From Vreelandella nanhaiensis (GTDB taxonomy: Bacteria > Pseudomonadota > Gammaproteobacteria > Pseudomonadales > Halomonadaceae), in the NCBI RefSeq assembly GCF_003990185.1, contig NZ_RZHF01000029.1, forward strand, positions 62,001-126,000: a stretch of DNA of 64,000 nt, given 5' to 3'. Under the pieces are notes generated by a model. That model saw only the letters and a list, made by a program, of their open reading frames with translations. It made no database searches and was not told the origin of the DNA. Shown here piece after piece: positions 1 to 64,000 of the stretch. Both the position numbers and the translations under genes were made by a program. Every line of letters starts with the position of its first letter. Within the stretch, counting starts at the first letter, position 1.

Positions 1-317
1 GAGTTGATCCCGGCGAAGCACTTGAACAGCACACCCTTGCCTTCCATAACCGGCTTGCTGGCCAGCGGTCCCAGGTTACCCAGGCCCAGAATAGCGCTGC
101 CATCGGAGATAACGGCGACCAGGTTGCCCTTGCCCGTATAACGGTAAGCGTTTTCAGCCTCGCGCGCGATTTCACGAACGGGCTCGGCAACGCCTGGGCT
201 ATATGCAAGTGCCAGATCCCGAGCCGTGGCAGTAGGCTTGGTCAGCTCCACCGAAAGCTTACCGGGAATCGGTTTTGCGTGATAATCCAGTGCTGCCTGC
301 TTAATTGCATCCGTCAT
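1..317 (-). CDS. maeB: NADP-dependent malic enzyme, N-terminal part (cut by window edge)
   Basis: Only the first 105 codons lie in the window; the gene continues off the left edge. The N-terminus reads MTDAIKQAALDYHAKPIPGK, followed by the motifs AYSPGVAEPVREIA and GDGSAILGLGNLG in the form SDGSAILGLGNLGPLASKPV, which are typical of malic enzymes of the MaeB type (oxidative decarboxylation of malate to pyruvate). A GGAA ribosome binding site lies 7 bases before the ATG. In Pseudomonas the same gene sits a few genes upstream of rpmE and priA. Whether the C-terminal phosphotransacetylase-like domain of MaeB is present cannot be seen. Confidence 0.9.
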   Translation of the reverse strand, partial: MTDAIKQAALDYHAKPIPGKLSVELTKPTATARDLALAYSPGVAEPVREIAREAENAYRYTGKGNLVAVISDGSAILGLGNLGPLASKPVMEGKGVLFKCFAGIN

Positions 318-627
318 GGTCGGGTTCCATTAGCCTAAAGTAGATAAGTCCTTTCAGAATATAGAAAAACTCAAGCAGCCTCAAGCATGCTGTCAACTCA
401 AAGAGAAAACTCCACTTTTAGCGAATTTCTCTCACGTTAATTACTTTTCACAGCTATTTGCTGAAACTTATATAAAGACACGATAGCTATAACGCTTTGC
501 TTATTGCTGTGATGCAGCATTTATGGAAATTTCTTCCATTTTTTACTGACAATAAAAAACCCACGCCAGAGCGTGGGTTTTTCTACAACGCACATGATGT
601 GCTTGCAGTAGGCTGATCCGGTAAGGA
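318..627. other. Intergenic region with maeB promoter area and rpmE terminator
   Basis: 310 bases without a gene. On the minus strand a possible maeB promoter lies close to the gene: TTGAGG and TATTCT with about 17 bases between. The octamer CTCAAGCA occurs twice exactly 10 bases apart (370-377 and 380-387), which could be a regulator half-site pair. The part nearest rpmE holds its terminator (555-582). Nothing else is recognised. Confidence 0.4.
555..582 (-). terminator. Rho-independent terminator of rpmE
   Basis: A perfect 12-bp inverted repeat (555-566 and 571-582, core ACCCACGC/GCGTGGGT) with a CAGA loop and A/T tracts on both sides. It lies 45 bases past the rpmE stop. The flanking tracts would let it work in both directions, but only rpmE needs it. 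Confidence 0.9.
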
Positions 628-843
628 TTAGCCGCGCTTGACAGCAGCGCCGAAACGCTTGTTGAAGCGTTCTACGCGGCCACCGGTAGTCGCTTGCTTC
701 TGCTTGCCCGTGTAGAACGGGTGGCAGTTGGAACAGACGTCCAGTGAGAAGTCCTGGCCAGAAGTAGAGCCAACCTGGAAGCTTGCACCGCAAGAGCAGT
801 TAGCGGTGACCGTGTTGTAATTCGGGTGAATACCTTGTTTCAT
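628..843 (-). CDS. rpmE: 50S ribosomal protein L31, zinc-binding type
   Basis: 71 residues, the full length of bacterial L31. Starts MKQGIHPNY and keeps four cysteines (C16, C18, C37, C40 in NCSCGA and CSNCHPF), which mark the zinc-binding C+ form rather than the zinc-free paralogue. The C-terminus is basic ([16 protein letters not shown]). GAGG precedes the ATG. The gene is divergent from priA and ends in a strong terminator. C+ L31 is known in other bacteria to act as a zinc reserve replaced by a C- paralogue under zinc limitation; no paralogue is in this window. Confidence 0.97.
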
Positions 844-915
844 CGTGATGACCTCATGAGCTATATGCCGCCACCTGATCCGTTGCCAGGCACCGCATAC
901 GGGTTTGGAAAAACT

Positions 916-929
916 GCTAACCGGTTAGC
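916..929. promoter_or_regulatory. 14-bp perfect palindrome between rpmE and priA
   Basis: GCTAACCGGTTAGC is a perfect palindrome in the 147-bp divergent spacer between rpmE and priA. It could be a dimeric regulator site; no family consensus that I know matches it. Function is inferred from symmetry and position only. Confidence 0.35.
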
Positions 930-981
930 CGCCCGATCGTTTAGATTCTGGCGGCCGTACATTTTAGCAAAACTAATCGCC

Positions 982-986
982 GGAGG
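982..986 (+). promoter_or_regulatory. Ribosome binding site that sets the priA TTG start
   Basis: GGAGG sits 4 bases before a TTG codon at 991. It is the only strong Shine-Dalgarno sequence near the position where PriA homologues begin, so the 55 codons of open frame upstream are probably not translated. Confidence 0.7.
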
Positions 987-990
987 CCAA

Positions 991-3210
991 TTGCCTGACT
1001 CTGTTTCTTCGCAGGTGCTAAAAATCGCCTTGCCATCCCCACTGCGCCGTCTGTTTGATTATTTGCCAGCTAGCCGCCCTCCCCCTTGCGGCTGGCAGTT
1101 GGGGCTTCGCGTGCGCGTGCCTTTTGGACGGCGTGACGTGGTAGGTGTGATTGTTGAGCTTGCGGATGGCAGTGAGTTGCCACGCAGTCAGCTACGCGCC
1201 GTTATTGAGGTACTGGATGACGCTCCTTTGCCCAAAGACTGGCTATGGCTGTGCCGCTTTGCTGCGCGCTACTACCAACATAGTCTGGGCGATACGCTCC
1301 ACCACGCCATGCCAGCCAGGCTGCGTCAGGGCCACGCCATGGCCGGGCGCACGCAAACACTGTGGCTTGCCAATACACAGGCGTCTTCAGATTTAAGCCG
1401 AGCTCCGAAACAGGCCGAGCTTTATACGCTTCTTCACCAACATCCCCACGGCCTACCCACTCGGGCAGTCAGTGCGCACGGCTTTACTCGAGAACAGCTG
1501 CTAGCGTTGATGAAAAAAGGCTTGGCGAGTAAGCGGGAAATCACCCTGACGGCTCCCGAACCGCCCACAGGGAGCCTGCTTGCCACCCCGGCGCTGCCCC
1601 TCAATCGTGAACAGGCAACAGCCCTTGCAGCACTGCACGAAAAGCTGGATAGCTACCACCCTTGCCTGCTTGAGGGTGTGACCGGCAGTGGCAAGACAGA
1701 AGTGTATCTACAGCTTATTGAAGCGGTGGCCGCCAAGGGCAAGCAGTCGCTGGTACTGGTGCCGGAAATTGGCCTGACCCCGCAAACCTTGGCCCGTTTT
1801 AGAAACCGCTTCCGTGTTCCTGTAGTGGCCTTGCACTCGGGTTTGACCGACCCCGAGCGACTGGACGCCTGGGAAGCTGCCGCCAGCGGACGCGCCTTGA
1901 TTATCATTGGTACGCGCTCAGCGATTTTCACGCCTCTGGCCAACCCCGGCGCAATTATTGTGGATGAGGAGCACGACGGTTCCTACAAGCAGCACGACGG
2001 GCTTCGCTATCATGCCCGCGACTTAGCCGTGGCGCGCGCCCACTACCATGGCATTCCGCTGCTGCTAGGCAGTGCCACGCCTTCGCTTGAAAGCCTGCAG
2101 CAGGCGTTGTCCGGCAGTTATCGCCATCTGCGGCTTACCCAGAGGCCCAGCCGCCACGCGCCTGCCAAGCTGGAGCTGATCGATTTACGACATCAGCGTC
2201 GTCAGGGCGGCCTACTGCCTGATGCCATCAAGGCCATCAAATCGACGCTTTCCGCAGGCAAGCAGGTGCTTATCTTTATCAACCGGCGCGGCTTTGCACC
2301 GACACTCGCCTGCCACGCCTGCGGCTGGATTGCGGAGTGCGGCCAGTGTGATTCACGTATGACGCTACACCGCCAACCGCCGTTACTCGCCTGCCACCAT
2401 TGCGACAGCCGCCGCGCCCTGCCGGACGCCTGCCCCGAGTGCGGCAGTGGCGACCTGCGCGCGCTGGGCAGCGGTACCGAGCGGACCGAAGAGACGCTGC
2501 AGGGACTCTTTCCCAAAGTGACCGTGTACCGTATCGACCGTGACAGCACACGCAAGAAAGATAGCTTTGAACAAATACTCAAAGAAATTCAGCGCGGCGA
2601 GCCCTGCCTGCTGGTAGGCACACAGATGCTGGCCAAGGGGCACCACTTGCCCCACGTTACCCTGGTCGTGGTGGTTAACGCAGATGGCGGTTTATATGCT
2701 GCCGATTTTCGCGCGCTTGAACATAGTGCTCAGCTCCTGGAGCAGGTTGCGGGCCGGGCCGGCCGGGCAGCCGACCGGGGCCGGGTGCTGGTGCAAACTC
2801 TGCACCCGGATGATCCGCACCTGGGTCAGCTGGCTGAACAGGGCTATGGAGCGCTTGCCAGAAACCTATTGGAAGAGCGGCGCCTGGCTCAGCTGCCGCC
2901 GTTTACCTTTATGGCGCTTTTGCGCATTGAAAGCCCTAAGGAGGAAGCCGCGCTGGCGCTTGCCCAGCAGGCCGGCCAAGCGCTTCGCCAGTGGCTTAAG
3001 GAGACAGCGATTGCCACCAACTGCCTTGGCCCTGTGCCTGCGCCCATGGAGCGTCGTCAGAGCCGCTACCATATTCATCTCATGCTGACCGCCACTAAAC
3101 GCAGCCAGCTGCACACTGCTGCCAGCTGGCTGGTGCAGTGGCTGGAAGCCAATCGCGAAGCGCGCAAGGTACGCTGGTCCATAGATATCGACCCGCAAAC
3201 CCTTGCCTGA
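991..3210 (+). CDS. priA: Primosomal protein N' (replication restart helicase PriA)
   Basis: Superfamily 2 3'-5' DNA helicase that reloads the replisome at stalled forks. With the TTG start the protein is 739 residues, close to the usual ~730. The N-terminal 3'-DNA-binding domain begins VLKIALPSPLRRLFDYL. Walker A is GVTGSGKT (about residues 229-236) and the DEAH-type box is DEEHDGSYK. A zinc-binding insert carries paired cysteines (CHACGW, CGQCDS, CHHCDS, CPECGS), and helicase motifs VGTQMLAKGHH and QVAGRAGRA follow. The open frame extends 55 codons further upstream, but that part matches nothing in the family and has no ribosome binding site. Confidence 0.95.
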   Translation: MPDSVSSQVLKIALPSPLRRLFDYLPASRPPPCGWQLGLRVRVPFGRRDVVGVIVELADGSELPRSQLRAVIEVLDDAPLPKDWLWLCRFAARYYQHSLGDTLHHAMPARLRQGHAMAGRTQTLWLANTQASSDLSRAPKQAELYTLLHQHPHGLPTRAVSAHGFTREQLLALMKKGLASKREITLTAPEPPTGSLLATPALPLNREQATALAALHEKLDSYHPCLLEGVTGSGKTEVYLQLIEAVAAKGKQSLVLVPEIGLTPQTLARFRNRFRVPVVALHSGLTDPERLDAWEAAASGRALIIIGTRSAIFTPLANPGAIIVDEEHDGSYKQHDGLRYHARDLAVARAHYHGIPLLLGSATPSLESLQQALSGSYRHLRLTQRPSRHAPAKLELIDLRHQRRQGGLLPDAIKAIKSTLSAGKQVLIFINRRGFAPTLACHACGWIAECGQCDSRMTLHRQPPLLACHHCDSRRALPDACPECGSGDLRALGSGTERTEETLQGLFPKVTVYRIDRDSTRKKDSFEQILKEIQRGEPCLLVGTQMLAKGHHLPHVTLVVVVNADGGLYAADFRALEHSAQLLEQVAGRAGRAADRGRVLVQTLHPDDPHLGQLAEQGYGALARNLLEERRLAQLPPFTFMALLRIESPKEEAALALAQQAGQALRQWLKETAIATNCLGPVPAPMERRQSRYHIHLMLTATKRSQLHTAASWLVQWLEANREARKVRWSIDIDPQTLA

Positions 3211-3423
3211 GCGGTACGCCTTCCTTTTAAAGTATAGCCAGCGGCGCTGAGCTGGAGGAAAGACTTGAGGCATTGATCGCATCAACAACTTTGAAACTGC
3301 GCGCCAAATGCTGATAATGATCGCTTTGCCGCTGCACCTAGGTCTGATTGATACATCTGCGTTGATGTACCTAGTTAAGTGCGCGCCTGCACACGCCGCC
3401 ACCGACGTTATCCGGATACCCAA

Positions 3424-5109
3424 ATGAAAGACACGATTATTTCCCTGCTCAACGGCGCCGTAGACGCGCTCAAGCACCAAGGCGTGCTGCCCGCTGACCT
3501 TCAGCCCAACATCAAGGTTGACCCCACCAAAGACAAGGCTCACGGCGATTACGCGACCAACCTGGCGCTGATGCTGGCCAAACCAGCCGGCAAAAATCCC
3601 CGTGAACTGGCTGGAACACTGATTGCCGCACTGCCGGAAAGCGACGCTATCCAGAAAACCGAGATCGCAGGCCCCGGCTTTATCAACTTTTTTGCCGCCG
3701 CCGACGCCGCCGCGCAAATTGTCGCCCAGGTATTGGATAGCGGCGACGCCTTTGGCCGCAGCCTGGTGGGTAAAGGGGAAAAGGTGCAGGTTGAATTCGT
3801 TTCTGCCAACCCCACAGGCCCCCTGCACGTAGGCCACGGCCGGGGTGCGGCCATTGGTGACTGCTTAAGCCGCCTGCTGGAAGCCACAGGTTACGACGTT
3901 ACCCGCGAGTTCTACTACAACGATGCCGGTGCGCAGATCGCCAACCTGGCGCGCTCGGTTCAAGCTCGCGCCAAGGGGCTGGGCCCGGACGACGCCAGCT
4001 GGCCGGAAGACGGCTATCGCGGTGAATACATTACAGATGTCGCCAACGACTACCTGGCCGGCAAAACCGTGACCGCAGATGATCGTGAAGTGACGGCCAA
4101 GGCCAACCCGGACGACCTGGAAGCCATTCAGGAATTTGCCGTGGCCTGGCTGCGCCGTGAGCAGGATCTGGACCTCAAAGCCTTCGGCGTCGAGTTTGAC
4201 GTCTACTTCCTCGAATCCTCGCTTTACCAGGATGGCAAGGTGGACGAAACGGTTGAAAAACTCGTCGCCAACGGCCACACGTTTGAGGAAGACGGCGCCA
4301 TGTGGCTGCGCACTACCGACTTTGGGGATGACAAGGACCGCGTCATGCGCAAGCGTGAAGGTGGCTACACCTATTTCCTGCCCGATGTGGCCTACCACCT
4401 GAACAAGTGGCAGCGCGGCTTTACTACGGTGATCAACGAGCAGGGCGCCGATCACCACTCGACCGTTACTCGGGTACGTGCAGGGCTTCAGGCGCTGGAA
4501 GTGGGTATTCCCAAGGGCTGGCCGGACTACGTGCTGCACCAGATGGTCATGGTCACGCGCTCAGGCGTTGAGGTAAAACTCTCCAAGCGTGCCGGTAGCT
4601 ACGTTACGGTGCGCGATTTGATCGACGAAGTGGGCCGGGATGCTACGCGCTTCTTTTTGGCGGCCCGGCGTGCTGACTCCCAGCTGACATTTGATATCGA
4701 TCTGGCGCGCTCGCAGTCCAACGACAACCCCGTGTACTACATCCAGTACGCACACGCCCGGGTAAGCAGTATGCTGCGCAAGGCCGAGGCAGCAGACCAG
4801 CCGTTTGACCACGCGCGTGCCATGGCTAACCTGGCCCTTTTGGATAGCGATCAGGAAAAGGCTGTCCTTAACCGCCTGGCGCGCTACCCGGAAGTGGTTC
4901 AGAATGCGGCCCGAAACCGCGAACCCCAGCAGGTCGCCCAGTATCTTTTGGATTTGGCTGGCGATTTCCACACCTGCTACAACGCGGTCAAGGTAATGGT
5001 CGACGACGATACGCTGCGCAATGTTCGCCTGGCGCTTGGTCTGGCGACTCGTCAGGTGCTGCGCAACGGGCTGGATCTGATGGGCGTTAGCGCCCCAGAG
5101 GAGATGTAA
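3424..5109 (+). CDS. argS: Arginyl-tRNA synthetase
   Basis: Class I synthetase charging tRNA-Arg, 561 residues (family about 550-580). The HIGH-type motif is HVGH (residues 135-138) after the [14 protein letters not shown] signature; the KMSKS-equivalent is [12 protein letters not shown]; the C-terminal anticodon-binding domain holds [16 protein letters not shown] and ends in [24 protein letters not shown]-like sequence. The frame opens 15 codons upstream, but [13 protein letters not shown] is the family N-terminus. It is followed after 3 bases by the SPOR gene, so the two are probably co-transcribed. Confidence 0.96.
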
Positions 5110-5112
5110 TTC

Positions 5113-5844
5113 ATGGCTAGCCCGCGCAAAAAGCCCTCCCGCCGCGGTGCCACCTCGCAGCGTAAAGCCCCCCGCTCTTCCGGTGGCGGGTTTCGCCTGC
5201 CCGGCTGGCTCTGGGGACTTGCTGGCATGGCGGCAGGCTTTTTCCTGGCCCAGCATCAGCACGGCACAGCGCCCTGGCAAGACACATCCAGCGACCAGCC
5301 CCAGGCAACGGTGCTTTCCAAGCCGGAAAGCGCCGAACGCGCCGCTGCCCGGGATAGCGAATCAGCCAGCCAGCCCTCCATGCCTACCTTTGAGTTCTAT
5401 ACGCTGCTGCCTGAAACCGAGGTGATTGCGCCGGGTGTTCGGCTACCTTCCAACGTTACCCGCCCTGAAGTCACCGAGCAGCCCGCCACCGATGCTGATG
5501 ATACGCAAGTCGCAGGAGATGATCCGATTGCCCAGGTTATCGCGGCTAATACGCGGCCCGAAGAGCAGGTAAGTGCCGCGCAACCAGCAGCCTCCGCTAG
5601 TACAGAGCCGAAACGCTACGTGCTACAAGCCGCCTCCTTCCGCGATCTAAGCGACGCCGAACAGCTACGTAGCCGGTTACGCAACCTGAGCCTGCTGGCA
5701 CAAATCAGCGAAGTGCAGGCTGGCGGCGACACTTGGCACCGCGTCCAGGTAGGCCCCTATGAGGACACCCGCGAGCTAAACCGTGCCCAGGATTTAATGG
5801 CTACACAAGGCATCGAGCCCCTGCTGATTCAGCTGCAAAACTGA
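5113..5844 (+). CDS. SPOR-domain cell-division-associated membrane protein
   Basis: 243 residues: a basic cytoplasmic tail (KKPSRR, QRKAPR), one transmembrane segment (about 33-51, LPGWLWGLAGMAAGFFLAQ), a low-complexity periplasmic stretch, and a C-terminal SPOR domain (about 165-243) starting RYVLQAASFRDLSDAEQL. SPOR domains bind glycan strands stripped of peptides at the septum. The architecture is that of FtsN, and this gene sits beside argS and hslV as in Pseudomonas, where it is annotated as an FtsN/SPOR protein. Whether it is the true functional FtsN is not decided by sequence alone. Confidence 0.85.
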   Translation: MASPRKKPSRRGATSQRKAPRSSGGGFRLPGWLWGLAGMAAGFFLAQHQHGTAPWQDTSSDQPQATVLSKPESAERAAARDSESASQPSMPTFEFYTLLPETEVIAPGVRLPSNVTRPEVTEQPATDADDTQVAGDDPIAQVIAANTRPEEQVSAAQPAASASTEPKRYVLQAASFRDLSDAEQLRSRLRNLSLLAQISEVQAGGDTWHRVQVGPYEDTRELNRAQDLMATQGIEPLLIQLQN

Positions 5845-5864
5845 AAAGCGACGCGTGTTACCCG

Positions 5865-5901
5865 GCGGGCGGTTGATTTTTTATCAGCCGCCCGCATTTT
5901 A
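5865..5901 (+). terminator. Terminator after the SPOR gene
   Basis: GCGGGCGG (5865-5872) pairs with CCGCCCGC (5888-5895), and the stem continues inward through TTGAT/ATCAG with one G-T pair to a T-rich loop. ATTTTATT follows. It separates argS-SPOR from hslVU, so hslV should have its own promoter in 5902-5991; no heat-shock consensus is obvious there. Confidence 0.75.
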
Positions 5902-5991
5902 TTGTCCATTGTCTTTGTAAGCGGTCGCTCTTTCGTTCATTAAGCGGCCGATCAGTTACCGGGAGCCAGCCTCCCCCAAGGAGTCATCTCC

Positions 5992-6525
5992 ATGACCACT
6001 ATCGTATCTGTACGTCGCGGCAATCAGGTTGCCCTGGCGGGCGACGGCCAAGTATCGCTTGGCAATACCGTGATGAAAGGCAACGCCAGCAAGGTGCGTC
6101 GCCTGTACCGTGGCAAGGTGCTTGCCGGTTTTGCAGGCGGCACCGCCGATGCGTTCACTCTGTTTGAGCGTTTTGAAGCTCAGCTTGAGAAGTACCAAGG
6201 CCACCTGACCAAGGCGGCCGTCGAGCTTGCAAAAGATTGGCGCACCGACCGTGCCCTGCGCCGCCTCGAAGCGTTGCTTGCCGTAGCCGACCATAGCGCC
6301 TCGCTGATCATTACCGGCAACGGCGATGTAGTAGAGCCTGAACGCGGCATTATCGCCATCGGCTCGGGCGGCAACTTTGCCCAGGCAAGCGCCCGGGCGC
6401 TTCTTGAAAACACCGAACTTTCAGCGCGGGAAATTACCGAGAAATCGCTGCAAATCGCTGGTGACATCTGTGTATTCACCAATCACCACGTGACGCTCGA
6501 AGAGCTGAATATCAACGAACGTTGA
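5992..6525 (+). CDS. hslV: ATP-dependent protease HslVU, peptidase subunit
   Basis: 177 residues. After Met removal the N-terminal threonine (MTTIVSVRR) is the catalytic nucleophile, as in proteasome beta subunits. [23 protein letters not shown] and the GSGG motif ([16 protein letters not shown]) are diagnostic. It forms the degradation chamber that partners HslU, whose gene starts 9 bases downstream. AAGGAG precedes the ATG. Confidence 0.97.
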
Positions 6526-6534
6526 GGTTACCTT

Positions 6535-7857
6535 ATGACCCAGATGACACCCCGCGAAATTGTTCACGCGCTTGATCAATACATTATCGGCCAACAGGAC
6601 GCCAAACGTGCCGTGGCCATTGCCCTGCGTAACCGCTGGCGCCGCATGCAGCTCGATGATGACTTGCGTCCGGAAGTTACCCCGAAAAACATTTTGATGA
6701 TTGGCCCCACGGGCGTAGGTAAAACTGAAATTGCCCGTCGGCTGGCCAAGCTTGCCCGCGCACCATTTATTAAGGTCGAAGCTACCAAGTTTACCGAAGT
6801 GGGCTATGTCGGCCGTGATGTTGAGTCGATCATTCGTGATCTGATGGAAGCGGCTATCAAGATGGTGCGCGAGCACGCCAAAGAAGAAGTTGGCCACCGC
6901 GCCGAGGATGCCGCCGAGGATCGCGTGCTGGATGCCCTGCTGCCGCCGCCGCGTGGTCAAGAAGACAAGCCCCGCGAAGAGAGCAGCACACGCCAGTCAT
7001 TCCGCAAAAAGCTGCGTGAAGGCCAGCTTGACGATAAAGAGATTGATATCGAAGTATTGTCGCAGGGCCAGGGCGTCGACATCATGACCCCTCCGGGCAT
7101 GGAAGAGATGACCAGCCAGCTGCAGAGCCTGTTTTCCAGCATGGGGCAGCAAAAGCGCGAGCAGCGCCGGGTAACGGTTAAAGAAGCCTTGGTTCTGCTA
7201 CGCGACGAAGAGGCGGGTAAGCTGGTCAATGAAGATGAGATCAAGGCTCGCGCCGTTGAATCCGTCGAGCAGCACGGCATCGTGTTCCTCGATGAGATCG
7301 ATAAGGTTGCCAAGGGCAGCGGTCAGTCCAGCGGTGGCGAAGTCTCCCGAGAAGGCGTGCAGCGCGACCTGTTGCCGCTGATTGAAGGCTCGACCGTTTC
7401 CACCAAGTACGGCATGGTGAAAACCGATCACATCCTGTTTATTGCCTCAGGTGCCTTCCACCTGTCGCGTCCGTCCGACCTGATCCCTGAGCTTCAGGGC
7501 CGTCTGCCGATTCGCGTTGAGCTTGATGCGCTAACGCCTGGCGACTTCAAGCGCATCCTGACCGAGCCATCGGCATCGCTGACCAAGCAGTATCAAGCGC
7601 TGCTGGCAACCGAAGGGTTGGATATCGAGTTTACCCCCGATGGTATCGAGCGCATTGCGGAGATTTCCTGGCAGGTCAACGAAGGCACCGAAAATATCGG
7701 CGCCCGTCGTCTGCACACCGTGATGGAGCGCCTGCTGGAAGAGGCCTCGTTCAAGGGTGGCGATATGGATAGCCCACTGACCATTGACGCGGACTACGTG
7801 AACGCTCAGCTGGGTGAACTGGCTGTTGACGAAGATCTGTCGCGCTATATTCTGTAA
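6535..7857 (+). CDS. hslU: ATP-dependent protease HslVU, ATPase/unfoldase subunit
   Basis: 440 residues, AAA+ family. N-terminus [21 protein letters not shown]; Walker A GPTGVGKT (57-64); the pore-loop region [18 protein letters not shown]; a variable I-domain (about 110-240); Walker [11 protein letters not shown]; sensor motif [15 protein letters not shown]. The C-terminus ends in SRYIL, resembling the HslU tail that docks into HslV. Operon partner of hslV. Confidence 0.97.
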
Positions 7858-7881
7858 ATCCGCCCATCGGTATGGATGAAG

Positions 7882-7936
7882 GCAGCTTGTCCTCGCGCAT
7901 TCGCTACGGCATAAATGGTGGGGCAAGCTGCTTTTT
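7882..7936 (+). terminator. Probable terminator after hslU
   Basis: GCAGCTTG (7882-7889) pairs with CAAGCTGC (7924-7931), followed by five T. The loop is long (34 bases), which lowers confidence, but it lies 24 bases after the hslU stop. Confidence 0.5.
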
Positions 7937-7966
7937 ATTGTCTATCGTCAAGAGGTGATGCCATTT

Positions 7967-8362
7967 ATGAACGCCCCTACTCCTGCCCCCATCCCACGCT
8001 GGGTTCACTACCACAAGCAGGCTCGCGAGCTAGAGCTTGGCTACTCAAGCGGGGACACCTATCGACTGCCGGTCGAGCTTTTGCGGGTCTATTCCCCTTC
8101 TGCCGAAGTGCGCGGCCACGGTGGCGATAGCGCCGTGCTGCAGGTGGGCAAAAAGCACGTCGGACTCGAGAATATTACCCAGTCGGGCAACTATGCGTTA
8201 AAGCTTTCTTTTGATGATGGTCACAACAGCGGTCTCTACAGCTGGGAGTATCTGTTCGAGCTTGCCACTCATCAGCAGGCGTACTGGGATAACTACTTGC
8301 AGCGTCTTGCAGACGCCGGTGCTTCACGGGAACCCACAAGTATTCATTTCAAGTCACTCTAA
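7967..8362 (+). CDS. DUF971 family protein (gamma-butyrobetaine hydroxylase N-domain-like)
   Basis: 131 residues from the ATG at 7967, chosen because AGAGG at 7951-7955 is well spaced for it and too close to the two upstream in-frame starts. The domain reads LELGYSSGDTYRLPVELLRVYSPSAEV, then VGLENITQSGNYALKLSFDDGHNSGLYSWEYL, the pattern of the small DUF971/GBBH-like N-terminal domain. Bacterial stand-alone members have no firmly assigned function. The same neighbour follows hslU in pseudomonads. Confidence 0.85.
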   Translation: MNAPTPAPIPRWVHYHKQARELELGYSSGDTYRLPVELLRVYSPSAEVRGHGGDSAVLQVGKKHVGLENITQSGNYALKLSFDDGHNSGLYSWEYLFELATHQQAYWDNYLQRLADAGASREPTSIHFKSL

Positions 8363-8368
8363 TACAGC

Positions 8369-8384
8369 GCGCCTGCTCAGGCGC
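8369..8384 (+). repeat. Hairpin after the DUF971 gene
   Basis: GCGCCT and AGGCGC form a 6-bp stem with a GCTC loop, 6 bases after the DUF971 stop. No T tract follows, so it is a weak terminator at best. Confidence 0.35.
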
Positions 8385-8434
8385 AGACAAATCGGGGCAG
8401 ACAAGGCTACAATATCGTCAACCTATTAACACGA

Positions 8435-8448
8435 CGACCATATGGTCG
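8435..8448. promoter_or_regulatory. 14-bp palindrome upstream of ubiE
   Basis: CGACCATATGGTCG is perfectly symmetric and lies 36 bases before the ubiE start codon, just after a TACAAT hexamer (8408-8413) that could be a -10 box. Possible operator; the regulator is unknown. Confidence 0.35.
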
Positions 8449-8483
8449 ATTGTTACCGCCTCGAACTCGGGAGCTAGAGCCCC

Positions 8484-9239
8484 ATGCGCCCCACGGAAAA
8501 ACGCACCACCGATTTTGGTTACCAAGAAGTCCCGGTCGATGAAAAAGCATCGCGTGTGGCGGATGTCTTCCACTCTGTCGCCGCCCGTTACGACGTAATG
8601 AACGATTTGATGTCGATGGGTATTCACCGTGTCTGGAAACGCTTTACTATCGAGCGTGCGGGCGTCCGCCCCGGCCAGCATGTGCTGGATATTGCAGGGG
8701 GTACAGGCGATTTAACGCTCAAGTTTTCACGTTTAGTTGGCCCGCGTGGCAAAGTGGTCCTGGCAGATATCAACGCCTCGATGCTCAAGGTCGGCCGCGA
8801 CAAGCTGATCGATAACGGCGTCGGCGGTAACGTGGAGTACGTTCAGGCCAACGCCGAATGCCTGCCGTTCCCGGATAACAGCTTTGACTGCATCACGATT
8901 GCCTTTGGCCTGCGTAACGTCACCGATAAAGACGCTGCGCTGCGCTCCATGGCGCGAGTGTTGAAGCCGGGCGGCCGCCTGTTGGTGCTGGAGTTCTCGA
9001 AGCCCAACAACCCGCTACTTTCCAAAGCCTATGATGAGTACTCCTTCCGCCTGCTGCCCAAAATGGGTGAGCTTGTTGCAGGCGATAGCGAAAGCTATCG
9101 ATATCTGGCTGAATCAATTCGTATGCACCCAGACCAGGAAACTCTCAAGGCCATGATGGAGGCCGCAGGTCTTGAGCGGGTAGAGTACACCAATCTTACC
9201 GGCGGTATCGTCGCCCTGCACCGCGGCATCAAGCTATGA
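8484..9239 (+). CDS. ubiE: Ubiquinone/menaquinone C-methyltransferase
   Basis: 251 residues, the E. coli UbiE length. SAM-dependent class I methyltransferase acting on the benzoquinol ring. Signatures: [26 protein letters not shown], the SAM loop [10 protein letters not shown] (69-78), and [12 protein letters not shown]. First gene of ubiE-ubiJ-ubiB. GGGAG precedes the ATG. Confidence 0.96.
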
Positions 9240-9297
9240 CATTGCAGCACCGGATGATCTGGCTACACCCGAAGATGCCATCTATCAAGAGGTTAGC

Positions 9298-9957
9298 ATG
9301 CTGGTAACCCCGACCCTGCTATTGGCCGGTTGTGAACGCACGCTTAATGCCCTGCTGGCGCGTGACCCTGCAGCCCCTTCCCGCCTGGCAGCGCTTGCAG
9401 GCAGCCGCCTGCTGGTCCGTCTGGAAAAGCCTCATCTCCAGCTGGTGCTGCACTACCATCTGGCGGGAATCGATCTGCTGCGCGGCGATGACGTGGAAGA
9501 GACTGACGTGGATGCGGTGGTAGAGCTTACCCCGGAAACATTTTCCGAGTGGGTCAGCGGTGCGTCCATTGAGCGGCTCATGTTTGACGGCAAACTTGCC
9601 GTTCGCGGGCGAATCCATCTGCTGGAAGCCACGCGTGACCTGCTGTTTGATCTTGATATCGACTGGGAAGGCGAGCTTGCCCGCTGGCTGGGCGATATGC
9701 CCGCCCACTCGTTTGCCGAAGGCGTGCGCCGCCTGACGCGCTGGGGATTGCGTGCCAAGGACGAGCTACTTCAGGATGTCTCTGAGTATGTGTTTGAAGA
9801 AGCCCGTCTGTTACCTGGACGCCAGCAGCGCGATATATTGCGTGACCACTTAACCGAGCTTGAGGTGGCTACCGACCGCCTGGAAGCGCGTCTTAATCGG
9901 CTGCACCGACGCTTAACCCTTGAAACATCGCCTGCTTCCCAGGAGCCCTCTTCATGA
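9298..9957 (+). CDS. ubiJ: Ubiquinone biosynthesis accessory factor UbiJ
   Basis: 219 residues with an N-terminal SCP2 lipid-binding domain (about 20-110; [32 protein letters not shown] region) and a predicted C-terminal coiled coil ([22 protein letters not shown] region). UbiJ is a soluble member of the Ubi metabolon that binds the lipid intermediates. It sits between ubiE and ubiB as in E. coli and Pseudomonas, and its stop overlaps the ubiB start in ATGA. Confidence 0.9.
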
Positions 9958-11576
9958 GCTTGCGCTTGTTCAAAATTCTTTGGGTTATTGCACGCCACCG
10001 GCTCGATACATTGATCCCCATGGAGCGACTACCCTTTTGGCTGCGCGCCTTGATGTGGTTCTCGCCGCTGCGGTTAATGGCCGTCGGCCGGCGTACACGC
10101 GGTGAACGGCTACGCCTGGCGCTGGAAGCACTCGGCCCCATTTTCATCAAATTTGGCCAGATGCTTTCCACGCGGCGTGACCTGCTGCCCGAGGATATCG
10201 CAGATGAGCTTAAGCGCCTTCAAGACCAGGTACCGCCCTTTCCTGGTGAGCTTGCCGTAGCACGGGTTGAAAAAGAGCTTGAGATGTCACTGGTGGAAGC
10301 ATTTGCCGAATTTGAGCAGATGCCACTCGCCTCGGCCTCCATTGCTCAGGTGCATGCCGCAAAGCTACACAGCGGAGAAGAGGTGGTGGTCAAGATCATT
10401 CGGCCGGGCATTGACCGCATCATGCGCCAGGACATGGCCCTGATGTATCAGGTCGCCAAGTTGCTTTCCAAGGTGCCCGAAGCGCGCAGGCTGCGCCCTG
10501 TGGAAGTTATCCGCGACTACGAATCAACGCTGTTCGATGAGCTCGACCTTTACAAGGAAGCGGCCAACACCTCCCAGCTCAAACGTAACTTTAAAGACTC
10601 ACCGCTGATGTTTGTGCCGACCATCTACTGGCCCTACACACGTCGTCATGTGATGGTTCAGGAGCGGATTCGCGGAATTCCGGTGGCAGACCTGGAGACG
10701 CTGACCGCCAAGGGTGCCAATCTTAAAAAGCTTGCCGAGCGCGGCGTCGAAATCTTCTTTACCCAGGTATTTCGCGACAACTTCTTTCATGCTGACATGC
10801 ACCCCGGCAACATCTTTGTTAATTGCGACAACCCTGAAGACCCGCAATATATTGCCATCGACTGCGGCATCGTGGGCAGCCTGACTCGTGAAGACCAGGA
10901 CTACCTGGCCCGCAACCTGCTGGCATTTTTTCATCAGGATTATTACGAAGTGGCGGCGCTGCATATCGAATCAGGCTGGGTAGGCGAAAATACCCGTGCC
11001 AATGAGTTTGCCGCAGCCATTCGCACCGTTTGCGAGCCCATATTAGAAAAACCCTTAAAGGATATTTCCTTTGGCCAGGTGCTATTGGGGCTTTTTCAAA
11101 CCGCACGCCGCTTCAATATGGAAGTACAGCCGCAGCTGGTGCTACTGCAAAAGACCTTGCTCAATATTGAGGGCCTTGGTCGCCAGCTCTACCCGGAGCT
11201 GGACCTGTGGAGTACCGCCAAGCCGTACCTTGAGCAGTGGATGAAGGAGCGCGCGGGCGTCAGCGGCCTTTGGGAGTCGTTAAAGCGCCAAGCACCCGAG
11301 CTTTCTCACCAACTGCCGGAACTTCCCGTGCTTGCTCATCAGGCACTTACCCGTATGGAAATTGAACATCGCCAGCGCCACCAGCAGGTCAATGCCATCC
11401 ATCATATGCAGCGCCATATGTCGCGCCAGAGTAAACGCCAGCATCGCCTGCGCATTGGGCTTTTGCTGGTAGCCATCGCCTTGGCCTGGCAGCCGCTTAG
11501 CACGTGGGCCGTTACTCAGGACTGGCCGATTCTGGCCGCGGCCGCCATTGGCCTACTGCTACTGCTATGGCAATAG
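9954..11576 (+). CDS. ubiB: Ubiquinone biosynthesis regulatory ATPase UbiB
   Basis: 540 residues, atypical kinase of the UbiB/ADCK family. The KxGQ motif is [27 protein letters not shown] is the nucleotide-loop region; HADMHPGN and DCGIVG are the catalytic and metal-binding motifs. The C-terminus carries two hydrophobic helices ([14 protein letters not shown] and [16 protein letters not shown]) that anchor it to the inner membrane. Translationally coupled to ubiJ by a 4-base overlap. Confidence 0.96.
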
Positions 11577-11644
11577 CACCAATTTTTCCAGACACTGCCC
11601 AATAGGGTGGCCAACGGCTATGCTTATTGTATGAAAGGAGACAT

Positions 11645-12004
11645 ATGAACACACCTTCGACGCCCAACCGCGCCCCTGTGCTCGACGCTCTTGCAGAGGT
11701 ATTGAAACAGCGGCGTAGCGCCTCTCCGGATAATTCTTATGTTGCCTCCTTGCATCACAAGGGTTTGAACAAGATACTCGAAAAAGTGGGCGAAGAAGCC
11801 ACCGAAACGCTTCTTGCCGCCAAGGATGCCGAGCACGGTAGTGAAGCGCAGCGCCAAGCGCTGATCGCAGAGACAGCCGACCTGTGGTTTCATAGCCTGG
11901 TCATGCTGTCTCACCTGGAGCTTGACCATCAGGATGTTTTAAACGAGCTGGCGCGACGTTTTGGCATTTCCGGCCATGATGAAAAAGCCGCCCGTACGCC
12001 ATAA
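11645..12004 (+). CDS. hisE: Phosphoribosyl-ATP pyrophosphatase (stand-alone HisE)
   Basis: 119 residues. Second enzyme step of histidine synthesis, converting PR-ATP to PR-AMP. The MazG-like helical fold shows [23 protein letters not shown] with the metal-binding glutamates, and [17 protein letters not shown]. The frame opens 6 codons earlier, but AAAGGAG is correctly spaced only for the ATG at 11645. In Pseudomonas hisI precedes this gene; here only a 68-bp spacer lies between ubiB and hisE. Confidence 0.93.
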
Positions 12005-12039
12005 CAACCCCTACGAACAGAATCAATGAGGAAATGCAT

Positions 12040-12306
12040 ATGTTAGGTGGCATCAGTATTTGGCAGCTGCTGATTGTATTAGGCATCATCATCCTGATCT
12101 TCGGCACCAAAAAATTGCGTAACGTAGGTAGCGACCTGGGCGGCGCGGTCAAAGGTTTCAAGAATGCCGTGCATGAAGAAGACAAGGACGATGCGAAGCA
12201 GGATAACGCAGCGCCTCAGGCCAAGGTAAGCCACGAAGAGCCTGTAAACACCTACGACGCTCAAGCCGAAGAAAACACCACGGCCCGCAACGAAGAGCGC
12301 AAATAA
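12040..12306 (+). CDS. tatA: Sec-independent translocase subunit TatA
   Basis: 88 residues. N-terminal membrane helix ([18 protein letters not shown]), the [21 protein letters not shown] amphipathic helix region, and an acidic hydrophilic tail. GAGG at 12028-12031 fits the ATG at 12040 and is too close to the ATG two codons upstream. TatA polymerises to form the protein-conducting site. First gene of tatABC. Confidence 0.95.
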
Positions 12307-12309
12307 TTT

Positions 12310-12780
12310 ATGCTGGATATCGGCTTTCTTGAACTGATGCTTATTGGTGTCGTGGGCCTTCTGGTGCTGGGCCCTGAGCGTCTTCCCCGGGCGGCGCGTA
12401 CCACCGGCCTTTGGATTGGCAAGATCAAGCGTACGGTATCCGGCATGCAACGCGAGATCAGCGCTCAGCTTGAAGCGGAAGAGTTGCGCCAAACGCTCAA
12501 GGAACAGCAGAAGACGCTCAACGACAGCTTGAAAAAAGCCAAGCAGGACGTAGAGAGCATTGCCGAACCGACGCGCTCTTCTGGAGCGGCACCTACCTTC
12601 TCCCAAGCCAGGCAGGAAACCGCCGAACAGGAAACCCAACGACGCGTTGCCCATGCAAGCGCCCAGCTTGATGATGCGCTTCAGGAAGTAAACGACACGG
12701 CACCAGAGCCCGCTTCTGCCAAGCCTGTTGAGGCAGAATCTGTCAAGGTGACTTCTCAAAAGGATAGCAACTACCCATGA
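12310..12780 (+). CDS. tatB: Sec-independent translocase subunit TatB
   Basis: 156 residues. Starts MLDIGFLELMLIGVVGLLVLGPERLP, the membrane helix and conserved GPERLP hinge of TatB, followed by a long charged helix and a disordered tail. TatB forms the twin-arginine signal receptor with TatC. It starts 3 bases after tatA and overlaps tatC by 4 bases (ATGA). Confidence 0.95.
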   Translation: MLDIGFLELMLIGVVGLLVLGPERLPRAARTTGLWIGKIKRTVSGMQREISAQLEAEELRQTLKEQQKTLNDSLKKAKQDVESIAEPTRSSGAAPTFSQARQETAEQETQRRVAHASAQLDDALQEVNDTAPEPASAKPVEAESVKVTSQKDSNYP

Positions 12781-13559
12781 GTACTCCTGGTGACTCTCGG
12801 GGGCCCCAGAATGACCAACACCAGGCACCTTTGATTGAACATTTAATCGAGCTGCGTATGCGGCTTGTTCGTGCGGTGGTGGTGGTTCTAGTAGTTTTTC
12901 TTGGCCTCTACGCTTTTGCCAATGATATCTACAGCTTTGTGGCCGAGCCGTTAATGGCCCTGCTGCCACCCGGCTCACAGATGATTGCCACCGAAGTGGC
13001 CTCGCCGTTTCTAGCCCCGTTCAAGCTGACTCTGGTGGTTGCAGTCTTTATTGCGATCCCGTTCGTGCTTCACCAAGCATGGGCATTTATCGCCCCCGGG
13101 CTTTACGACAATGAAAAAGCGCTGGCGATACCCATTCTGGTTTCCAGCATCGCGCTTTTCTATGCAGGCGCGGCGTTTGCCTATTATGTGGTATTCCCAC
13201 TGCTGTTTGCCTTTTTCACCCAGACAGGGCCTGAAAACGTCGCGGTAATGACCGATATCAACCAGTATTTAAACTTCGTGCTAAAGCTCTTTTTTGCCTT
13301 TGGCTTGGCGTTTGAAATACCTATCGCAACGTTTTTATTGATCCTGTCCGGTGCAACCAGCGTCGAGAGCCTTTCCAAAAAGCGGCCGTATATTTTTTTA
13401 GGCTGCTTTGTAGTGGGCATGCTGTTGACACCACCGGATGTAGTATCACAAAGCCTGCTCGCCCTGCCCATGTATCTGCTTTATGAGGTAGGCCTGCTAT
13501 TTGGCCGCCTAGTGCGTAAAAAGCGCGAGGAAAGAGAAGCAGAAGAACAGGACTCTTAA
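12777..13559 (+). CDS. tatC: Sec-independent translocase subunit TatC
   Basis: 260 residues with six membrane segments. N-terminal QAPLIEHLIELRMRLVRA, the central AWAFIAPGLYDNEKA motif and the SGATSVESLSKKRPYIFLGCFVVGMLLTPPDVVSQ segment are family hallmarks. It recognises the twin-arginine motif. Ends in a charged cytoplasmic tail. Last gene of a run from ubiE to a strong terminator at 13611. Confidence 0.96.
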   Translation: MSTPGDSRGPQNDQHQAPLIEHLIELRMRLVRAVVVVLVVFLGLYAFANDIYSFVAEPLMALLPPGSQMIATEVASPFLAPFKLTLVVAVFIAIPFVLHQAWAFIAPGLYDNEKALAIPILVSSIALFYAGAAFAYYVVFPLLFAFFTQTGPENVAVMTDINQYLNFVLKLFFAFGLAFEIPIATFLLILSGATSVESLSKKRPYIFLGCFVVGMLLTPPDVVSQSLLALPMYLLYEVGLLFGRLVRKKREEREAEEQDS

Positions 13560-13610
13560 TCTTTACCCCTGTAAGGCGTTCTCTTCAAACTCTTTAAACC
13601 GCACACGATA

Positions 13611-13645
13611 AAAAGCCCCTGCTATCACGGATAACAGGGGCTTTT
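13611..13645. terminator. Bidirectional terminator between tatC and elbB
   Basis: AAAAGCCCCTG (13611-13621) pairs perfectly with CAGGGGCTTTT (13635-13645). It lies between convergent tatC (+) and elbB (-) with suitable tracts for both directions. Confidence 0.9.
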
Positions 13646-13682
13646 AGGTTTGGTGTGTTGGGCGTTATAGATTCAACACTTT

Positions 13683-14342
13683 CTAATCCATCATCTCAGC
13701 GATTCGATCCACCAGTTTGAAAATACCAGTGGCGGCGTCGCTGATCCGGGTCGCCAGCATATAAGCGGGGGTTGTCACGACACGGTGTTCAAGGTCCACC
13801 ACAATATCATCCACTGCGCAGCTGCGGTGCAAGCCGCCCATAGCGCTGATCGCCCCTGCCACACTGGGGTCATGACCCACGGTGACAGCAATGCTATCGC
13901 CTAATAACCGGGGCACCAGCACCGGAGCAATGCACATCAAACCAATTGGCTTGGCGTCTTTCCAAAAACCTACCAGCGCATCTTTCAAAGCATCCAGCAC
14001 CTGCATATTCTCGGTTTCAACGGCAAAGTCAGAAAGGTTTTTTGCCACACCGAAACCACCCGGCACAATGACCGCATCGAAGGCATCTGACTCTAGTTCG
14101 CTGAGCGGCTGGATATCGCCGCGGGCAAGGCGCGCCGACTCCTGCAACACATTACGAGACTCGCCTTCCACCGGCTCCTGAGTAAGGTGATTAACTACAT
14201 GATACTGCTCGATGTCGGGCGCAAAGCAGCGGTAATTGATGCCTAACTGATCCAAACGCAGCAGCGTCAATGTAGTTTCATAAATTTCTGAACCATCAAA
14301 AACGCCACAACCTGCCAATACTACTGCCACCTGTTTGGTCAT
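13683..14342 (-). CDS. elbB: Glyoxalase-like protein ElbB (DJ-1/PfpI family)
   Basis: 219 residues from MTKQVAVVLAGCGVFDGSEI, preceded by GGAGAAAG. The frame runs 27 codons further upstream without family similarity. DJ-1/PfpI fold with the nucleophile elbow Cys in IGLMCIAPVLVP and PGGFGVAKNLSDFA. ElbB has been linked to isoprenoid metabolism in E. coli and shows glyoxalase activity; the physiological role is unsettled. Confidence 0.9.
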   Translation of the reverse strand: MTKQVAVVLAGCGVFDGSEIYETTLTLLRLDQLGINYRCFAPDIEQYHVVNHLTQEPVEGESRNVLQESARLARGDIQPLSELESDAFDAVIVPGGFGVAKNLSDFAVETENMQVLDALKDALVGFWKDAKPIGLMCIAPVLVPRLLGDSIAVTVGHDPSVAGAISAMGGLHRSCAVDDIVVDLEHRVVTTPAYMLATRISDAATGIFKLVDRIAEMMD

Positions 14343-14451
14343 GCCTTTCTCCTTGTCCCTGGGTTGCCTATTGTTATCAGGCAAGCAACTGCTCACTTTA
14401 GTCAGTCTGGAAGAGAGCCACAAGACGGCTTTCGCCGCAAGACATGCCTGA

Positions 14452-15522
<1,071 letters not shown>

Positions 15523-15528
15523 CTCATA

Positions 15529-15566
15529 TGTCATTAAGATGACAGGTAGGTGACACTTATTTGTCA
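15529..15566. promoter_or_regulatory. Pho-box-like array upstream of ppk
   Basis: Four TGTCA half-sites occur at exactly 11-bp intervals: TGTCA at 15529 and 15562 on the plus strand and TGACA (TGTCA on the minus strand) at 15540 and 15551. PhoB binds TGTCA direct repeats 11 bp apart. The inner pair on the minus strand reads TGTCACCTACCTGTCAT, close to the Pho-box consensus. ppk starts 76 bases downstream. The PhoB assignment is inferred. Confidence 0.55.
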
Positions 15567-15642
15567 TCTTTCTCCCCCATACTGCTTCAAGCGCTAGCGA
15601 TCGCGTTATGCTAGTTAAAGCCATTACTGCGGGGGAGCAATT

Positions 15643-17835
15643 ATGGACGAGCACGTTTCAACATCCACGACGCTATCATTAAGCGAATCACCTGGCGTCG
15701 AAGGTGATGGCCTGCCCTTGCGTATTAATCGTACGCTTAGCGGCGTACACGCCAGAGAGGCGTTGAACGAAACCGACCTCGACGACCCGCAGCTTTATTT
15801 CAACCGCGAACTTTCCCATCTTCAGTTTAATATTCGCGTACTGGAACAAGCGTTGGACGATGCTCATCCGTTGCTGAACCGCCTGATGTTTTTACTGATT
15901 TTCTCATCCAATATGGATGAGTTCTTCGAAATCCGCGTGGCAGGTTTAAAACATCAAATGGCACTGGGGGATGATACGACAGCCGCCGATGGCCGCCTGC
16001 CCAAGGCGGTGCTTGCCGAAATCTCAGAAATAGCCCATAAGCAGATCGCCCGCCAGTACCAGATCCTTAACGATACTCTGCTTCCTGCACTGGAGCATCA
16101 GGGGCTTCGCTTTCGCCGCCGCGACCAGTGGACCGATGAGCAGAAAGCCTGGGTGTATGAGCTGTTCAACAACGAAATTATGCCAGTCATCAGCCCGATC
16201 GGCCTTGACCCTTCGCACCCCTTTCCCCGTCTGGTTAACAAAAGTCTTAATTTTATTGTTGAGCTGGAAGGCAAAGATGCCTTTGGCCGAGCTGGCGGCA
16301 TGGCGATACTCCCCGCACCGCGCTCGCTTCCCCGGTTAATGCCTCTGCCCAAAGAGCTGTGTGCCGAAGGGTTTTCTGAGTATGTTTTCCTGTCATCGAT
16401 GATTCACGCCCATGCCGAGGAGTTGTTTCCTGGCATGCGCGTGCGTGGCTGCTATCAGTTCCGGCTAACCCGTAATGCGGACATGACCGTGGACCCAGAA
16501 GAGGTTTCGGACCTGGCCTCTGCGTTACGCGGCGAACTCCTCGCCCGCCGCTACGGCCGCGGCGTACGCCTGGAGGTTGCCGATAACTGCCCAGATGACC
16601 TGATCAACTTCTTGCTGCGCCAGTTTGAATTGGATGCAGAGGATCTATACCGCGTTCAGGGGCCGGTTAATTTAACCCGCATGATGTCAGTGTTAGGTGA
16701 TGTTGACCGCCCTGAGCTAGTGTATCGCCCCTACACGCCGAGCCTGCCCAAGGCGCTGAAAAGCGGCAGCCTGTTTGATGCTATTGCCAAAAACGACATA
16801 CTCCTGCACCACCCGTTCCAGTCATTCTCGCCCATCGAGGAGCTGCTGCGCGAAGCCGCCCGCGACCCCGATGTGCTGGCCATCAAGCAGACGCTTTATC
16901 GCACAGGGGCCGACTCGTCTATTGTCAGCGCGCTGGTGGATGCCGCAAGCCAGGGCAAGGAAGTGACCGTGGTGATCGAGCTGCGCGCCCGTTTTGATGA
17001 AGCGGACAACCTGCAGCTTGCCTCACGTTTGCAGGAAGCCGGCGCCATCGTCATTTATGGTGTGATGGCGTACAAGACGCATGCCAAGATGCTGCATATC
17101 GTTCGGCGCGAGAAGGGGGAGCTGCGCCATTATGCCCACCTTGGCACAGGAAACTACCACGCCAAGACGGCCAAGCTTTACACCGATTATAGCCTTCTGA
17201 CGGCCAATAAAGCGCTTTGCGCCGATGTACACAAGGTCTTTCAGCAGCTTTCCGGTATGGGCCGGGCACGCAAGATTGATACGCTGCTGCACGCCCCGTT
17301 TACCCTTCACGAACGCTTGGTGGAAATGATTGATCGTGAAGCCCAGCTGGCCCTCAAGGGCAAGCGCGGGCATATCATCATCAAATGCAACTCGTTGACT
17401 GAACCCAAGCTGATCAAAGCGCTTTATCGCGCTTCGCAGGCGGGCGTTGAGTGTGATTTGATCATTCGCGGCATGTGCTGCTTGAAGCCCAGCCTACCCG
17501 GCATTTCTGAAAATATCCGCGTGCGCTCGATCATCGGCCGGTTTCTGGAGCACACCCGGGTCTTTCATTTTCATAATGACGGCAAGTCAGAAACATGGTG
17601 CTCAAGCGCCGACTTCATGTCGCGCAATATGTTCCATCGGGTCGAGACCTGCTTTCCGCTGCTGGATAAAAAGCTCGCCACCCGGGTACGTAAGGATCTG
17701 GAAACGTATCTGGTCGATAACTGCCAGAGCTGGCTATTGCAAAGTGATGGCAGCTACCGTTCGCAAGACCCCGGCAATGGTGACGCTATAAGCGCTCAGG
17801 AAACGCTGCTTTACGCCTACGCTACCAAAAGTTAG
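15643..17835 (+). CDS. ppk: Polyphosphate kinase 1
   Basis: 730 residues, full length. Reversibly builds polyphosphate from ATP. N-terminal domain has FNRELSHLQFNIRVLEQA and FLLIFSSNMDEFFEIRVAGL segments; the two phospholipase D-like C-terminal domains hold KTHAKMLHIVRRE with the phosphorylated histidine, HLGTGNYH and the later IRGMCCLKPSLPG and HFHNDG regions. Carries an unusually long N-terminal extension of about 40 residues before the conserved part. Likely phosphate-regulated given the upstream TGTCA array. GGGGGAG precedes the ATG. Confidence 0.95.
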   Translation: MDEHVSTSTTLSLSESPGVEGDGLPLRINRTLSGVHAREALNETDLDDPQLYFNRELSHLQFNIRVLEQALDDAHPLLNRLMFLLIFSSNMDEFFEIRVAGLKHQMALGDDTTAADGRLPKAVLAEISEIAHKQIARQYQILNDTLLPALEHQGLRFRRRDQWTDEQKAWVYELFNNEIMPVISPIGLDPSHPFPRLVNKSLNFIVELEGKDAFGRAGGMAILPAPRSLPRLMPLPKELCAEGFSEYVFLSSMIHAHAEELFPGMRVRGCYQFRLTRNADMTVDPEEVSDLASALRGELLARRYGRGVRLEVADNCPDDLINFLLRQFELDAEDLYRVQGPVNLTRMMSVLGDVDRPELVYRPYTPSLPKALKSGSLFDAIAKNDILLHHPFQSFSPIEELLREAARDPDVLAIKQTLYRTGADSSIVSALVDAASQGKEVTVVIELRARFDEADNLQLASRLQEAGAIVIYGVMAYKTHAKMLHIVRREKGELRHYAHLGTGNYHAKTAKLYTDYSLLTANKALCADVHKVFQQLSGMGRARKIDTLLHAPFTLHERLVEMIDREAQLALKGKRGHIIIKCNSLTEPKLIKALYRASQAGVECDLIIRGMCCLKPSLPGISENIRVRSIIGRFLEHTRVFHFHNDGKSETWCSSADFMSRNMFHRVETCFPLLDKKLATRVRKDLETYLVDNCQSWLLQSDGSYRSQDPGNGDAISAQETLLYAYATKS

Positions 17836-17848
17836 CCATGACGTTAAC

Positions 17849-17878
17849 GCCAAAGGCCGGAAATTACCGGCTTTTGGC
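17849..17878 (+). terminator. Hairpin after ppk, probable terminator
   Basis: GCCAAAGGCCGG (17849-17860) pairs with CCGGCTTTTGGC (17867-17878), 12 bp with one G-T pair and an AAATTA loop, 13 bases after the ppk stop. The T run lies inside the stem rather than after it, so termination strength is uncertain. Confidence 0.55.
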
Positions 17879-18059
17879 ATGCATTTAGATGTGGTCAGCC
17901 TCTATAACGAGGCATCGTTCAAACTAGACGAAAAAGCCTACCAACAAGCTCTTTTCAGTACCTTCCTTTTCAGAAAGCTTCAGTAATTGTTTAAATTCAC
18001 ATGAACATTAAATACGCACACAGCTAAGCGTATGAGAAAATGTCACGATAAAACCGTTT

Positions 18060-18079
18060 TATGTGAATAATTTCACATA
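18060..18079. promoter_or_regulatory. Probable MetR operator
   Basis: TATGTGAA-TAAT-TTCACATA is a perfect 8-bp inverted repeat containing TGAA...TTCA, the known MetR half-sites (consensus has a 5-base gap; here 4). It lies 66 bases before metR, suggesting autoregulation. Confidence 0.55.
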
Positions 18080-18145
18080 GCCAGCCTAACCCGATACCAT
18101 TAACTGATCTAATTTTTATTGTCAGCAAGGTGAATCAAGCTCAAC

Positions 18146-19084
18146 ATGATCGAATTACGCCATTTACGTACGCTACTTGCCCTGCGTGAGACGGGGTCGC
18201 TGGTGGAGGCGGCCGAACGGGTTCACCTTACCCAGTCGGCGCTTTCTCATCAGTTAAAGGATCTGGAGAGCCGGGTTAATAGCGCGCTGTTTGTGCGTAA
18301 AACGCGTCCGGTTGAATTTACCCGCGCCGGCTTGCGGCTATTGACACTGGCCGATCAGATTCTGCCAGAAGTGCGCAAGGCCGAGCGCGATGTGGCGCGC
18401 CTGGCAGGTACCGAGCAGGGCCGCCTGCATATGGCTATTGAGTGTCATAGTTGCTTTCAGTGGTTGATGCCGACAGTAGACTACTTTCGCGACCACTGGC
18501 CTGAAGTGGAAATTGATATTCCCAGCGGTCACCACTTCGACCCATTGCCAGCATTGGCCCGTGAACAACTTGACCTGGTGATTACCGCCGACCCTCAGCC
18601 GCTTGAAGGCGTGCACTATGCGCCGCTATTTCGCTACGAAGGGCTTCTAGCCGTGGCAAAACAGCACCCCTACGCTGGGCAAGGCTTCGTGGAGCCGCAG
18701 GCACTGGCGGACCAGACGCTGATTACCTACCCCGTTGAGCAGTCTCGTCTGGATGTTTTCACCCAGTTCCTGGCCCCGGCTAACGTGCGCCCCCAGGAGA
18801 TCCGTACGGCGGAACTCACCATCATGATGATGCAGCTGGTTGCCAGCGGACGTGGTGTCTGCGCGCTGCCCAACTGGGCGCTAACGGAATACCTGGAACG
18901 GGATTACGTCAGCGTCGTAAAACTGGGGGAAAGTGGCATCTGGAGCACGCTTTACGCCGCCGTTCGGGAAGAGACCTTGGAAGCCCCCTGGATGCAGGAT
19001 TTTTTATGCACCGCCCAAGAGACCTCGTTCGCCGTTCTGTCAGGAATCAAGCCAGCGGCTCACGACGAGGAATCAGCAGCGTAA
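18146..19084 (+). CDS. metR: LysR-type regulator MetR
   Basis: 312 residues. Begins MIELRHLRTLLALRETGSLVEAAE, with the helix-turn-helix around residues 18-40 (HLTQSALSHQLKDLE). The effector domain keeps MetR features such as AIECHSCFQWLMP and YPVEQSRLDVFTQFL and ends WSTLYAAVRE. MetR controls methionine genes with homocysteine as coactivator. No methionine gene is adjacent. Its last 38 bases overlap the 3' end of the opposing sensor kinase gene. Confidence 0.9.
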   Translation: MIELRHLRTLLALRETGSLVEAAERVHLTQSALSHQLKDLESRVNSALFVRKTRPVEFTRAGLRLLTLADQILPEVRKAERDVARLAGTEQGRLHMAIECHSCFQWLMPTVDYFRDHWPEVEIDIPSGHHFDPLPALAREQLDLVITADPQPLEGVHYAPLFRYEGLLAVAKQHPYAGQGFVEPQALADQTLITYPVEQSRLDVFTQFLAPANVRPQEIRTAELTIMMMQLVASGRGVCALPNWALTEYLERDYVSVVKLGESGIWSTLYAAVREETLEAPWMQDFLCTAQETSFAVLSGIKPAAHDEESAA

Positions 19085-20642
19085 AGCGGGCGCCTCCTAG
19101 GGTTGGGCTGGCATCCACCGTGACACTGCCCCCATGGCCCGCCATAATTTTCTGGACAATGGACAACCCCAAGCCGTAGCCGCCCAGGCTACGCGCTCGG
19201 CTGTCATCCAGGCGGGTAAACGGCTTGAATATATCCACCCGGGCCTCAAACGGGATACCCGGACCATCATCTTCAACATCGATACGCACCAGATGATCTT
19301 CACTCCAAAGCCGAATTGTGATGTGCTTTTTACCATAGCGGCAGGCGTTGCCTACCAGGTTCTGTAGCGCCCGCTGCAAGTAGCGCGGCTCGGCTAGAAG
19401 CTCGATTTCCGGGCCTTCAGCAAGCGATAGGGTAAGCTCCTTGTGCAGAGGAGCCAGCGTATCGATCACCCGTTCGGCCATGGCCCGGCAGTCCACCAGC
19501 GCCATTTCAAGCTCGGCGCCGTTAACCGTTTCGCCACCCAGCCGGGCATAGGTAAGAATTTCATCCACCAGCTCATCAAGCTCGGCAATATCGGCATCAA
19601 TACCCTGCAGTTGGCGCCGAATAGCCGGCTGGTCGGTCATGTCCTCTACCATCTGAACGGCAAAACGGATTCGTGCCACGGGGGTGCGCAGCTCATGAGA
19701 AACAGCACGAATCATCTCCTGCTGACCGCGTAGTAGTGTTTGCACCTGACTTGCCATGCCGTTGAAGGCCATTCCCAGGCGGCCCAGAAAGTCATCACTC
19801 TCTACCTTGACGCGCGTTTCAAGCCTGCCACTGGCGATCCGGGTGGCCGCCAGTTCCAGGCGCGCCATACGCGTTTCAATACGGCGCATGATCAGATAGA
19901 TAATTAAGCACAGCACCACCATGCCCCCGATCAGCAGTGGCAGCTGCAGGTTCATGGGTAGTCTATCGCCATGGGCGACAGGCCCAGCCATTATCCAGGC
20001 CTCTTCATTGGGCACTTGATAAAGAAGACTAATCGCCAACTTCTCGGAGGTAAGCAGGGTTAATACATTCCCCAGGGCCAGCTGGCCTTGCTGCTGATTT
20101 GTTAAATTATCAGGCAGAGTCGTTAGCAGTAACAGCGGCCAACTGCCGGAGCGCAACGCAGCCAGAGAGGCTTCACGCTCTTCGCTTGGCAACGTTGCCA
20201 GCCACTCCCCTAATAGGACGATACTGCCCTGCCACTGGCGCTCACTCCAGACGGGCAGGGTTGCCTCCAGCAGCCACTGGCTGTCCGGCAGCCGCTGACG
20301 AAGACGCCATGGCTCTTCAGCAACAAGCACGCTGCCGCGCTCAATCCGCTTGGCGGCAAAGTAGCCAAGCTTCACCTCGCTAATGCGCCGTAGAGTTAAG
20401 TGCATCCCCAGGCGCTCGGCAAAGTGATTAATCAGCCATTCCCGCTCGTTCTCGGCGGCGTCGGCCAGTTGACGCGTCATCAATGACATGGGTAGCGCTG
20501 CAAGCTGCTCGCGATGATCCTCACGGCGCACCTGTTCAATAATCGAGCGGCCGCCCAGCGCGATCAGCAGTACGATGCACAACGCCAGGCCTAAGAGTAG
20601 ATAGAATTTTAAAAACGAGCTGTGGCTAAGCGGCCGCTGCAT
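19047..20642 (-). CDS. Sensor histidine kinase, RstB-like
   Basis: 531 residues, about 100 longer than E. coli RstB. One N-terminal membrane helix (FLKFYLLLGLALCIVLLIALGG), a periplasmic sensor of about 190 residues, a second membrane helix (LPLLIGGMVVLCLIIYLIM), HAMP, the phosphoacceptor motif SHELRTPVARIRFA and the ATPase motifs NLVGNACRYG, DDGPGIP and GGYGLGLSIVQKIM. AGGGGCAGG precedes the ATG. It is 21 bases downstream of its response regulator. The RstB name rests on the partner's similarity; the signal is unknown. Confidence 0.85.
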   Translation of the reverse strand: MQRPLSHSSFLKFYLLLGLALCIVLLIALGGRSIIEQVRREDHREQLAALPMSLMTRQLADAAENEREWLINHFAERLGMHLTLRRISEVKLGYFAAKRIERGSVLVAEEPWRLRQRLPDSQWLLEATLPVWSERQWQGSIVLLGEWLATLPSEEREASLAALRSGSWPLLLLTTLPDNLTNQQQGQLALGNVLTLLTSEKLAISLLYQVPNEEAWIMAGPVAHGDRLPMNLQLPLLIGGMVVLCLIIYLIMRRIETRMARLELAATRIASGRLETRVKVESDDFLGRLGMAFNGMASQVQTLLRGQQEMIRAVSHELRTPVARIRFAVQMVEDMTDQPAIRRQLQGIDADIAELDELVDEILTYARLGGETVNGAELEMALVDCRAMAERVIDTLAPLHKELTLSLAEGPEIELLAEPRYLQRALQNLVGNACRYGKKHITIRLWSEDHLVRIDVEDDGPGIPFEARVDIFKPFTRLDDSRARSLGGYGLGLSIVQKIMAGHGGSVTVDASPTLGGARFTLLIPRREPLA

Positions 20643-20663
20643 GATACCTGCCCCTTGCGTTCA

Positions 20664-21422
20664 TTAGCTGTCTTTCACAAAAAGATAGCCTTTACTGCGA
20701 ACGGTTTTAATCCGGTGAGGCTGGTTGGGGTCGTCACCAACCTTGGGCCGAATGCGTGATACCCGCACATCAATTGAACGATCCTGACCGTCGTATTTGA
20801 TACCGCGCAGTTCGTTGAAAATCTCTTCACGGGTGAGTACCCGGCCTGCATTACGTGCCAATAGCCACAGCAAGTCGAACTCGGCACTGGTTAGGTCGAT
20901 ACGCTCGCCTTCAAGCCACGCTTCACGGGTCGCATTGTCAATTTCCAGATTATCAAACCGCAGCCGCATTTCCCCATTGGGAGCAGGACCGTCAGCACGG
21001 CGCAGCAAAGCCCGCATGCGAGCCAGCAATACGCGAGGCTGAACGGGCTTTGGCACATAATCATCTGCGCCCATCTCCAGGCCAAGTACTTGGTCCAGAT
21101 CATCTGTGCGCGCGGTCATCATCATGATGGGACCGGCAAAGTTGGGACGCACCCGGCGGCAGATCGACAGACCATCTTCACCTGGGAGCATCAAATCAAG
21201 AATAACCAGATCCGGCTGTAGGGTAAGAATGCGATCCGCTCCTTTTGCGCCATCAGCCTCAAGAGTAACTTGAAAACCATTAGCCTCCAGGTAGTCGCGC
21301 GTGAGCTCTGCCAAGCGCTGATCATCTTCAATAATCAGTATGTGGTCCTGATCAGGATAATCGGGCATTACTGTTTCTTGTGAGCCAAGCGCCTGAAACC
21401 GTTCTTCCAAGTGATTTACCAT
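20664..21422 (-). CDS. OmpR-family response regulator, RstA-like
   Basis: 252 residues from the ATG at 21422, which has GAGAGG upstream. Receiver domain: acidic pair in IIEDDQRLAEL, phosphoacceptor Asp in VILDLMLPGEDG, conserved Lys in DDYVPKPVQP. C-terminal winged helix: LTSAEFDLLWLLARNAGRVLTREE and LRGIKYDGQDRSIDVRVSRIRPK, which closely follows RstA. The N-terminus has a 25-residue leader before the receiver domain; an internal Met at 21368 lacks a ribosome binding site. Operon with the kinase gene. Confidence 0.88.
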   Translation of the reverse strand: MVNHLEERFQALGSQETVMPDYPDQDHILIIEDDQRLAELTRDYLEANGFQVTLEADGAKGADRILTLQPDLVILDLMLPGEDGLSICRRVRPNFAGPIMMMTARTDDLDQVLGLEMGADDYVPKPVQPRVLLARMRALLRRADGPAPNGEMRLRFDNLEIDNATREAWLEGERIDLTSAEFDLLWLLARNAGRVLTREEIFNELRGIKYDGQDRSIDVRVSRIRPKVGDDPNQPHRIKTVRSKGYLFVKDS

Positions 21423-21647
21423 CTTACCTCTCACTCTGCTTAGGTAGTTTATTATCCATCCAGCTACCTGTTATAAAAAAGCAGTTTATCACCTGTTAAC
21501 AGAATATCTTAAAATCTATAAATATCTGACTTTATTGCTGCCTGCCTTCCCTTTCAAAATCACTCACTACTTGCCTCTTGATTCTTATAACGGCGAGGTC
21601 TAATGTGAAGACGCAGACTGTCGACAATCTGACAGAAGGATTGAACC

Positions 21648-21782
21648 ATGGGAAATAGCAAGGCGAAAAGTATCATCAAACGCATTTATGTTCCTACCCA
21701 GGTACGCGATTTGCCTAATGGGGAAAAACTTAAGATTCCGGGGCATTATAAAGCGCCACCTGATCAAGGAAATAACGCGTAA
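21648..21782 (+). CDS. Small basic protein of unknown function, 44 residues
   Basis: Short gene reading MGNSKAKSIIKRIYVPTQ, a VRDLPNGEKLKIPGHY middle, and KAPPDQGNNA. AGAAGGA lies at the right distance from the ATG and a strong terminator follows 17 bases after the stop, so it looks like a complete single-gene unit divergent from the two-component operon. No family recognised. No membrane segment; net positive charge. Confidence 0.65.
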   Translation: MGNSKAKSIIKRIYVPTQVRDLPNGEKLKIPGHYKAPPDQGNNA

Positions 21783-21798
21783 CGGTACATCCTAAGGG

Positions 21799-21827
21799 AA
21801 AAGGCAGGCGCAAGGCCTGCCTTTTTT
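21799..21827. terminator. Terminator between the 44-residue gene and a convergent gene
   Basis: GGCAGGC (21803-21809) pairs with GCCTGCC (21815-21821), flanked by AAAA and TTTTTT. It serves the plus-strand small gene and probably also the minus-strand unit ending at 21854. Confidence 0.85.
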
Positions 21828-21853
21828 CAATCCATCTTTGAACGTAACGGGGC

Positions 21854-22033
21854 CTACCCCTTGGGCCCTAATAGTAGCCAGGCGATCAAACCTACAAGAG
21901 GGAAGAACAGCAGCGCAAGTATCCACAACAATTTGGCGACGCCGCCTGCCGAGCTTTTAACTACCTTAACAATGGCCCAAACCAGAATGATGAGCCAGAT
22001 AAGCCCTAACAATCCACCTACTTCAATACCCAT
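21854..22033 (-). CDS. Small two-helix membrane protein, PLDc_N/superinfection-immunity-like
   Basis: 59 residues: MGIEVGGLLGLIWLIILVWA, a short link KVVKSSAG, then VAKLLWILALLFFPLVGLIAWLL ending GPKG. The pattern of two helices with W-I-L-x-x-L-F-F-P-x-x-G resembles the PLDc_N domain (cardiolipin synthase N-terminus) found as stand-alone small proteins. AAGGAA precedes the ATG. Last gene of a minus-strand run with the retropepsin-like and UMF1 genes. Confidence 0.75.
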   Translation of the reverse strand: MGIEVGGLLGLIWLIILVWAIVKVVKSSAGGVAKLLWILALLFFPLVGLIAWLLLGPKG

Positions 22034-22105
22034 AGCAGTTCCTTAGCGTGTTGGTATCCATGAGCTTCAAGCTAAGCACATCGCTGTCGTGTTCACAAGC
22101 ACCAG

Positions 22106-22615
22106 CTATGGGTCGGGCAGGCTTAATATCATTTCGCCGCTATGTATTTTAATGTTTAACAAATGCAAAAAGCTCATCCCTAACAACACTGTATTGTCAT
22201 CCATGCCTGGGCTAATAGAACCCTGCACGTTATTTACCCTTATGCCGCCCAGCGTCACTTCATCAAGCTCAGTAAGATTACCCTGTACACGCCCATTGGC
22301 TGTATTGAACCAGGCACTTCGCCCCCGCTTGAGACCTAGCTGCGCGGCTAGCTGGTCAGATACGGCCACATAGGTGGCACCGGTATCTAGCAAAAACGTA
22401 ACCGGCTCGCCGTTAATTTCTCCTGGCGCCTGAAAGTGCCCTGAGCGGTTACGTTTAAGTGTTACGGGACCGCCGTCAGACGCTGTTTGCACAATATGAG
22501 CATTAGGGCTTAGGATTTTCTCCATCCCTCCATCCAGCCACCACGTCCCCAGCCCAATGAGCAGTACCCAGAAGAGCATCATCATCACGATGCCGCCACG
22601 CTGCGCTGAATTCAT
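22106..22615 (-). CDS. Membrane-anchored retropepsin-like aspartic protease (clan AA)
   Basis: 169 residues from the ATG with GGGGAG upstream. One N-terminal membrane helix (IVMMMLFWVLLIGLGTWWL), then a single aspartic protease domain with the catalytic motif FLLDTGATYVAVS and a later ILLGMSFL-like stretch (VLLGMSFLHLL). Single-domain enzymes of this type act as dimers. Substrate unknown. It follows the UMF1 transporter by 23 bases, so the two are likely co-transcribed. Confidence 0.85.
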   Translation of the reverse strand: MNSAQRGGIVMMMLFWVLLIGLGTWWLDGGMEKILSPNAHIVQTASDGGPVTLKRNRSGHFQAPGEINGEPVTFLLDTGATYVAVSDQLAAQLGLKRGRSAWFNTANGRVQGNLTELDEVTLGGIRVNNVQGSISPGMDDNTVLLGMSFLHLLNIKIHSGEMILSLPDP

Positions 22616-22638
22616 TTTTGTGCTCCCCGTTTTGATGT

Positions 22639-23985
22639 TTAAGCGTTTTTCCAAACAATCGCGGCCTCACGGCCACGGCGCTCGTTAACGTTTGCACAAA
22701 TAAGCATGGCAATCACAAATAGTCCTACACATAAGAGAATAGACGCCTGCAAGCCAATCATCGCCTGCAGCACGCCCAGCATCACGATACCCAGCACGCC
22801 CGCCAGCTTGTTGGCCAAACCCCAGAAGCCAAAAAACTCAGCGGATTTCTCAAGCGGTGAAAATAATCCTACAAGCGCACGACTTGCCGACTGGCTGGAA
22901 CCTAGGCTAAGTCCCGCCAAGCAACCAACCACCAGAAAGACGTGCTGAGCTTGCCACTGCCAACCAAAACGCGTATTTGCCAAGGCCGCTATTTCCGGGG
23001 TTGCCCAGATGGCAATAATCGCCACTACCCACAGGGCAAGGGTCATCTGGTAGGTACGCTTGGCCCCTAAGCGGTCCTGGAGCCAGCCGAACCCCAGCGC
23101 CCCCGCCGCCGCAGTGACCTGAACGATAATAAACATTATGTTGCGGACACTTTCATCCCAGCCAATCACCTGAGCGCCATAAATAAACGCGAACGCAATA
23201 ATGATGTACACACCGGCCATGGAAAATAACAGGGAGATCAGAAACACCGTGAGGTCTCTGAAATAACGCAGTTCGTGCATGGTCGACTGCACGCGCTGAC
23301 GGGCAATACGCCAGTACGCCACGCCGGTGGGCTGTGGCGTGCCACGTTCTTTAAGCCATAAAAAGGTCGGGATGGCCGTAATCAGGAAAAAACCCGCCGC
23401 AAAAGGCCCTACCCAGCGTATACGCTCAAAGTTCTCCTCAGTAGCCTCACCTAGCGCCACAAGCGTAAAGCCCGCGGCGAACAGCCCTCCGATATAACCA
23501 AGTGACCAGCCGAACCCGGAAATCTTGCCAAGCTTATCCGGCGGGCCAAGCTCAGGTAGAAAAGCGGCGATAAAAGATTCGCCCATGGAATAGGCATAGT
23601 TGGAGATGATAATCAATATTAGCCCCATAACGACGTAGCCGGGGGCGACAAAATAGAGCATTGCGGTAGTGGCAACCGTGGCTAGATAACTCACCAGTAA
23701 AAAGCGCTTTTTTTCGGCCCGGTAGTCCATCACAGCGCCGCACAGAGGTGCGGTTATCACTACCATCAGGTAGCTGATAGCCAAAGCCAGGCTCCATAAG
23801 AAATTGGCCAGACGAAACCCATCGCCACGATCACCTACAATCACAGTGGTAAACAGCTCACCAAAGACCACCGTAATAATCAGTAGGGTATAGGCTTGGT
23901 TGGCAAAGTCGAACATGGCCCAACCGAAGATTTCGCGTCGCGAAGCGTAGGAAGGAGCAGCCTTTGCAGCGTCATTTAACAACAT
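22639..23985 (-). CDS. MFS transporter, UMF1 (Atg22-like) family
   Basis: 448 residues, 12 membrane segments. N-terminus GWAMFDFANQAYTLLIITVVF is characteristic of the UMF1 group, as are the motifs GESFIAAFLPELGPPDKLGKISGFGWSLGY (split over two helices) and SQSASRALVGLFSPLEKSAEFFGFWGL. Relatives include vacuolar amino acid exporters in fungi, but bacterial substrates are not established. AGAGAGACC precedes the ATG. Confidence 0.88.
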   Translation of the reverse strand: MLLNDAAKAAPSYASRREIFGWAMFDFANQAYTLLIITVVFGELFTTVIVGDRGDGFRLANFLWSLALAISYLMVVITAPLCGAVMDYRAEKKRFLLVSYLATVATTAMLYFVAPGYVVMGLILIIISNYAYSMGESFIAAFLPELGPPDKLGKISGFGWSLGYIGGLFAAGFTLVALGEATEENFERIRWVGPFAAGFFLITAIPTFLWLKERGTPQPTGVAYWRIARQRVQSTMHELRYFRDLTVFLISLLFSMAGVYIIIAFAFIYGAQVIGWDESVRNIMFIIVQVTAAAGALGFGWLQDRLGAKRTYQMTLALWVVAIIAIWATPEIAALANTRFGWQWQAQHVFLVVGCLAGLSLGSSQSASRALVGLFSPLEKSAEFFGFWGLANKLAGVLGIVMLGVLQAMIGLQASILLCVGLFVIAMLICANVNERRGREAAIVWKNA

Positions 23986-24071
23986 GCGGGTCTCTCTTGT
24001 AGGGACAGCAAACAGGGACTACAAACCTGACCATTAGCGATCAATAGTGATAGTAAGAATATGGCTAAAGC

Positions 24072-24099
24072 AAACGCCCGGCCTATAGCCGGGCGTTTT
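24072..24099 (-). terminator. Terminator of the BCCT/small membrane protein unit
   Basis: AAACGCCCGGC (24072-24082) pairs with GCCGGGCGTTT (24088-24098), loop CTATA. It lies 24 bases past the stop of the 54-residue gene and ahead of the UMF1 promoter, so the BCCT unit ends here. Confidence 0.88.
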
Positions 24100-24122
24100 A
24101 ACTAGCGTTACAACAGGTTGGC

Positions 24123-24287
24123 CTACAAAAGCCAATGTGCCAAAACAGCCGATAGACCCACTACCAATGCGGTGACGACGGCGACCGTCACCACCCGATC
24201 AAGCCAGCGGTCTAGCCAACGGTCAAATGTGGCTCCCTTGGGTTGACGTCGTGTCGCACCGTGACGCCCCTGCCGAGCCATCAGCAT
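24123..24287 (-). CDS. Small single-helix membrane protein downstream of BCCT carrier
   Basis: 54 residues: a basic N-terminus (MLMARQGRHGATRRQPKG), a repeated RWLDRWLDR, then one hydrophobic helix (VVTVAVVTALVVGLSAVLAHWLL). GGAG is 5 bases before the ATG. It starts 43 bases after the BCCT stop and ends 24 bases before a strong terminator, so it is probably the second gene of a two-gene unit. No family recognised; a role as an accessory subunit of the carrier is inference. Confidence 0.6.
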   Translation of the reverse strand: MLMARQGRHGATRRQPKGATFDRWLDRWLDRVVTVAVVTALVVGLSAVLAHWLL

Positions 24288-24330
24288 CCCCACTCCATGT
24301 GTCCGCTCCTGAAGGCCTGATTAATCCCAT

Positions 24331-25956
24331 TTAGCTATTAATGCGCCGATTGATGATATTTGGCGCACGACGCAAACGCTCCTCTTCGCCCATCTGTTCG
24401 GCCTCAAAAGCATCGGCCCCAACAGGCGTTTCGCCATGTCGACGATAAAGCTGAGTCAGCATCGCCTTGCGGTCGGCACGCAACTCACGTACCAGCACTA
24501 TTACCATCATATACAGAATGAAGGTAAACGGTAGTGCCGAAAGCACCGCTGCTGACTGAAGCCCTGAAAGACCGCCAGCGACAATCAGCGTCAGACAGAT
24601 AGCTGCAATCAGCACGCCCCAGATGATGCGTTTATAGAGAGGTGGGTTGATCGAGCCATTATCGGTCATCTGCGCCACAATATACGAGGCGGAATCAGCC
24701 GATGTCACCAGAAAGATAAAGATCAATATCATGGCAACTACAGAAAGCACGCCGGAAAACGGCATTAGCTCAAACATTTCAAACAGAGCGACCGTAATAT
24801 TGTCTTGGGTAGCCGCTGCCAGGCCAACGTTATCACCGTTAAGTTCCATATTCAGCGCCGCGCCGCCAAACACGCCAATCCACAGGCAAGCCAACAGCGG
24901 CGGCACCAGCAGTACGCCAAACACATACTCCTTGATCGTACGTCCCCGCGACACCCGCGCCACAAACGTCCCCACAAACGGCGACCAGGCAATGACCCAG
25001 GCCCAGTAGAAGATCGTCCAGCTGCTGGCCCACTCATTATCACTATAGGGAGAAATTCGCAGGCTCATGCCGATAAAGTTTTGCAGGTAATCACCGATCC
25101 CCAAGGTAATGGTTTCAAGTATCGCGATCGTCGGTCCGGTTACCAGCACATAAAGCATCAGCCCGATGCAGAGCGCCATATTCAAGTTGGAAAGACGCTT
25201 GATGCCTTTATCCAGTCCCGACCAGGTTGATAGCATATAAGCGCAGAACATCACCAAAAGAATGATGAATTGCCAAAACCCGTTTTCAGGCAGGCCGAAA
25301 ACGGCATTCAACCCGCCATTCATCTGCAGCACGCCCAGCCCCAAAGAGGTTGCCACGCCCATGACAGTCGCGACAACGGCGAACACATCAAGCCACGAGG
25401 CATAAGGACGAATACGGGGATTTTTGGCAGTAACCGATGAGAGCACCGATGAGACCAGGCCCGCCTGGCCTTTGCGAAACTGGAAGTAAGCAATGATAAG
25501 TCCCACTACCGAAAACGCCGCCCACTGGTGAATGCCCCAGTTAAAATAACTGTACTGAATGGCGTAACGTGCAGCCGCTTCCGTTTCTGCTGTTACATCA
25601 CCGTAAGGCGGTTCAATATAGTGGGTCATAGGCTCTGCCATGCCATAAAACACTAGCCCGACGCCAAACCCTGCCGCCAACAGCATGCTGACCCAGGAAA
25701 AGAAGCTGTAGTTAGGTGTGCTGTCCTGTGGCCCTAGGCGTACCTTTCCATATTTGCTGCACGCCAGGCCAAACAGAAACACGACAAAGCCAAAGACCGA
25801 GAACAGATAAAACCAGCCAAACAGTCGTGTCACGGTTTCCAGTGCCGCCTCGGCAGCATTGCCGAAACCCTCTGGAAAGGCGGCTCCTACCACCACCAAG
25901 CTAAAAATGACCACAGTCGATGCAATAAAAACCGACTTTCCTCCATGATTTGTCAT
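24331..25956 (-). CDS. BCCT-family betaine/carnitine/choline-type transporter
   Basis: 541 residues, 12 membrane segments. TM3 holds GFGVG (96-100), the GxGxG form seen in sodium-coupled members rather than GxGxD of choline carriers. TM4 has NWGIHQWAAF (W140, W145, F148). The family signature in TM8 is SWTIFYWAWVIAWSPFVG (312-329) with valine 321 where most members have a second tryptophan. The short C-terminal tail lacks the long basic osmosensing extension of BetP. Likely an osmolyte or related zwitterion importer; the substrate is uncertain because of the altered aromatic box. Confidence 0.88.
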   Translation of the reverse strand: MTNHGGKSVFIASTVVIFSLVVVGAAFPEGFGNAAEAALETVTRLFGWFYLFSVFGFVVFLFGLACSKYGKVRLGPQDSTPNYSFFSWVSMLLAAGFGVGLVFYGMAEPMTHYIEPPYGDVTAETEAAARYAIQYSYFNWGIHQWAAFSVVGLIIAYFQFRKGQAGLVSSVLSSVTAKNPRIRPYASWLDVFAVVATVMGVATSLGLGVLQMNGGLNAVFGLPENGFWQFIILLVMFCAYMLSTWSGLDKGIKRLSNLNMALCIGLMLYVLVTGPTIAILETITLGIGDYLQNFIGMSLRISPYSDNEWASSWTIFYWAWVIAWSPFVGTFVARVSRGRTIKEYVFGVLLVPPLLACLWIGVFGGAALNMELNGDNVGLAAATQDNITVALFEMFELMPFSGVLSVVAMILIFIFLVTSADSASYIVAQMTDNGSINPPLYKRIIWGVLIAAICLTLIVAGGLSGLQSAAVLSALPFTFILYMMVIVLVRELRADRKAMLTQLYRRHGETPVGADAFEAEQMGEEERLRRAPNIINRRINS

Positions 25957-26279
25957 ATAACCACCCTGTTAGATGAGCACTTGATCGGAAACGACACATA
26001 AACTTTTATAACCCTAGCCCTTCATCAATATTTATGTACAGTTTTCGTTATTTTGAGGGTGTATTGCGTCTTTAAATCGTTCGTCTACTACTAGTTATCG
26101 TCCTCTGACCTAATCCGAGTTTTATAAAATGCTTTCTTGATACCCATGCTGCTGTTCAGCCTAAGAGTTCAAACAAGATCCTTCCCCTACCGGCTACCTA
26201 AGCAAGATACGCGCCAGCTTGCAGTGAACTTGCCCGGTCAACTGTGTTCCAATGGGGGCAAACGATGATGGAGGCTTTT
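25957..26279. other. Divergent intergenic region, BCCT carrier / 118-residue gene
   Basis: 323 bases of AT-rich sequence carrying the promoters of the divergent genes. The minus strand shows a TATAAA hexamer near the carrier, but I cannot place a convincing -35. No small gene, clear operator or repeat is seen. Confidence 0.5.
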
Positions 26280-26636
26280 ATGCCACAGATGAATCGCGAC
26301 CAACGTAATGCTGCTTGGCAGGCTGCTCACCAATGGCGTACCCGTGCCGCACAAACGCAACCCAGCGGACTGATGGGCAGCCTGAAGCTTTTGCTAACAT
26401 GGCTGGCGTTTGGTGCATTGATGGTGGTTGGTGTTGTGCTTGGCTTGGTATTTCTCTTAATTGGCTGGGCGATGATGCCTTTTGTACGCCACAAGATGAA
26501 AAAGCGCATGGAACAAATGCGGGCCGATCAAGCCCAGGATATTGGCGGGGGTTATGCTCATACCCAACGGCGTTCAGGCTATCAGGACGCGCTAGAAGGT
26601 AGTTATGAAGTCAAGCAGGAAGCACCCCACCGCTAA
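26280..26636 (+). CDS. Small membrane protein of unknown function, 118 residues
   Basis: The start was chosen from GGAGG five bases before the ATG (MPQMNRDQRNAAWQAAHQW); an in-frame GTG 12 codons earlier lacks one. A long hydrophobic stretch (about 35-65, LLLTWLAFGALMVVGVVLGLVFLLIGWAMMPF) probably forms a helical hairpin, followed by a basic tail (RHKMKKRMEQMR) and a polar C-terminus. No known family recognised. Confidence 0.7.
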   Translation: MPQMNRDQRNAAWQAAHQWRTRAAQTQPSGLMGSLKLLLTWLAFGALMVVGVVLGLVFLLIGWAMMPFVRHKMKKRMEQMRADQAQDIGGGYAHTQRRSGYQDALEGSYEVKQEAPHR

Positions 26637-26689
26637 CGGCTGATGAATTGAAGTAGCGTGTTTTCCCGATCCGACTCCTTGCGCCACTT

Positions 26690-27583
26690 TCAAAGCGGCG
26701 CATACACCCATGCAAAGGTAGCCGCCAGTGTCAGCGGCATTACGATCAGGCTACCCAGGTTTCCAATCAATACCAGTGACGCCACTTTCTGAGGGGCCAG
26801 CTTGAACTGCTCGGCAACCAAGTAGTTAAGTACGGCAGGTGGCAGCGCGGAAAAGACCAGCAGCGCCGCCAACTGCAGCGGCTCCAGCGGCAATAACCAC
26901 ATCAGTGGCAGGGCAATCAGCAATCCTGAAAGCGGGCAAAGTAGCGCGCCTAACAGGCCCGTGCGCCAATCACTCAAGTCCACCTCAAGTAACCTGACGC
27001 CTAAGGCAAACAGCATCAGCGGAATACTTACGCCACCCAGCATATGCATGGCCTCAAGCAGCCAGACAGGCAGCTTCATCCCGCTCGTATTGACTAAAAG
27101 CCCCGCCCCACTCGCAGCCACAATGGGCATACGCAGAATATGCCACATGGAGGTACGCGGGTTTATCATGTACAGCCCTACTGAGAAATGCAGCATCATT
27201 TCCACAATAAAGACCACCACAGCAGCAGGAAGCGCGGCTTCGCCAAACGCCAACACCAGTAGAGGTACGCCCATATTGCCCGTGTTGTTAAACATCATGG
27301 GCGGCAGGAAAGTTTTTATATCCAGCTTCAGCCAGGCCACCAGCGGCCATAATACAAACCCTGACCCCAACACCACGGCGGCGGCGCCAAACGCCAGCCA
27401 TGCGTAGTCGGTAAGCGGCGCCTGTCGATCTGCCAGCACGGCAAACACCAGTAAAGGAACAAACAGCTCCATATTCAGTGTATTAAGGCTTTTAATATCG
27501 GGCTTACGAAAACGTCCATAGAGCGAGCCGCTACCCGCAATCAGGAAAACCGGCAGCAGCGTGGCCAGAATATGCGCGATCAT
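26690..27583 (-). CDS. AEC-family (auxin efflux carrier) transporter
   Basis: 297 residues, about 10 hydrophobic helices in two halves. N-terminus ILATLLPVFLIAGSGSLYGRF and the conserved asparagine-rich crossover FNNTGNMGVPL, with a second-half SALPPAVLNYLVAEQF, are typical of the AEC/malonate transporter family. Substrates in bacteria include malonate and other organic acids; none can be assigned here. Confidence 0.87.
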   Translation of the reverse strand: MIAHILATLLPVFLIAGSGSLYGRFRKPDIKSLNTLNMELFVPLLVFAVLADRQAPLTDYAWLAFGAAAVVLGSGFVLWPLVAWLKLDIKTFLPPMMFNNTGNMGVPLLVLAFGEAALPAAVVVFIVEMMLHFSVGLYMINPRTSMWHILRMPIVAASGAGLLVNTSGMKLPVWLLEAMHMLGGVSIPLMLFALGVRLLEVDLSDWRTGLLGALLCPLSGLLIALPLMWLLPLEPLQLAALLVFSALPPAVLNYLVAEQFKLAPQKVASLVLIGNLGSLIVMPLTLAATFAWVYAPL

Positions 27584-27666
27584 CGACCCCGCCCAGATTT
27601 ACGTTGATACATTTCTCATCCTCTTATTGTTATGTTCTTCCCCGTACTGGCAATGGGTTAACGCGT

Positions 27667-30624
27667 TTATCCAGGTTCCAGAAAGCGCTGCCAAAGAGCC
27701 CCCACCGCCCCACGATGCACTTTGAAATCCTCGGCCTTGCCAACGGCTTTTTCACCGGTCAGAGCCGCGCGATGGGTTCGGCTGCGATAAGCCAGATAGG
27801 CCTCTTTCAGCTGCTCGGCTTCACCTGAAGGTAAGTGCCCACTTTCGGCCAGAGTATCTAAAATGCGCATGTTGTCGCTGTAAACCAGCAGCTCAGGCGT
27901 TTGGTGAGCAAGCGCTAACACCGCGTATTGACACAAAAACTCAATATCGACCATGCCGCCGGCATCATGCTTCAGATTAAAATCATTGCCGGGCTCCTTG
28001 CTGCCCAGGTGGTCGCGCATCTTGTGGCGCATCTTTACGACATCTTCGCGCAAGGTGTGAATATCGCGCTTACGACTGAGGATATCGCCGCGAATTTGAT
28101 CAAACCGCTTGGCCAGTGTTCCACTTCCGGCCACCACCCGTGCGCGCACCAGCGCTTGGTGCTCCCAGGTCCAGGCGTTTTGCTGCTGGTAGTCGGCGAA
28201 GGCATCCAGTGAGGTTACCAACAACCCTGCATTACCCGAAGGGCGCAGGCGCATGTCAACCTCAAACAGGTTGCCCGCAGGGGTGACGGCGGTTAATAGA
28301 TGAATAATCCGCTGCCCCAGGCGGGTGAAAAATAGTGGCGTATCAATCGGGCGCGGGCCGCCGGTGGTACCTTTACCATCGCTATCATGAAGAAACACCA
28401 GATCCAGGTCAGAACCATAACCAAGCTCAATGCCCCCCAGCTTGCCGTAGCCGATGACCAGAAAGGCTGGCTCGTGTTCGTTCAGGCCTTGAGGAACGCC
28501 ATGCTTACGGGTTACGTGCTTCCAGGCCATGGCGAGCACGGCATCCAGTATCACTTCGGCGATGTAGGTTAAGTAATCACTTACTTTCATCAAATGACGC
28601 GTACCGGCTACATCTGAAGCGGCAACGTGGAGCATTTGTGCATGTTTGAAAACGCGTAGTGCCTCTAGCTGGGCTTCTTCATCATCTTCAGGTAACCGAT
28701 TGAGCGTCTGGCGCAACTCATCTGCCAGGCGTGCCTTGTCAGCAGGGGTATAAAGTGTTTCAGGCGTTAGCAGCTCGTCCAGCAAAATGGGGTAACGTGC
28801 CAGCTGCTCGGCAATCCAAGGGCTGGCGACACATAAGCGCATCAAGTGTTCTAGCGCCTGGGGATTTTCGCGCAGCAGCGCAAGGTAGGCCGTACGCCGC
28901 AGCACGGCCTCAATAAGTGGCTGTACTCGGGCAAGTGCGGTATCCGGCTGCTCGTTTTCAGCCACTGCAGCCAGCAGTAAGGGCATCAACGCATCCAAGC
29001 GATCAAAACCGATTCGTTGCATGCCTTGCACTTGGCGCGATTGATACAGGCTTTGTAGACGCTTTAGTATTTTATCAGGTTCGGCAAACCCCGCATCACG
29101 TAAGTAAGTAATTGCTTCGTCCTGCTCAAGCTCGTTGCGCCAGATTAACCGCCACCGAGCAGGTGCAAGACGGCTTTCGTTATTGGCTTCCTCGGCATCT
29201 TCTTCGGGGTCAGCAATCACCGCATCAAAGTGACAGCGCACGCGCTCGCGCACCTTATCAAGCTGCTCAAGCAGCGCTATCCAATCTATGTACCCCATGG
29301 CAAAGGCAACGCGCGCCTGATCGATCTCATCAACGGGCAGCATTTGCGTCTGGCGATCCTCAAGAGCCTGAATGACGTGCTCGATATCACGCAAGAAGGC
29401 GTAATCAGGCAACAACTCATCGACCACCCCTTGGGGTAGCAGCCCCAGCTCTGGCAGACGTTTCAGTGCCGTTTGCAACGACGTGACCTGCAGTTCGGTA
29501 TCGCGGCCACCACGGATCAGCTGAAAGGCCTGAACCACGAACTCCACTTCACGAATCCCGCCAGAGCCAAGCTTGATGTTGCTCTGCATACCCTTGCGCT
29601 TCACTTCGCGATTGATCATGGCCTTCAATTCACGCAGCGACTCTATAGCGCCAAAATCCAGATAGCGGCGATACACAAAGGGCCTGAGGCTGGCCAGAAG
29701 CTCCAAGCCTGCCTCAATATCTCCAGCTACCGGACGCGCCTTGAGCATGGCGTAGCGCTCCCACTCGCGCCCCTGATCCTGGTAGTAACTCGAGAGCATC
29801 GAGAAACTGCCCACCAGCGGGCCGCCATCACCCAGCGGGCGCAGGCGCATATCCACTCGAAACACAAAGCCATCGGCACTCATCGCATCGAGTGCGGCAA
29901 TCAGCTTCTGGCCAAGCTTGGTGAAGTACTCCTGATGCTCCAGAGGCTTGCGCCCACCCTGGGTTTCGCCCTTCTCGGGAAAGGCAAAAATCAAATCAAT
30001 ATCGGAGGAAAGGTTAAGTTCGCCTGCTCCCAGTTTGCCCATGCCAAGCACGACCAGCCGCTGCGGCGAACCGTCGGCACGTGCGGCGGGTAGTCCCCAC
30101 CGCGCGGCGTAGAACTGCTCAAGCCAGCCAAGTGCGGCCTCAAGGCATAGCTCGGCGAGTTGGGAAACCGCCTGCGCGGTATGCCACATGGTATGGCCTG
30201 GCGGGCGGTTTAAATCGCGCCACACAATACCCAGCATTCGCGCCCGCCGAAAACGGCGTAGGACACGATGCATAGCTGCGTCATCCTCAGCGCTTTCCAG
30301 TGCGGCATGCAGCCGCTGTTGCAGCTCACTGTAGACGGGCATGGCATCAAGCTCGCCGGTGGCCTTAAGCTCGGCAAGCCACAAGGGGTAGCGCACCAGC
30401 GTATCCGTGGCAAAGGTAGATACCGCCAGCACCCTGGTCAGCGCTTTACGGCGCGGTTCGGTTAGCTCCTCCCACTGCCGGGAAGGCAGCGGCTGCTTGG
30501 TCATTGAGGCTACATTGTCAGCCTGGCTAAGCGCATCGTTTAACCGCTGACCTGCCTTTTGCACTACATCTTTCAACGCTTCAGGCACGGTGTGTACGGA
30601 TAAAAAACTATCGTTTAGTTGCAT
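27667..30624 (-). CDS. glnE: Glutamine synthetase adenylyltransferase/deadenylylase
   Basis: 985 residues. Two nucleotidyltransferase domains: the first with GMGKLGAGELNLSSDIDLI (about 194-212), the second with GYGKLGGIELGYGSDLDLV, plus PII-uridylyltransferase-like helical domains after each. It adds and removes AMP on glutamine synthetase according to nitrogen status. GAGG is well placed for the ATG at 30624; a GTG two codons upstream is too close. Followed on the same strand by nothing with a shared spacing; dgkA lies 26 bases upstream. Confidence 0.96.
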   Translation of the reverse strand: MQLNDSFLSVHTVPEALKDVVQKAGQRLNDALSQADNVASMTKQPLPSRQWEELTEPRRKALTRVLAVSTFATDTLVRYPLWLAELKATGELDAMPVYSELQQRLHAALESAEDDAAMHRVLRRFRRARMLGIVWRDLNRPPGHTMWHTAQAVSQLAELCLEAALGWLEQFYAARWGLPAARADGSPQRLVVLGMGKLGAGELNLSSDIDLIFAFPEKGETQGGRKPLEHQEYFTKLGQKLIAALDAMSADGFVFRVDMRLRPLGDGGPLVGSFSMLSSYYQDQGREWERYAMLKARPVAGDIEAGLELLASLRPFVYRRYLDFGAIESLRELKAMINREVKRKGMQSNIKLGSGGIREVEFVVQAFQLIRGGRDTELQVTSLQTALKRLPELGLLPQGVVDELLPDYAFLRDIEHVIQALEDRQTQMLPVDEIDQARVAFAMGYIDWIALLEQLDKVRERVRCHFDAVIADPEEDAEEANNESRLAPARWRLIWRNELEQDEAITYLRDAGFAEPDKILKRLQSLYQSRQVQGMQRIGFDRLDALMPLLLAAVAENEQPDTALARVQPLIEAVLRRTAYLALLRENPQALEHLMRLCVASPWIAEQLARYPILLDELLTPETLYTPADKARLADELRQTLNRLPEDDEEAQLEALRVFKHAQMLHVAASDVAGTRHLMKVSDYLTYIAEVILDAVLAMAWKHVTRKHGVPQGLNEHEPAFLVIGYGKLGGIELGYGSDLDLVFLHDSDGKGTTGGPRPIDTPLFFTRLGQRIIHLLTAVTPAGNLFEVDMRLRPSGNAGLLVTSLDAFADYQQQNAWTWEHQALVRARVVAGSGTLAKRFDQIRGDILSRKRDIHTLREDVVKMRHKMRDHLGSKEPGNDFNLKHDAGGMVDIEFLCQYAVLALAHQTPELLVYSDNMRILDTLAESGHLPSGEAEQLKEAYLAYRSRTHRAALTGEKAVGKAEDFKVHRGAVGALWQRFLEPG

Positions 30625-30650
30625 AACCACCTCATTGCCAATCGAAAACG

Positions 30651-31022
30651 CTAGCCGAAGAATTTTTCCCAGCCCAGCAGGCCCCAGGTAAGCCCGGCCA
30701 TAATCAGTGACAGCATAACTGCCGCCGAGCCAATATCCTTGGCGCGGCCGGAAAGCACGTGATGCTCGGTGCCAATACGGTCAACGACATTCTCGATCGC
30801 GCTATTTAAAAGCTCGACGATCAGAACGAAAAACAGGCTGCCCACCAGCATCAACCAACTGATTGAATCGTTGCTGAGCCACCAGGCAAATGGCAGCAAC
30901 ACGGCAGCAATACCCACTTCCTGACGAAAAGCCGTCTCATTTCGAAACGCGGCCTTTAATCCCTTCCAGGAATAACGCGTTGAGTGCATCAAATGGAGTA
31001 AACCGGTATGCCCTGGTTTCAT
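30651..31022 (-). CDS. dgkA: Diacylglycerol kinase, prokaryotic type
   Basis: 123 residues, the usual size, with three membrane helices. SWKGLKAAFRNETAFRQE near the N-terminus and the catalytic ELLNSAIENVVDRIGTEHH motif. Recycles diacylglycerol to phosphatidic acid during membrane-derived oligosaccharide and LPS modification. GAGG precedes the ATG. Lies between dacB and glnE, all on the minus strand with spacers of about 30 bases, so the three may be an operon. Confidence 0.95.
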   Translation of the reverse strand: MKPGHTGLLHLMHSTRYSWKGLKAAFRNETAFRQEVGIAAVLLPFAWWLSNDSISWLMLVGSLFFVLIVELLNSAIENVVDRIGTEHHVLSGRAKDIGSAAVMLSLIMAGLTWGLLGWEKFFG

Positions 31023-31051
31023 GCAGCTTGCCTCATCTAGGCGTAAGTAAA

Positions 31052-32524
31052 TCAGTTAGCCAGAATCATCGCGTCCAGATCGAGCGACAATGGATCCAGC
31101 ACCTCAGACCAGCTTAAATAAGGTGTGTTACCACTTCCGTTCACAAACACACTAAATACCCCCCACTGCCCGCTGGCAGTACGAAAGTAGCCGGCCGCTG
31201 CGCGTACAGCAAAAGGCTGATTCAGCGTGCCGGTCTTGAGCATGACGTTGTTTTGAAAGGTAGGTGAGCCACGCCGTATAAAACGCATCACGCCGTTGGC
31301 GGGCGACTGAAAAGCAGCCACAAAGCTTGGAAACAATGCGCTCTGGCGGTACATGTCTTCGAGCATGACGTTGGCACCGTGGGCCGAGGTACGGTTTTCC
31401 GTGGTCAAGCCACTGCCACTATAGAGGGTAATCGGCCCGTGCCCCGGCAGCTGCTGGGCATACGTTTCGATAGCCGAACCGGCCTGCCGCAGCTGAGCTT
31501 GCGGTGTTTGCACCAAGTTCAGCGCTAGCACATCGGCCATATAGTTGTTGGAGTAGTTCATGGTGCGTAGAAGAAGCTCTTGCAGCGGCTGGCTATCTAC
31601 CGCCGCCAAGCGCCGTGTACTACTGGGTGGCTGTGTTGACGTCAAACGCCAGGGGTCACGCACATGAATACCGGCCTGATTCAACATGCCCAGCAGTACC
31701 TGGGCGGTCTCTTCGGCGGCATCGCCCGCACCACGATAGATATCCTGGGCCAAGGCATTGGTTGAAATCTGACCGCTTAAGCGCATCACATCGCCACGCT
31801 CATCGGTAATCCGTTCGGCGCTGATCTCGGTGCCGCTATTAGCGGGCCGAGTAATCACCTGGTTATCAATGAGGATAAGCGGCTGCTGGCTATCGCAAAG
31901 CGCAGTGCGGGCAGGCTCTCCCGGAACGGCTGCAGGCGCCACATTAACGCACCAGCTGCCGAAGTTGACTCCCGCCGAGGTCAACGGCGCGCTGTAGGCA
32001 TTGGTAACGCGGGTGCGGGCATTGCAGCGATCAGTGGTAATACACTCAACGGGCCCAAAACGCCACTGACTGATTACCAGGGCACCATCAACTTCATTGA
32101 CACCCGCTATTTGCAGACGCTGAACCAAACGCCACAGATTCTCCGTGGTAAGCCCCGGGTCGCCACCTCCCTCGAACACCAGATCGCCGCGCAGCACGCC
32201 ATTATCAATGGAACCGCTGCTGACGAGCTGGCTGGTAAAACGATGCTGAGGCCCAAAGCGGTTCAATAACGCAGCCGCCATGTAGGCTTTGGTCACCGAA
32301 GCAGGAGCCATCTGGCGCTCGGGATTCAGGCTGCCCAGTAAGGCAGGCGTATCGGTATTCAACAGACGCGCCTCGGCACTGATCGAAAACCCCTTTTCCT
32401 GCAGCTGACTCAAGCGGTTGAAATCGGCCAGCAGCCAGGGGCTGGCCATCAGCGACGCCGCCGCCACCCCTGCCATCACTATACAGCGCCATGGGCGCAC
32501 CGCTGACTTAAAGAAGTACGTCAC
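31052..32524 (-). CDS. dacB: D-alanyl-D-alanine carboxypeptidase/endopeptidase (PBP4)
   Basis: 490 residues from a GTG with GAGG 9 bases upstream; a TTG five codons earlier lacks a ribosome binding site. Signal peptide IVMAGVAAASLMASPWLLA. S13 peptidase motifs: SxxK in ASVTKAYMAA, SxN in YSNNYMAD and KTG in MLKTGTLNQ. Between them is the large inserted domain of class C PBPs. Acts in the periplasm trimming and cleaving peptidoglycan crosslinks. The exact start codon is the least certain part. Confidence 0.92.
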   Translation of the reverse strand: MTYFFKSAVRPWRCIVMAGVAAASLMASPWLLADFNRLSQLQEKGFSISAEARLLNTDTPALLGSLNPERQMAPASVTKAYMAAALLNRFGPQHRFTSQLVSSGSIDNGVLRGDLVFEGGGDPGLTTENLWRLVQRLQIAGVNEVDGALVISQWRFGPVECITTDRCNARTRVTNAYSAPLTSAGVNFGSWCVNVAPAAVPGEPARTALCDSQQPLILIDNQVITRPANSGTEISAERITDERGDVMRLSGQISTNALAQDIYRGAGDAAEETAQVLLGMLNQAGIHVRDPWRLTSTQPPSSTRRLAAVDSQPLQELLLRTMNYSNNYMADVLALNLVQTPQAQLRQAGSAIETYAQQLPGHGPITLYSGSGLTTENRTSAHGANVMLEDMYRQSALFPSFVAAFQSPANGVMRFIRRGSPTFQNNVMLKTGTLNQPFAVRAAAGYFRTASGQWGVFSVFVNGSGNTPYLSWSEVLDPLSLDLDAMILAN

Positions 32525-32614
32525 TGTTATCGGCCTCAATACCCATTCATGGTGAAAAATGTCTGCAGAGCAATCATGTCTGCCATCATCAAGCTAAAAA
32601 CACCCACACCCACA

Positions 32615-33280
32615 TCACCGCCGTTCCAGTTCAACCTGCAAGCGCCAAAGCGTTTGCCCGCTCTGATCGTACTTGGCTTCAAACGGAGTTAAATACTCAC
32701 CGTCCGGTGCCCACACGCCGGTTTCAGCCTGCTTACCGGTAACGTGCGCTACCGCCAGAGCAAATTCTTCGATATACAGCTGCCAGTTGGAGCGCACCTC
32801 AAGGCGCCCGCCCAGCGCCAGCAGTGTGGGTAATATTGGATGCCCTTGCCAGCGCATCTTTAAATGCGCGGCCTTGGGATAGGGATTGGGGTACAGCAGA
32901 TAATGCCGCGCCGGCGCCCATTGTGCCTGATCCGCCAGGCGCCAGAAATCCACCAGATCTGCCCGCACCAGGAGCGCATTAGCGGGAAGCGCGCCATGAT
33001 CACGCCCTAACCGGTCTTCGCTGCGATCAATCCCAATCACCAGGTGATCCGGGAACTGCGCAGCCAAATGCCGTGTCGAAAGCCCCACGCCACACCCTGC
33101 ATCCAGAATAAGCGGGGCCTGGCGGGCTTGATACCAGCGCTGGGCCTGCTCGAACGCCTTCTGGGTGTGATCCGCAATTGGCTTACGCAGTGGTTGGGCA
33201 AGCGCGCGCTCTACCCGGCGTGCCAAATCATGATGGGGGCCTGGCTGATTGGATATAATGGGGCGAGAATTGTGCTGCAT
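32615..33280 (-). CDS. TrmB-like SAM-dependent methyltransferase
   Basis: 221 residues from MQHNSRPIISNQPGP, with GAGAGA upstream; a longer frame overlaps the fabY start region and has no family similarity. The SAM loop is LDAGCGVGLSTRHLA and acidic VIGIDRSEDRL, both TrmB-like. The motif that in TrmB reads FPDPWPKKRH is here LYPNPYPKAAHLKMRW, and the C-terminal TDFEPFxR-type segment is replaced by EYLTPFEAKYDQSGQ. It is a divergent member of the tRNA m7G46 methyltransferase family, perhaps a paralogue with another RNA target. Confidence 0.75.
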   Translation of the reverse strand: MQHNSRPIISNQPGPHHDLARRVERALAQPLRKPIADHTQKAFEQAQRWYQARQAPLILDAGCGVGLSTRHLAAQFPDHLVIGIDRSEDRLGRDHGALPANALLVRADLVDFWRLADQAQWAPARHYLLYPNPYPKAAHLKMRWQGHPILPTLLALGGRLEVRSNWQLYIEEFALAVAHVTGKQAETGVWAPDGEYLTPFEAKYDQSGQTLWRLQVELERR

Positions 33281-33462
33281 GCCATCTCTCGGATTGAAAA
33301 GAGGTGATTCTACCAGTCTCCAGTGGTTGCAGCATGACGTCATGAGGTACCCGGTGCTATGATCACGCCCGAGATATTTATTAAGCTCAACGATACGGTC
33401 CGTTTTAGCCTGCCGTTGACAATAACTGTTATTAAAAACCACCGCACCACGAGGAACCCGGC

Positions 33463-35373
33463 TTGTCACACTTACCGGTGATTGTCGGCATGGGCGGCAT
33501 CAATCCCGCCGGCAGAACCTCGGGCCACCAGGCCTTCCGCCGCACCGTACTTGATGCCCTTCCTGCAGACCAGCAGCGCCAGACATTGGAGGGCCTTGCG
33601 GCCCTTATGCAGCTTGTCGAGCATTCTGAAAAGGGCTGGCATGACCGTACAGGCCAGCCTGTAGACTCCCCTGCTCAGTCACTGCGCGAGCAGGTGCTGA
33701 ACCACACGCTGGTTCGTTGCAACGAGGATCCCAGGTTCCTTGACCCTGGGCTGCCTGCCAATCGCCAGGCGAGCCTTCAGCTTGCTGAGCCGTTGCGCTT
33801 TACGCTGCGCCGTCGCCAGTTGCCCGACAGTCTGCCGGACACCTGGCAAGTACGTGAACTGGATGCCCGCGAGGTAGAGGTCACTGTGCCTGCCGGCGTT
33901 TTTGAAACGCTGCTGCCCGATGCCCAAATCCCCAAAGTACGCGCGGCCGCTCAGTTACCCAGTGGCTTTGACCCGGCGAGCCTTTACCGCAGCGTGCATC
34001 ATCCGCGCGGGTTATCAATGGCCGTGTTTGGCGCCAGCGACTGCCTGGGGGCCAGTGGCTTCTCCTGGGAGACGCTGCGCCAAACCCTGAACCCTGATCA
34101 TATTGCGGTTTATGCCGGCAACTCTATCGGCCAGTTGGATGATTCTGGCTGGGGTGGATTGATGAAAAGTTTGGTCAGCGGCCAGCGCGCCACTTCCAAA
34201 CAAATGCCGCTGGGCTATGGGCAAATGCCTGCCGACTTCCTGAACGCCTATGTATTGGGCAGCGTCGGTGGTACCGGTGCAGTCTTGGGTGCCTGCGCAA
34301 GTTTTCTCTATAACCTGCGCTTGGGTATCGAGGACATTCGCGCAGGTCGCCGCAGAGTGGTCATGGTGGGCACCGCTGATGCGCCGATTACCCCGGAAAT
34401 TATTGAAGGGTTCCGGGCCATGGGGGCACTTGCCGATGATGCCAGCCTGAAGGCGCTGGATGCGCTTGAGCTTCTCACCGATGCGGATTATCAACGTGCC
34501 AGCCGCCCCTTTGCGCGCAACTGTGGTTTTACCATGGCGGAAGCCAGCCAGTTTGTGCTGCTGATGGATGACGCGCTGGCGTTGGAAACAGGTGCCGATA
34601 TTCTGGGCGCCGTGCCCGAGGTTTTTGTCAACGCCGATGGTTTCAAACGCTCAATCTCGGCTCCCGGAATTGGCAACTACCTGACGTTGGGCAAAGCAGC
34701 AGCATTGACACGCGACATACTGGGCGAGAAAGGCCTGAGAGAGCGTACGTTCCTGCATGCCCACGGTACCAGCACGCCCAAGAACCGCACAACCGAATCC
34801 CATGTGCTGGATGAAATCGCCCGTGCCAATGGGATCAGCGATTGGCCGGTAGCCGCGATCAAAGCCTTTATCGGACACTCCCAGGGGTCGGCTGCAGGTG
34901 ACCAGCTTGCCAGCGCACTAGGCAGTTTTGCCCATGGCATGATCCCCGGCATACCCACGCTCGATGCCGTAGCCGATGACGTGTATGCCGATCGGCTAAG
35001 GTTTTCCCAGACCACCATGGCGTTTAAGGCAGATGCTTCCTTTATTAACGCTAAAGGCTTTGGCGGCAATAACGCCACCGGCGTGGTACTGTCACCTGAT
35101 GTAACCGAGCGGCTGCTGCTACAACGCCACGGTGCGGCTGCGATCAGCGCATGGAAAGCGCGCCGTGAGGCGGTACGCGCAGGGGCAGCGGCGTACCTTG
35201 CCCAGGCAGACGCAGGCCAGTATGCACCCCGCTACCAGTTTGGCGAAGAAGTGCTTGAAGGCCCAGAGCTTGAAATTCACGCTGACCGGATTCATATTCC
35301 GGGCTACGCTCAGGCAGTCTCGCTTTCAAGCGATAACCCCTTTGGTCGAATCGACGAGGAGAGCTCGCAGTGA
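33463..35373 (+). CDS. fabY: Beta-ketoacyl-ACP synthase FabY type
   Basis: 636 residues, matching the size of P. aeruginosa FabY, which starts fatty acid synthesis from acetyl-CoA and malonyl-ACP in place of FabH. Thiolase fold with catalytic Cys278 (LGACASFL), His434 ([13 protein letters not shown]) and His472 ([12 protein letters not shown]). Uses a TTG start after GAGGAA. The N-terminal 170 residues precede the synthase core, as in FabY. Stop overlaps the coaD start by 4 bases. Confidence 0.9.
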
Positions 35374-35864
35374 GCGCGCCACGCGTCAATATCGCCGTCT
35401 ATCCGGGTACTTTTGACCCGATTACTAACGGTCACTTCGACCTTATCGAGCGCGCGGCCCGCATGTTCGACAAGGTGGTGATCGGCGTAGCGGCAAGCCC
35501 CGGCAAACGGCCAACGCTTGATCTACCTACGCGTATTGAGCTGGCCGAGGCTGCCTGTTCGACGCTGACTAACGTCGAAGCCGTAGGGTTTTCCGGCCTG
35601 CTGACCAGCTTCATGCGTGAGCAGAACGCCACGATTATTCTGCGCGGCCTGCGGGGGGCATCAGACTTTGAATATGAACTGCAGCTTGCCAACATGAACC
35701 GCGTCCAGAACCCCGAGCTTGAAAGCGTCTTTCTGACACCGGCGGTGGAAAACTCTTATATTTCTTCTACCATCGTGCGTGAAATTGCCAAGCTGGGCGG
35801 TGATATTTCACCACTGGTGCCTTCCCAGGTCGCAGAAGCGTTGCGTAAGCACTACAATACGTAA
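35370..35864 (+). CDS. coaD: Phosphopantetheine adenylyltransferase
   Basis: 164 residues. Penultimate step of coenzyme A synthesis. Nucleotidyltransferase motif [12 protein letters not shown], then [20 protein letters not shown] and the [21 protein letters not shown] signature. GTG start overlaps the fabY stop (GTGA), coupling CoA and fatty acid initiation genes. Confidence 0.96.
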
Positions 35865-35884
35865 CCACCCACATTGTTGAGTAA

Positions 35885-36193
<309 letters not shown>

Positions 36194-36207
36194 CGTTTAG
36201 CGGTCGC

Positions 36208-37497
36208 GTGCACATATGGGCCATTGCCTGGCCAATCATCCTTTCCAATATTACCGTCCCCTTGCTGGGACTGGTAGATACCGCCGTGGTCGGGCATTTA
36301 CCCGATTCTCGCTATCTGGCAGCGGTTACCTTAGGCGCTACGCTTTTCAGTTTTCTCTATTGGGGCTTTGGCTTCTTGCGGATGGGCACCACTGGCCTGG
36401 TGGCCCAGGCAATGGGGCGTGAAAGCGATAGCGACGTACAGAACCTGCTGGGCCAATCACTGATCATCGCCGCCGTGATTGGCGTTTTACTGATTACCTT
36501 TTCCACGCCGCTGATTAATCTGGGCCTTTGGCTTTTAGATGGAAGTGACGCCGCCACGCCGCTAGCCCGCGAATACGCGGAGATACGCCTGTGGTCGGCG
36601 CCCGCCGTCCTGGCCAATTACGCCATTCTCGGCTGGTTTCTGGGCCAGCAAAACTCCCGCGTTACGCTGATGATTCTGGTGCTGACCAACGCGATCAATA
36701 TCGTGCTCGATCTATGGTTTGTCGTAGGCCTGGGCATGGCCAGCAATGGCGTTGCCTGGGCAAGTGTTATTGCCGACTACAGTGCACTGGGGTTTGGCGG
36801 TTATCTGGTGCTTCGCCAGCTCAAGCGGCTAACCGGACACTTTTCGCGGACGCGGTTACTGGCCCTTTCCGCTTATGCCGCGCTTTTCAATATTAACGCC
36901 AACTTGTTTGTACGCACGCTTGGCCTGCTCTTTGTAATGGCATTTTTTACCGCTCAGGGGGCTCGCCAGGGTGACACCGTACTGGCCGCCAACGCCGTCC
37001 TGTTGCAGTTCATCATGTTGACAAGCTACGCACTAGATGGTTTCGCTCATGCGGCGGAGTCATTAGTGGGACGGGCCTATGGGCGGCGTGACTGGCAAGA
37101 GCTGGCCGCGATTGTCCGCCGAACGGCACTGTTCTCTTTCTGGACGGCGGGTAGCGCATCACTGCTTTTTGCTCTTGGCGGCAACCAGCTGGTGGCGTTA
37201 TTGACCGGCCTTGAAGAGGTACGGGCAACAGCTGCCCTATACCTACCCTGGATGGTGGCGATGCCACTGATTGCCGTATGGAGCTATCTTTTTGATGGCG
37301 TCTTTATTGGCACAACCGCTGTACGCGAAATGCGCAACAGCATCTTTATTGCCATGGCTATTTATCTACCCGCCTGGTGGCTTACCCAAGGCCTGGGTAA
37401 CCACGGACTCTGGCTTGCCTTTACGCTGTTTATTACGATGCGCTCCGGGGTGCTTGTCTATTACTATCGCCACTACCGGAACGCCTACTGGCGCTAG
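36208..37497 (+). CDS. dinF: MATE-family efflux transporter, DinF-like
   Basis: 429 residues, 12 membrane segments in two similar halves. N-terminus IWAIAWPIILSNITVPLLGLVDTAVVGHLPDS, and LRMGTTGLVAQAMGRES and ALDGFAHAAESLVGRAYG, match the DinF branch. GTG start without a strong ribosome binding site, 14 bases after the ferredoxin gene, so translation may depend on the upstream gene. Exports cationic or oxidised compounds by ion antiport; substrate unknown. Confidence 0.87.
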   Translation: MHIWAIAWPIILSNITVPLLGLVDTAVVGHLPDSRYLAAVTLGATLFSFLYWGFGFLRMGTTGLVAQAMGRESDSDVQNLLGQSLIIAAVIGVLLITFSTPLINLGLWLLDGSDAATPLAREYAEIRLWSAPAVLANYAILGWFLGQQNSRVTLMILVLTNAINIVLDLWFVVGLGMASNGVAWASVIADYSALGFGGYLVLRQLKRLTGHFSRTRLLALSAYAALFNINANLFVRTLGLLFVMAFFTAQGARQGDTVLAANAVLLQFIMLTSYALDGFAHAAESLVGRAYGRRDWQELAAIVRRTALFSFWTAGSASLLFALGGNQLVALLTGLEEVRATAALYLPWMVAMPLIAVWSYLFDGVFIGTTAVREMRNSIFIAMAIYLPAWWLTQGLGNHGLWLAFTLFITMRSGVLVYYYRHYRNAYWR

Positions 37498-37620
37498 GCG
37501 CCAAGCCTCAGCTTTCTTTTCTTCGATCCCGGCTCAAGCTGTTGGCTTTTAAACGTGAAAACCCTCACGCTCCGCCGTATATTAGCAACGCACTTCCTAT
37601 AATAAACAAGAGAATCTGCC

Positions 37621-38931
37621 ATGCTTAAAATGATATCCAAGCCGGCCGTCAAGCTGGTCGAGCGTTATCTTCCCGACCCTTATATCTTCGTGCTGCTGCT
37701 GACCATCGTGGCTGCGGTAGCAGCCATTGCTGTGGAGCGCCAGACACCGCTTGCCGTCATGCGCATGTGGGGCGACGGTTTCTGGGGGCTTTTAACCTTC
37801 TCCATGCAGATGCTTTTAGTGCTGGTTACGGGCTTTATGCTGGCAAGCTCGCCGCCAGTAAAGCGAATGCTGCAAAAGCTTGCGGGCACGGCGAAAAGCG
37901 CCGGTGGTGCGATTATCCTGGTCACGCTGGTGTCGCTTGCTGCCAGCTGGATCAACTGGGGGTTTGGCCTGGTTGTCGGTGCCCTGTTTGCGAAAGAGCT
38001 TGCCCGGCTGGTTCGGGTCGATTATCGCCTGCTGGTCGCCAGCGCTTACTCAGGCTTTATCGTCTGGCACGGCGGCCTGGCCGGCTCGGTACCACTGACG
38101 ATCGCCACCGAAGGTCACTTCACCGCTGACCAGATCGGCGTTATTGGTACCGGCTCGACCATTTTCGCCTTTTTTAACCTAGCAATCGTGGTATGCCTGT
38201 TTATCGCCGTGCCGCTGGTCAATCGCCTGATGCTGCCCGATGAAAAAGACAGTGTGTACGTCGACAGCCGGCTGCTGGAGGACGAGCCTGTCACCCAGGG
38301 TCGTATTACCCGGCCTGCTGAAAAGCTGGAAAATAGTCTGGCCTTATCCCTATTGGTAGGCGTACCCGGGCTTTTGTACTTGCTTGATCACTTCATTCTG
38401 CGTGGTGGCGGGCTCAACCTGAACGTCGTCAACTTTCTGTTTCTATTCCTGGCGATCGTGCTGCACCGTACGCCGCGTAATCTACTGACCAGCCTGAATG
38501 AAGCCATCAAGGGCGGCGCGGGTATTGTCATTCAGTTTCCTTTTTACGCCGGCATTATGGCAATCATGGTGCAGTCGGGCTTGGCTCAAAGCATGTCGGA
38601 ATGGCTGATTTCGTTTGCCACGGCAACGTCGCTGCCGTTCTGGTCGTTTATTAGCGCTGGCATTGTTAACCTGTTTGTTCCCTCAGGCGGGGGCCAGTGG
38701 GCCGTACAGGCGCCAGTCATGCTGCCTGCAGCACAGGCGCTGGGAGCAGACATTTCACGTGTAGCGATGGCCGTTGCCTGGGGTGATGCCTGGACCAACC
38801 TGCTGCAGCCTTTCTGGGCGCTGCCGGTATTGGCCATTGCAGGCCTGAAGGCCAAGGATATTATGGGTTTCTGCCTTGTTCAGCTATTTATTACCGGCAT
38901 TATTATTTCTGTGGGCTTAGTCTGGTTCTAA
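37621..38931 (+). CDS. Short-chain fatty acid transporter, AtoE family
   Basis: 436 residues, about 12 membrane segments. Family features: VERYLPDPYIFVLLLTIV, SWINWGFGLVVGALFAKELAR, YSGFIVWHGGLAGSVPL and NLFVPSGGGQWAVQAPVMLPAA. Related to E. coli AtoE, the acetoacetate/butyrate permease, but without an adjacent ato operon. A hairpin lies just after the stop and the thioesterase gene starts 57 bases downstream, which may reflect a shared acyl metabolism. Confidence 0.87.
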   Translation: MLKMISKPAVKLVERYLPDPYIFVLLLTIVAAVAAIAVERQTPLAVMRMWGDGFWGLLTFSMQMLLVLVTGFMLASSPPVKRMLQKLAGTAKSAGGAIILVTLVSLAASWINWGFGLVVGALFAKELARLVRVDYRLLVASAYSGFIVWHGGLAGSVPLTIATEGHFTADQIGVIGTGSTIFAFFNLAIVVCLFIAVPLVNRLMLPDEKDSVYVDSRLLEDEPVTQGRITRPAEKLENSLALSLLVGVPGLLYLLDHFILRGGGLNLNVVNFLFLFLAIVLHRTPRNLLTSLNEAIKGGAGIVIQFPFYAGIMAIMVQSGLAQSMSEWLISFATATSLPFWSFISAGIVNLFVPSGGGQWAVQAPVMLPAAQALGADISRVAMAVAWGDAWTNLLQPFWALPVLAIAGLKAKDIMGFCLVQLFITGIIISVGLVWF

Positions 38932-38944
38932 GCTTTTGAATGTT

Positions 38945-38967
38945 CTGCCCGCCGTTCGTGCGGGCAG
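38945..38967 (+). repeat. Hairpin after the AtoE-like gene
   Basis: CTGCCCGC (38945-38952) pairs with GCGGGCAG (38960-38967), loop CGTTCGT. There is no T tract, so it may only be a partial terminator or transcript-stabilising hairpin. Confidence 0.5.
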
Positions 38968-38988
38968 AGGCCTAACCAAGGACTCACT

Positions 38989-39504
38989 ATGTCAGAAGCA
39001 GCACAAACGGCCCTGCCAGGACAGCACGAGCTGTCAATGACCGTACTCATGACGCCCGACATGGCCAACTTCAGCGGTAAAGTGCACGGTGGGGCCATCC
39101 TCAAGAAGCTCGATGAAGTCGCCTATGCATGTGCCAGCCGCTACTCTGGCCATTACGTGGTGACTCTCTCGGTCGACCAGGTACTCTTCAAGCAGCCCAT
39201 TCACGTCGGTGAGCTGGTCACGTTTCTTGCCTGCGTGAACCATGTGGGTCGCTCATCCATGGAAATTGGCATCAAAGTAGTGGCTGAGGATATTCGCAAC
39301 AAACTTATTCGCCATACCAACAGCTGCTATCTGACCATGGTGGCCGTTGACCCGGATGGTAAGCCAGCAAGTGTCCCACCGCTGGCGCTAACCACCCCCA
39401 TTCAGAAACTTCGCTTTGAGAAGGCAGCACTGCGCAAGAAGCACCGCAAGCAGGCCGAGCAGGAAGAAAAAATTACCCAGCAGCACTACCAAACGCAAGC
39501 TTAA
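38989..39504 (+). CDS. Acyl-CoA thioesterase, hotdog fold (YciA/ACOT-like)
   Basis: 171 residues. MTPDMANFSGKVHGGAILKKLDEVAYACASRYSG holds the hotdog helix with the N-x-x-G-x-V-H-G-G motif; SVDQVLFKQPIHVGELV follows. Hydrolyses acyl-CoA thioesters in the cytoplasm. The C-terminus has a 25-residue basic/glutamine-rich extension (ALRKKHRKQAEQEEK). AGGA precedes the ATG. Confidence 0.9.
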   Translation: MSEAAQTALPGQHELSMTVLMTPDMANFSGKVHGGAILKKLDEVAYACASRYSGHYVVTLSVDQVLFKQPIHVGELVTFLACVNHVGRSSMEIGIKVVAEDIRNKLIRHTNSCYLTMVAVDPDGKPASVPPLALTTPIQKLRFEKAALRKKHRKQAEQEEKITQQHYQTQA

Positions 39505-39582
39505 CGTGGCAGACACAGGCTTAACCTAACCGGCGCAGACCGTTGACTGGCTGACGCTTCAATGCCATCACAAGGAGGTTGC

Positions 39583-40587
39583 ATGCCCATCAGGCGGCGC
39601 TACCCACAACTCCCCCGGCCCGTTGAGTACGCGCATATTGGCTGGGATTTACTGATTCTTGTCGCGGTAGTGCTTAATCTAGGGCTGTTGCTCTTTGATT
39701 CCCTATTTCTGATCGGGCCTCTTAACCAGGCCCTGGCAAGCGTTGCCCCCGGTTTTTACGGATTCTACGATAGTGAAATCCATAGCCGTTTCTTTACGAT
39801 CGACCTTTTCTTCATCGGCTTTTTTGTGGCTGATATTCTGCTGGGCTGGGCGGTCGCTATTGCAGAGCGGCGCTATCACCGCTGGTTTTTCTATCCCTTT
39901 GTACACTGGTACGACGTACTGGGCTGTATTCCGCTAAGCGGTTTCCGCCTGCTGCGGGTACTGCGTGTGGTGTCGCTGCTTCATCGGCTGCACCGCCTGC
40001 GCATTATCAATATTACACACTGGTCAATATATCGGTTCTTCTTCAAGTACTACGATATCCTGATGGAAGAACTTTCCGACCGTATTGCACTGCGGCACCT
40101 GGGCAACGTACAGCAGCAGATTCTCTCCAGCGATTCTCTCACCGAGCGGGTGATCGACCGGGTAATCATGCCGCGCAAGGCGGCACTGATTAGCGAAATA
40201 GTGCAGCGCCTGGAGAGCACCGTAGGTGAGGCGTACCAGCTTAATCGCGCCTCCACGATGGCGGCAATCGATAACCTGGTCAGTCGTACGCTGCGCGAAA
40301 GCCCCGAGATACAGCGCCTGCACCGCCTGCCCATGGGCCAGATCGCGGCCAGCGCCGTGCAGGCCTCCATCAGTGGCGTTGCCCAGCGGCTGGTGGACGA
40401 ACTGGCGCTGGGCATTCACTCCCCCGAATTCAGGCAGCTGGTTGAGCGCACCGTGGAAAGCGGCTTTGACAGCTGGCTAACGGTTGATGAAAGCAGCAAT
40501 AGAATTACCGAACTCGTGCTGTACGACATCCTGGAAATGCTCAAAGAGCAAGTCAATCGTCAACGCTGGAAAGACCGCTATGAATAG
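39583..40587 (+). CDS. Voltage-sensor-like membrane protein without a pore domain
   Basis: 334 residues; AAGGAGG directly before the ATG. Four hydrophobic segments resemble S1-S4 of voltage-gated channels: S1 about 21-43, S2 about 70-92 with acidic D74 and D84, S3 around HWYDVLGCIPLSG with D111, and S4 (121-140) reading FRLLRVLRVVSLLHRLHRLR with arginines every third residue. No S5-pore-S6 follows: there is no selectivity-filter-like motif or further membrane helix. Instead residues 150-334 are a soluble, mostly helical domain. Such proteins are often labelled ion transporter. The stop overlaps the LysE start, suggesting co-expression. Function unknown. Confidence 0.7.
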   Translation: MPIRRRYPQLPRPVEYAHIGWDLLILVAVVLNLGLLLFDSLFLIGPLNQALASVAPGFYGFYDSEIHSRFFTIDLFFIGFFVADILLGWAVAIAERRYHRWFFYPFVHWYDVLGCIPLSGFRLLRVLRVVSLLHRLHRLRIINITHWSIYRFFFKYYDILMEELSDRIALRHLGNVQQQILSSDSLTERVIDRVIMPRKAALISEIVQRLESTVGEAYQLNRASTMAAIDNLVSRTLRESPEIQRLHRLPMGQIAASAVQASISGVAQRLVDELALGIHSPEFRQLVERTVESGFDSWLTVDESSNRITELVLYDILEMLKEQVNRQRWKDRYE

Positions 40588-41185
40588 CGAGTGGCTAATA
40601 CTTGGGCCAGCAGCCCTTTATATGATGTCGATGACCTTAACGCCCGGGCCTAACAATGTGATGCTCACCGCGTCAGGCGCCAATTTTGGCTTTAAGCGTA
40701 CAGTGCCGCATATGGCAGGCATTCTAGGCGGCTGCTTTTTTCTGTTTTCCAGTATTGCCCTGGGGCTTGGCGTGCTGTTTGAGCGTTTTCCAGCCATTCA
40801 GACAGGGCTACGCTGGGTAGGCAGCGCTTATCTGCTTTATCTCGCTTGGAAAATTGCCAGTGCGCCGCCGCCCAATTTAAAGGGCGACGCGCACAGCGTA
40901 CCGCTCACCTTCTGGCAGGCGGCCGCGTTTCAGTTCGCTAACCCGAAGGCCTGGGTCATGGGTCTGGCGCTCATGGCGGGCTTTCTGCCGGAAAGCGGCT
41001 CGGCGGTTATCAATGCGCTGATACTGGCAGGGTTTGCAGAACTGATCGCCATGCCCTGTCTGGCCGTGTGGGCGGGCTTTGGCATGGCGATTGGTCACTG
41101 GATTAAAAGCGACACTGGCTGGCGGGCTTTCAATGTCATCATGGGGCTGCTGACCGCCGCCTGCGTCGTACTGATTTTGCGTTAG
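40580..41185 (+). CDS. LysE/RhtB-family exporter
   Basis: 201 residues, six membrane segments. MSMTLTPGPNNVMLTASGANFGFKRT is the family signature; a second conserved segment reads AAFQFANPKAWVMG. Exports amino acids or related metabolites. The ATG overlaps the upstream stop by 8 bases (40580-40587). Its stop overlaps the opposing I78 gene stop by 4 bases. Confidence 0.9.
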   Translation: MNSEWLILGPAALYMMSMTLTPGPNNVMLTASGANFGFKRTVPHMAGILGGCFFLFSSIALGLGVLFERFPAIQTGLRWVGSAYLLYLAWKIASAPPPNLKGDAHSVPLTFWQAAAFQFANPKAWVMGLALMAGFLPESGSAVINALILAGFAELIAMPCLAVWAGFGMAIGHWIKSDTGWRAFNVIMGLLTAACVVLILR

Positions 41186-41532
41186 CCGCAGCGCAGGGCT
41201 TCGATACTCTCGCTACTATCAATATGGATATTCAAACGATCGGGGCGGTGATCCATGGTGGCTGCATCGCCTGGCCGCAGCACCCGTGCCTGACGCGACT
41301 GACTTTCACTCTTCAGTTGAGGCACATTGGCTTCGTCAAACGTTTCGCCAATCGCATAGCTGATCGCCGCCGTATCGCAGCTATCCATGGGCACTGGCTG
41401 AGCATTCCCCGGCTCATTCGCGGCTTGGCTTTGCGTACCGGACCCGGTCGCGCAGGCCGAGAGCAGTAACATCATGCCGCTGACAACGATCATTTTTGAG
41501 TACTGCACGGTAATGTCCCGCCACGTTTTCAT
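41182..41532 (-). CDS. Lipoprotein with peptidase inhibitor I78 domain
   Basis: 116 residues. Signal peptide IVVSGMMLLLSACATG with a lipobox LSAC. After a short linker the I78 inhibitor fold: DSCDTAAISYAIGETF, then ARVLRPGDAATMDHRPDRLNIHID and a terminal LRCG. I78 domains inhibit serine peptidases through the reactive site loop. Probably an envelope lipoprotein protecting against extracellular proteases. Convergent with the LysE gene. Confidence 0.82.
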   Translation of the reverse strand: MKTWRDITVQYSKMIVVSGMMLLLSACATGSGTQSQAANEPGNAQPVPMDSCDTAAISYAIGETFDEANVPQLKSESQSRQARVLRPGDAATMDHRPDRLNIHIDSSESIEALRCG

Positions 41533-41574
41533 AGGCCTACCTTTGTTCTGATTATTAACAGATTACCCGTACAC

Positions 41575-41602
41575 AAAACGGGCCGGACAAACGCCCAGCC
41601 CG
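41575..41602 (-). terminator. Probable terminator of the entericidin-like gene
   Basis: CGGGCCGG (41579-41586) pairs with CCAGCCCG (41595-41602) with one G-T pair; on the minus strand the stem is followed by TTTT. It sits 26 bases past the stop at 41629. Confidence 0.6.
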
Positions 41603-41628
41603 CTCGACATCATCAAGGTGTTGCTCAC

Positions 41629-41760
41629 TTAATCTGCAGCATCCTGAACGGCTTGGCCACCTTGTTCTACATCCTTGCCAGCACCGGAAATCGTGTTGCA
41701 GCCAGCTAATGTGCCTGCCGCCATCAGTAGGATAAGGCTCGTCGCTAACAGCTTTTTCAT
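41629..41760 (-). CDS. Entericidin-like small lipoprotein
   Basis: 43 residues: MKKLLATSLILLMAAGTLAGC with a lipobox (LAGC), then NTISGAGKDVEQGGQAVQDAAD. The NT-x-x-G-x-G-x-D-V-x-x-x-G motif is that of the entericidin EcnA/EcnB family. GGAG is 7 bases before the ATG. Only one such gene is present, with no second peptide beside it. Too short for routine gene tracks. Confidence 0.82.
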   Translation of the reverse strand: MKKLLATSLILLMAAGTLAGCNTISGAGKDVEQGGQAVQDAAD

Positions 41761-41946
41761 GGGTGTTCTCCTTAACGTGTCAATCAACAACGGAAATCCC
41801 CTCTAGCATTGGCTGCCTTTCTGAGGAGTATTTTCAGCGTAACAGCGTTTTGGCTTTTTCGCCTGTTTTCCATAGGTTAAGTTTCCACGCAATGCCTTCA
41901 CCTACTATGATGCACAGCATCCTGTGAACGCCTGGAGGGCGCCCTC

Positions 41947-42369
41947 GTGAACGATTTCAATCTTGATCAACGTCTGGATGCCGACACTTTTCCTTTGGGG
42001 GACCTGCCACTTTGCCGGGTGCTATTGATGAACGACGCACGTTACCCTTGGGTGATTCTGGTGCCTCGCCAAAACCATATCAGCGAGGTAGCCGAACTCT
42101 CTGAGGCCGATCAAGCCCAGCTGTGGCGAGAAGCAACGCAGCTGGGCAGCGTTATGAAAACGCTGTTTGAAGGCGACAAGCTCAATATCGCAACGCTTGG
42201 CAACGTGGTGAAGCAGCTGCATGTGCACGTTGTAGTGCGTAAACACGAGGATGCCACTTGGCCCGCGCCAGTCTGGGGTAACGGTAGTGCCGAGCCTTAT
42301 GCGCTTGAGCTGCTTGCCAGCCTGCGCGATCAGCTTATCGCCCATATTGATCGTCTAGCGTTTGATTGA
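41947..42369 (+). CDS. HIT-family hydrolase with modified triad
   Basis: 140 residues from a GTG after GGAGGG. The histidine triad reads Q90-L-H92-V-H94-V-V: the nucleophilic middle His and the third are kept, but the first is Gln. PRYPWVILVPRQNH-like N-terminal segment (ARYPWVILVPRQNHISEVAEL) and a C-terminal WPAPVWG motif mark a common proteobacterial HIT subgroup. Likely hydrolyses nucleoside phosphoramidate or dinucleotide substrates; the true substrate is unknown. Confidence 0.82.
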   Translation: MNDFNLDQRLDADTFPLGDLPLCRVLLMNDARYPWVILVPRQNHISEVAELSEADQAQLWREATQLGSVMKTLFEGDKLNIATLGNVVKQLHVHVVVRKHEDATWPAPVWGNGSAEPYALELLASLRDQLIAHIDRLAFD

Positions 42370-42376
42370 CCCTCGA

Positions 42377-43414
42377 TCAACGCATCAACGGGTTGCCCTG
42401 CCTGGCCGGCGGTTCGCCTAGCAGCGGCGTGCTGGCAGGCTGGGAAACGCTAGCAATGGAAAGCGTTATTCCCAGCAGGATAATTAATAAGCCACCGGCT
42501 AACGCTACCCAGCCAAACGTCTTATGGATATATTGAGACGCCTGCTGCTGCTTGGCTAGACGCCGTGTTGCCCAGCGCCGTGCAAAAACGCTGGCCAGCG
42601 CCAGTGCGGATACCGTGATGGCCGTCCCCAGCGACATGGCCATTACCGATAACACGCCCACGTAGAACTGACCCAAGAGGCTGGCCGCCCCGAGTAGTAA
42701 CACGGCACCGCTGCAGGGCCGCATACCAATGGCAAACACCGTCATGATCGCCGTACGCCAGTCCAGCGCCTGCTGCGGTTCAACATGATGAGCACCGCCA
42801 CAACAGTGATGATGCCCATGACCGGGCGCATGACCTGCTGCGTGGTGGTGAACATGGCTTGGCGAGTGGCCTTGAGCAACAGGTTGAAACACCACCGGGC
42901 GATAAGCGTGGCGTAGCTGTTTAGCGGCGCGAACGCATAACCAGATACCCAGCAGCGTTACCAGTAAAAAGCTTGCCTGCTCCACCCAGACAACGCTCCC
43001 CATGGCCTGGCGTGTTAGCCACCCCAGGCCATGAACTAAAACGGCCACCATCACAATGGCGGTTACGCCTTGCAGCAGCGAGGCAGCAAACGAGAGACCC
43101 AACGCTCGCCGGGTGGCACCACCATGAGACGCCAAATACGTCGCCAGTACGGCTTTTCCGTGGCCAGGCCCTGCGGCATGAAAAACGCCATAACCAAAGC
43201 TTACGCTTAATAGCACCCGCCAGGTGGCGCGCGTAGGCTCCCGGGCAAGCTCGGTAATCGCCAGAGTAAGCGCGCGGTGAAGGTCCCGCTGCCAGCTCAG
43301 CAGCTGATAACTTACCCCTTGCAAGTTACCTTGAAGTAACCACACCATCGTTAGAGCGGCCACTACTAATAGCCCAGTCAACATTAATGGCTTACGCATA
43401 ACCAGAGATTGCAT
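42377..43414 (-). CDS. Nickel/cobalt (NicO family) transporter
   Basis: 345 residues from MQSLVMRKPLMLTG; the weak AGGG upstream makes this start less certain than an ATG five codons later. Six or seven membrane segments with HAAGPGHGKAVLATYLASHGG in the first half and FAIGMRPCSGAVLLLGAA in the second, both family signatures, and a histidine-rich loop (SHVHHHAAGHAPGHGHHH) that could bind metal. Together with RcnA-like exporters this family moves Ni2+/Co2+ and perhaps Zn2+. Last gene of a four-gene operon. Confidence 0.85.
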   Translation of the reverse strand: MQSLVMRKPLMLTGLLVVAALTMVWLLQGNLQGVSYQLLSWQRDLHRALTLAITELAREPTRATWRVLLSVSFGYGVFHAAGPGHGKAVLATYLASHGGATRRALGLSFAASLLQGVTAIVMVAVLVHGLGWLTRQAMGSVVWVEQASFLLVTLLGIWLCVRAAKQLRHAYRPVVFQPVAQGHSPSHVHHHAAGHAPGHGHHHCCGGAHHVEPQQALDWRTAIMTVFAIGMRPCSGAVLLLGAASLLGQFYVGVLSVMAMSLGTAITVSALALASVFARRWATRRLAKQQQASQYIHKTFGWVALAGGLLIILLGITLSIASVSQPASTPLLGEPPARQGNPLMR

Positions 43415-43436
43415 AGCGCAGAACACCCTATTTCCA

Positions 43437-44126
43437 TTAACGGCAGTCAACACGCCCGGTTTCGGCAAAATGCCTGCCAAGCCCAGGCTCCCCTTCCTCG
43501 TCTACATCCAAAAGCGCCGCCTGCATGACAAGCTCAGGGTCGGGATCTGCGCTCAGAATGCTCAGCGCGCAAACAGGCTCGCCGTGAAGTATCAGCGCAT
43601 CCGCGTCAGGCTGATTGTCCTGCGCTTCATGAACCATTTCGATGTAATAGGTCGGGTCAAAAATCTGGTAATCGAGGGAATGCCCCGCCAGTGGCTGGGG
43701 CGTTTCGAAGGGTAGGATAAAACTAAAGGTAAGCCGTCCATCCTTTTCCATTGCCGTGTACTCGCTCACCTCGCCCAGCGCCAGTGGCTTGCCATCGAGA
43801 CGCACTTCCGTAAAGTAGTGCTGCTGGGCAAGGTTGTTGCGTATTTCAAGGCTGAGTTGGTCAAGCCCTTCTTCAAGGCTAACGCCATCTACCTGGGTCA
43901 ACTCCTCAAACACCACCAAGCTATAAAATGGGTCCATCCGCCAGGTTTGATGCAACCCACGGGCAACACCCTCGTCATCGGTCATTACCCGGATACTGAA
44001 ATCGATCCAGCCGTGAGGATGAGCTGATACCCAGGGGCTAAGCATCAGGCTGGCAATGCCCACGCCCATCGCCCAGCGCCTAGCATTACACGGGCCTTTG
44101 TTTATCTGATAACTGCGTTGCTTCAC
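43437..44126 (-). CDS. DUF1007 family periplasmic protein
   Basis: 229 residues from a GTG that overlaps the previous gene's stop in GTGA. Signal peptide MGVGIASLMLSPWVSA followed by the mature start HPHGWIDFSIRVMTDDEG, the typical HPHxW/HPHGW beginning of DUF1007 proteins. Often encoded next to NicO-type metal transporters, as here, and the histidines suggest a metal-handling role in the periplasm. An internal Met at 44069 would shorten the signal peptide and is less likely. Confidence 0.82.
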   Translation of the reverse strand: MKQRSYQINKGPCNARRWAMGVGIASLMLSPWVSAHPHGWIDFSIRVMTDDEGVARGLHQTWRMDPFYSLVVFEELTQVDGVSLEEGLDQLSLEIRNNLAQQHYFTEVRLDGKPLALGEVSEYTAMEKDGRLTFSFILPFETPQPLAGHSLDYQIFDPTYYIEMVHEAQDNQPDADALILHGEPVCALSILSADPDPELVMQAALLDVDEEGEPGLGRHFAETGRVDCR

Positions 44127-44500
44127 GGTGCTAATCCCAACTTTGCTTGTAAACTCACGAGCCACGGGTCCAGTAGATAAGGCGGCAAGGGCTGGCCACC
44201 CCGCCAGGCTGCCACGCTTACCCGGCTGCCACCGCCTGCTTCACTTACCTGAAGCTGCAGGCGATATTCAGGCCAGCGGGCCAATGAAGCTTCTGCACGG
44301 CCTAGCGCCAGGTCTGCATGGCGTATGACATAGCCCTGCTCCATCATCAGCTCGACTGCGCTGCGAAGTGTCATCTCCACTGGGGCAGCGTAAACAAGCT
44401 CACGCGGCGCTGAAGGCGAGGTGGTCGCGCAGCCTGCCAAGATGGCCAGTAAGATACTAATGCCCATCCACCTAACCCACCGTTTATCGTATCGCCTCAT
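44123..44500 (-). CDS. Lipoprotein of unknown function, second of a paralogous pair
   Basis: 125 residues. Lipobox LAGC (LLAILAGCATTS). The rest reads MTLRSAVELMMEQGYVIRHADLALGRAEASLARWPEYRLQLQVSE, which aligns with LRQSVAVLTEWGFELDSTDTSLGLVSASREKAL of the upstream lipoprotein. Overlaps its neighbours by 4 bases at both ends (ATGA and GTGA). No known domain name assigned. Confidence 0.75.
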   Translation of the reverse strand: MRRYDKRWVRWMGISILLAILAGCATTSPSAPRELVYAAPVEMTLRSAVELMMEQGYVIRHADLALGRAEASLARWPEYRLQLQVSEAGGGSRVSVAAWRGGQPLPPYLLDPWLVSLQAKLGLAP

Positions 44501-45054
44501 GGCGCGCTCCCCACTGGTGTGCTGGCTTGTTGAAGTGCTGCTTGAAAACGTCGGCAGAAATCATCGTTGCTTGCGCTATAGGACTCGCGTAGATCACCCA
44601 GGTGGTCATAGCGGCGTAGATCACGCGAGATTCGCACGTCACGATCACCCACCAGCAGCGATACCCGCTCGACTTCGATCGGCTGATGATTAAGCCCGCC
44701 CCCAAACCCCAGCCCGATGCCAATACCACTGCCGCGCCCGATGCCAAATCCACCAAACATGCGCATGCCGTGCCCATATCCATAGGCGTTATCATAAGGG
44801 TCGTAATAGCCATGCAGGGCTTTTTCCCGGCTGGCACTGACCAGACCTAACGATGTGTCGGTAGAATCAAGCTCAAAGCCCCATTCGGTCAGCACCGCTA
44901 CACTTTGGCGCAGCACGGCCTGCGTATCGGCCGAGCTACTAGGAAAGTAGCATGTGGCTGAAGGGGCAGGTTCAGCCTGGGGCAAGCGGTCTGGCGTGGC
45001 CTGACAGCCCGTCAGTGCCAACAGGCAGGTTAACGTAACTGGTATCGGCTTCAT
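44497..45054 (-). CDS. Lipoprotein of unknown function, first of a paralogous pair
   Basis: 185 residues. Lipobox LTGC (CLLALTGCQATP). A glycine/tyrosine-rich stretch (YDNAYGYGHGMRMFGGFGIGRG, then GIGIGLGFGGGL) separates the L-R-Q-S-V motif from a VERVSLLVGDRDVRISRDLRRY segment. The ATG has AGAGGA upstream, inside a small inverted repeat. First gene of the operon lipoprotein-lipoprotein-DUF1007-NicO. The function is unknown; a role in envelope metal handling is inferred from the operon. Confidence 0.75.
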   Translation of the reverse strand: MKPIPVTLTCLLALTGCQATPDRLPQAEPAPSATCYFPSSSADTQAVLRQSVAVLTEWGFELDSTDTSLGLVSASREKALHGYYDPYDNAYGYGHGMRMFGGFGIGRGSGIGIGLGFGGGLNHQPIEVERVSLLVGDRDVRISRDLRRYDHLGDLRESYSASNDDFCRRFQAALQQASTPVGSAP

Positions 45055-45069
45055 GTTAGATCCTCTAAC
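45055..45069 (-). promoter_or_regulatory. Inverted repeat enclosing the ribosome binding site of the lipoprotein operon
   Basis: On the minus strand GTTAGA-GGA-TCTAAC stands directly before the ATG at 45054. The Shine-Dalgarno AGAGGA is in the loop and left arm of the 6-bp repeat, so it could be masked by folding or by a bound protein. Confidence 0.5.
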
Positions 45070-45160
45070 GATCGTCACGGCTGGTCTGCCACCGAGCGGC
45101 GCGTTAAGCTCGCTCTCTTATCACGATAGATCAAAGACAATCATTCGCGGAGGTCGTGCA

Positions 45161-46300
45161 TTGAATATCCTGCTTTGCCCCGACAGTTTTAAAGATGCTT
45201 TAAGCGCGGAACAGGCAGCCAAGGCCATGGCCAACGGTGTTCTCGCTGCCGCCCCTCATGCGCAGACATGTTGCTGCCCACTGGCCGATGGCGGGGAAGG
45301 AAGCCTGGATGCCCTGATTGCAGCGACCGGCGCCGAGCGCTACGAAATAACGGTTCAGGATGCACTAGGCCGCCCCCGCAAGGCCGCCTGGGGCTGGCTC
45401 GGCGAACAGCGTACCGCGTTTATCGAGCTGGCAGAAGCCAGCGGCTTACAACACTTGAGCACGCAGGAGCGCGATGCCCTGCATACCTCCACCTTTGGCG
45501 TAGGCGAGCTGTTTCTGGCTGCCCTGGACAAAGGCGCTAAGAAGGCCCTGCTGCTACTGGGCGGCAGCGCGACCAATGACGGTGGCGCTGGCATGCTTGA
45601 GGCGCTGGGAGCCAAGCTACATGATGCCCAGGGCAACCCGCTGCCGCCAGGCGGCGCGGCACTGGTATCGCTTGAAATGCTGGATCTTTCAGGCCTGGAC
45701 CCACGGCTTGCGTCGCTCAGCGTGGAAGCCGCAGTGGATGTGGATAACCCACTTTTAGGCAAACGCGGAGCAAGCGCTGTCTTCGGCCCGCAGAAAGGCG
45801 CCACGCCTGAGCAGGTTGCCACGCTTGACCAAGCGCTCGGCCGTTTGGCCGATATCAGCGCCCGCGTACTGGGTGAAGATTATCGTGATTTGCGCGGCGC
45901 AGGAGCAGCGGGTGGCATGGGCTTTGCCGCGCGCGCATTTCTAGGCGCAACATTAAAGCCCGGCATTGAAATGATCATGCAGCAGGCCAAAATGCCTGAG
46001 CTGTTGAATAACGCTGATCTGGTGATTACCGGCGAAGGTCGCCTGGATGGACAAAGCCTGGCGGGCAAAACGCCCATTGGCGTTGCCCGCGCCGCCCAGC
46101 GCCTGGGTAAGCCGGTGATTATTCTCGCTGGAAGCCTAGGCGACGGTTGGCAGGCCTGCCTTGACGAAGGCGTCACAGCTGCGTTCGCCCTGGCCGATGG
46201 CCCCATGACGCTTGAACAGGCTCTGCCCCGAACGGCTGAACTACTGGCCGCGCGCTGTGAGAATATTATCCGGGTGTGGATAAACCAGCCTACCCCTTGA
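45161..46300 (+). CDS. Glycerate kinase, GlxK/GarK type
   Basis: 379 residues from a TTG codon with GGAGG 7 bases upstream (45149-45153). Starts NILLCPDSFKDALSAEQAAKAM; LLLGGSATNDGGAGMLEALGA, GAAGGMGFAARAFLGA and VITGEGRLDGQSLAGKTPIGVA are the family signatures. Phosphorylates D-glycerate to 2-phosphoglycerate. The frame is open 36 codons further upstream without family similarity. Confidence 0.93.
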   Translation: MNILLCPDSFKDALSAEQAAKAMANGVLAAAPHAQTCCCPLADGGEGSLDALIAATGAERYEITVQDALGRPRKAAWGWLGEQRTAFIELAEASGLQHLSTQERDALHTSTFGVGELFLAALDKGAKKALLLLGGSATNDGGAGMLEALGAKLHDAQGNPLPPGGAALVSLEMLDLSGLDPRLASLSVEAAVDVDNPLLGKRGASAVFGPQKGATPEQVATLDQALGRLADISARVLGEDYRDLRGAGAAGGMGFAARAFLGATLKPGIEMIMQQAKMPELLNNADLVITGEGRLDGQSLAGKTPIGVARAAQRLGKPVIILAGSLGDGWQACLDEGVTAAFALADGPMTLEQALPRTAELLAARCENIIRVWINQPTP

Positions 46301-46450
46301 AAAATCACTCTGCCACCAGCATTACTAATAGAGAAGTGCAAGGCCAATACAAACGCTGCACGTCAGGTTTAGCAGCAATAACGATGCCATGACGCTATAG
46401 GCACGATGTAGAAAACCTGTTTTGCAACATCGCGGCGACGTTTTATGCTG

Positions 46451-46465
46451 ATCAAATGATTTGAT
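46451..46465. promoter_or_regulatory. Perfect 7-1-7 inverted repeat upstream of dps
   Basis: ATCAAAT-G-ATTTGAT ends 35 bases before the dps start codon. The 7-1-7 geometry recalls Fur-type sites, though the sequence is not a good Fur match. Possible operator for an iron- or redox-responsive regulator. Confidence 0.45.
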
Positions 46466-46500
46466 AGCCGTTTTACACGGCTCCAACATGGAGAGATGAT

Positions 46501-46977
46501 ATGACTGATACCAATAGCATCGGCTTACACGAAAGCAGTGCCAGCCAGCTTGCCGAGAAGCTGAACCACCTGTTGGCCAACTATCAAGTTTTTTATATGA
46601 ACGTGCGCGGCTACCACTGGAACGTCAAAGGTAGCGACTTTTTTGAACTGCACGTCAAGTTTGAAGAGTTTTACACAGACCTGCTGACCAAGGTGGATGA
46701 AGTAGCTGAGCGTATTCTGACCCTAGGCCATAAACCGGTCCACGCCTACAGCGACTATGCCAAGCTTTCCCATATTCAGGAAGACAAAGACGTCCATGAC
46801 GGACAGGCCTGCGTCAACGGCGTGGTTAAAGGGTACCAAACCCTGATTGAGCTTCAGCGCGAATTGCTGTCGCTGGCATCTGATGCCGACGATGAAGGTA
46901 CCGCTTCACTGGCTAGCGATTACATCCGCGAGCAGGAAAAAACCATCTGGATGCTGAACGCCTACCTCGGTAAGTAA
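46501..46977 (+). CDS. dps: Dps-family DNA-protection/ferritin-like protein
   Basis: 158 residues. Di-iron ligands at the dimer interface are H39, H51, E55, D66 and E70 in RGYHWNVKG and HVKFEEFYTDLLTKVDEVAERI, spaced as in the known Dps proteins (D67 of E. coli Dps is Glu here). Dodecamer that oxidises and stores iron using peroxide and coats DNA in stress. N-terminus has no long lysine-rich DNA-binding tail, so it may protect by iron removal rather than DNA binding. GGAGA precedes the ATG. Confidence 0.94.
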   Translation: MTDTNSIGLHESSASQLAEKLNHLLANYQVFYMNVRGYHWNVKGSDFFELHVKFEEFYTDLLTKVDEVAERILTLGHKPVHAYSDYAKLSHIQEDKDVHDGQACVNGVVKGYQTLIELQRELLSLASDADDEGTASLASDYIREQEKTIWMLNAYLGK

Positions 46978-46993
46978 GGCGTTTTCTTTCAGT

Positions 46994-47024
46994 AAAAACG
47001 GCACCTCCAAGGTGCCGTTTTTTT
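46994..47024. terminator. Bidirectional terminator between dps and pepD
   Basis: AAAAACGGCACC (46994-47005) pairs with GGTGCCGTTTTT (47011-47022), loop TCCAA. It stands between convergent dps (+) and pepD (-). Confidence 0.92.
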
Positions 47025-47047
47025 ATGTGCCTGAATGTTGGCATCGG

Positions 47048-48514
47048 CTAGCCTTTCTTGGCCAGATCTTCCATCAGCGCACGCAGCATTTTCCAGAACT
47101 CCTCCACCGATTCAAGCTCAACACGCTCATCCGGTGAGTGGGCGCCGCGAATCAGCGGGCCAAAAGAGATCATATCCAGGTGTGGATATTTGCTGCCTAG
47201 GATGCCGCATTCAAGCCCGGCGTGAATTACCTTAACGGCGGGTTCCTGGTCAAACAGGGCCGCATGGCGCTTTTTAAAGATGGCGAGCAGCGCGCTTCCC
47301 GGATTGGGCGCCCAGCCCGGATAACCGTTTTCCACGCGAACCCGAGCGCCGATTAGCCCAAACAGCGCCTGAAAGCGGTCGGCCATCGCCATGGCGGCCG
47401 TATCGTGCAAGGAACGCACTAGCGCGCACAAGTGCAAACGCCCGGCTTCAAGACTGAGCACGCCCAGGTTATTGGAGGTTTCGACGACGCCCGGGACATC
47501 AGCGCTCATTCGCTCTACCCCGCAGGGGGCTGCATGAAGTGCAGCTACCAGCATGGCGCTGGCATCCAGGGTCAAAGGCTCCACCGATTCTTCAGCCGCT
47601 GCGCGCTTGGCCGTGAGCATCAGGCCACTATCGCCACTGCCCAGCTCGGTACGTAGCGTATTTTCCAGCATCTTCAGCGATTCAAACGCCGCGCCCACGT
47701 CATCACTGGGCAAAGCGACCTGAACAAACGCTTCACGGGGGATTGCGTTACGCAATGTACCGCCCTGATAGCTCACCAGACGCGCATCAAACGCTTCCAG
47801 GGTGCGCAGTGCCCGCACCATCAGCCGATTGGCATTGCCCAGCGGTTGATGAATATCCACCCCCGAGTGGCCGCCCTTAAGGCCAGTCAGGGCAATATCT
47901 ATCAGCTGCTCGTCGTCGCGCAGCGCAGCGCTGGGTAGTTGAGCATCTACTACGACATCGGCGCCGCCGGCACAGCCGATATACACCTCACCGCGGTCTT
48001 CGCTATCCAGGTTGAGCAGCAGCGAGCCTTTCAGCCAGTTCTCGGCCAGGTTCAGCGCGCCGCCCATTGAGGTCTCTTCTTCGAGGGTGAACAGCGCCTC
48101 CAAGGGACCATGGGTCAATTCGGCATCTTCAAGCACGGCAAGAATGGCAGCCACGCCCAGCCCGTTATCGGCACCGAGCGTTGTGCCATCCGCATGCAGC
48201 CAGCCGTCCGCCACATAGGTACTGATAGGGTCGCGTGAGAAGTCATGAGCGTGCCCGGTATTGGCCTGGGCAACCATATCCAGATGGCCCTGCAGGATCA
48301 CCCCAGGCGCCTTTTCACAGCCGGCAGTTGCCGGCTTGCAGATGCGTAAATTGCCAAAGCTATCGCGGTCGTGCGCCAGCCCTTGGGCATCGGCCCACGC
48401 CTCAAGTATCGCGACCAGCGCGGCTTCCTGGCCCGAAGGGCGCGGCGTATTGCATAACGTGCGAAAGTGGCGCCAAACGATGGAAGGCGCCAGCGCTTCC
48501 AGGTGTGCGTTCAT
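47048..48514 (-). CDS. pepD: Cytosolic non-specific dipeptidase (aminoacyl-histidine dipeptidase)
   Basis: 488 residues, M20 metallopeptidase. Metal-binding and catalytic motifs: GHLDMVAQ, LGADNGLGVA, LEEETSMGG and LNLDSEDRGE; the C-terminal part has HAGLECGIL and MISFGPLIRGAHSPDE. Cleaves dipeptides such as carnosine-type Xaa-His. 32 bases downstream of tmcA on the same strand, so they may share a transcript. Confidence 0.94.
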   Translation of the reverse strand: MNAHLEALAPSIVWRHFRTLCNTPRPSGQEAALVAILEAWADAQGLAHDRDSFGNLRICKPATAGCEKAPGVILQGHLDMVAQANTGHAHDFSRDPISTYVADGWLHADGTTLGADNGLGVAAILAVLEDAELTHGPLEALFTLEEETSMGGALNLAENWLKGSLLLNLDSEDRGEVYIGCAGGADVVVDAQLPSAALRDDEQLIDIALTGLKGGHSGVDIHQPLGNANRLMVRALRTLEAFDARLVSYQGGTLRNAIPREAFVQVALPSDDVGAAFESLKMLENTLRTELGSGDSGLMLTAKRAAAEESVEPLTLDASAMLVAALHAAPCGVERMSADVPGVVETSNNLGVLSLEAGRLHLCALVRSLHDTAAMAMADRFQALFGLIGARVRVENGYPGWAPNPGSALLAIFKKRHAALFDQEPAVKVIHAGLECGILGSKYPHLDMISFGPLIRGAHSPDERVELESVEEFWKMLRALMEDLAKKG

Positions 48515-48546
48515 AAAAGCTCTTCATTATCGACAGTGGAACCACT

Positions 48547-50733
48547 TTACTCTTCCGCGCCGCGAGGGAAAAGCATACCGTAGGCCGCTACTTGTTCAAC
48601 GGTCTGACGTAGCGCGCGTACGCCGTCACCATGTGCGACGGCCAACGAGCGATTCTGAAAGGCCCAGCCCGCCAGCTGCTGATGAGCAACTAACGCCGCC
48701 TGCATGGCGCTGGTTTCCCGCGCCAGGGCCTGCAGTGCCGGGCGCGCCAGCACCGGGTCACGATGCCCATAGGCTACATCACTCACCGCTTGGCGCTCGT
48801 CTGCCGTCAGCGGTGCCCTGGGCAGTGCCTGTAGCAGCAGTGAGACAACCTCTGCCGGCAAGGTGGGCAGCTCAAACGCCAACAGACCGGGCAGCGCGGC
48901 CGCAAAGGTTGTCCTCAAAGTGCTCAATATGGCTTGCCCTTCGGCGTTCAGCGCTTTGGCGACCATAACCGCAAACTCGCCCGTGGCTGTTTCTCGGGTA
49001 ATGCCCAGACGTACGGGGGTAAACCCCTGCGCCAGCCAAAAGCGGAGCAGCGAGGCTTCGGCGCCAAACGTGGCGCCATACAGGGCGATGCCTTGACGCG
49101 CGGCTTCACTGCTGTCTTCATCAATAAGCTTTCGGCCCAACCCTTCCCGACGACGTTCAGGATGAGTAGCAATACGTACCACGCGACGCCAGCGAGCGGT
49201 CAGCGCGGCGCGACTTCCCATATGCGCAGCCAGAGACTGAGCCATCAAGTGCCCTTGGGGGCGACGCTCGCCAAGCGCCACCTGCTCGGCAAGCATGGCG
49301 TCAAAACCGCCCTCCTCCCGCGCTACAAGCACCGCCTGGGGCGCATTTTCCTGCCCTACCAACCGCAGTGTGGTACCGGGCCCATCTAACAGCTGGCGCA
49401 AGTCACTGGGTGAGGTTCGGTAATGCGATTGCACCAACAGGCCAAACACGGACTCAAGCGCAGCCTCGTTATGTGCAAGCTCGCCACGCATTATTATCTG
49501 AGACGTTAACGGGTCATCACAGCGCTGCACCGTCGGTAGCGGCGCCTTTAGCATCAGCAACCGGTTAACCGTAGCCTCAAGCGGGTCGCCTGCAGCCCAG
49601 CGAATGGGCGTATTCAGCGTTAGCGCTTTCCACTGCGGCGCAAGCCGGTCCAGCACGCTGCGAAAGCGCAGCGCAAACCCGCGCCCGGAGCCTTCGTAGC
49701 CATCGACAGTGGTGGCAAACGCGATACGTGGAAAGGCCGCAAGCCATTGTCCCAATAGCGCGGCGGGAATCGCTGCTGCTTCATCGACCATCAAATAACT
49801 GCCGTCGCCCCCCAGCTGCCCTGCCGTGACCTCTTGGGTCAATATATCGGGCGGCAGAAAGCGAAGCTCGCAGCCGGTGGCCAGCTGAAAGTGGCCGGAT
49901 GTAATGCGCCTGCCTTCAGGGCAAAGCGCCTCCAGCCGCTCAAACAGGCTTTCCAGAGCGCTTTGCCGTGGGGCGGTGACCACGACAAGGGGCACCCCGC
50001 TCTCCAGTAGCCGGGCACAGGCAATCCCCAGCGCAGCACTTTTCCCCCGCCCGCGATCGGCAGTAATTACCAGCGGACGGCGGCGTTTCAAGCGCACCAG
50101 CTGATCGGCAATAAGCGCCTGGTCGGCCGTGCGACAGGCCGTATCAGCGACCGGCGGCGTATCACTTGATTGCGCCGCCAAGCGGGGAAGGTGCGGCAAT
50201 CCGGGGGGCTGCCACGTCACCACAGGCAGTTCCCTCCTAAGAAGACGAGCAAGACGCGCCAGATAGTGAGACGTTAGCGTTTGCCATTGCCAGGGGTGGT
50301 CGGAAAAGCGTGCGTAATCAGGGTCTGGCTGCGTGCCCCAAGCCTGGGGCGTGATAAGCACCAGCAAGCCACCGGCGGTCAGCGTGCCTGCCAGCGCTCC
50401 TAAGGCCTCTGGGTCAAAGCCCGCACTTCCACTGGCATCAAGCACCACCAGCTGATGCTCAGCGCCCAGGCGCGTACGCGCCTTGCGTGGCGTTAGGCAG
50501 GGCTTAACGGGCACATCGTCAGCCTTATTCGCCACCCACAACGGCGCCTGCCAAGGGGCGGCCTGCCACAGCTGCTGGGCGCGGGCTCGGCACTCGCCGG
50601 GCTCACCCACAAGCCAAACAAGCTGTCGCCAACGGCGCCGGTGTAAGCGCTTGCCATGGACAAGCAACGCCTTGATGGCTTGCTCATCGCTGCTTAACGT
50701 CTTCGTCAACCTGTGTGGGGGTAGCGCTTGCAT
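48547..50733 (-). CDS. tmcA: tRNA(Met) cytidine acetyltransferase
   Basis: 728 residues. Makes N4-acetylcytidine at the wobble position of elongator tRNA-Met. Walker A TADRGRGKSAALG (about 224-236), helicase motif II MVDEAAAIP and the acetyl-CoA-binding GNAT motif VRIATHPERRREGLGRKLI. A C-terminal helical domain follows. CAGGAA precedes the ATG. Divergent from the TRAP operon across a 322-base spacer. Confidence 0.94.
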   Translation of the reverse strand: MQALPPHRLTKTLSSDEQAIKALLVHGKRLHRRRWRQLVWLVGEPGECRARAQQLWQAAPWQAPLWVANKADDVPVKPCLTPRKARTRLGAEHQLVVLDASGSAGFDPEALGALAGTLTAGGLLVLITPQAWGTQPDPDYARFSDHPWQWQTLTSHYLARLARLLRRELPVVTWQPPGLPHLPRLAAQSSDTPPVADTACRTADQALIADQLVRLKRRRPLVITADRGRGKSAALGIACARLLESGVPLVVVTAPRQSALESLFERLEALCPEGRRITSGHFQLATGCELRFLPPDILTQEVTAGQLGGDGSYLMVDEAAAIPAALLGQWLAAFPRIAFATTVDGYEGSGRGFALRFRSVLDRLAPQWKALTLNTPIRWAAGDPLEATVNRLLMLKAPLPTVQRCDDPLTSQIIMRGELAHNEAALESVFGLLVQSHYRTSPSDLRQLLDGPGTTLRLVGQENAPQAVLVAREEGGFDAMLAEQVALGERRPQGHLMAQSLAAHMGSRAALTARWRRVVRIATHPERRREGLGRKLIDEDSSEAARQGIALYGATFGAEASLLRFWLAQGFTPVRLGITRETATGEFAVMVAKALNAEGQAILSTLRTTFAAALPGLLAFELPTLPAEVVSLLLQALPRAPLTADERQAVSDVAYGHRDPVLARPALQALARETSAMQAALVAHQQLAGWAFQNRSLAVAHGDGVRALRQTVEQVAAYGMLFPRGAEE

Positions 50734-51055
50734 AGAATTCCTGAGCTAGGCCAATTTCTTAAAACTTTGGTTGAACAAAACGGCTTATTTCAACGGTTTT
50801 ATAGATAAACCGATTTAATCAAGCGAGCTCTAAATAACGACAAGCTATTGATATATATAGTTTTATACTCAAACAACAATTCATATTGCGTTTGAAATTC
50901 CCTTTTACGCATATTGCGCTGCGACATGAAGAGTGTGCTAGGTTAGCCTTGCAGTCGTTGCTTTCGCTTCTTTACGTAAACGTTAGTTAAAGCTGCACTT
51001 TCCTGCATTTCGGTAACAACCCTAATAACGCCTTATGCCAACCAGGAAAACCACC
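50734..51055. other. Divergent intergenic region, tmcA / TRAP operon
   Basis: 322 AT-rich bases. CGGTTT (50794-50799) and AAACCG (50807-50812) form a 6-bp inverted repeat that could be an operator. The remainder shows no small gene, terminator or recognisable regulator site; a clear sigma70 pair cannot be assigned. Confidence 0.4.
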
Positions 51056-52159
51056 ATGCAAAAGACTACCCGTTTTAGCCTCACAGGCCTTGCGGCAAGT
51101 ATCGCGCTTGCGGCATTCACCACGACTGCTCATGCCCAGGAGCAGTGGACAATGACCTCAACTTGGCCGGAAAACCTGGACCTGATCAAGATTGACCAGC
51201 ACTGGGCTGAGCTTGTTAACAAGCTTGCAGGCGACGAAGTCCAGATCAACTTTCGCGCAGGCGGCACGTTAATGCCCGGATCAGAGGTATTTGATGCTAC
51301 CGAAACCGGCAGTATCGAAGCCGCAGGCGACTGGCCCGGCTACTGGGCGGGGGTCAATCCGGCTTTTTCCCCGCTGGCAACCACTACCAGCCTGTTTAAC
51401 GGCGTCGACTATCTTAACTGGATTCAGCAATGGGGTGGCCGCGAACTCTATGAAGAGATCTACGGCCAGTTCAACATGATGTATTTGCCCTACGGCATTA
51501 CCAACAATGAATCAGGTTTTATGGGTCGCACCCCGATTGCCAGCATTGCTGACCTTGAGGGCAAACGCCTGCGCCTTTCCGGCCGCGACCAAGGGCGTGT
51601 GCTGGAGCAGTTGGGGGGTTCCCAGGTAACGCTTGCCGGGGGCGAAGTATATCAAGCTATTGAGCGTGGCGTGATTGATGCCGGTGAATTCTCGACACCT
51701 GGCGTCGACTTCAACGCAGGCTTTGCTGAAGTTGCCGATAACTGGGCCACCCCGGGCTGGCATCAATCGGCCAGCGTGTTTGGCGTGATGATCAACATGG
51801 ATGCCTGGAACGCGCTAAGCGAGGAGGCCCAGGAGAAGCTGCGCATTGCCGCTGATGCTACCATGGCCTGGTCGCTGGCCTGGTCTGAGTATGAGTCCAA
51901 TGCCGCCACGCAGAAATTTGTCGATGCCGGGGTGACCATCAATCAGTTCTCGGAAGAGGACCTGGCACGTATCCAGGAAGTTACGAATCAGGTGATTGTG
52001 CAAGGGGCGTGCGAGAACCCCGACCATGCCAAGGTCTACCATTCCATGATTACCTATCTACAGGAGTACGCTACCTGGCGTGACGTGTCGGTGCCTTTCA
52101 ACATGAGCCGCACCATGGATAATCTACCTTCTCTGGAAGAGATCGAAGCCTGCCTGTAA
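51056..52159 (+). CDS. TRAP transporter substrate-binding protein (DctP family)
   Basis: 367 residues from MQKTTRFSLTGLAAS; an upstream in-frame ATG lacks a ribosome binding site. Signal peptide cleaved after TTTAHA (about 27). The mature protein has the DctP fold with GKRLRLSGRDQGRVLEQLGG, the conserved arginine-containing segment, and DAGEFSTPGVDFNAGF. The DWPGYWAGVNPAF segment resembles the TakP/keto-acid subgroup, hinting at a 2-oxo acid or related monocarboxylate, but this is inference. First gene of a three-gene TRAP operon. Confidence 0.88.
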   Translation: MQKTTRFSLTGLAASIALAAFTTTAHAQEQWTMTSTWPENLDLIKIDQHWAELVNKLAGDEVQINFRAGGTLMPGSEVFDATETGSIEAAGDWPGYWAGVNPAFSPLATTTSLFNGVDYLNWIQQWGGRELYEEIYGQFNMMYLPYGITNNESGFMGRTPIASIADLEGKRLRLSGRDQGRVLEQLGGSQVTLAGGEVYQAIERGVIDAGEFSTPGVDFNAGFAEVADNWATPGWHQSASVFGVMINMDAWNALSEEAQEKLRIAADATMAWSLAWSEYESNAATQKFVDAGVTINQFSEEDLARIQEVTNQVIVQGACENPDHAKVYHSMITYLQEYATWRDVSVPFNMSRTMDNLPSLEEIEACL

Positions 52160-52219
52160 GGCGCTCATGTTGCGCCCCGGCAGTGCCGGGGCCGTTGTTG
52201 TGCTGACCGGAGATCTCTC

Positions 52220-52723
52220 ATGAATGCAATTGCCCAAGCCATTGATGCGCTCAATGAAGCGTTTGGACGCCTGATTGCGCCGCTGATTGCCATCATTACC
52301 CTGATTGTACTGTTCGATATTACGTCTCGCTTTGTGTTTGGCCGCCCAAGCGACTGGGCATTTGATGTCACCAAGATGTTGTTTGGCGCACACTTCATGC
52401 TGATGGCGGCCTACGGGCTGCGTCACCATGTTCATGTAGAGGTAGATGTTCTAAAGCGCCTGTTATCGCGCAAAAAACAGGCGCTGCTTGAGCTGGTGGG
52501 CTATGTGGTTTTCTTCGTGCCGTTTATTTGGATGCTGCTCAAGTACGGATGGCTGTTTTTCGAGCGCGCGTTTAGCCGTGGCGAAACTACCTACGGCATG
52601 ATGTCGATTCCGGTCTATCCCATTAAAGGCGTGATTGTGCTGGCGGCGGCCCTGCTACTGCTCCAGGCCATTGCCATTGTACTACGGGCCATTTTACAGC
52701 TGTGCGAGGAGACCCCGGCATGA
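52220..52723 (+). CDS. TRAP transporter small membrane subunit (DctQ)
   Basis: 167 residues, four membrane helices. Conserved FDITSRFVFGRPSDWAFDVTKMLFGAHFMLMAAYGLRHHVHVEVDV between helices 1-3 fits the DctQ family. Ends MRAILQLCEETPA-like in an ATGA overlap with the large subunit gene. GGAG precedes the ATG. Confidence 0.92.
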   Translation: MNAIAQAIDALNEAFGRLIAPLIAIITLIVLFDITSRFVFGRPSDWAFDVTKMLFGAHFMLMAAYGLRHHVHVEVDVLKRLLSRKKQALLELVGYVVFFVPFIWMLLKYGWLFFERAFSRGETTYGMMSIPVYPIKGVIVLAAALLLLQAIAIVLRAILQLCEETPA

Positions 52724-54054
52724 GCCTGAGTCCTGAATTACTTGCCCTGGTGATGTTTGGCGGTCTGCTGGTCGGGCTTTTCATGGGCCATCCGCTCGCC
52801 TTCGTGCTGGGCGGTGTGGCGGTGATTGGCGCCTTCCTGGGCCCTGGAGAGCGGGTGCTGGGCACTCTGATCAATAATATCTACGGCAACGCCATCGATA
52901 ACTATGTGCTGGTCGCGATACCGCTGTTTATCCTTATGGCGCGCTTTTTGAACGACTCAGGCGTTACCGAGCGGATGTTCGATGCCATGCGCCTGCTGTT
53001 GGTCAATCTGCGCGGCGGGCTGGCGCTGACCGTGGTTATTGTATCGGTGTTGCTGGCCGCCACGACCGGCATTGTGGGCGCATCAATTGCTGTGATGGGC
53101 ATGATCGCCCTGGTGCCCATGCTCAAATATGGCTACAACAAGGAGCTTAGCGCGGGGGTGATCATGGCCAGCGGCTGCCTGGGCATTTTGATTCCGCCCA
53201 GCATTATGCTGATTCTGATGGCGAGCTACTCACCGGTTTCGGTGGGCGCGCTGTTTGCTGGTGCCATGGTACCGGGACTACTGCTTGGTGTGATGTATGC
53301 GTTCTATGTTCTGCTGATCTGCCATTTCAAACCCTCCTATGGCCCGCCAGTACCCAAGGAAGAGCGTGCGGAGGTAAGTACTCGGCAGCTTTTAATCATG
53401 CTGGGCAAGTACGTGGTGCCCCCCATGTCGTTGATACTTGGCGTACTGGGCGCACTGTTTACCGGCATTGCTACCGCGACGGAGGCATCTGCTATCGGCG
53501 TTTTCATCGCGTTCATTCTGTTTTTGATCTTTGGTGACCGGCGGCTTTCCACCTGTTTTAGAACGCTACTGGAGGCGGGTAAAACCACTACCATGGTGAT
53601 GCTGGTGCTGGTGGGCGCGACCGCATTTACCGGCGTGTTCTCCCGGGGAGGCGGCATGCAGGTCATTCAGGATTTGCTGTTGGCCATGCCGGGTGGCACG
53701 ACCGGCGCGCTTATCATGATGTTGCTGTTGGTGTTTGTATTAGGAATGTTCCTCGACTGGACGGGCATCGTGCTGCTGAGCTTTCCGATCATGCTGCCGA
53801 TCATTCAGCAGATGGGCGTTGACCCACTATGGTTTGTGGTAATGGTGGCTGTGGTACTGCAGACCTCGTTTCTTACCCCACCGTTTGGCTATGCGCTGTT
53901 CTACTTAAAAGGCGTGGCCCCGCCCGGTGTGGAGATTGTCGATTTGTATAAAGCCGTGGTGCCGTTTGTGGCCTTAATCCTTTTGGCATGCCTGCTGATG
54001 GCCTTCTTCCCCTGGCTGGTCACGGGCCTGCCCAGCTTGATGATTGGTTATTAA
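52720..54054 (+). CDS. TRAP transporter large membrane subunit (DctM)
   Basis: 444 residues, about 12 membrane helices. Starts MSLSPELLALVMFGGLLVGLFMGHPLAFVLG; the earlier in-frame start is out of reach of the GAGGAG site. GIVGASIAVMGMIALVPMLKYGYNKELSAGVIMASGCLGILIPPSIMLILMASYS is the family core, and FLDWTGIVLLSFPIMLPI the second half. Sodium-coupled uptake of the ligand delivered by the binding protein. Overlaps dctQ by 4 bases. Confidence 0.93.
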   Translation: MSLSPELLALVMFGGLLVGLFMGHPLAFVLGGVAVIGAFLGPGERVLGTLINNIYGNAIDNYVLVAIPLFILMARFLNDSGVTERMFDAMRLLLVNLRGGLALTVVIVSVLLAATTGIVGASIAVMGMIALVPMLKYGYNKELSAGVIMASGCLGILIPPSIMLILMASYSPVSVGALFAGAMVPGLLLGVMYAFYVLLICHFKPSYGPPVPKEERAEVSTRQLLIMLGKYVVPPMSLILGVLGALFTGIATATEASAIGVFIAFILFLIFGDRRLSTCFRTLLEAGKTTTMVMLVLVGATAFTGVFSRGGGMQVIQDLLLAMPGGTTGALIMMLLLVFVLGMFLDWTGIVLLSFPIMLPIIQQMGVDPLWFVVMVAVVLQTSFLTPPFGYALFYLKGVAPPGVEIVDLYKAVVPFVALILLACLLMAFFPWLVTGLPSLMIGY

Positions 54055-54060
54055 CTCCCC

Positions 54061-54085
54061 CTACCCCCACTTTTGCTGGGGGTAG
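54061..54085 (+). terminator. Hairpin after the TRAP operon
   Basis: CTACCCCCA (54061-54069) pairs with TGGGGGTAG (54077-54085), 6 bases after the DctM stop. It lacks a T run, so termination may be incomplete and could read into fbpB. Confidence 0.55.
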
Positions 54086-54195
54086 CTTCATATCTGCCCG
54101 CCTTAATTCAGCAGCTGCTACCCTGCTCGTCAAATGATACTCTTTGCGACTGTTATTCATTCGCACCAAGCGCTTCGCCTATTCTAGGAGACACC

Positions 54196-55884
54196 GTGAC
54201 GACACCTCCCCGCCGCTCTTTATTGGCGCCTCTCTCGCCCCTGCCGCTGTCGTTAAACCCATGGGTGATGGTGCTGTTAAGCGTAGCCTTGGTGGTGGCG
54301 CTTCCCATCCTGGTGGTGTTTGGGCATATCGTAGTGCCCACCGACGGCGTGTGGCAGCACCTAGCCAGCACCGTGCTTCCTCGATATCTGGGCAACACCT
54401 TCTGGCTGATAACCGGCGTGGGCCTTGGCACCTTGGTGATTGGCACCGGCTGCGCCTGGCTGGTGGTCATGTGCCGGTTTCCCGGCAAGCGGCTTTTTGA
54501 GTGGGCTCTATTGCTGCCGCTGGCGGTGCCTACCTACGTGATTGCCTACGCCTATACCGATTTTCTGCAGTTTGCCGGCCCCTTACAAACTGCGCTTCGT
54601 GGCTGGTTTGACTGGCAGCACGGCGACTATTACTTCCCTAATATCCGCTCGCTGGGCGGGGCGACGATGCTGATCACCTTGGTACTCTATCCATATGTCT
54701 ACCTGCTGACCCGGGCCTCATTTCTTGAGCAATCAGTCTGTGTGCTGGATGTGGGCCGCACCCTCGGCCGCGGCCCCTGGCAGCTGTTTGCCACTGTTGC
54801 CGTACCACTTGCCCGCCCCGCCTTGGTGGGCGGTGTCTCGCTGGTATTGATGGAAACCTTAAACGAGTTTGGCGCGGTGCAGTTTTTTGGCGTGGATACC
54901 TTTACCACCGGTATTTACCGCACCTGGTTTGGCCTGGGCGAGCCGGTTGCCGCTGCCCAGCTGGCCGCCTGCCTGCTGGTGTTCGTGATTGCACTGGTGC
55001 TTCTTGAGCGCTGGTCACGGGGGAAGCGGCGCTACTTCCATACCTCCAGCCGCTACCAACAGCTGCCCGAGTACCATCTAAAAGGCTGGCGCGCGCTGGG
55101 GGCAACGCTTGCCTGCCTGCTACCCATTCTGGTGGGCTTTTTGATTCCTTCAGGGATTTTACTGAACCTGGCCATACAGCAGGGCGACAGCCTGTTTGGC
55201 ACGCGTTTTATCCGTTTTGCCACCAACAGCCTGAGCCTTTCGGCGGTGGCCGCCCTCATCGCTGTGGGTCTGGCGGTTGTACTCAGCTACGGCGTTCGAC
55301 TTTATGACACCCCCGGCACCCGGCTCTTCTCCCGCATTGCCGCCATGGGCTACGCCATTCCCGGTTCAGTGGTAGCCGTGGGCATCCTGATTCCTTTCGC
55401 TTGGCTGGATCACACGCTTAACAGTTGGCTGCACGCCTACTACGGCAAGATTGTCGGGCTGATCTTCAGCGGCTCGGCATTTATCCTGATCTACGCTTAC
55501 GTAGTGCGTTTTCTGGCGGTTTCATTCAATGCCGTTGAAGCGAGCTTGGGCAAGGTAACCCCCAGCATGGACGCCGCTTCGCGTACCCTTGGGCAAACCC
55601 CAGGCGGCACGCTGCGTCATATTCATACTCCGCTGATGCGCAGCAGCCTGCTGGCGGCAGGTATTCTTGTGTTTGTAGATGTGATGAAGGAACTGCCTGC
55701 CACCATCATTCTACGCCCGTTCAATTTCGATACGCTCGCTGTCAGAGCGCATAGCCTTGCCTCGGACGAGCGCCTGGCCGAGGCCTCGACCGCATCACTG
55801 ACCATCGTGGTGGTCGGTATTCTGCCGGTAATTCTGTTAAGCCTTGCCATGCGCCGGGCAAGGCCCGGCAGTAAAGCGGTTTAA
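54196..55884 (+). CDS. fbpB: Ferric iron ABC transporter permease
   Basis: 562 residues from a GTG with TAGGAG upstream. Two fused permease halves of about 6 helices each, both carrying an EAA-type loop (ASFLEQSVCVLDVGRTLGRGPWQLFATVAVPLARPALVGG in the first; EASLGKVTPSMDAASRTLGQTPGGTLRHIHTPLMRSS in the second). Partner of FbpA and FbpC in ferric iron import. Unlike most fbpABC operons, it is separated from the binding protein by the opposing ATPase gene; stop overlaps the fbpC stop by 4 bases. Confidence 0.9.
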   Translation: MTTPPRRSLLAPLSPLPLSLNPWVMVLLSVALVVALPILVVFGHIVVPTDGVWQHLASTVLPRYLGNTFWLITGVGLGTLVIGTGCAWLVVMCRFPGKRLFEWALLLPLAVPTYVIAYAYTDFLQFAGPLQTALRGWFDWQHGDYYFPNIRSLGGATMLITLVLYPYVYLLTRASFLEQSVCVLDVGRTLGRGPWQLFATVAVPLARPALVGGVSLVLMETLNEFGAVQFFGVDTFTTGIYRTWFGLGEPVAAAQLAACLLVFVIALVLLERWSRGKRRYFHTSSRYQQLPEYHLKGWRALGATLACLLPILVGFLIPSGILLNLAIQQGDSLFGTRFIRFATNSLSLSAVAALIAVGLAVVLSYGVRLYDTPGTRLFSRIAAMGYAIPGSVVAVGILIPFAWLDHTLNSWLHAYYGKIVGLIFSGSAFILIYAYVVRFLAVSFNAVEASLGKVTPSMDAASRTLGQTPGGTLRHIHTPLMRSSLLAAGILVFVDVMKELPATIILRPFNFDTLAVRAHSLASDERLAEASTASLTIVVVGILPVILLSLAMRRARPGSKAV

Positions 55885-56993
55885 GTGATAGCATCCGCGC
55901 TTTTAAAGACAAACACTTGAGAGCGGTCGAGATCAATATCTACCGGCTGGCCCTCGGCAGGCAGGAACACACCCGGTACGCGAGCGTGAAGATGAGCTTC
56001 CTGACCGTCTTCACCGTGAACGCAGAGGTGGATCAAGCTGCTGCGCCCCAGCAGTTTGGCCATGATCACGTGGCTGTGGTTGTGCGCCTTGGCAGGCAGG
56101 TCCCGCACGGCAAGCTTTAACGCCTCAGGACGAATCATTACTTCAACGCCGCTGCCCTCCGGCAGCCAGCTCGCATCGATTTTACCCATGGGCGTCTGTA
56201 CGCAGCCTTTGTGGATACTTCCCTTGAGTATGTTGACCTCGCCAAAGAATGTCACCACAAAGGGGTCTACCGGTTCGCAGTAAAGTTCTCGGGGCGTACC
56301 GGTCTGGACGATATTACCATCACGCATCAGTGCAATCCGGTCGGCCATGAACATAGCTTCTTCCGGGTCATGGGTGACCAGAAGCGTGGCCGATCCCAGC
56401 TTTTTCAACACGTGCAGAGTGTCATCGCGAATGCGGTCGCGAAGCCTTGCATCCAGGCTTGAGAAAGGCTCGTCGAGCAGCATAAGCTGCGGCCGGGGCG
56501 CCAACGCCCGGGCAAGTGCCACGCGCTGCTGCTGGCCGCCGGAGAGCTGATGCGGGTAATTTTGTGCGTAGTCGGCCATACCCAACTGCTCAAGCAGGGC
56601 CAGCGCCTGTTCATGGCGCGCCCGTGCAGGCAGATGCTTCAGGCCAAAACTTACATTTTCCAGCACATTCAGGTGCGGGAACAGAGCGGAGTCCTGAAAC
56701 GCAAGCCCGACGCTGCGCTTTTCCGGCGGCACGTGGCGCTGGCCAGGGGCGGCAATAGTCCGCCCTTCCAGACTAACACTTCCTTCTTGCAGCACTTCAA
56801 GCCCAGCAGCAATGCGCAGCAACGTCGTTTTGCCGCAGCCCGAAGGTCCCAGCAGGCAGACTACCTCACCTGGGGCAATATCAAGATCGATCCCCTTTAC
56901 CACCAGCCGGGTATCGAAGGTATGACGCACGCCACTCAGCGACAATGCCGTCGTCTGAACTGCTTTATCAGAGGGAGATGCAATAATCGCCAT
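55881..56993 (-). CDS. fbpC: Ferric iron ABC transporter ATP-binding protein
   Basis: 370 residues. Walker A GPSGCGKTTLL, signature LSGGQQQRVALARAL, Walker B LMLLDEPFSSLD, switch His in LVTHDPEEA. C-terminal TOBE-type domain (IRPEALKLAVRDLP onward). AAAGGTGG precedes the ATG. Encoded convergent with fbpB and divergent from fbpA. A CATGGC/GCCATG inverted repeat (57022-57037) lies in front of it. Confidence 0.9.
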   Translation of the reverse strand: MAIIASPSDKAVQTTALSLSGVRHTFDTRLVVKGIDLDIAPGEVVCLLGPSGCGKTTLLRIAAGLEVLQEGSVSLEGRTIAAPGQRHVPPEKRSVGLAFQDSALFPHLNVLENVSFGLKHLPARARHEQALALLEQLGMADYAQNYPHQLSGGQQQRVALARALAPRPQLMLLDEPFSSLDARLRDRIRDDTLHVLKKLGSATLLVTHDPEEAMFMADRIALMRDGNIVQTGTPRELYCEPVDPFVVTFFGEVNILKGSIHKGCVQTPMGKIDASWLPEGSGVEVMIRPEALKLAVRDLPAKAHNHSHVIMAKLLGRSSLIHLCVHGEDGQEAHLHARVPGVFLPAEGQPVDIDLDRSQVFVFKSADAIT

Positions 56994-57179
56994 ATGCCAC
57001 CTTTAACTGACCTGACCGGCGCATGGCGGATGCCATGACCCAAGCATAAAAAAGTTACGCGTAGTGTATTTTCATGAACGTCGTTATGCACGCCGGATTG
57101 CATAGGCAAGAATGGTTGTTCTGATATTGCTTGACCTAACTACGCGGAAAGGCTTCAATACCCAACACCGTAATGCAAC

Positions 57180-57198
57180 TTATTATCATAATCATTTA
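57180..57198. promoter_or_regulatory. Fur-box-like sequence upstream of fbpA
   Basis: TTATTATCATAATCATTTA on the plus strand; on the minus strand it contains GATTAT-GATAAT, two good Fur hexamers in tandem (consensus GATAAT-GATAAT-CATTATC). It ends 13 bases before the fbpA start, so Fur-iron would block transcription. Iron control of fbpA is known in other bacteria; the site itself is inferred. Confidence 0.55.
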
Positions 57199-57211
57199 GA
57201 GTGCTAACCAT

Positions 57212-58237
57212 ATGAAAATAACACGTCTTTCGGCTTCTATCGCGGCTATTTTTGCAAGCACTGCCGTTGCTAACAGCGCCTTGGCTAACGAACTGAATAT
57301 TTATTCGGCCCGTCATTATGATACCGACGAGCAACTCTATCAGGCATTTACCGAAGAGACCGGCATTAAAGTCAATCTACTTGAAGGTGATTCCGACCAG
57401 CTGATGGAACGTATTCAGCGCGAAGGTATAGCCAGCCCCGCTGACGTGATGATTACCGTCGATGCAGGACGTTTATGGCGTGCCGAGCAGGAAGGCGTTT
57501 TCCAAAGCGTGGAGTCGGACGTGCTTAACGAGCGTCTGCCCGAGGCCATGCGCCATCCTGACGGCCTGTGGTTTGGTTTCAGCCAACGCGCCCGAGTGAT
57601 TTTCTACAACCTGGATAACGTCGACCCTGAGCAAATCGAAACCTACGAAGACTTGGCCGATTCTGCGCTTGAGGGCCAGGTGTGCATTCGCTCATCGAAT
57701 AATATCTACAACCAGTCGCTGCTGGCGTCGATGATCTCCCATCACGGGGCTGACGAGGCCGAAGAGTGGGCTCAGGGCGTGGTCAACAATATGGCGCGCG
57801 CCCCGGAGGGCGGCGATACCGACCAGATCCTCGGCGTGGCCAGCGGCGAATGCGATATCGCGGTGGCCAACCACTACTACTACGTGCGCCTGTTGACCTC
57901 GGATGACGAATCCCAGCGAGCCGAAGCCGAAAAAGTGGGCATCATCTTCCCCAACCAGAACGATCGTGGCACCCATGTAAATGTGGGCGGCGCGGGTGTG
58001 GCGGCTAATGCGCCGCATTATGACAACGCCGTGCGTTTTCTAGAGTACCTTGCCTCGGATACCGCCCAGGAGATCTTTGCCAGCGGCAACTTCGAGTTTC
58101 CGGTGGTGGATGGCGTAACGCGCCATGATGTGCTGAAAGAGTGGGGCGACTTCAAAACCGACGAGCTGAACGTGAGTGAGCTTGGCAATAACAACCCCGA
58201 AGCTATCCGCATTTTTGATCGCGTGGGCTGGCGCTAA
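57212..58237 (+). CDS. fbpA: Periplasmic ferric iron-binding protein
   Basis: 341 residues. Signal peptide cleaved near NSALA (residue 25). Mature part starts NELNIYSARHYDTDEQLYQAF, the FbpA beginning; the C-terminal-lobe tyrosine pair for Fe3+ is in NHYYYVRLL. Delivers iron to FbpB/FbpC. Regulated by iron if the upstream Fur-like site is real. Ends before a strong terminator. Confidence 0.92.
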   Translation: MKITRLSASIAAIFASTAVANSALANELNIYSARHYDTDEQLYQAFTEETGIKVNLLEGDSDQLMERIQREGIASPADVMITVDAGRLWRAEQEGVFQSVESDVLNERLPEAMRHPDGLWFGFSQRARVIFYNLDNVDPEQIETYEDLADSALEGQVCIRSSNNIYNQSLLASMISHHGADEAEEWAQGVVNNMARAPEGGDTDQILGVASGECDIAVANHYYYVRLLTSDDESQRAEAEKVGIIFPNQNDRGTHVNVGGAGVAANAPHYDNAVRFLEYLASDTAQEIFASGNFEFPVVDGVTRHDVLKEWGDFKTDELNVSELGNNNPEAIRIFDRVGWR

Positions 58238-58259
58238 TCTCTTTCTTCAAAAATGATAT

Positions 58260-58284
58260 GGCCCGCCAGATGGCGGGCCTTTTT
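58260..58284 (+). terminator. Terminator after fbpA
   Basis: GGCCCGCC (58260-58267) pairs with GGCGGGCC (58272-58279), loop AGAT, followed by TTTTT. It separates fbpA from convergent polA and may also serve polA. Confidence 0.85.
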
Positions 58285-58296
58285 CATGGTAAGCAT

Positions 58297-61119
58297 TTAA
58301 TGCGCTTCATCCCAGTTGGCGCCGCTTTCAGCCTCCACGATTAATGGCACTTTCAGCTCGGCAGCCCCCTGCATGCGCTTTTGTACCTCGCCAATAAATT
58401 TCTCCACTTGGCTCTCTTTCACCTCGAAAACCAGTTCGTCATGCACCTGCATGACCATCAACGCATCAAACGTACCTTCTGCAAGCCAGGCATCCACGTC
58501 AATCATGGCCTGCTTGATGATATCGGCCGCAGTGCCCTGCATGGGCGCGTTGATGGCGGTGCGCTCGGCACCCTGGCGGCGGTTGCGGTTTTGCGAGTGG
58601 ATTTCCGGCAGATATAGGCGCCGCCCCAGCACGGTTTCAACGAACCCATCTTCCGCCGCCTGGGTGCGAATCCGATCCATATAGCGGGCTACACCCGGGT
58701 AGCGGTCAAAGTAGCGATCAATATAGGTTTGCGCCTGATTGCGCTCGATACGCAGCTGTCGCGCCAGACCCCAGGCGCTCATGCCATAGATCAGCCCGAA
58801 GTTGATCGCCTTGGCGCTGCGCCGCTGCTCATTGCTCACTTTATCAAGCGCGGTGCCAAACACTTCCGCGGCGGTGGCCGTATGAATATCGCGACCTTCC
58901 GCAAAGGCCTCCAGCAGGCCCTTGTCTTCAGAAAGGTGCGCCATGATGCGCAGCTCAATCTGCGAGTAGTCAGCTGCCACAATGCGGTAGCCTGGTCGAG
59001 CGATAAACGCCTGACGAATCTTGCGCCCCTCTTCGGTGCGGATCGGAATATTCTGCAAGTTCGGGTCAGAGGACGATAAACGTCCCGTCGCCGTGATTGC
59101 CTGGTGATAGCTGGTATGCACTCGCCCGCTTACCTTGTTGATCAAGCGCGGCAGCTTATCGGTGTAGGTGGATTTGAGCTTGGCAAGCCCCCGGTGCTGC
59201 ATGATCACCTTGGGCAACGGGTAATCCAGCGCAAGCTCCTCAAGCACCGCTTCTGCGGTGGACGGCGCGCCTTTCGGGGTTTTCTTGATCACCGGAATTT
59301 TCTGCTCGTTAAACAGGATTTCCCCGAGCTGCTTGGGCGAGCCCAGATTGAACTCGCGCCCTGCCAGATCAAACGCTTCAATTTCCAACTCGCGAATGCG
59401 CTTATCCAACTGCTGGCTCTGCTCGTGCAGGCGCTCAGCATCAATCGCCACCCCGTTGCGCTCGATACGAGAAATCACCTTGATCAGCGGCAGCTCCAGA
59501 TGATCCAACACCTCGGCCAGGCGCCCTTCCTTCTCAACCTGCGGGCGAAGCGTATCGTATAGGCGCAGAGTGATATCCACGTCTTCACAGGCATAAGGCA
59601 CCGCCTGCTCCAGAGCAATCTGGTTAAAGCTCAACTGCTTGGCGCCTTTACCGGCGATCTCTTCGAACGAGGTGGTTTTTTCACCCAGGTATTTAAGCGC
59701 CAGCGAATCCATATCGTGGCGTGTGGCGGTTGAGTTCAGTATGTAAGAGGCCAGCATGGTATCGGCAAGGGGTCCTGCGACCTGGATATCGTAGTTTGCC
59801 AGCACGGAAATATCGTATTTAAGGTTCTGGCCAATCTTGATGATTTTTTGATCTTCAAGCAGCGGCTTGAGGGCCTTTAATACCGTGGCTCTATCCAACT
59901 GGGCGGGGGCGTCCAGATAGTCGTGGGCCAACGGAATATAGGCGGCTTCACCAGCTTCAAGGGCCAGGCCAATACCTACAATTTCAGCGTCCATATAGTT
60001 AAGGCTGGTAGTTTCCAGATCAAAGCAGAACCGCTTGGCGCTTTTCAACCGCGCAAGCCATGTATCAAGCTCGGCCTGCTCGACGATAATGTGGTCCTGG
60101 CGGCTTTCGCTTCGCGCAGGCGCTGCATCGCCACTATTGTCTTCGTTACTACCTTGGCTATTACCCTGAGTATTACTGACGCGCTCTCCGGCATTTGCCG
60201 GTACCGGCTCGCCGCCTTTTACATCATCAACGCCTTCGTCTTTACCTTCCAGTAATTCGGACAACCATTGCTTGAATTCCAGCTCTTTATAAAGCTCGAG
60301 CAATTTTTCGCGATCCGGGTGGGCAATATCCAGGTCATCCAACCCGACCGCCAGCTCGCAATCGACCTTGATGGTGGCAAGCTCATAAGAGAGGTACGCC
60401 TGTTCGCGATGCTCTTCAAGCTTCTTGGGCATCGTTTTGGCACCCCGGAAGGTAAGCGTTTTTACCCGTTCCAGATCAGCGTAGATAGTATCCAGCCCGC
60501 CCCCCATTCCCTGGAGCAGGCCAAGGGCGGTTTTCTCACCTACCCCAGGCACACCGGGAATGTTGTCGACCTTGTCCCCCATCAGAGCAAGAAAATCGAT
60601 AATCAGCGAAGGCGGCAGGCCGAACTTCTCCTCCACGCCCGCCACATCCAGAGTTTCGCCTTTCATGGTATTCACCAGCGTGATATGAGCATTGACCAGC
60701 TGTGCCATATCCTTGTCGCCGGTGGAAATCACCGCGTCGCGCCCGGCCTGGGTCGCCTGGTGGGCCAAGGTGCCGATCACGTCGTCCGCTTCTACACCCT
60801 CAATGCACAGTAGCGGCAGACCCAGCGCTTTTACACAGGCATGCAAGGGAGCAACCTGGCTGCGCAGATCATCCGGCATTGGAGGTCGATGCGCCTTGTA
60901 CTGAGTATAAATTTCATCGCGAAAGGTCTTGCCCGGGGCATCAAACACCACCGCCATAGGGCTTTCCGGATAATCCTTGATTAGCCGCTTGAGCATGTTG
61001 ATCACGCCCTTCACGGCACCTGTTGGCTGGCCATTAGAGGCCGTGAGCGGTGGCAGCGCGTGAAAAGCACGGTACAAGTACGAAGAACCATCGACGAGCA
61101 CGATCGGAGCACGGGCCAT
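58297..61119 (-). CDS. polA: DNA polymerase I
   Basis: 940 residues from MARAPIVLVDGSSYLYRAFHALPP; the frame opens 41 codons earlier but the family starts here. Domains: 5' nuclease (1-290, ADDVIGTLA and STGDKDMAQLV), a 3'-5' exonuclease with both catalytic acids D367 and E369 in FDLETTS, and the polymerase with DYSQIELRIMAHLSED, RRSAKAINFGLIYGMSAWGL and QVHDELVFEV. The two domains are joined by an unusually hydrophilic, gap-prone linker (about 291-342, rich in G, N, S, D, E). Repair and Okazaki-fragment processing. Confidence 0.96.
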   Translation of the reverse strand: MARAPIVLVDGSSYLYRAFHALPPLTASNGQPTGAVKGVINMLKRLIKDYPESPMAVVFDAPGKTFRDEIYTQYKAHRPPMPDDLRSQVAPLHACVKALGLPLLCIEGVEADDVIGTLAHQATQAGRDAVISTGDKDMAQLVNAHITLVNTMKGETLDVAGVEEKFGLPPSLIIDFLALMGDKVDNIPGVPGVGEKTALGLLQGMGGGLDTIYADLERVKTLTFRGAKTMPKKLEEHREQAYLSYELATIKVDCELAVGLDDLDIAHPDREKLLELYKELEFKQWLSELLEGKDEGVDDVKGGEPVPANAGERVSNTQGNSQGSNEDNSGDAAPARSESRQDHIIVEQAELDTWLARLKSAKRFCFDLETTSLNYMDAEIVGIGLALEAGEAAYIPLAHDYLDAPAQLDRATVLKALKPLLEDQKIIKIGQNLKYDISVLANYDIQVAGPLADTMLASYILNSTATRHDMDSLALKYLGEKTTSFEEIAGKGAKQLSFNQIALEQAVPYACEDVDITLRLYDTLRPQVEKEGRLAEVLDHLELPLIKVISRIERNGVAIDAERLHEQSQQLDKRIRELEIEAFDLAGREFNLGSPKQLGEILFNEQKIPVIKKTPKGAPSTAEAVLEELALDYPLPKVIMQHRGLAKLKSTYTDKLPRLINKVSGRVHTSYHQAITATGRLSSSDPNLQNIPIRTEEGRKIRQAFIARPGYRIVAADYSQIELRIMAHLSEDKGLLEAFAEGRDIHTATAAEVFGTALDKVSNEQRRSAKAINFGLIYGMSAWGLARQLRIERNQAQTYIDRYFDRYPGVARYMDRIRTQAAEDGFVETVLGRRLYLPEIHSQNRNRRQGAERTAINAPMQGTAADIIKQAMIDVDAWLAEGTFDALMVMQVHDELVFEVKESQVEKFIGEVQKRMQGAAELKVPLIVEAESGANWDEAH

Positions 61120-61283
61120 AACCAATATCCATTGCAAAAAAAAGTATAGAGACATGATACGCGTTAAGCGCCACCGGCAGAAACAAACCGTGCTGGGCAA
61201 ATCGGCACCGGTAGTTAACAACGCTGCCAACTGGCGCAGCAAGCCGCTACAATAATGGGCTTAGCAACCTGGGCGAGATTCTC

Positions 61284-62243
61284 ATGGCTGTATTTACCCC
61301 GCTTAGCGACGCACAGGTCGCAGCGTTTTTAAAAAGATTTGATGTTGGTCACTTCGTTTCCCTGCAAGGGGTTGCAGGCGGCACGGAAAATTCGACATTT
61401 TTTGTTACCACTGATCGCCGTGAACTGGTGCTCACCCTGTTTGAACAGGGTGAACACGAGGAGCTTCCGTTCTTTGTTGACCTGCTTGACTACCTCGACG
61501 AGCATCGCTTGCCGGTGCCCGGACCCATTCACGACCTCGACGGTATTGCGCTGCACAGCCTGGCGGACAAGCCGGCCCTGCTCTTCCCACGCATGCCTGG
61601 CCGCCACCCGGAAGCCCCCAATCTGGCGCAATGCCAAGCACTGGGCGACACTCTGGGGCGTTTGCATGGGGTATCTCAACACTTTTCCGGCCACCGCCCA
61701 AACCCGCGGGATCTGCATTGGCTACAAGCCATGCACCATAAGGTGCTGACCTATTTAAGCCCAGATGACCAGAGCTTAATGAAAAACGAGGTCGATGATT
61801 TTGAAAGTGCCTTTAGCCAGTACGCTGAGCTTCCTCAAGGCGCGATCCATGGCGACCTGTTCCGCGATAACACCTTGTTTGATGGTGATACGCTTGGCGG
61901 TATTATCGATTTCTATAATGGCTGCACAGGCGATCTGCTGTTTGACCTGGCCATTGTGATTAACGACTGGACCTCTAATGAGGACGGTACTCTCAATGCC
62001 GAGCGCTATAACACGCTGCTGGGCGCCTATCAGGCGCGTCGCCCCTTGACCCAGGATGAGCGCAATGTCTGGCCAATCATGCTGCGAATGACCGCGCTGC
62101 GTTACTGGTTATCGCGTTTATTGGTGGTTTACGTTGATCCACCGGCTCACGACTTGACGCCCCATGATCCCGAGCGTTTTCATACCATTTTAAAGGCGCG
62201 CATCGCGCACGGTGCCTTACCACTGCCTGAGGCTTATTTATGA
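61284..62243 (+). CDS. thrB: Homoserine kinase, type II (ThrB, APH fold)
   Basis: 319 residues. Starts MAVFTPLSDAQVAAFLKRFDVG, as in the pseudomonad ThrB. APH/ChoK-fold motifs: AIHGDLFRDNTLFDG (catalytic loop) and GGIIDFYNGCTGDLLFDLAI (metal site). Phosphorylates homoserine in threonine synthesis. SrkA, a related kinase, is an alternative, but the N-terminus and polA neighbour favour ThrB. Divergent from polA and overlapping the speA start by 4 bases. Confidence 0.85.
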   Translation: MAVFTPLSDAQVAAFLKRFDVGHFVSLQGVAGGTENSTFFVTTDRRELVLTLFEQGEHEELPFFVDLLDYLDEHRLPVPGPIHDLDGIALHSLADKPALLFPRMPGRHPEAPNLAQCQALGDTLGRLHGVSQHFSGHRPNPRDLHWLQAMHHKVLTYLSPDDQSLMKNEVDDFESAFSQYAELPQGAIHGDLFRDNTLFDGDTLGGIIDFYNGCTGDLLFDLAIVINDWTSNEDGTLNAERYNTLLGAYQARRPLTQDERNVWPIMLRMTALRYWLSRLLVVYVDPPAHDLTPHDPERFHTILKARIAHGALPLPEAYL

Positions 62244-64000
62244 AAGAAACGCAGACAAGCGGATCGGCGCTGAGTGCCCGCCGGACCTGGAACATCGATC
62301 AGTGGGGCAGCGGCTACTTTGATGTAGACGATCATGGCCAAGCGCTGGTGCGCCCTTTGGGCAACGATGCCGAAGGCCCTGCCCTGCCCCTGCGTGAACT
62401 GGTATGCCAGCTGCAGGACGCGGGTTTGCGTTTGCCTGTTCTGGTTCGCTTTAGCGACATCCTTCATGACCGGGTAGAACAGCTATGTGGCGCCTTTGAT
62501 GCCGCCATGAGCGATATTGATTATCAGGGCGGTTACACGGCGGTTTACCCCATAAAGGTCAACCAGCAGCGCCGCGTGGTAGAGGAAATTCTGGCCACTT
62601 CTGAGCGGGGTAATGGCCGTGTGGGTCTGGAAGCCGGCAGCAAGCCCGAGCTACTCGCCGTGCTGGCCCTGTCTGGCGGTGGCTCCTCGCTGATTGTGTG
62701 TAACGGTTATAAGGATCGAGAGTACGTACGCCTTGCACTGTTGGGGGAAAAGCTAGGCCATCGCGTTTATCTGGTGGTGGAAAAGCTTTCAGAGCTTGCG
62801 ATGATCATGGACGAAGCGCGGGAGCTCGATGTCACACCACGCATTGGCCTGCGCGCACGCCTTGCTTCTGTAGGTAAGGGCAAGTGGCAGAACACCGGTG
62901 GGGAAAAATCCAAATTTGGCCTGACCGCCAGTCAGATTCTTGAAGTAGTGGAAACGCTGCGCGCGCAGGACGCGCTGGCAAGTCTTCAACTGGTGCACTT
63001 CCACCTGGGTTCACAGATTGCCAACATCCGCGATATTCAGCGCGGCCTGCGTGAGTGCGCCCGGTTTTACCAGAATCTAATTACCCTGGGTGCGCCTATC
63101 GACACGGTCGACGTGGGCGGCGGCCTGGGTATTGACTACGAGGGCACTCGCTCACGCAGCTACTGCTCGGCCAATTACTCCATGCGCGAATACGCTCGCA
63201 ACGTGGTGAGCGCGTTCGCCCAGCTCTGCGAAGAGGCTGACCTGCCCCAGCCTCATTTGATCAGCGAATCCGGCCGGGCGTTAACCGCTCACCACGCGGT
63301 GTTGATTACTAACGTGATTGGCGAGGAGCGCATCGACGATACACCGCCGGAGAAATCACCCCAAGAGGATATGCAGGTCGATGCCCTGTGGCGCGTGTTC
63401 GACCAGCTTGCCACTCCTCAGGAGCCGCGCATGCTGGTCGAGGCCTGGCATGACTTGCTACAGGCAGTGAGCGAGCTTCAGGACCGCTTCGTGCTGGGCT
63501 TAAGTGATATTAATGCCCGCGCTGAAGGCGAACGCCTTTATTTAGCGGCTTGCGCGCGTTTGCGCAGCCAGCTGGATACCCGTAACCGCGCCCACCGTGA
63601 AATCATGGATGAGCTGGCCGAAAAACTGGCTGACAAGCTGTTCGTTAACTTCTCGCTATTCCAGTCGGTGCCTGACGTGTGGGGCATTGAGCAGATATTC
63701 CCGGTGTTGCCGTTAAGTGGGCTAAACCAAACCCCAACGCGCCGGGCAGTGATTCAGGACATTACCTGCGATTCCGACGGGCGTATTGATAGCTATGTGG
63801 ATGGCCAGGGCGTGGAAAGCACTCTCCCGCTACCTGAGTGGCCATCTGAGGATGAACGCTGGCTGGGTTTCTTTCTGGTCGGCGCCTACCAGGAAATTCT
63901 GGGCGATTTGCACAACCTGTTCGGCGATACCGACTCGGTTGATGCGGCGTTAAACGAACACGGCGAATGGGTGCTTTCCAACCCGCTGGCTGGCGATACC
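62240..64000 (+). CDS. speA: Biosynthetic arginine decarboxylase, N-terminal part (cut by window edge)
   Basis: 587 codons are in view with no stop; the family is about 630-660 residues. PLP lysine in YTAVYPIKVNQQRRVVE, GLEAGSKPELLAVLAL, VHFHLGSQIANIRDIQRGL, DVGGGLGIDYEGTRS and ISESGRALTAHHAVL are the SpeA fingerprints. Converts arginine to agmatine for putrescine synthesis. The ATG overlaps the thrB stop (ATGA). No strong ribosome binding site is visible, so its translation may depend on thrB. Confidence 0.95.
   Translation, partial: MKETQTSGSALSARRTWNIDQWGSGYFDVDDHGQALVRPLGNDAEGPALPLRELVCQLQDAGLRLPVLVRFSDILHDRVEQLCGAFDAAMSDIDYQGGYTAVYPIKVNQQRRVVEEILATSERGNGRVGLEAGSKPELLAVLALSGGGSSLIVCNGYKDREYVRLALLGEKLGHRVYLVVEKLSELAMIMDEARELDVTPRIGLRARLASVGKGKWQNTGGEKSKFGLTASQILEVVETLRAQDALASLQLVHFHLGSQIANIRDIQRGLRECARFYQNLITLGAPIDTVDVGGGLGIDYEGTRSRSYCSANYSMREYARNVVSAFAQLCEEADLPQPHLISESGRALTAHHAVLITNVIGEERIDDTPPEKSPQEDMQVDALWRVFDQLATPQEPRMLVEAWHDLLQAVSELQDRFVLGLSDINARAEGERLYLAACARLRSQLDTRNRAHREIMDELAEKLADKLFVNFSLFQSVPDVWGIEQIFPVLPLSGLNQTPTRRAVIQDITCDSDGRIDSYVDGQGVESTLPLPEWPSEDERWLGFFLVGAYQEILGDLHNLFGDTDSVDAALNEHGEWVLSNPLAGDT

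Follow-up and report, generated by a model that had tools for sequence, protein, structure and literature searches.

A bacterial family of probable voltage-sensor domains without a pore, encoded beside minCDE in the Moraxellaceae

Introduction

Can a bacterial protein carry a voltage-sensor domain (VSD) with no channel to gate and, if so, on what might such a domain act? These questions are raised by an open reading frame of Vreelandella nanhaiensis in a 64,000-nucleotide stretch of contig NZ_RZHF01000029.1 (positions 62,001 to 126,000), the whole of which was analyzed and is referred to here as the window. A reading made from the sequence alone had proposed that the protein joins four membrane segments resembling S1-S4 of voltage-gated channels to a large soluble domain, that this arrangement is little described in bacteria, and that membrane potential could be coupled to metabolite export through an adjoining LysE-type exporter.

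Voltage sensors that lack a pore have been described in eukaryotes. Bacterial examples appear to be described even less than that reading had supposed: the excerpted text of a 2023 review states that the VSDs known in prokaryotes are all accompanied by a pore, as verified by database searches (PMC10377628), and the excerpted text of another review notes that prokaryotic counterparts of Hv1 and VSP have not been reported (PMC6768053). The titles and opening abstract lines of the open-access papers retrieved mentioned neither a bacterial pore-less VSD protein nor a link between a VSD and the Min system.

Results

The gene and its parts

An aaggagg sequence resembling a ribosome-binding site precedes the ATG at 39583 of the gene, called here the VSD gene, and its stop codon (TAG, 40585 to 40587), as the sequence-only reading had stated, overlaps the start of the LysE gene (ATG at 40580); the overlap is 8 bases long. 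Conservation was measured in alignment A2, which was built from 160 matches plus the window protein and thinned at about 84% identity; omission of rows shorter than 300 aa or containing X left 82, and L143 was also left out, giving 81 rows with 20 to 80% identity to the Vreelandella window protein. The features, with counts from A2, are as follows.

38989 to 39504, + strand: 4HBT gene (acyl-CoA thioesterase type), upstream of the VSD gene
39583 to 40587, + strand: coding sequence of the predicted pore-less voltage-sensor-domain protein, 334 aa; 100% match in its own genome, homologues found
39634 to 39711, + strand: S1, residues 18 to 43; D22 in 80/81, N32 in 71/81, D39 in 78/81
39787 to 39867, + strand: S2, residues 69 to 95; D74 in 73/81, F77 and W89 in 81/81, D or E at 84 in 81/81
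39868 to 39936, + strand: S2-S3 linker and short S3, residues 96 to 118, where conservation is highest; HWYD, with W109, Y110 and P117 in 81/81 and D or E at 111 in 81/81
39937 to 40002, + strand: S4, residues 119 to 140; R122, R125, R128 and R135
40024 to 40584, + strand: C-terminal helical domain, residues 148 to 334, cytoplasmic as judged by charge; contains no membrane-like segment
40066 to 40083, + strand: EELSDR motif, residues 162 to 167, in the first helix after S4; E162 in 81/81
40327 to 40338, + strand: LPxG turn of the output domain, residues 249 to 252; P250 and G252 in 81/81
40580 to 41185, + strand: LysE-family exporter (Pfam LysE), a local neighbor of the VSD gene and not a general partner

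The ratio of basic (K and R) to acidic (D and E) residues is 4/1 in the N terminus, 0/2 between S1 and S2, and 3/0 between S2 and S3, a pattern that fits cytoplasmic termini for the predicted topology. The EELSDR motif is a candidate for the element that would couple sensor to output. Elsewhere in the window, positions 22001 to 26000 differ from most of the stretch in a marked AT skew (0.15 to 0.22) and a GC skew of about -0.12.

Conservation of the voltage-sensor region

The acids in S2 and at D111 in S3 to which the sequence-only reading had drawn attention are family features, and the same is true of the S4 arginines: R122, R125 and R128, which fall at every third position as that reading had noted, and R135 are retained in 80, 81, 81 and 80 of the 81 members, respectively. 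Three positions ahead of the S2 acid, residue 81 is aromatic (F, Y or W) in 71 members and L in 10; where S1 column 32 is not N, it is D in 7 members (L224, L225, L226, L227, L232, L239 and L240) and S in 3. Across these 81 diverse members, S2 to S4 form the most constrained region of the protein (mean column entropy of 0.98 bits in the S2-S3 linker, 0.48 in S3 and 1.26 in S4), and the output domain is less conserved (mostly 2.2 to 2.5 bits; 1.52 in its first helix, residues 156 to 182).

The S4 motif is a poor guide when it is taken alone. When the 22 residues of S4 were shuffled 200,000 times, a strict RxxRxxR was retained in 9,891 cases, so that the motif alone could arise by chance, and motifs of this type occur in 6 of the 104 window open reading frames of at least 100 aa. 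The voltage-sensor region is judged to be real because its charges are conserved over 81 diverse members.

Homology and predicted fold

The relationship to voltage-gated channels can be recognized by profile comparison. Residues 21 to 143 of the window protein matched positions 4 to 119 of the 241 in the Pfam Ion_trans profile (E = 1.3e-4; 21.7 bits, which falls below the curated cut-off of 25 bits), a match limited to the S1-S4 half. Ion_trans was also the most frequent weak Pfam match in alignment A1, being found in 16 of the 22 members at E <= 1; at this threshold it was unmatched in the other 6 and in L210, L223, L226 and L238, as it was in the Acinetobacter baumannii homologue at E <= 0.1. 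The family profile was compared with two K+ channels that bear TVGYGD and come from genomes in which the VSD family is also present (G015 and G192); 60 columns of S2-S4 aligned at 35% identity, with a probability of 96.9% and E = 1.4e-10, and the reversed control gave 0.5%. These results bear out the four S1-S4-like segments of the sequence-only reading. NCBIfam held no model for the window protein at E <= 10; among solved structures searched by sequence, the window protein had no match at E <= 10, and the four matches to the family profile were all at chance level.

An AlphaFold2 model built from 81 sequences (mean pLDDT, 84.4; pTM, 0.55) has helices at residues 12 to 43 and 70 to 95, a short S3, a helix at 119 to 138, and helices from 148 to the end; the last of these contain no membrane-like segment and agree with the earlier description of about 185 soluble, mostly helical residues. 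The structural comparison with VSDs that had been proposed gave a divided result. In VIA-align, compact matches were obtained to the VSD of the plant K+ channel GORK (9j0z; 24% identity over 105 aa at 3.1 A; Z, 8.6) and to NavMs (5hvd; Z, 8.2; 4.1 A over 99 aa), and the top 14 rows were all channels of the voltage-gated superfamily, many of them spanning the whole model at an rmsd above 9 A. On the other side, the designed helical bundle 8gl3 reached a Z of 8.2, near the channel rows, and a Foldseek search of the PDB with the full model returned nothing at E <= 0.001. Because a designed bundle scores so near to the channels, fold alone is not decisive; the predicted fold agrees with a VSD, and the claim is carried by sequence evidence.

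Absence of a pore

The sequence-only reading had seen neither pore helices nor a selectivity filter after S4, and this holds throughout the family. The post-S4 maximum of 19-residue Kyte-Doolittle hydropathy had a median of 0.85 and a highest value of 1.52 among the 81 members, compared with at least 1.93 around S1, so that no segment after S4 reached S1-like hydropathy in any of them. The filter pattern T[VILA]G[YF]G was found in 0 of 81; a bare TVG occurs in 7 of the 81 C-terminal regions and lies, in the window protein, at residue 213 within a predicted helix. By hydropathy and filter pattern, therefore, the S5-P loop-S6 unit of voltage-gated channels was found in none of the 81 members. 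A pore missed in the homologues through a frameshift, the objection foreseen earlier, is unlikely, since 81 open frames from many species agree. It is concluded that S1-S4 together with the helical domain almost certainly constitute a family of pore-less VSDs, a family that contradicts the statement, in the excerpted text of the 2023 review, that all prokaryotic VSDs carry a pore (PMC10377628).

Output domain and shorter relatives

The HMM searches suggested earlier for the C-terminal domain assigned it to no family, and no curated family for it was found in Pfam or NCBIfam. DUF445 was rejected: it was a weak Pfam match in 2 of 22 members (best E, 0.01), and hhalign against four DUF445 proteins gave 2%, with 0.4% for the reversed control. 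Structural matches of residues 148 to 334 to long helices such as those of a chemoreceptor, SH3BP5 and Tc toxin were set aside as generic helical matches, so that the domain was given no named fold. TetR_C_11 matched 3 of the 22 A1 members (best E, 6.3e-4).

The output domain also occurs alone, as a 185-aa open reading frame in one genome (L211:4851-5408, G753), with no voltage-sensor remnant upstream. A second variant, L242 (261 aa; L242:3709-4494, G513), resembles the main family in having a pore-less VSD and a helical C terminus, and matched it at 98.3% (E = 1.7e-14) in one profile comparison; it differs in that its S1-S2 loop and output domain are shorter and in that it does not lie beside min genes. 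The stand-alone and shortened versions hint that the output domain is a separate module. Proteins of the L242 type were matched in 5 of 229 class genomes, strongly only in G105 (L323), and three of the weak matches were the main-family gene itself. Directly upstream of the family gene, L204, L205 and L211 encode proteins of 172 to 186 aa (L204:5639-6196, L205:3803-4318 and L211:5457-6011) that are alike by eye, none of which matches Pfam at E <= 0.01.

Distribution

The VSD gene was found in 65 of 81 Halomonadaceae genomes, and a match to it was found in 62 of 81 Moraxellaceae genomes, representing 12 of 16 genera. At the order level, 96 of 390 genomes had a profile match, including one genome with the short relative only (G513) and one with the output domain only (G753); with weak or partial matches counted, there were 11 of 369 genomes in the class sample and 13 of 299 in the phylum sample. 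When 84,980 species genomes were scanned by pattern, 478 stretches were confirmed, and counts for named relatives given below rest on the best 80 of these; Vreelandella populi (94%) is among the nearest of the 80. The family is also scattered in other Gammaproteobacteria. In a gene tree of 74 rows, the window protein and 12 other Halomonadaceae rows group together, apart from L222 and L228, which are nested inside. Both come from another family of the order, and their position is the one that horizontal transfer would give.

A second family of genomes, f2, is called Moraxellaceae because it includes Acinetobacter: its locus L283 shares 90% identity with a protein of A. baumannii. The A. baumannii homologue (WP_001181648.1), which is encoded upstream of minC (L331:5815-6861, NZ_CP043459.1; also L329), is annotated either as preprotein translocase subunit SecA or as a hypothetical protein, and the SecA annotation is likely to be a misannotation. 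An A. baumannii gene, GO593_10640, is credited with "structural similarities to ion transporters" and grouped with ftsY/ffh in an excerpt of a published study (PMC11975115); it may or may not be the VSD gene, and it is given no weight here.

LysE and other neighbors

The proposed coupling of membrane potential to LysE export did not survive the neighborhood survey, in which the LysE partner was not general. Among the named relatives (best 80 of 478), LysE lies within 200 bp of the VSD-gene stop in 18 and farther off in 27 (26 at about 1.5 kb and one at 2.6 kb), and each of these 27 has a MocR-type regulator between the two genes, encoded on the opposite strand; in L057 the regulator consists of GntR and aminotransferase domains (Pfam). 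In the other 35, neither LysE nor the regulator was found in the stretch of locus covered. Since the regulator intervenes in 27 loci and neither gene was found in 35, LysE pairs with the MocR-type regulator. LysE adjacency also occurs in 2 of a set of 40 loci (L059 and L068), and a search of 44 loci from other families turned up no LysE homologue. It is thus very improbable that the protein is a voltage-controlled regulator of the adjacent exporter: the overlapping stop and start codons in the window and the 18 adjacent loci speak for this role, but 62 of the best 80 named relatives and the 44 other-family loci speak against it. In one A. baumannii record, a gene for the LysE-family protein RhtC lies further downstream of the VSD gene, on the opposite strand.

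Other neighbors vary. The 4HBT gene is directly upstream (less than 400 bp away, on the same strand) in 52 of the best 80 named relatives, and conserved upstream neighbors in the Halomonadaceae are a thioesterase, a short-chain fatty acid transporter and a MATE transporter. Other clades have an amidase, a PilZ-DUF1631-GGDEF-EAL protein, a response regulator or exonuclease III. Among the loci listed, no neighbor recurs in all clades.

Linkage to minCDE in the Moraxellaceae

In 60 Moraxellaceae genomes (the 62 with matches minus G1103 and G1116, which are cut at contig ends), minC lies directly downstream of the VSD gene on the same strand in 54, covering 11 of 12 genera; minD lies within 2.5 kb in 52, and minE comes next in most of the loci that extend far enough. 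The six genomes without this arrangement are G1130 and the five of genus g558, one of which is truncated by a contig end. The annotated order in A. baumannii NZ_CP043459 is acyltransferase, VSD gene, minC, minD and minE, with gaps of 15 bp before and 121 bp after the VSD gene; Pfam confirmed MinC domains and a ParA/MinD-type ATPase, and no terminator-like site was found on the + strand between the VSD gene and minC. Adjacency to minC persists in g552, g557 and g554, although no acyltransferase gene was found immediately before the VSD gene in these.

This conserved linkage was seen only in the Moraxellaceae. Among 233 loci assigned to other families, the single match to min genes (L176) is really a Moraxellaceae locus (G509), and in the Vreelandella window genome minD is on a different contig from the VSD gene. 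Within the Moraxellaceae, moreover, the VSD gene and MinD did not co-occur consistently: 17 of 19 genomes with no VSD-gene match keep a clear MinD, and a clear MinD is present in only 2 of the 6 genomes in which the VSD gene lies away from minC (two of the four genomes with the VSD gene but no clear MinD are 83 to 84% complete). This pattern counts against an obligate role for the VSD gene in the Min system.

Discussion

The best explanation of these data is probably that the locus represents a bacterial family of pore-less voltage sensors that signal through a helical cytoplasmic domain; that the protein itself senses voltage is equally probable. As a VSD, S1-S4 would sit in the inner membrane and have its two ends in the cytoplasm, and by homology a change in potential would move R122, R125 and R128, then R135, past the putative charge-transfer residues D/E84 and D/E111. 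This movement may be passed through the S4-proximal helix, with its EELSDR motif, to the cytoplasmic domain, which would then bind or release a partner. That partner may be the Min division-site system in the Moraxellaceae, where it is the leading candidate, and would not specifically be LysE in the Halomonadaceae.

Two other readings of the protein need to be considered. It might be an Hv1-type proton (or cation-leak) channel, in which the VSD conducts and the C-terminal domain serves only in assembly or regulation. Like Hv1, the family has a VSD without a pore and a helix after S4, here a long one; its S4 arginines fall at i, i+3 and i+6, and position 131, which comes next in the series, is mostly small or polar (S in 57/81); and the seven members with Asp at S1 column 32, a position that we equate provisionally with the Hv1 selectivity Asp (human D112), are all Moraxellaceae. 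The S4 signature of Hv1, however, is RxWRxxR, which is found in S4 in 0 of 81 members (the two matches both lie after S4); column 124 holds Leu in 77 members and Phe in the other 4, and column 32 is predominantly Asn. A conducting VSD would also leave the large conserved output domain unexplained, and the excerpted texts of reviews report no prokaryotic Hv1 (including PMC10377628), so that this reading is quite unlikely. The other reading is that a former voltage sensor has been reused as a four-transmembrane anchor or scaffold and no longer senses voltage. The shortness of S3 and the ability of the output domain to stand alone (L211) would suit an anchor, but the gating-charge residues are among the most conserved, in members down to 20% identity, and a mere anchor has no need of four S4 arginines with acidic partners. 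We consider an anchor unlikely, and a sensor that signals through its helical domain remains the preferred reading.

For the Moraxellaceae, it must also be asked whether the gene order reflects function. Because the VSD gene lies directly upstream of minCDE, Min is the leading candidate partner there, and it would be a natural client since MinD localization in Bacillus subtilis depends on the electric potential, according to an excerpt reporting the work of Strahl and Hamoen (PMC3588084). The chances are about even, though, that the adjacency is only a matter of shared transcription or gene-order inertia, with no functional link; its observation in one family only, the independent loss of the VSD gene and MinD, and the frequent conservation of the upstream acyltransferase all point this way. 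Against inertia stands the persistence of the arrangement in 11 of 12 genera; among these is the deep g552/g557 branch, in which no acyltransferase was found immediately upstream. On this evidence it is possible, and we suggest it tentatively, that the protein serves the Min system in the Moraxellaceae, sensing or not. The fuller proposal, that the Moraxellaceae protein, including that of Acinetobacter, reports membrane potential to MinCDE and thereby lets the cell's electrical state govern the choice of division site, is doubtful.

The family shows VSDs separated from pores in many bacterial species and joined to an output domain for which no curated family was found in Pfam or NCBIfam. Its members are small bacterial proteins on which VSD biophysics could be studied, and they are candidate receptors through which membrane potential could act as a signal inside the cell. 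It is a known puzzle that MinD localization is sensitive to membrane potential, and the conserved linkage to minCDE makes this directly testable.

The family can be placed among known systems by what it shares with each. With the bacterial six-transmembrane K+ channels (Ion_trans, TVGYGD) it shares a homologous S2-S4 region, in which WIDLLACIP corresponds to WYDVLGCIP, but it has a helical domain in the place of S5-P-S6. Hv1 is similar in its pore-less VSD and in the helix after S4, and differs in that the present family has no RxWRxxR in S4 and possesses a large extra domain. In Ci-VSP, the VSD likewise carries a cytoplasmic domain where a channel would have its pore, but the bacterial proteins carry no CX5R-type phosphatase motif (HCX5R and CX5R[ST], 0 of 81 members). 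The nearest analogue in design, as far as the excerpted description goes, is TMEM266, a human protein of unknown function with S1-S4, no pore and a cytoplasmic C-terminal region; TMEM266 is Hv1-like, and its C terminus past the coiled coil is predicted to be disordered, whereas the bacterial family has a predicted helical domain (PMC6392501).
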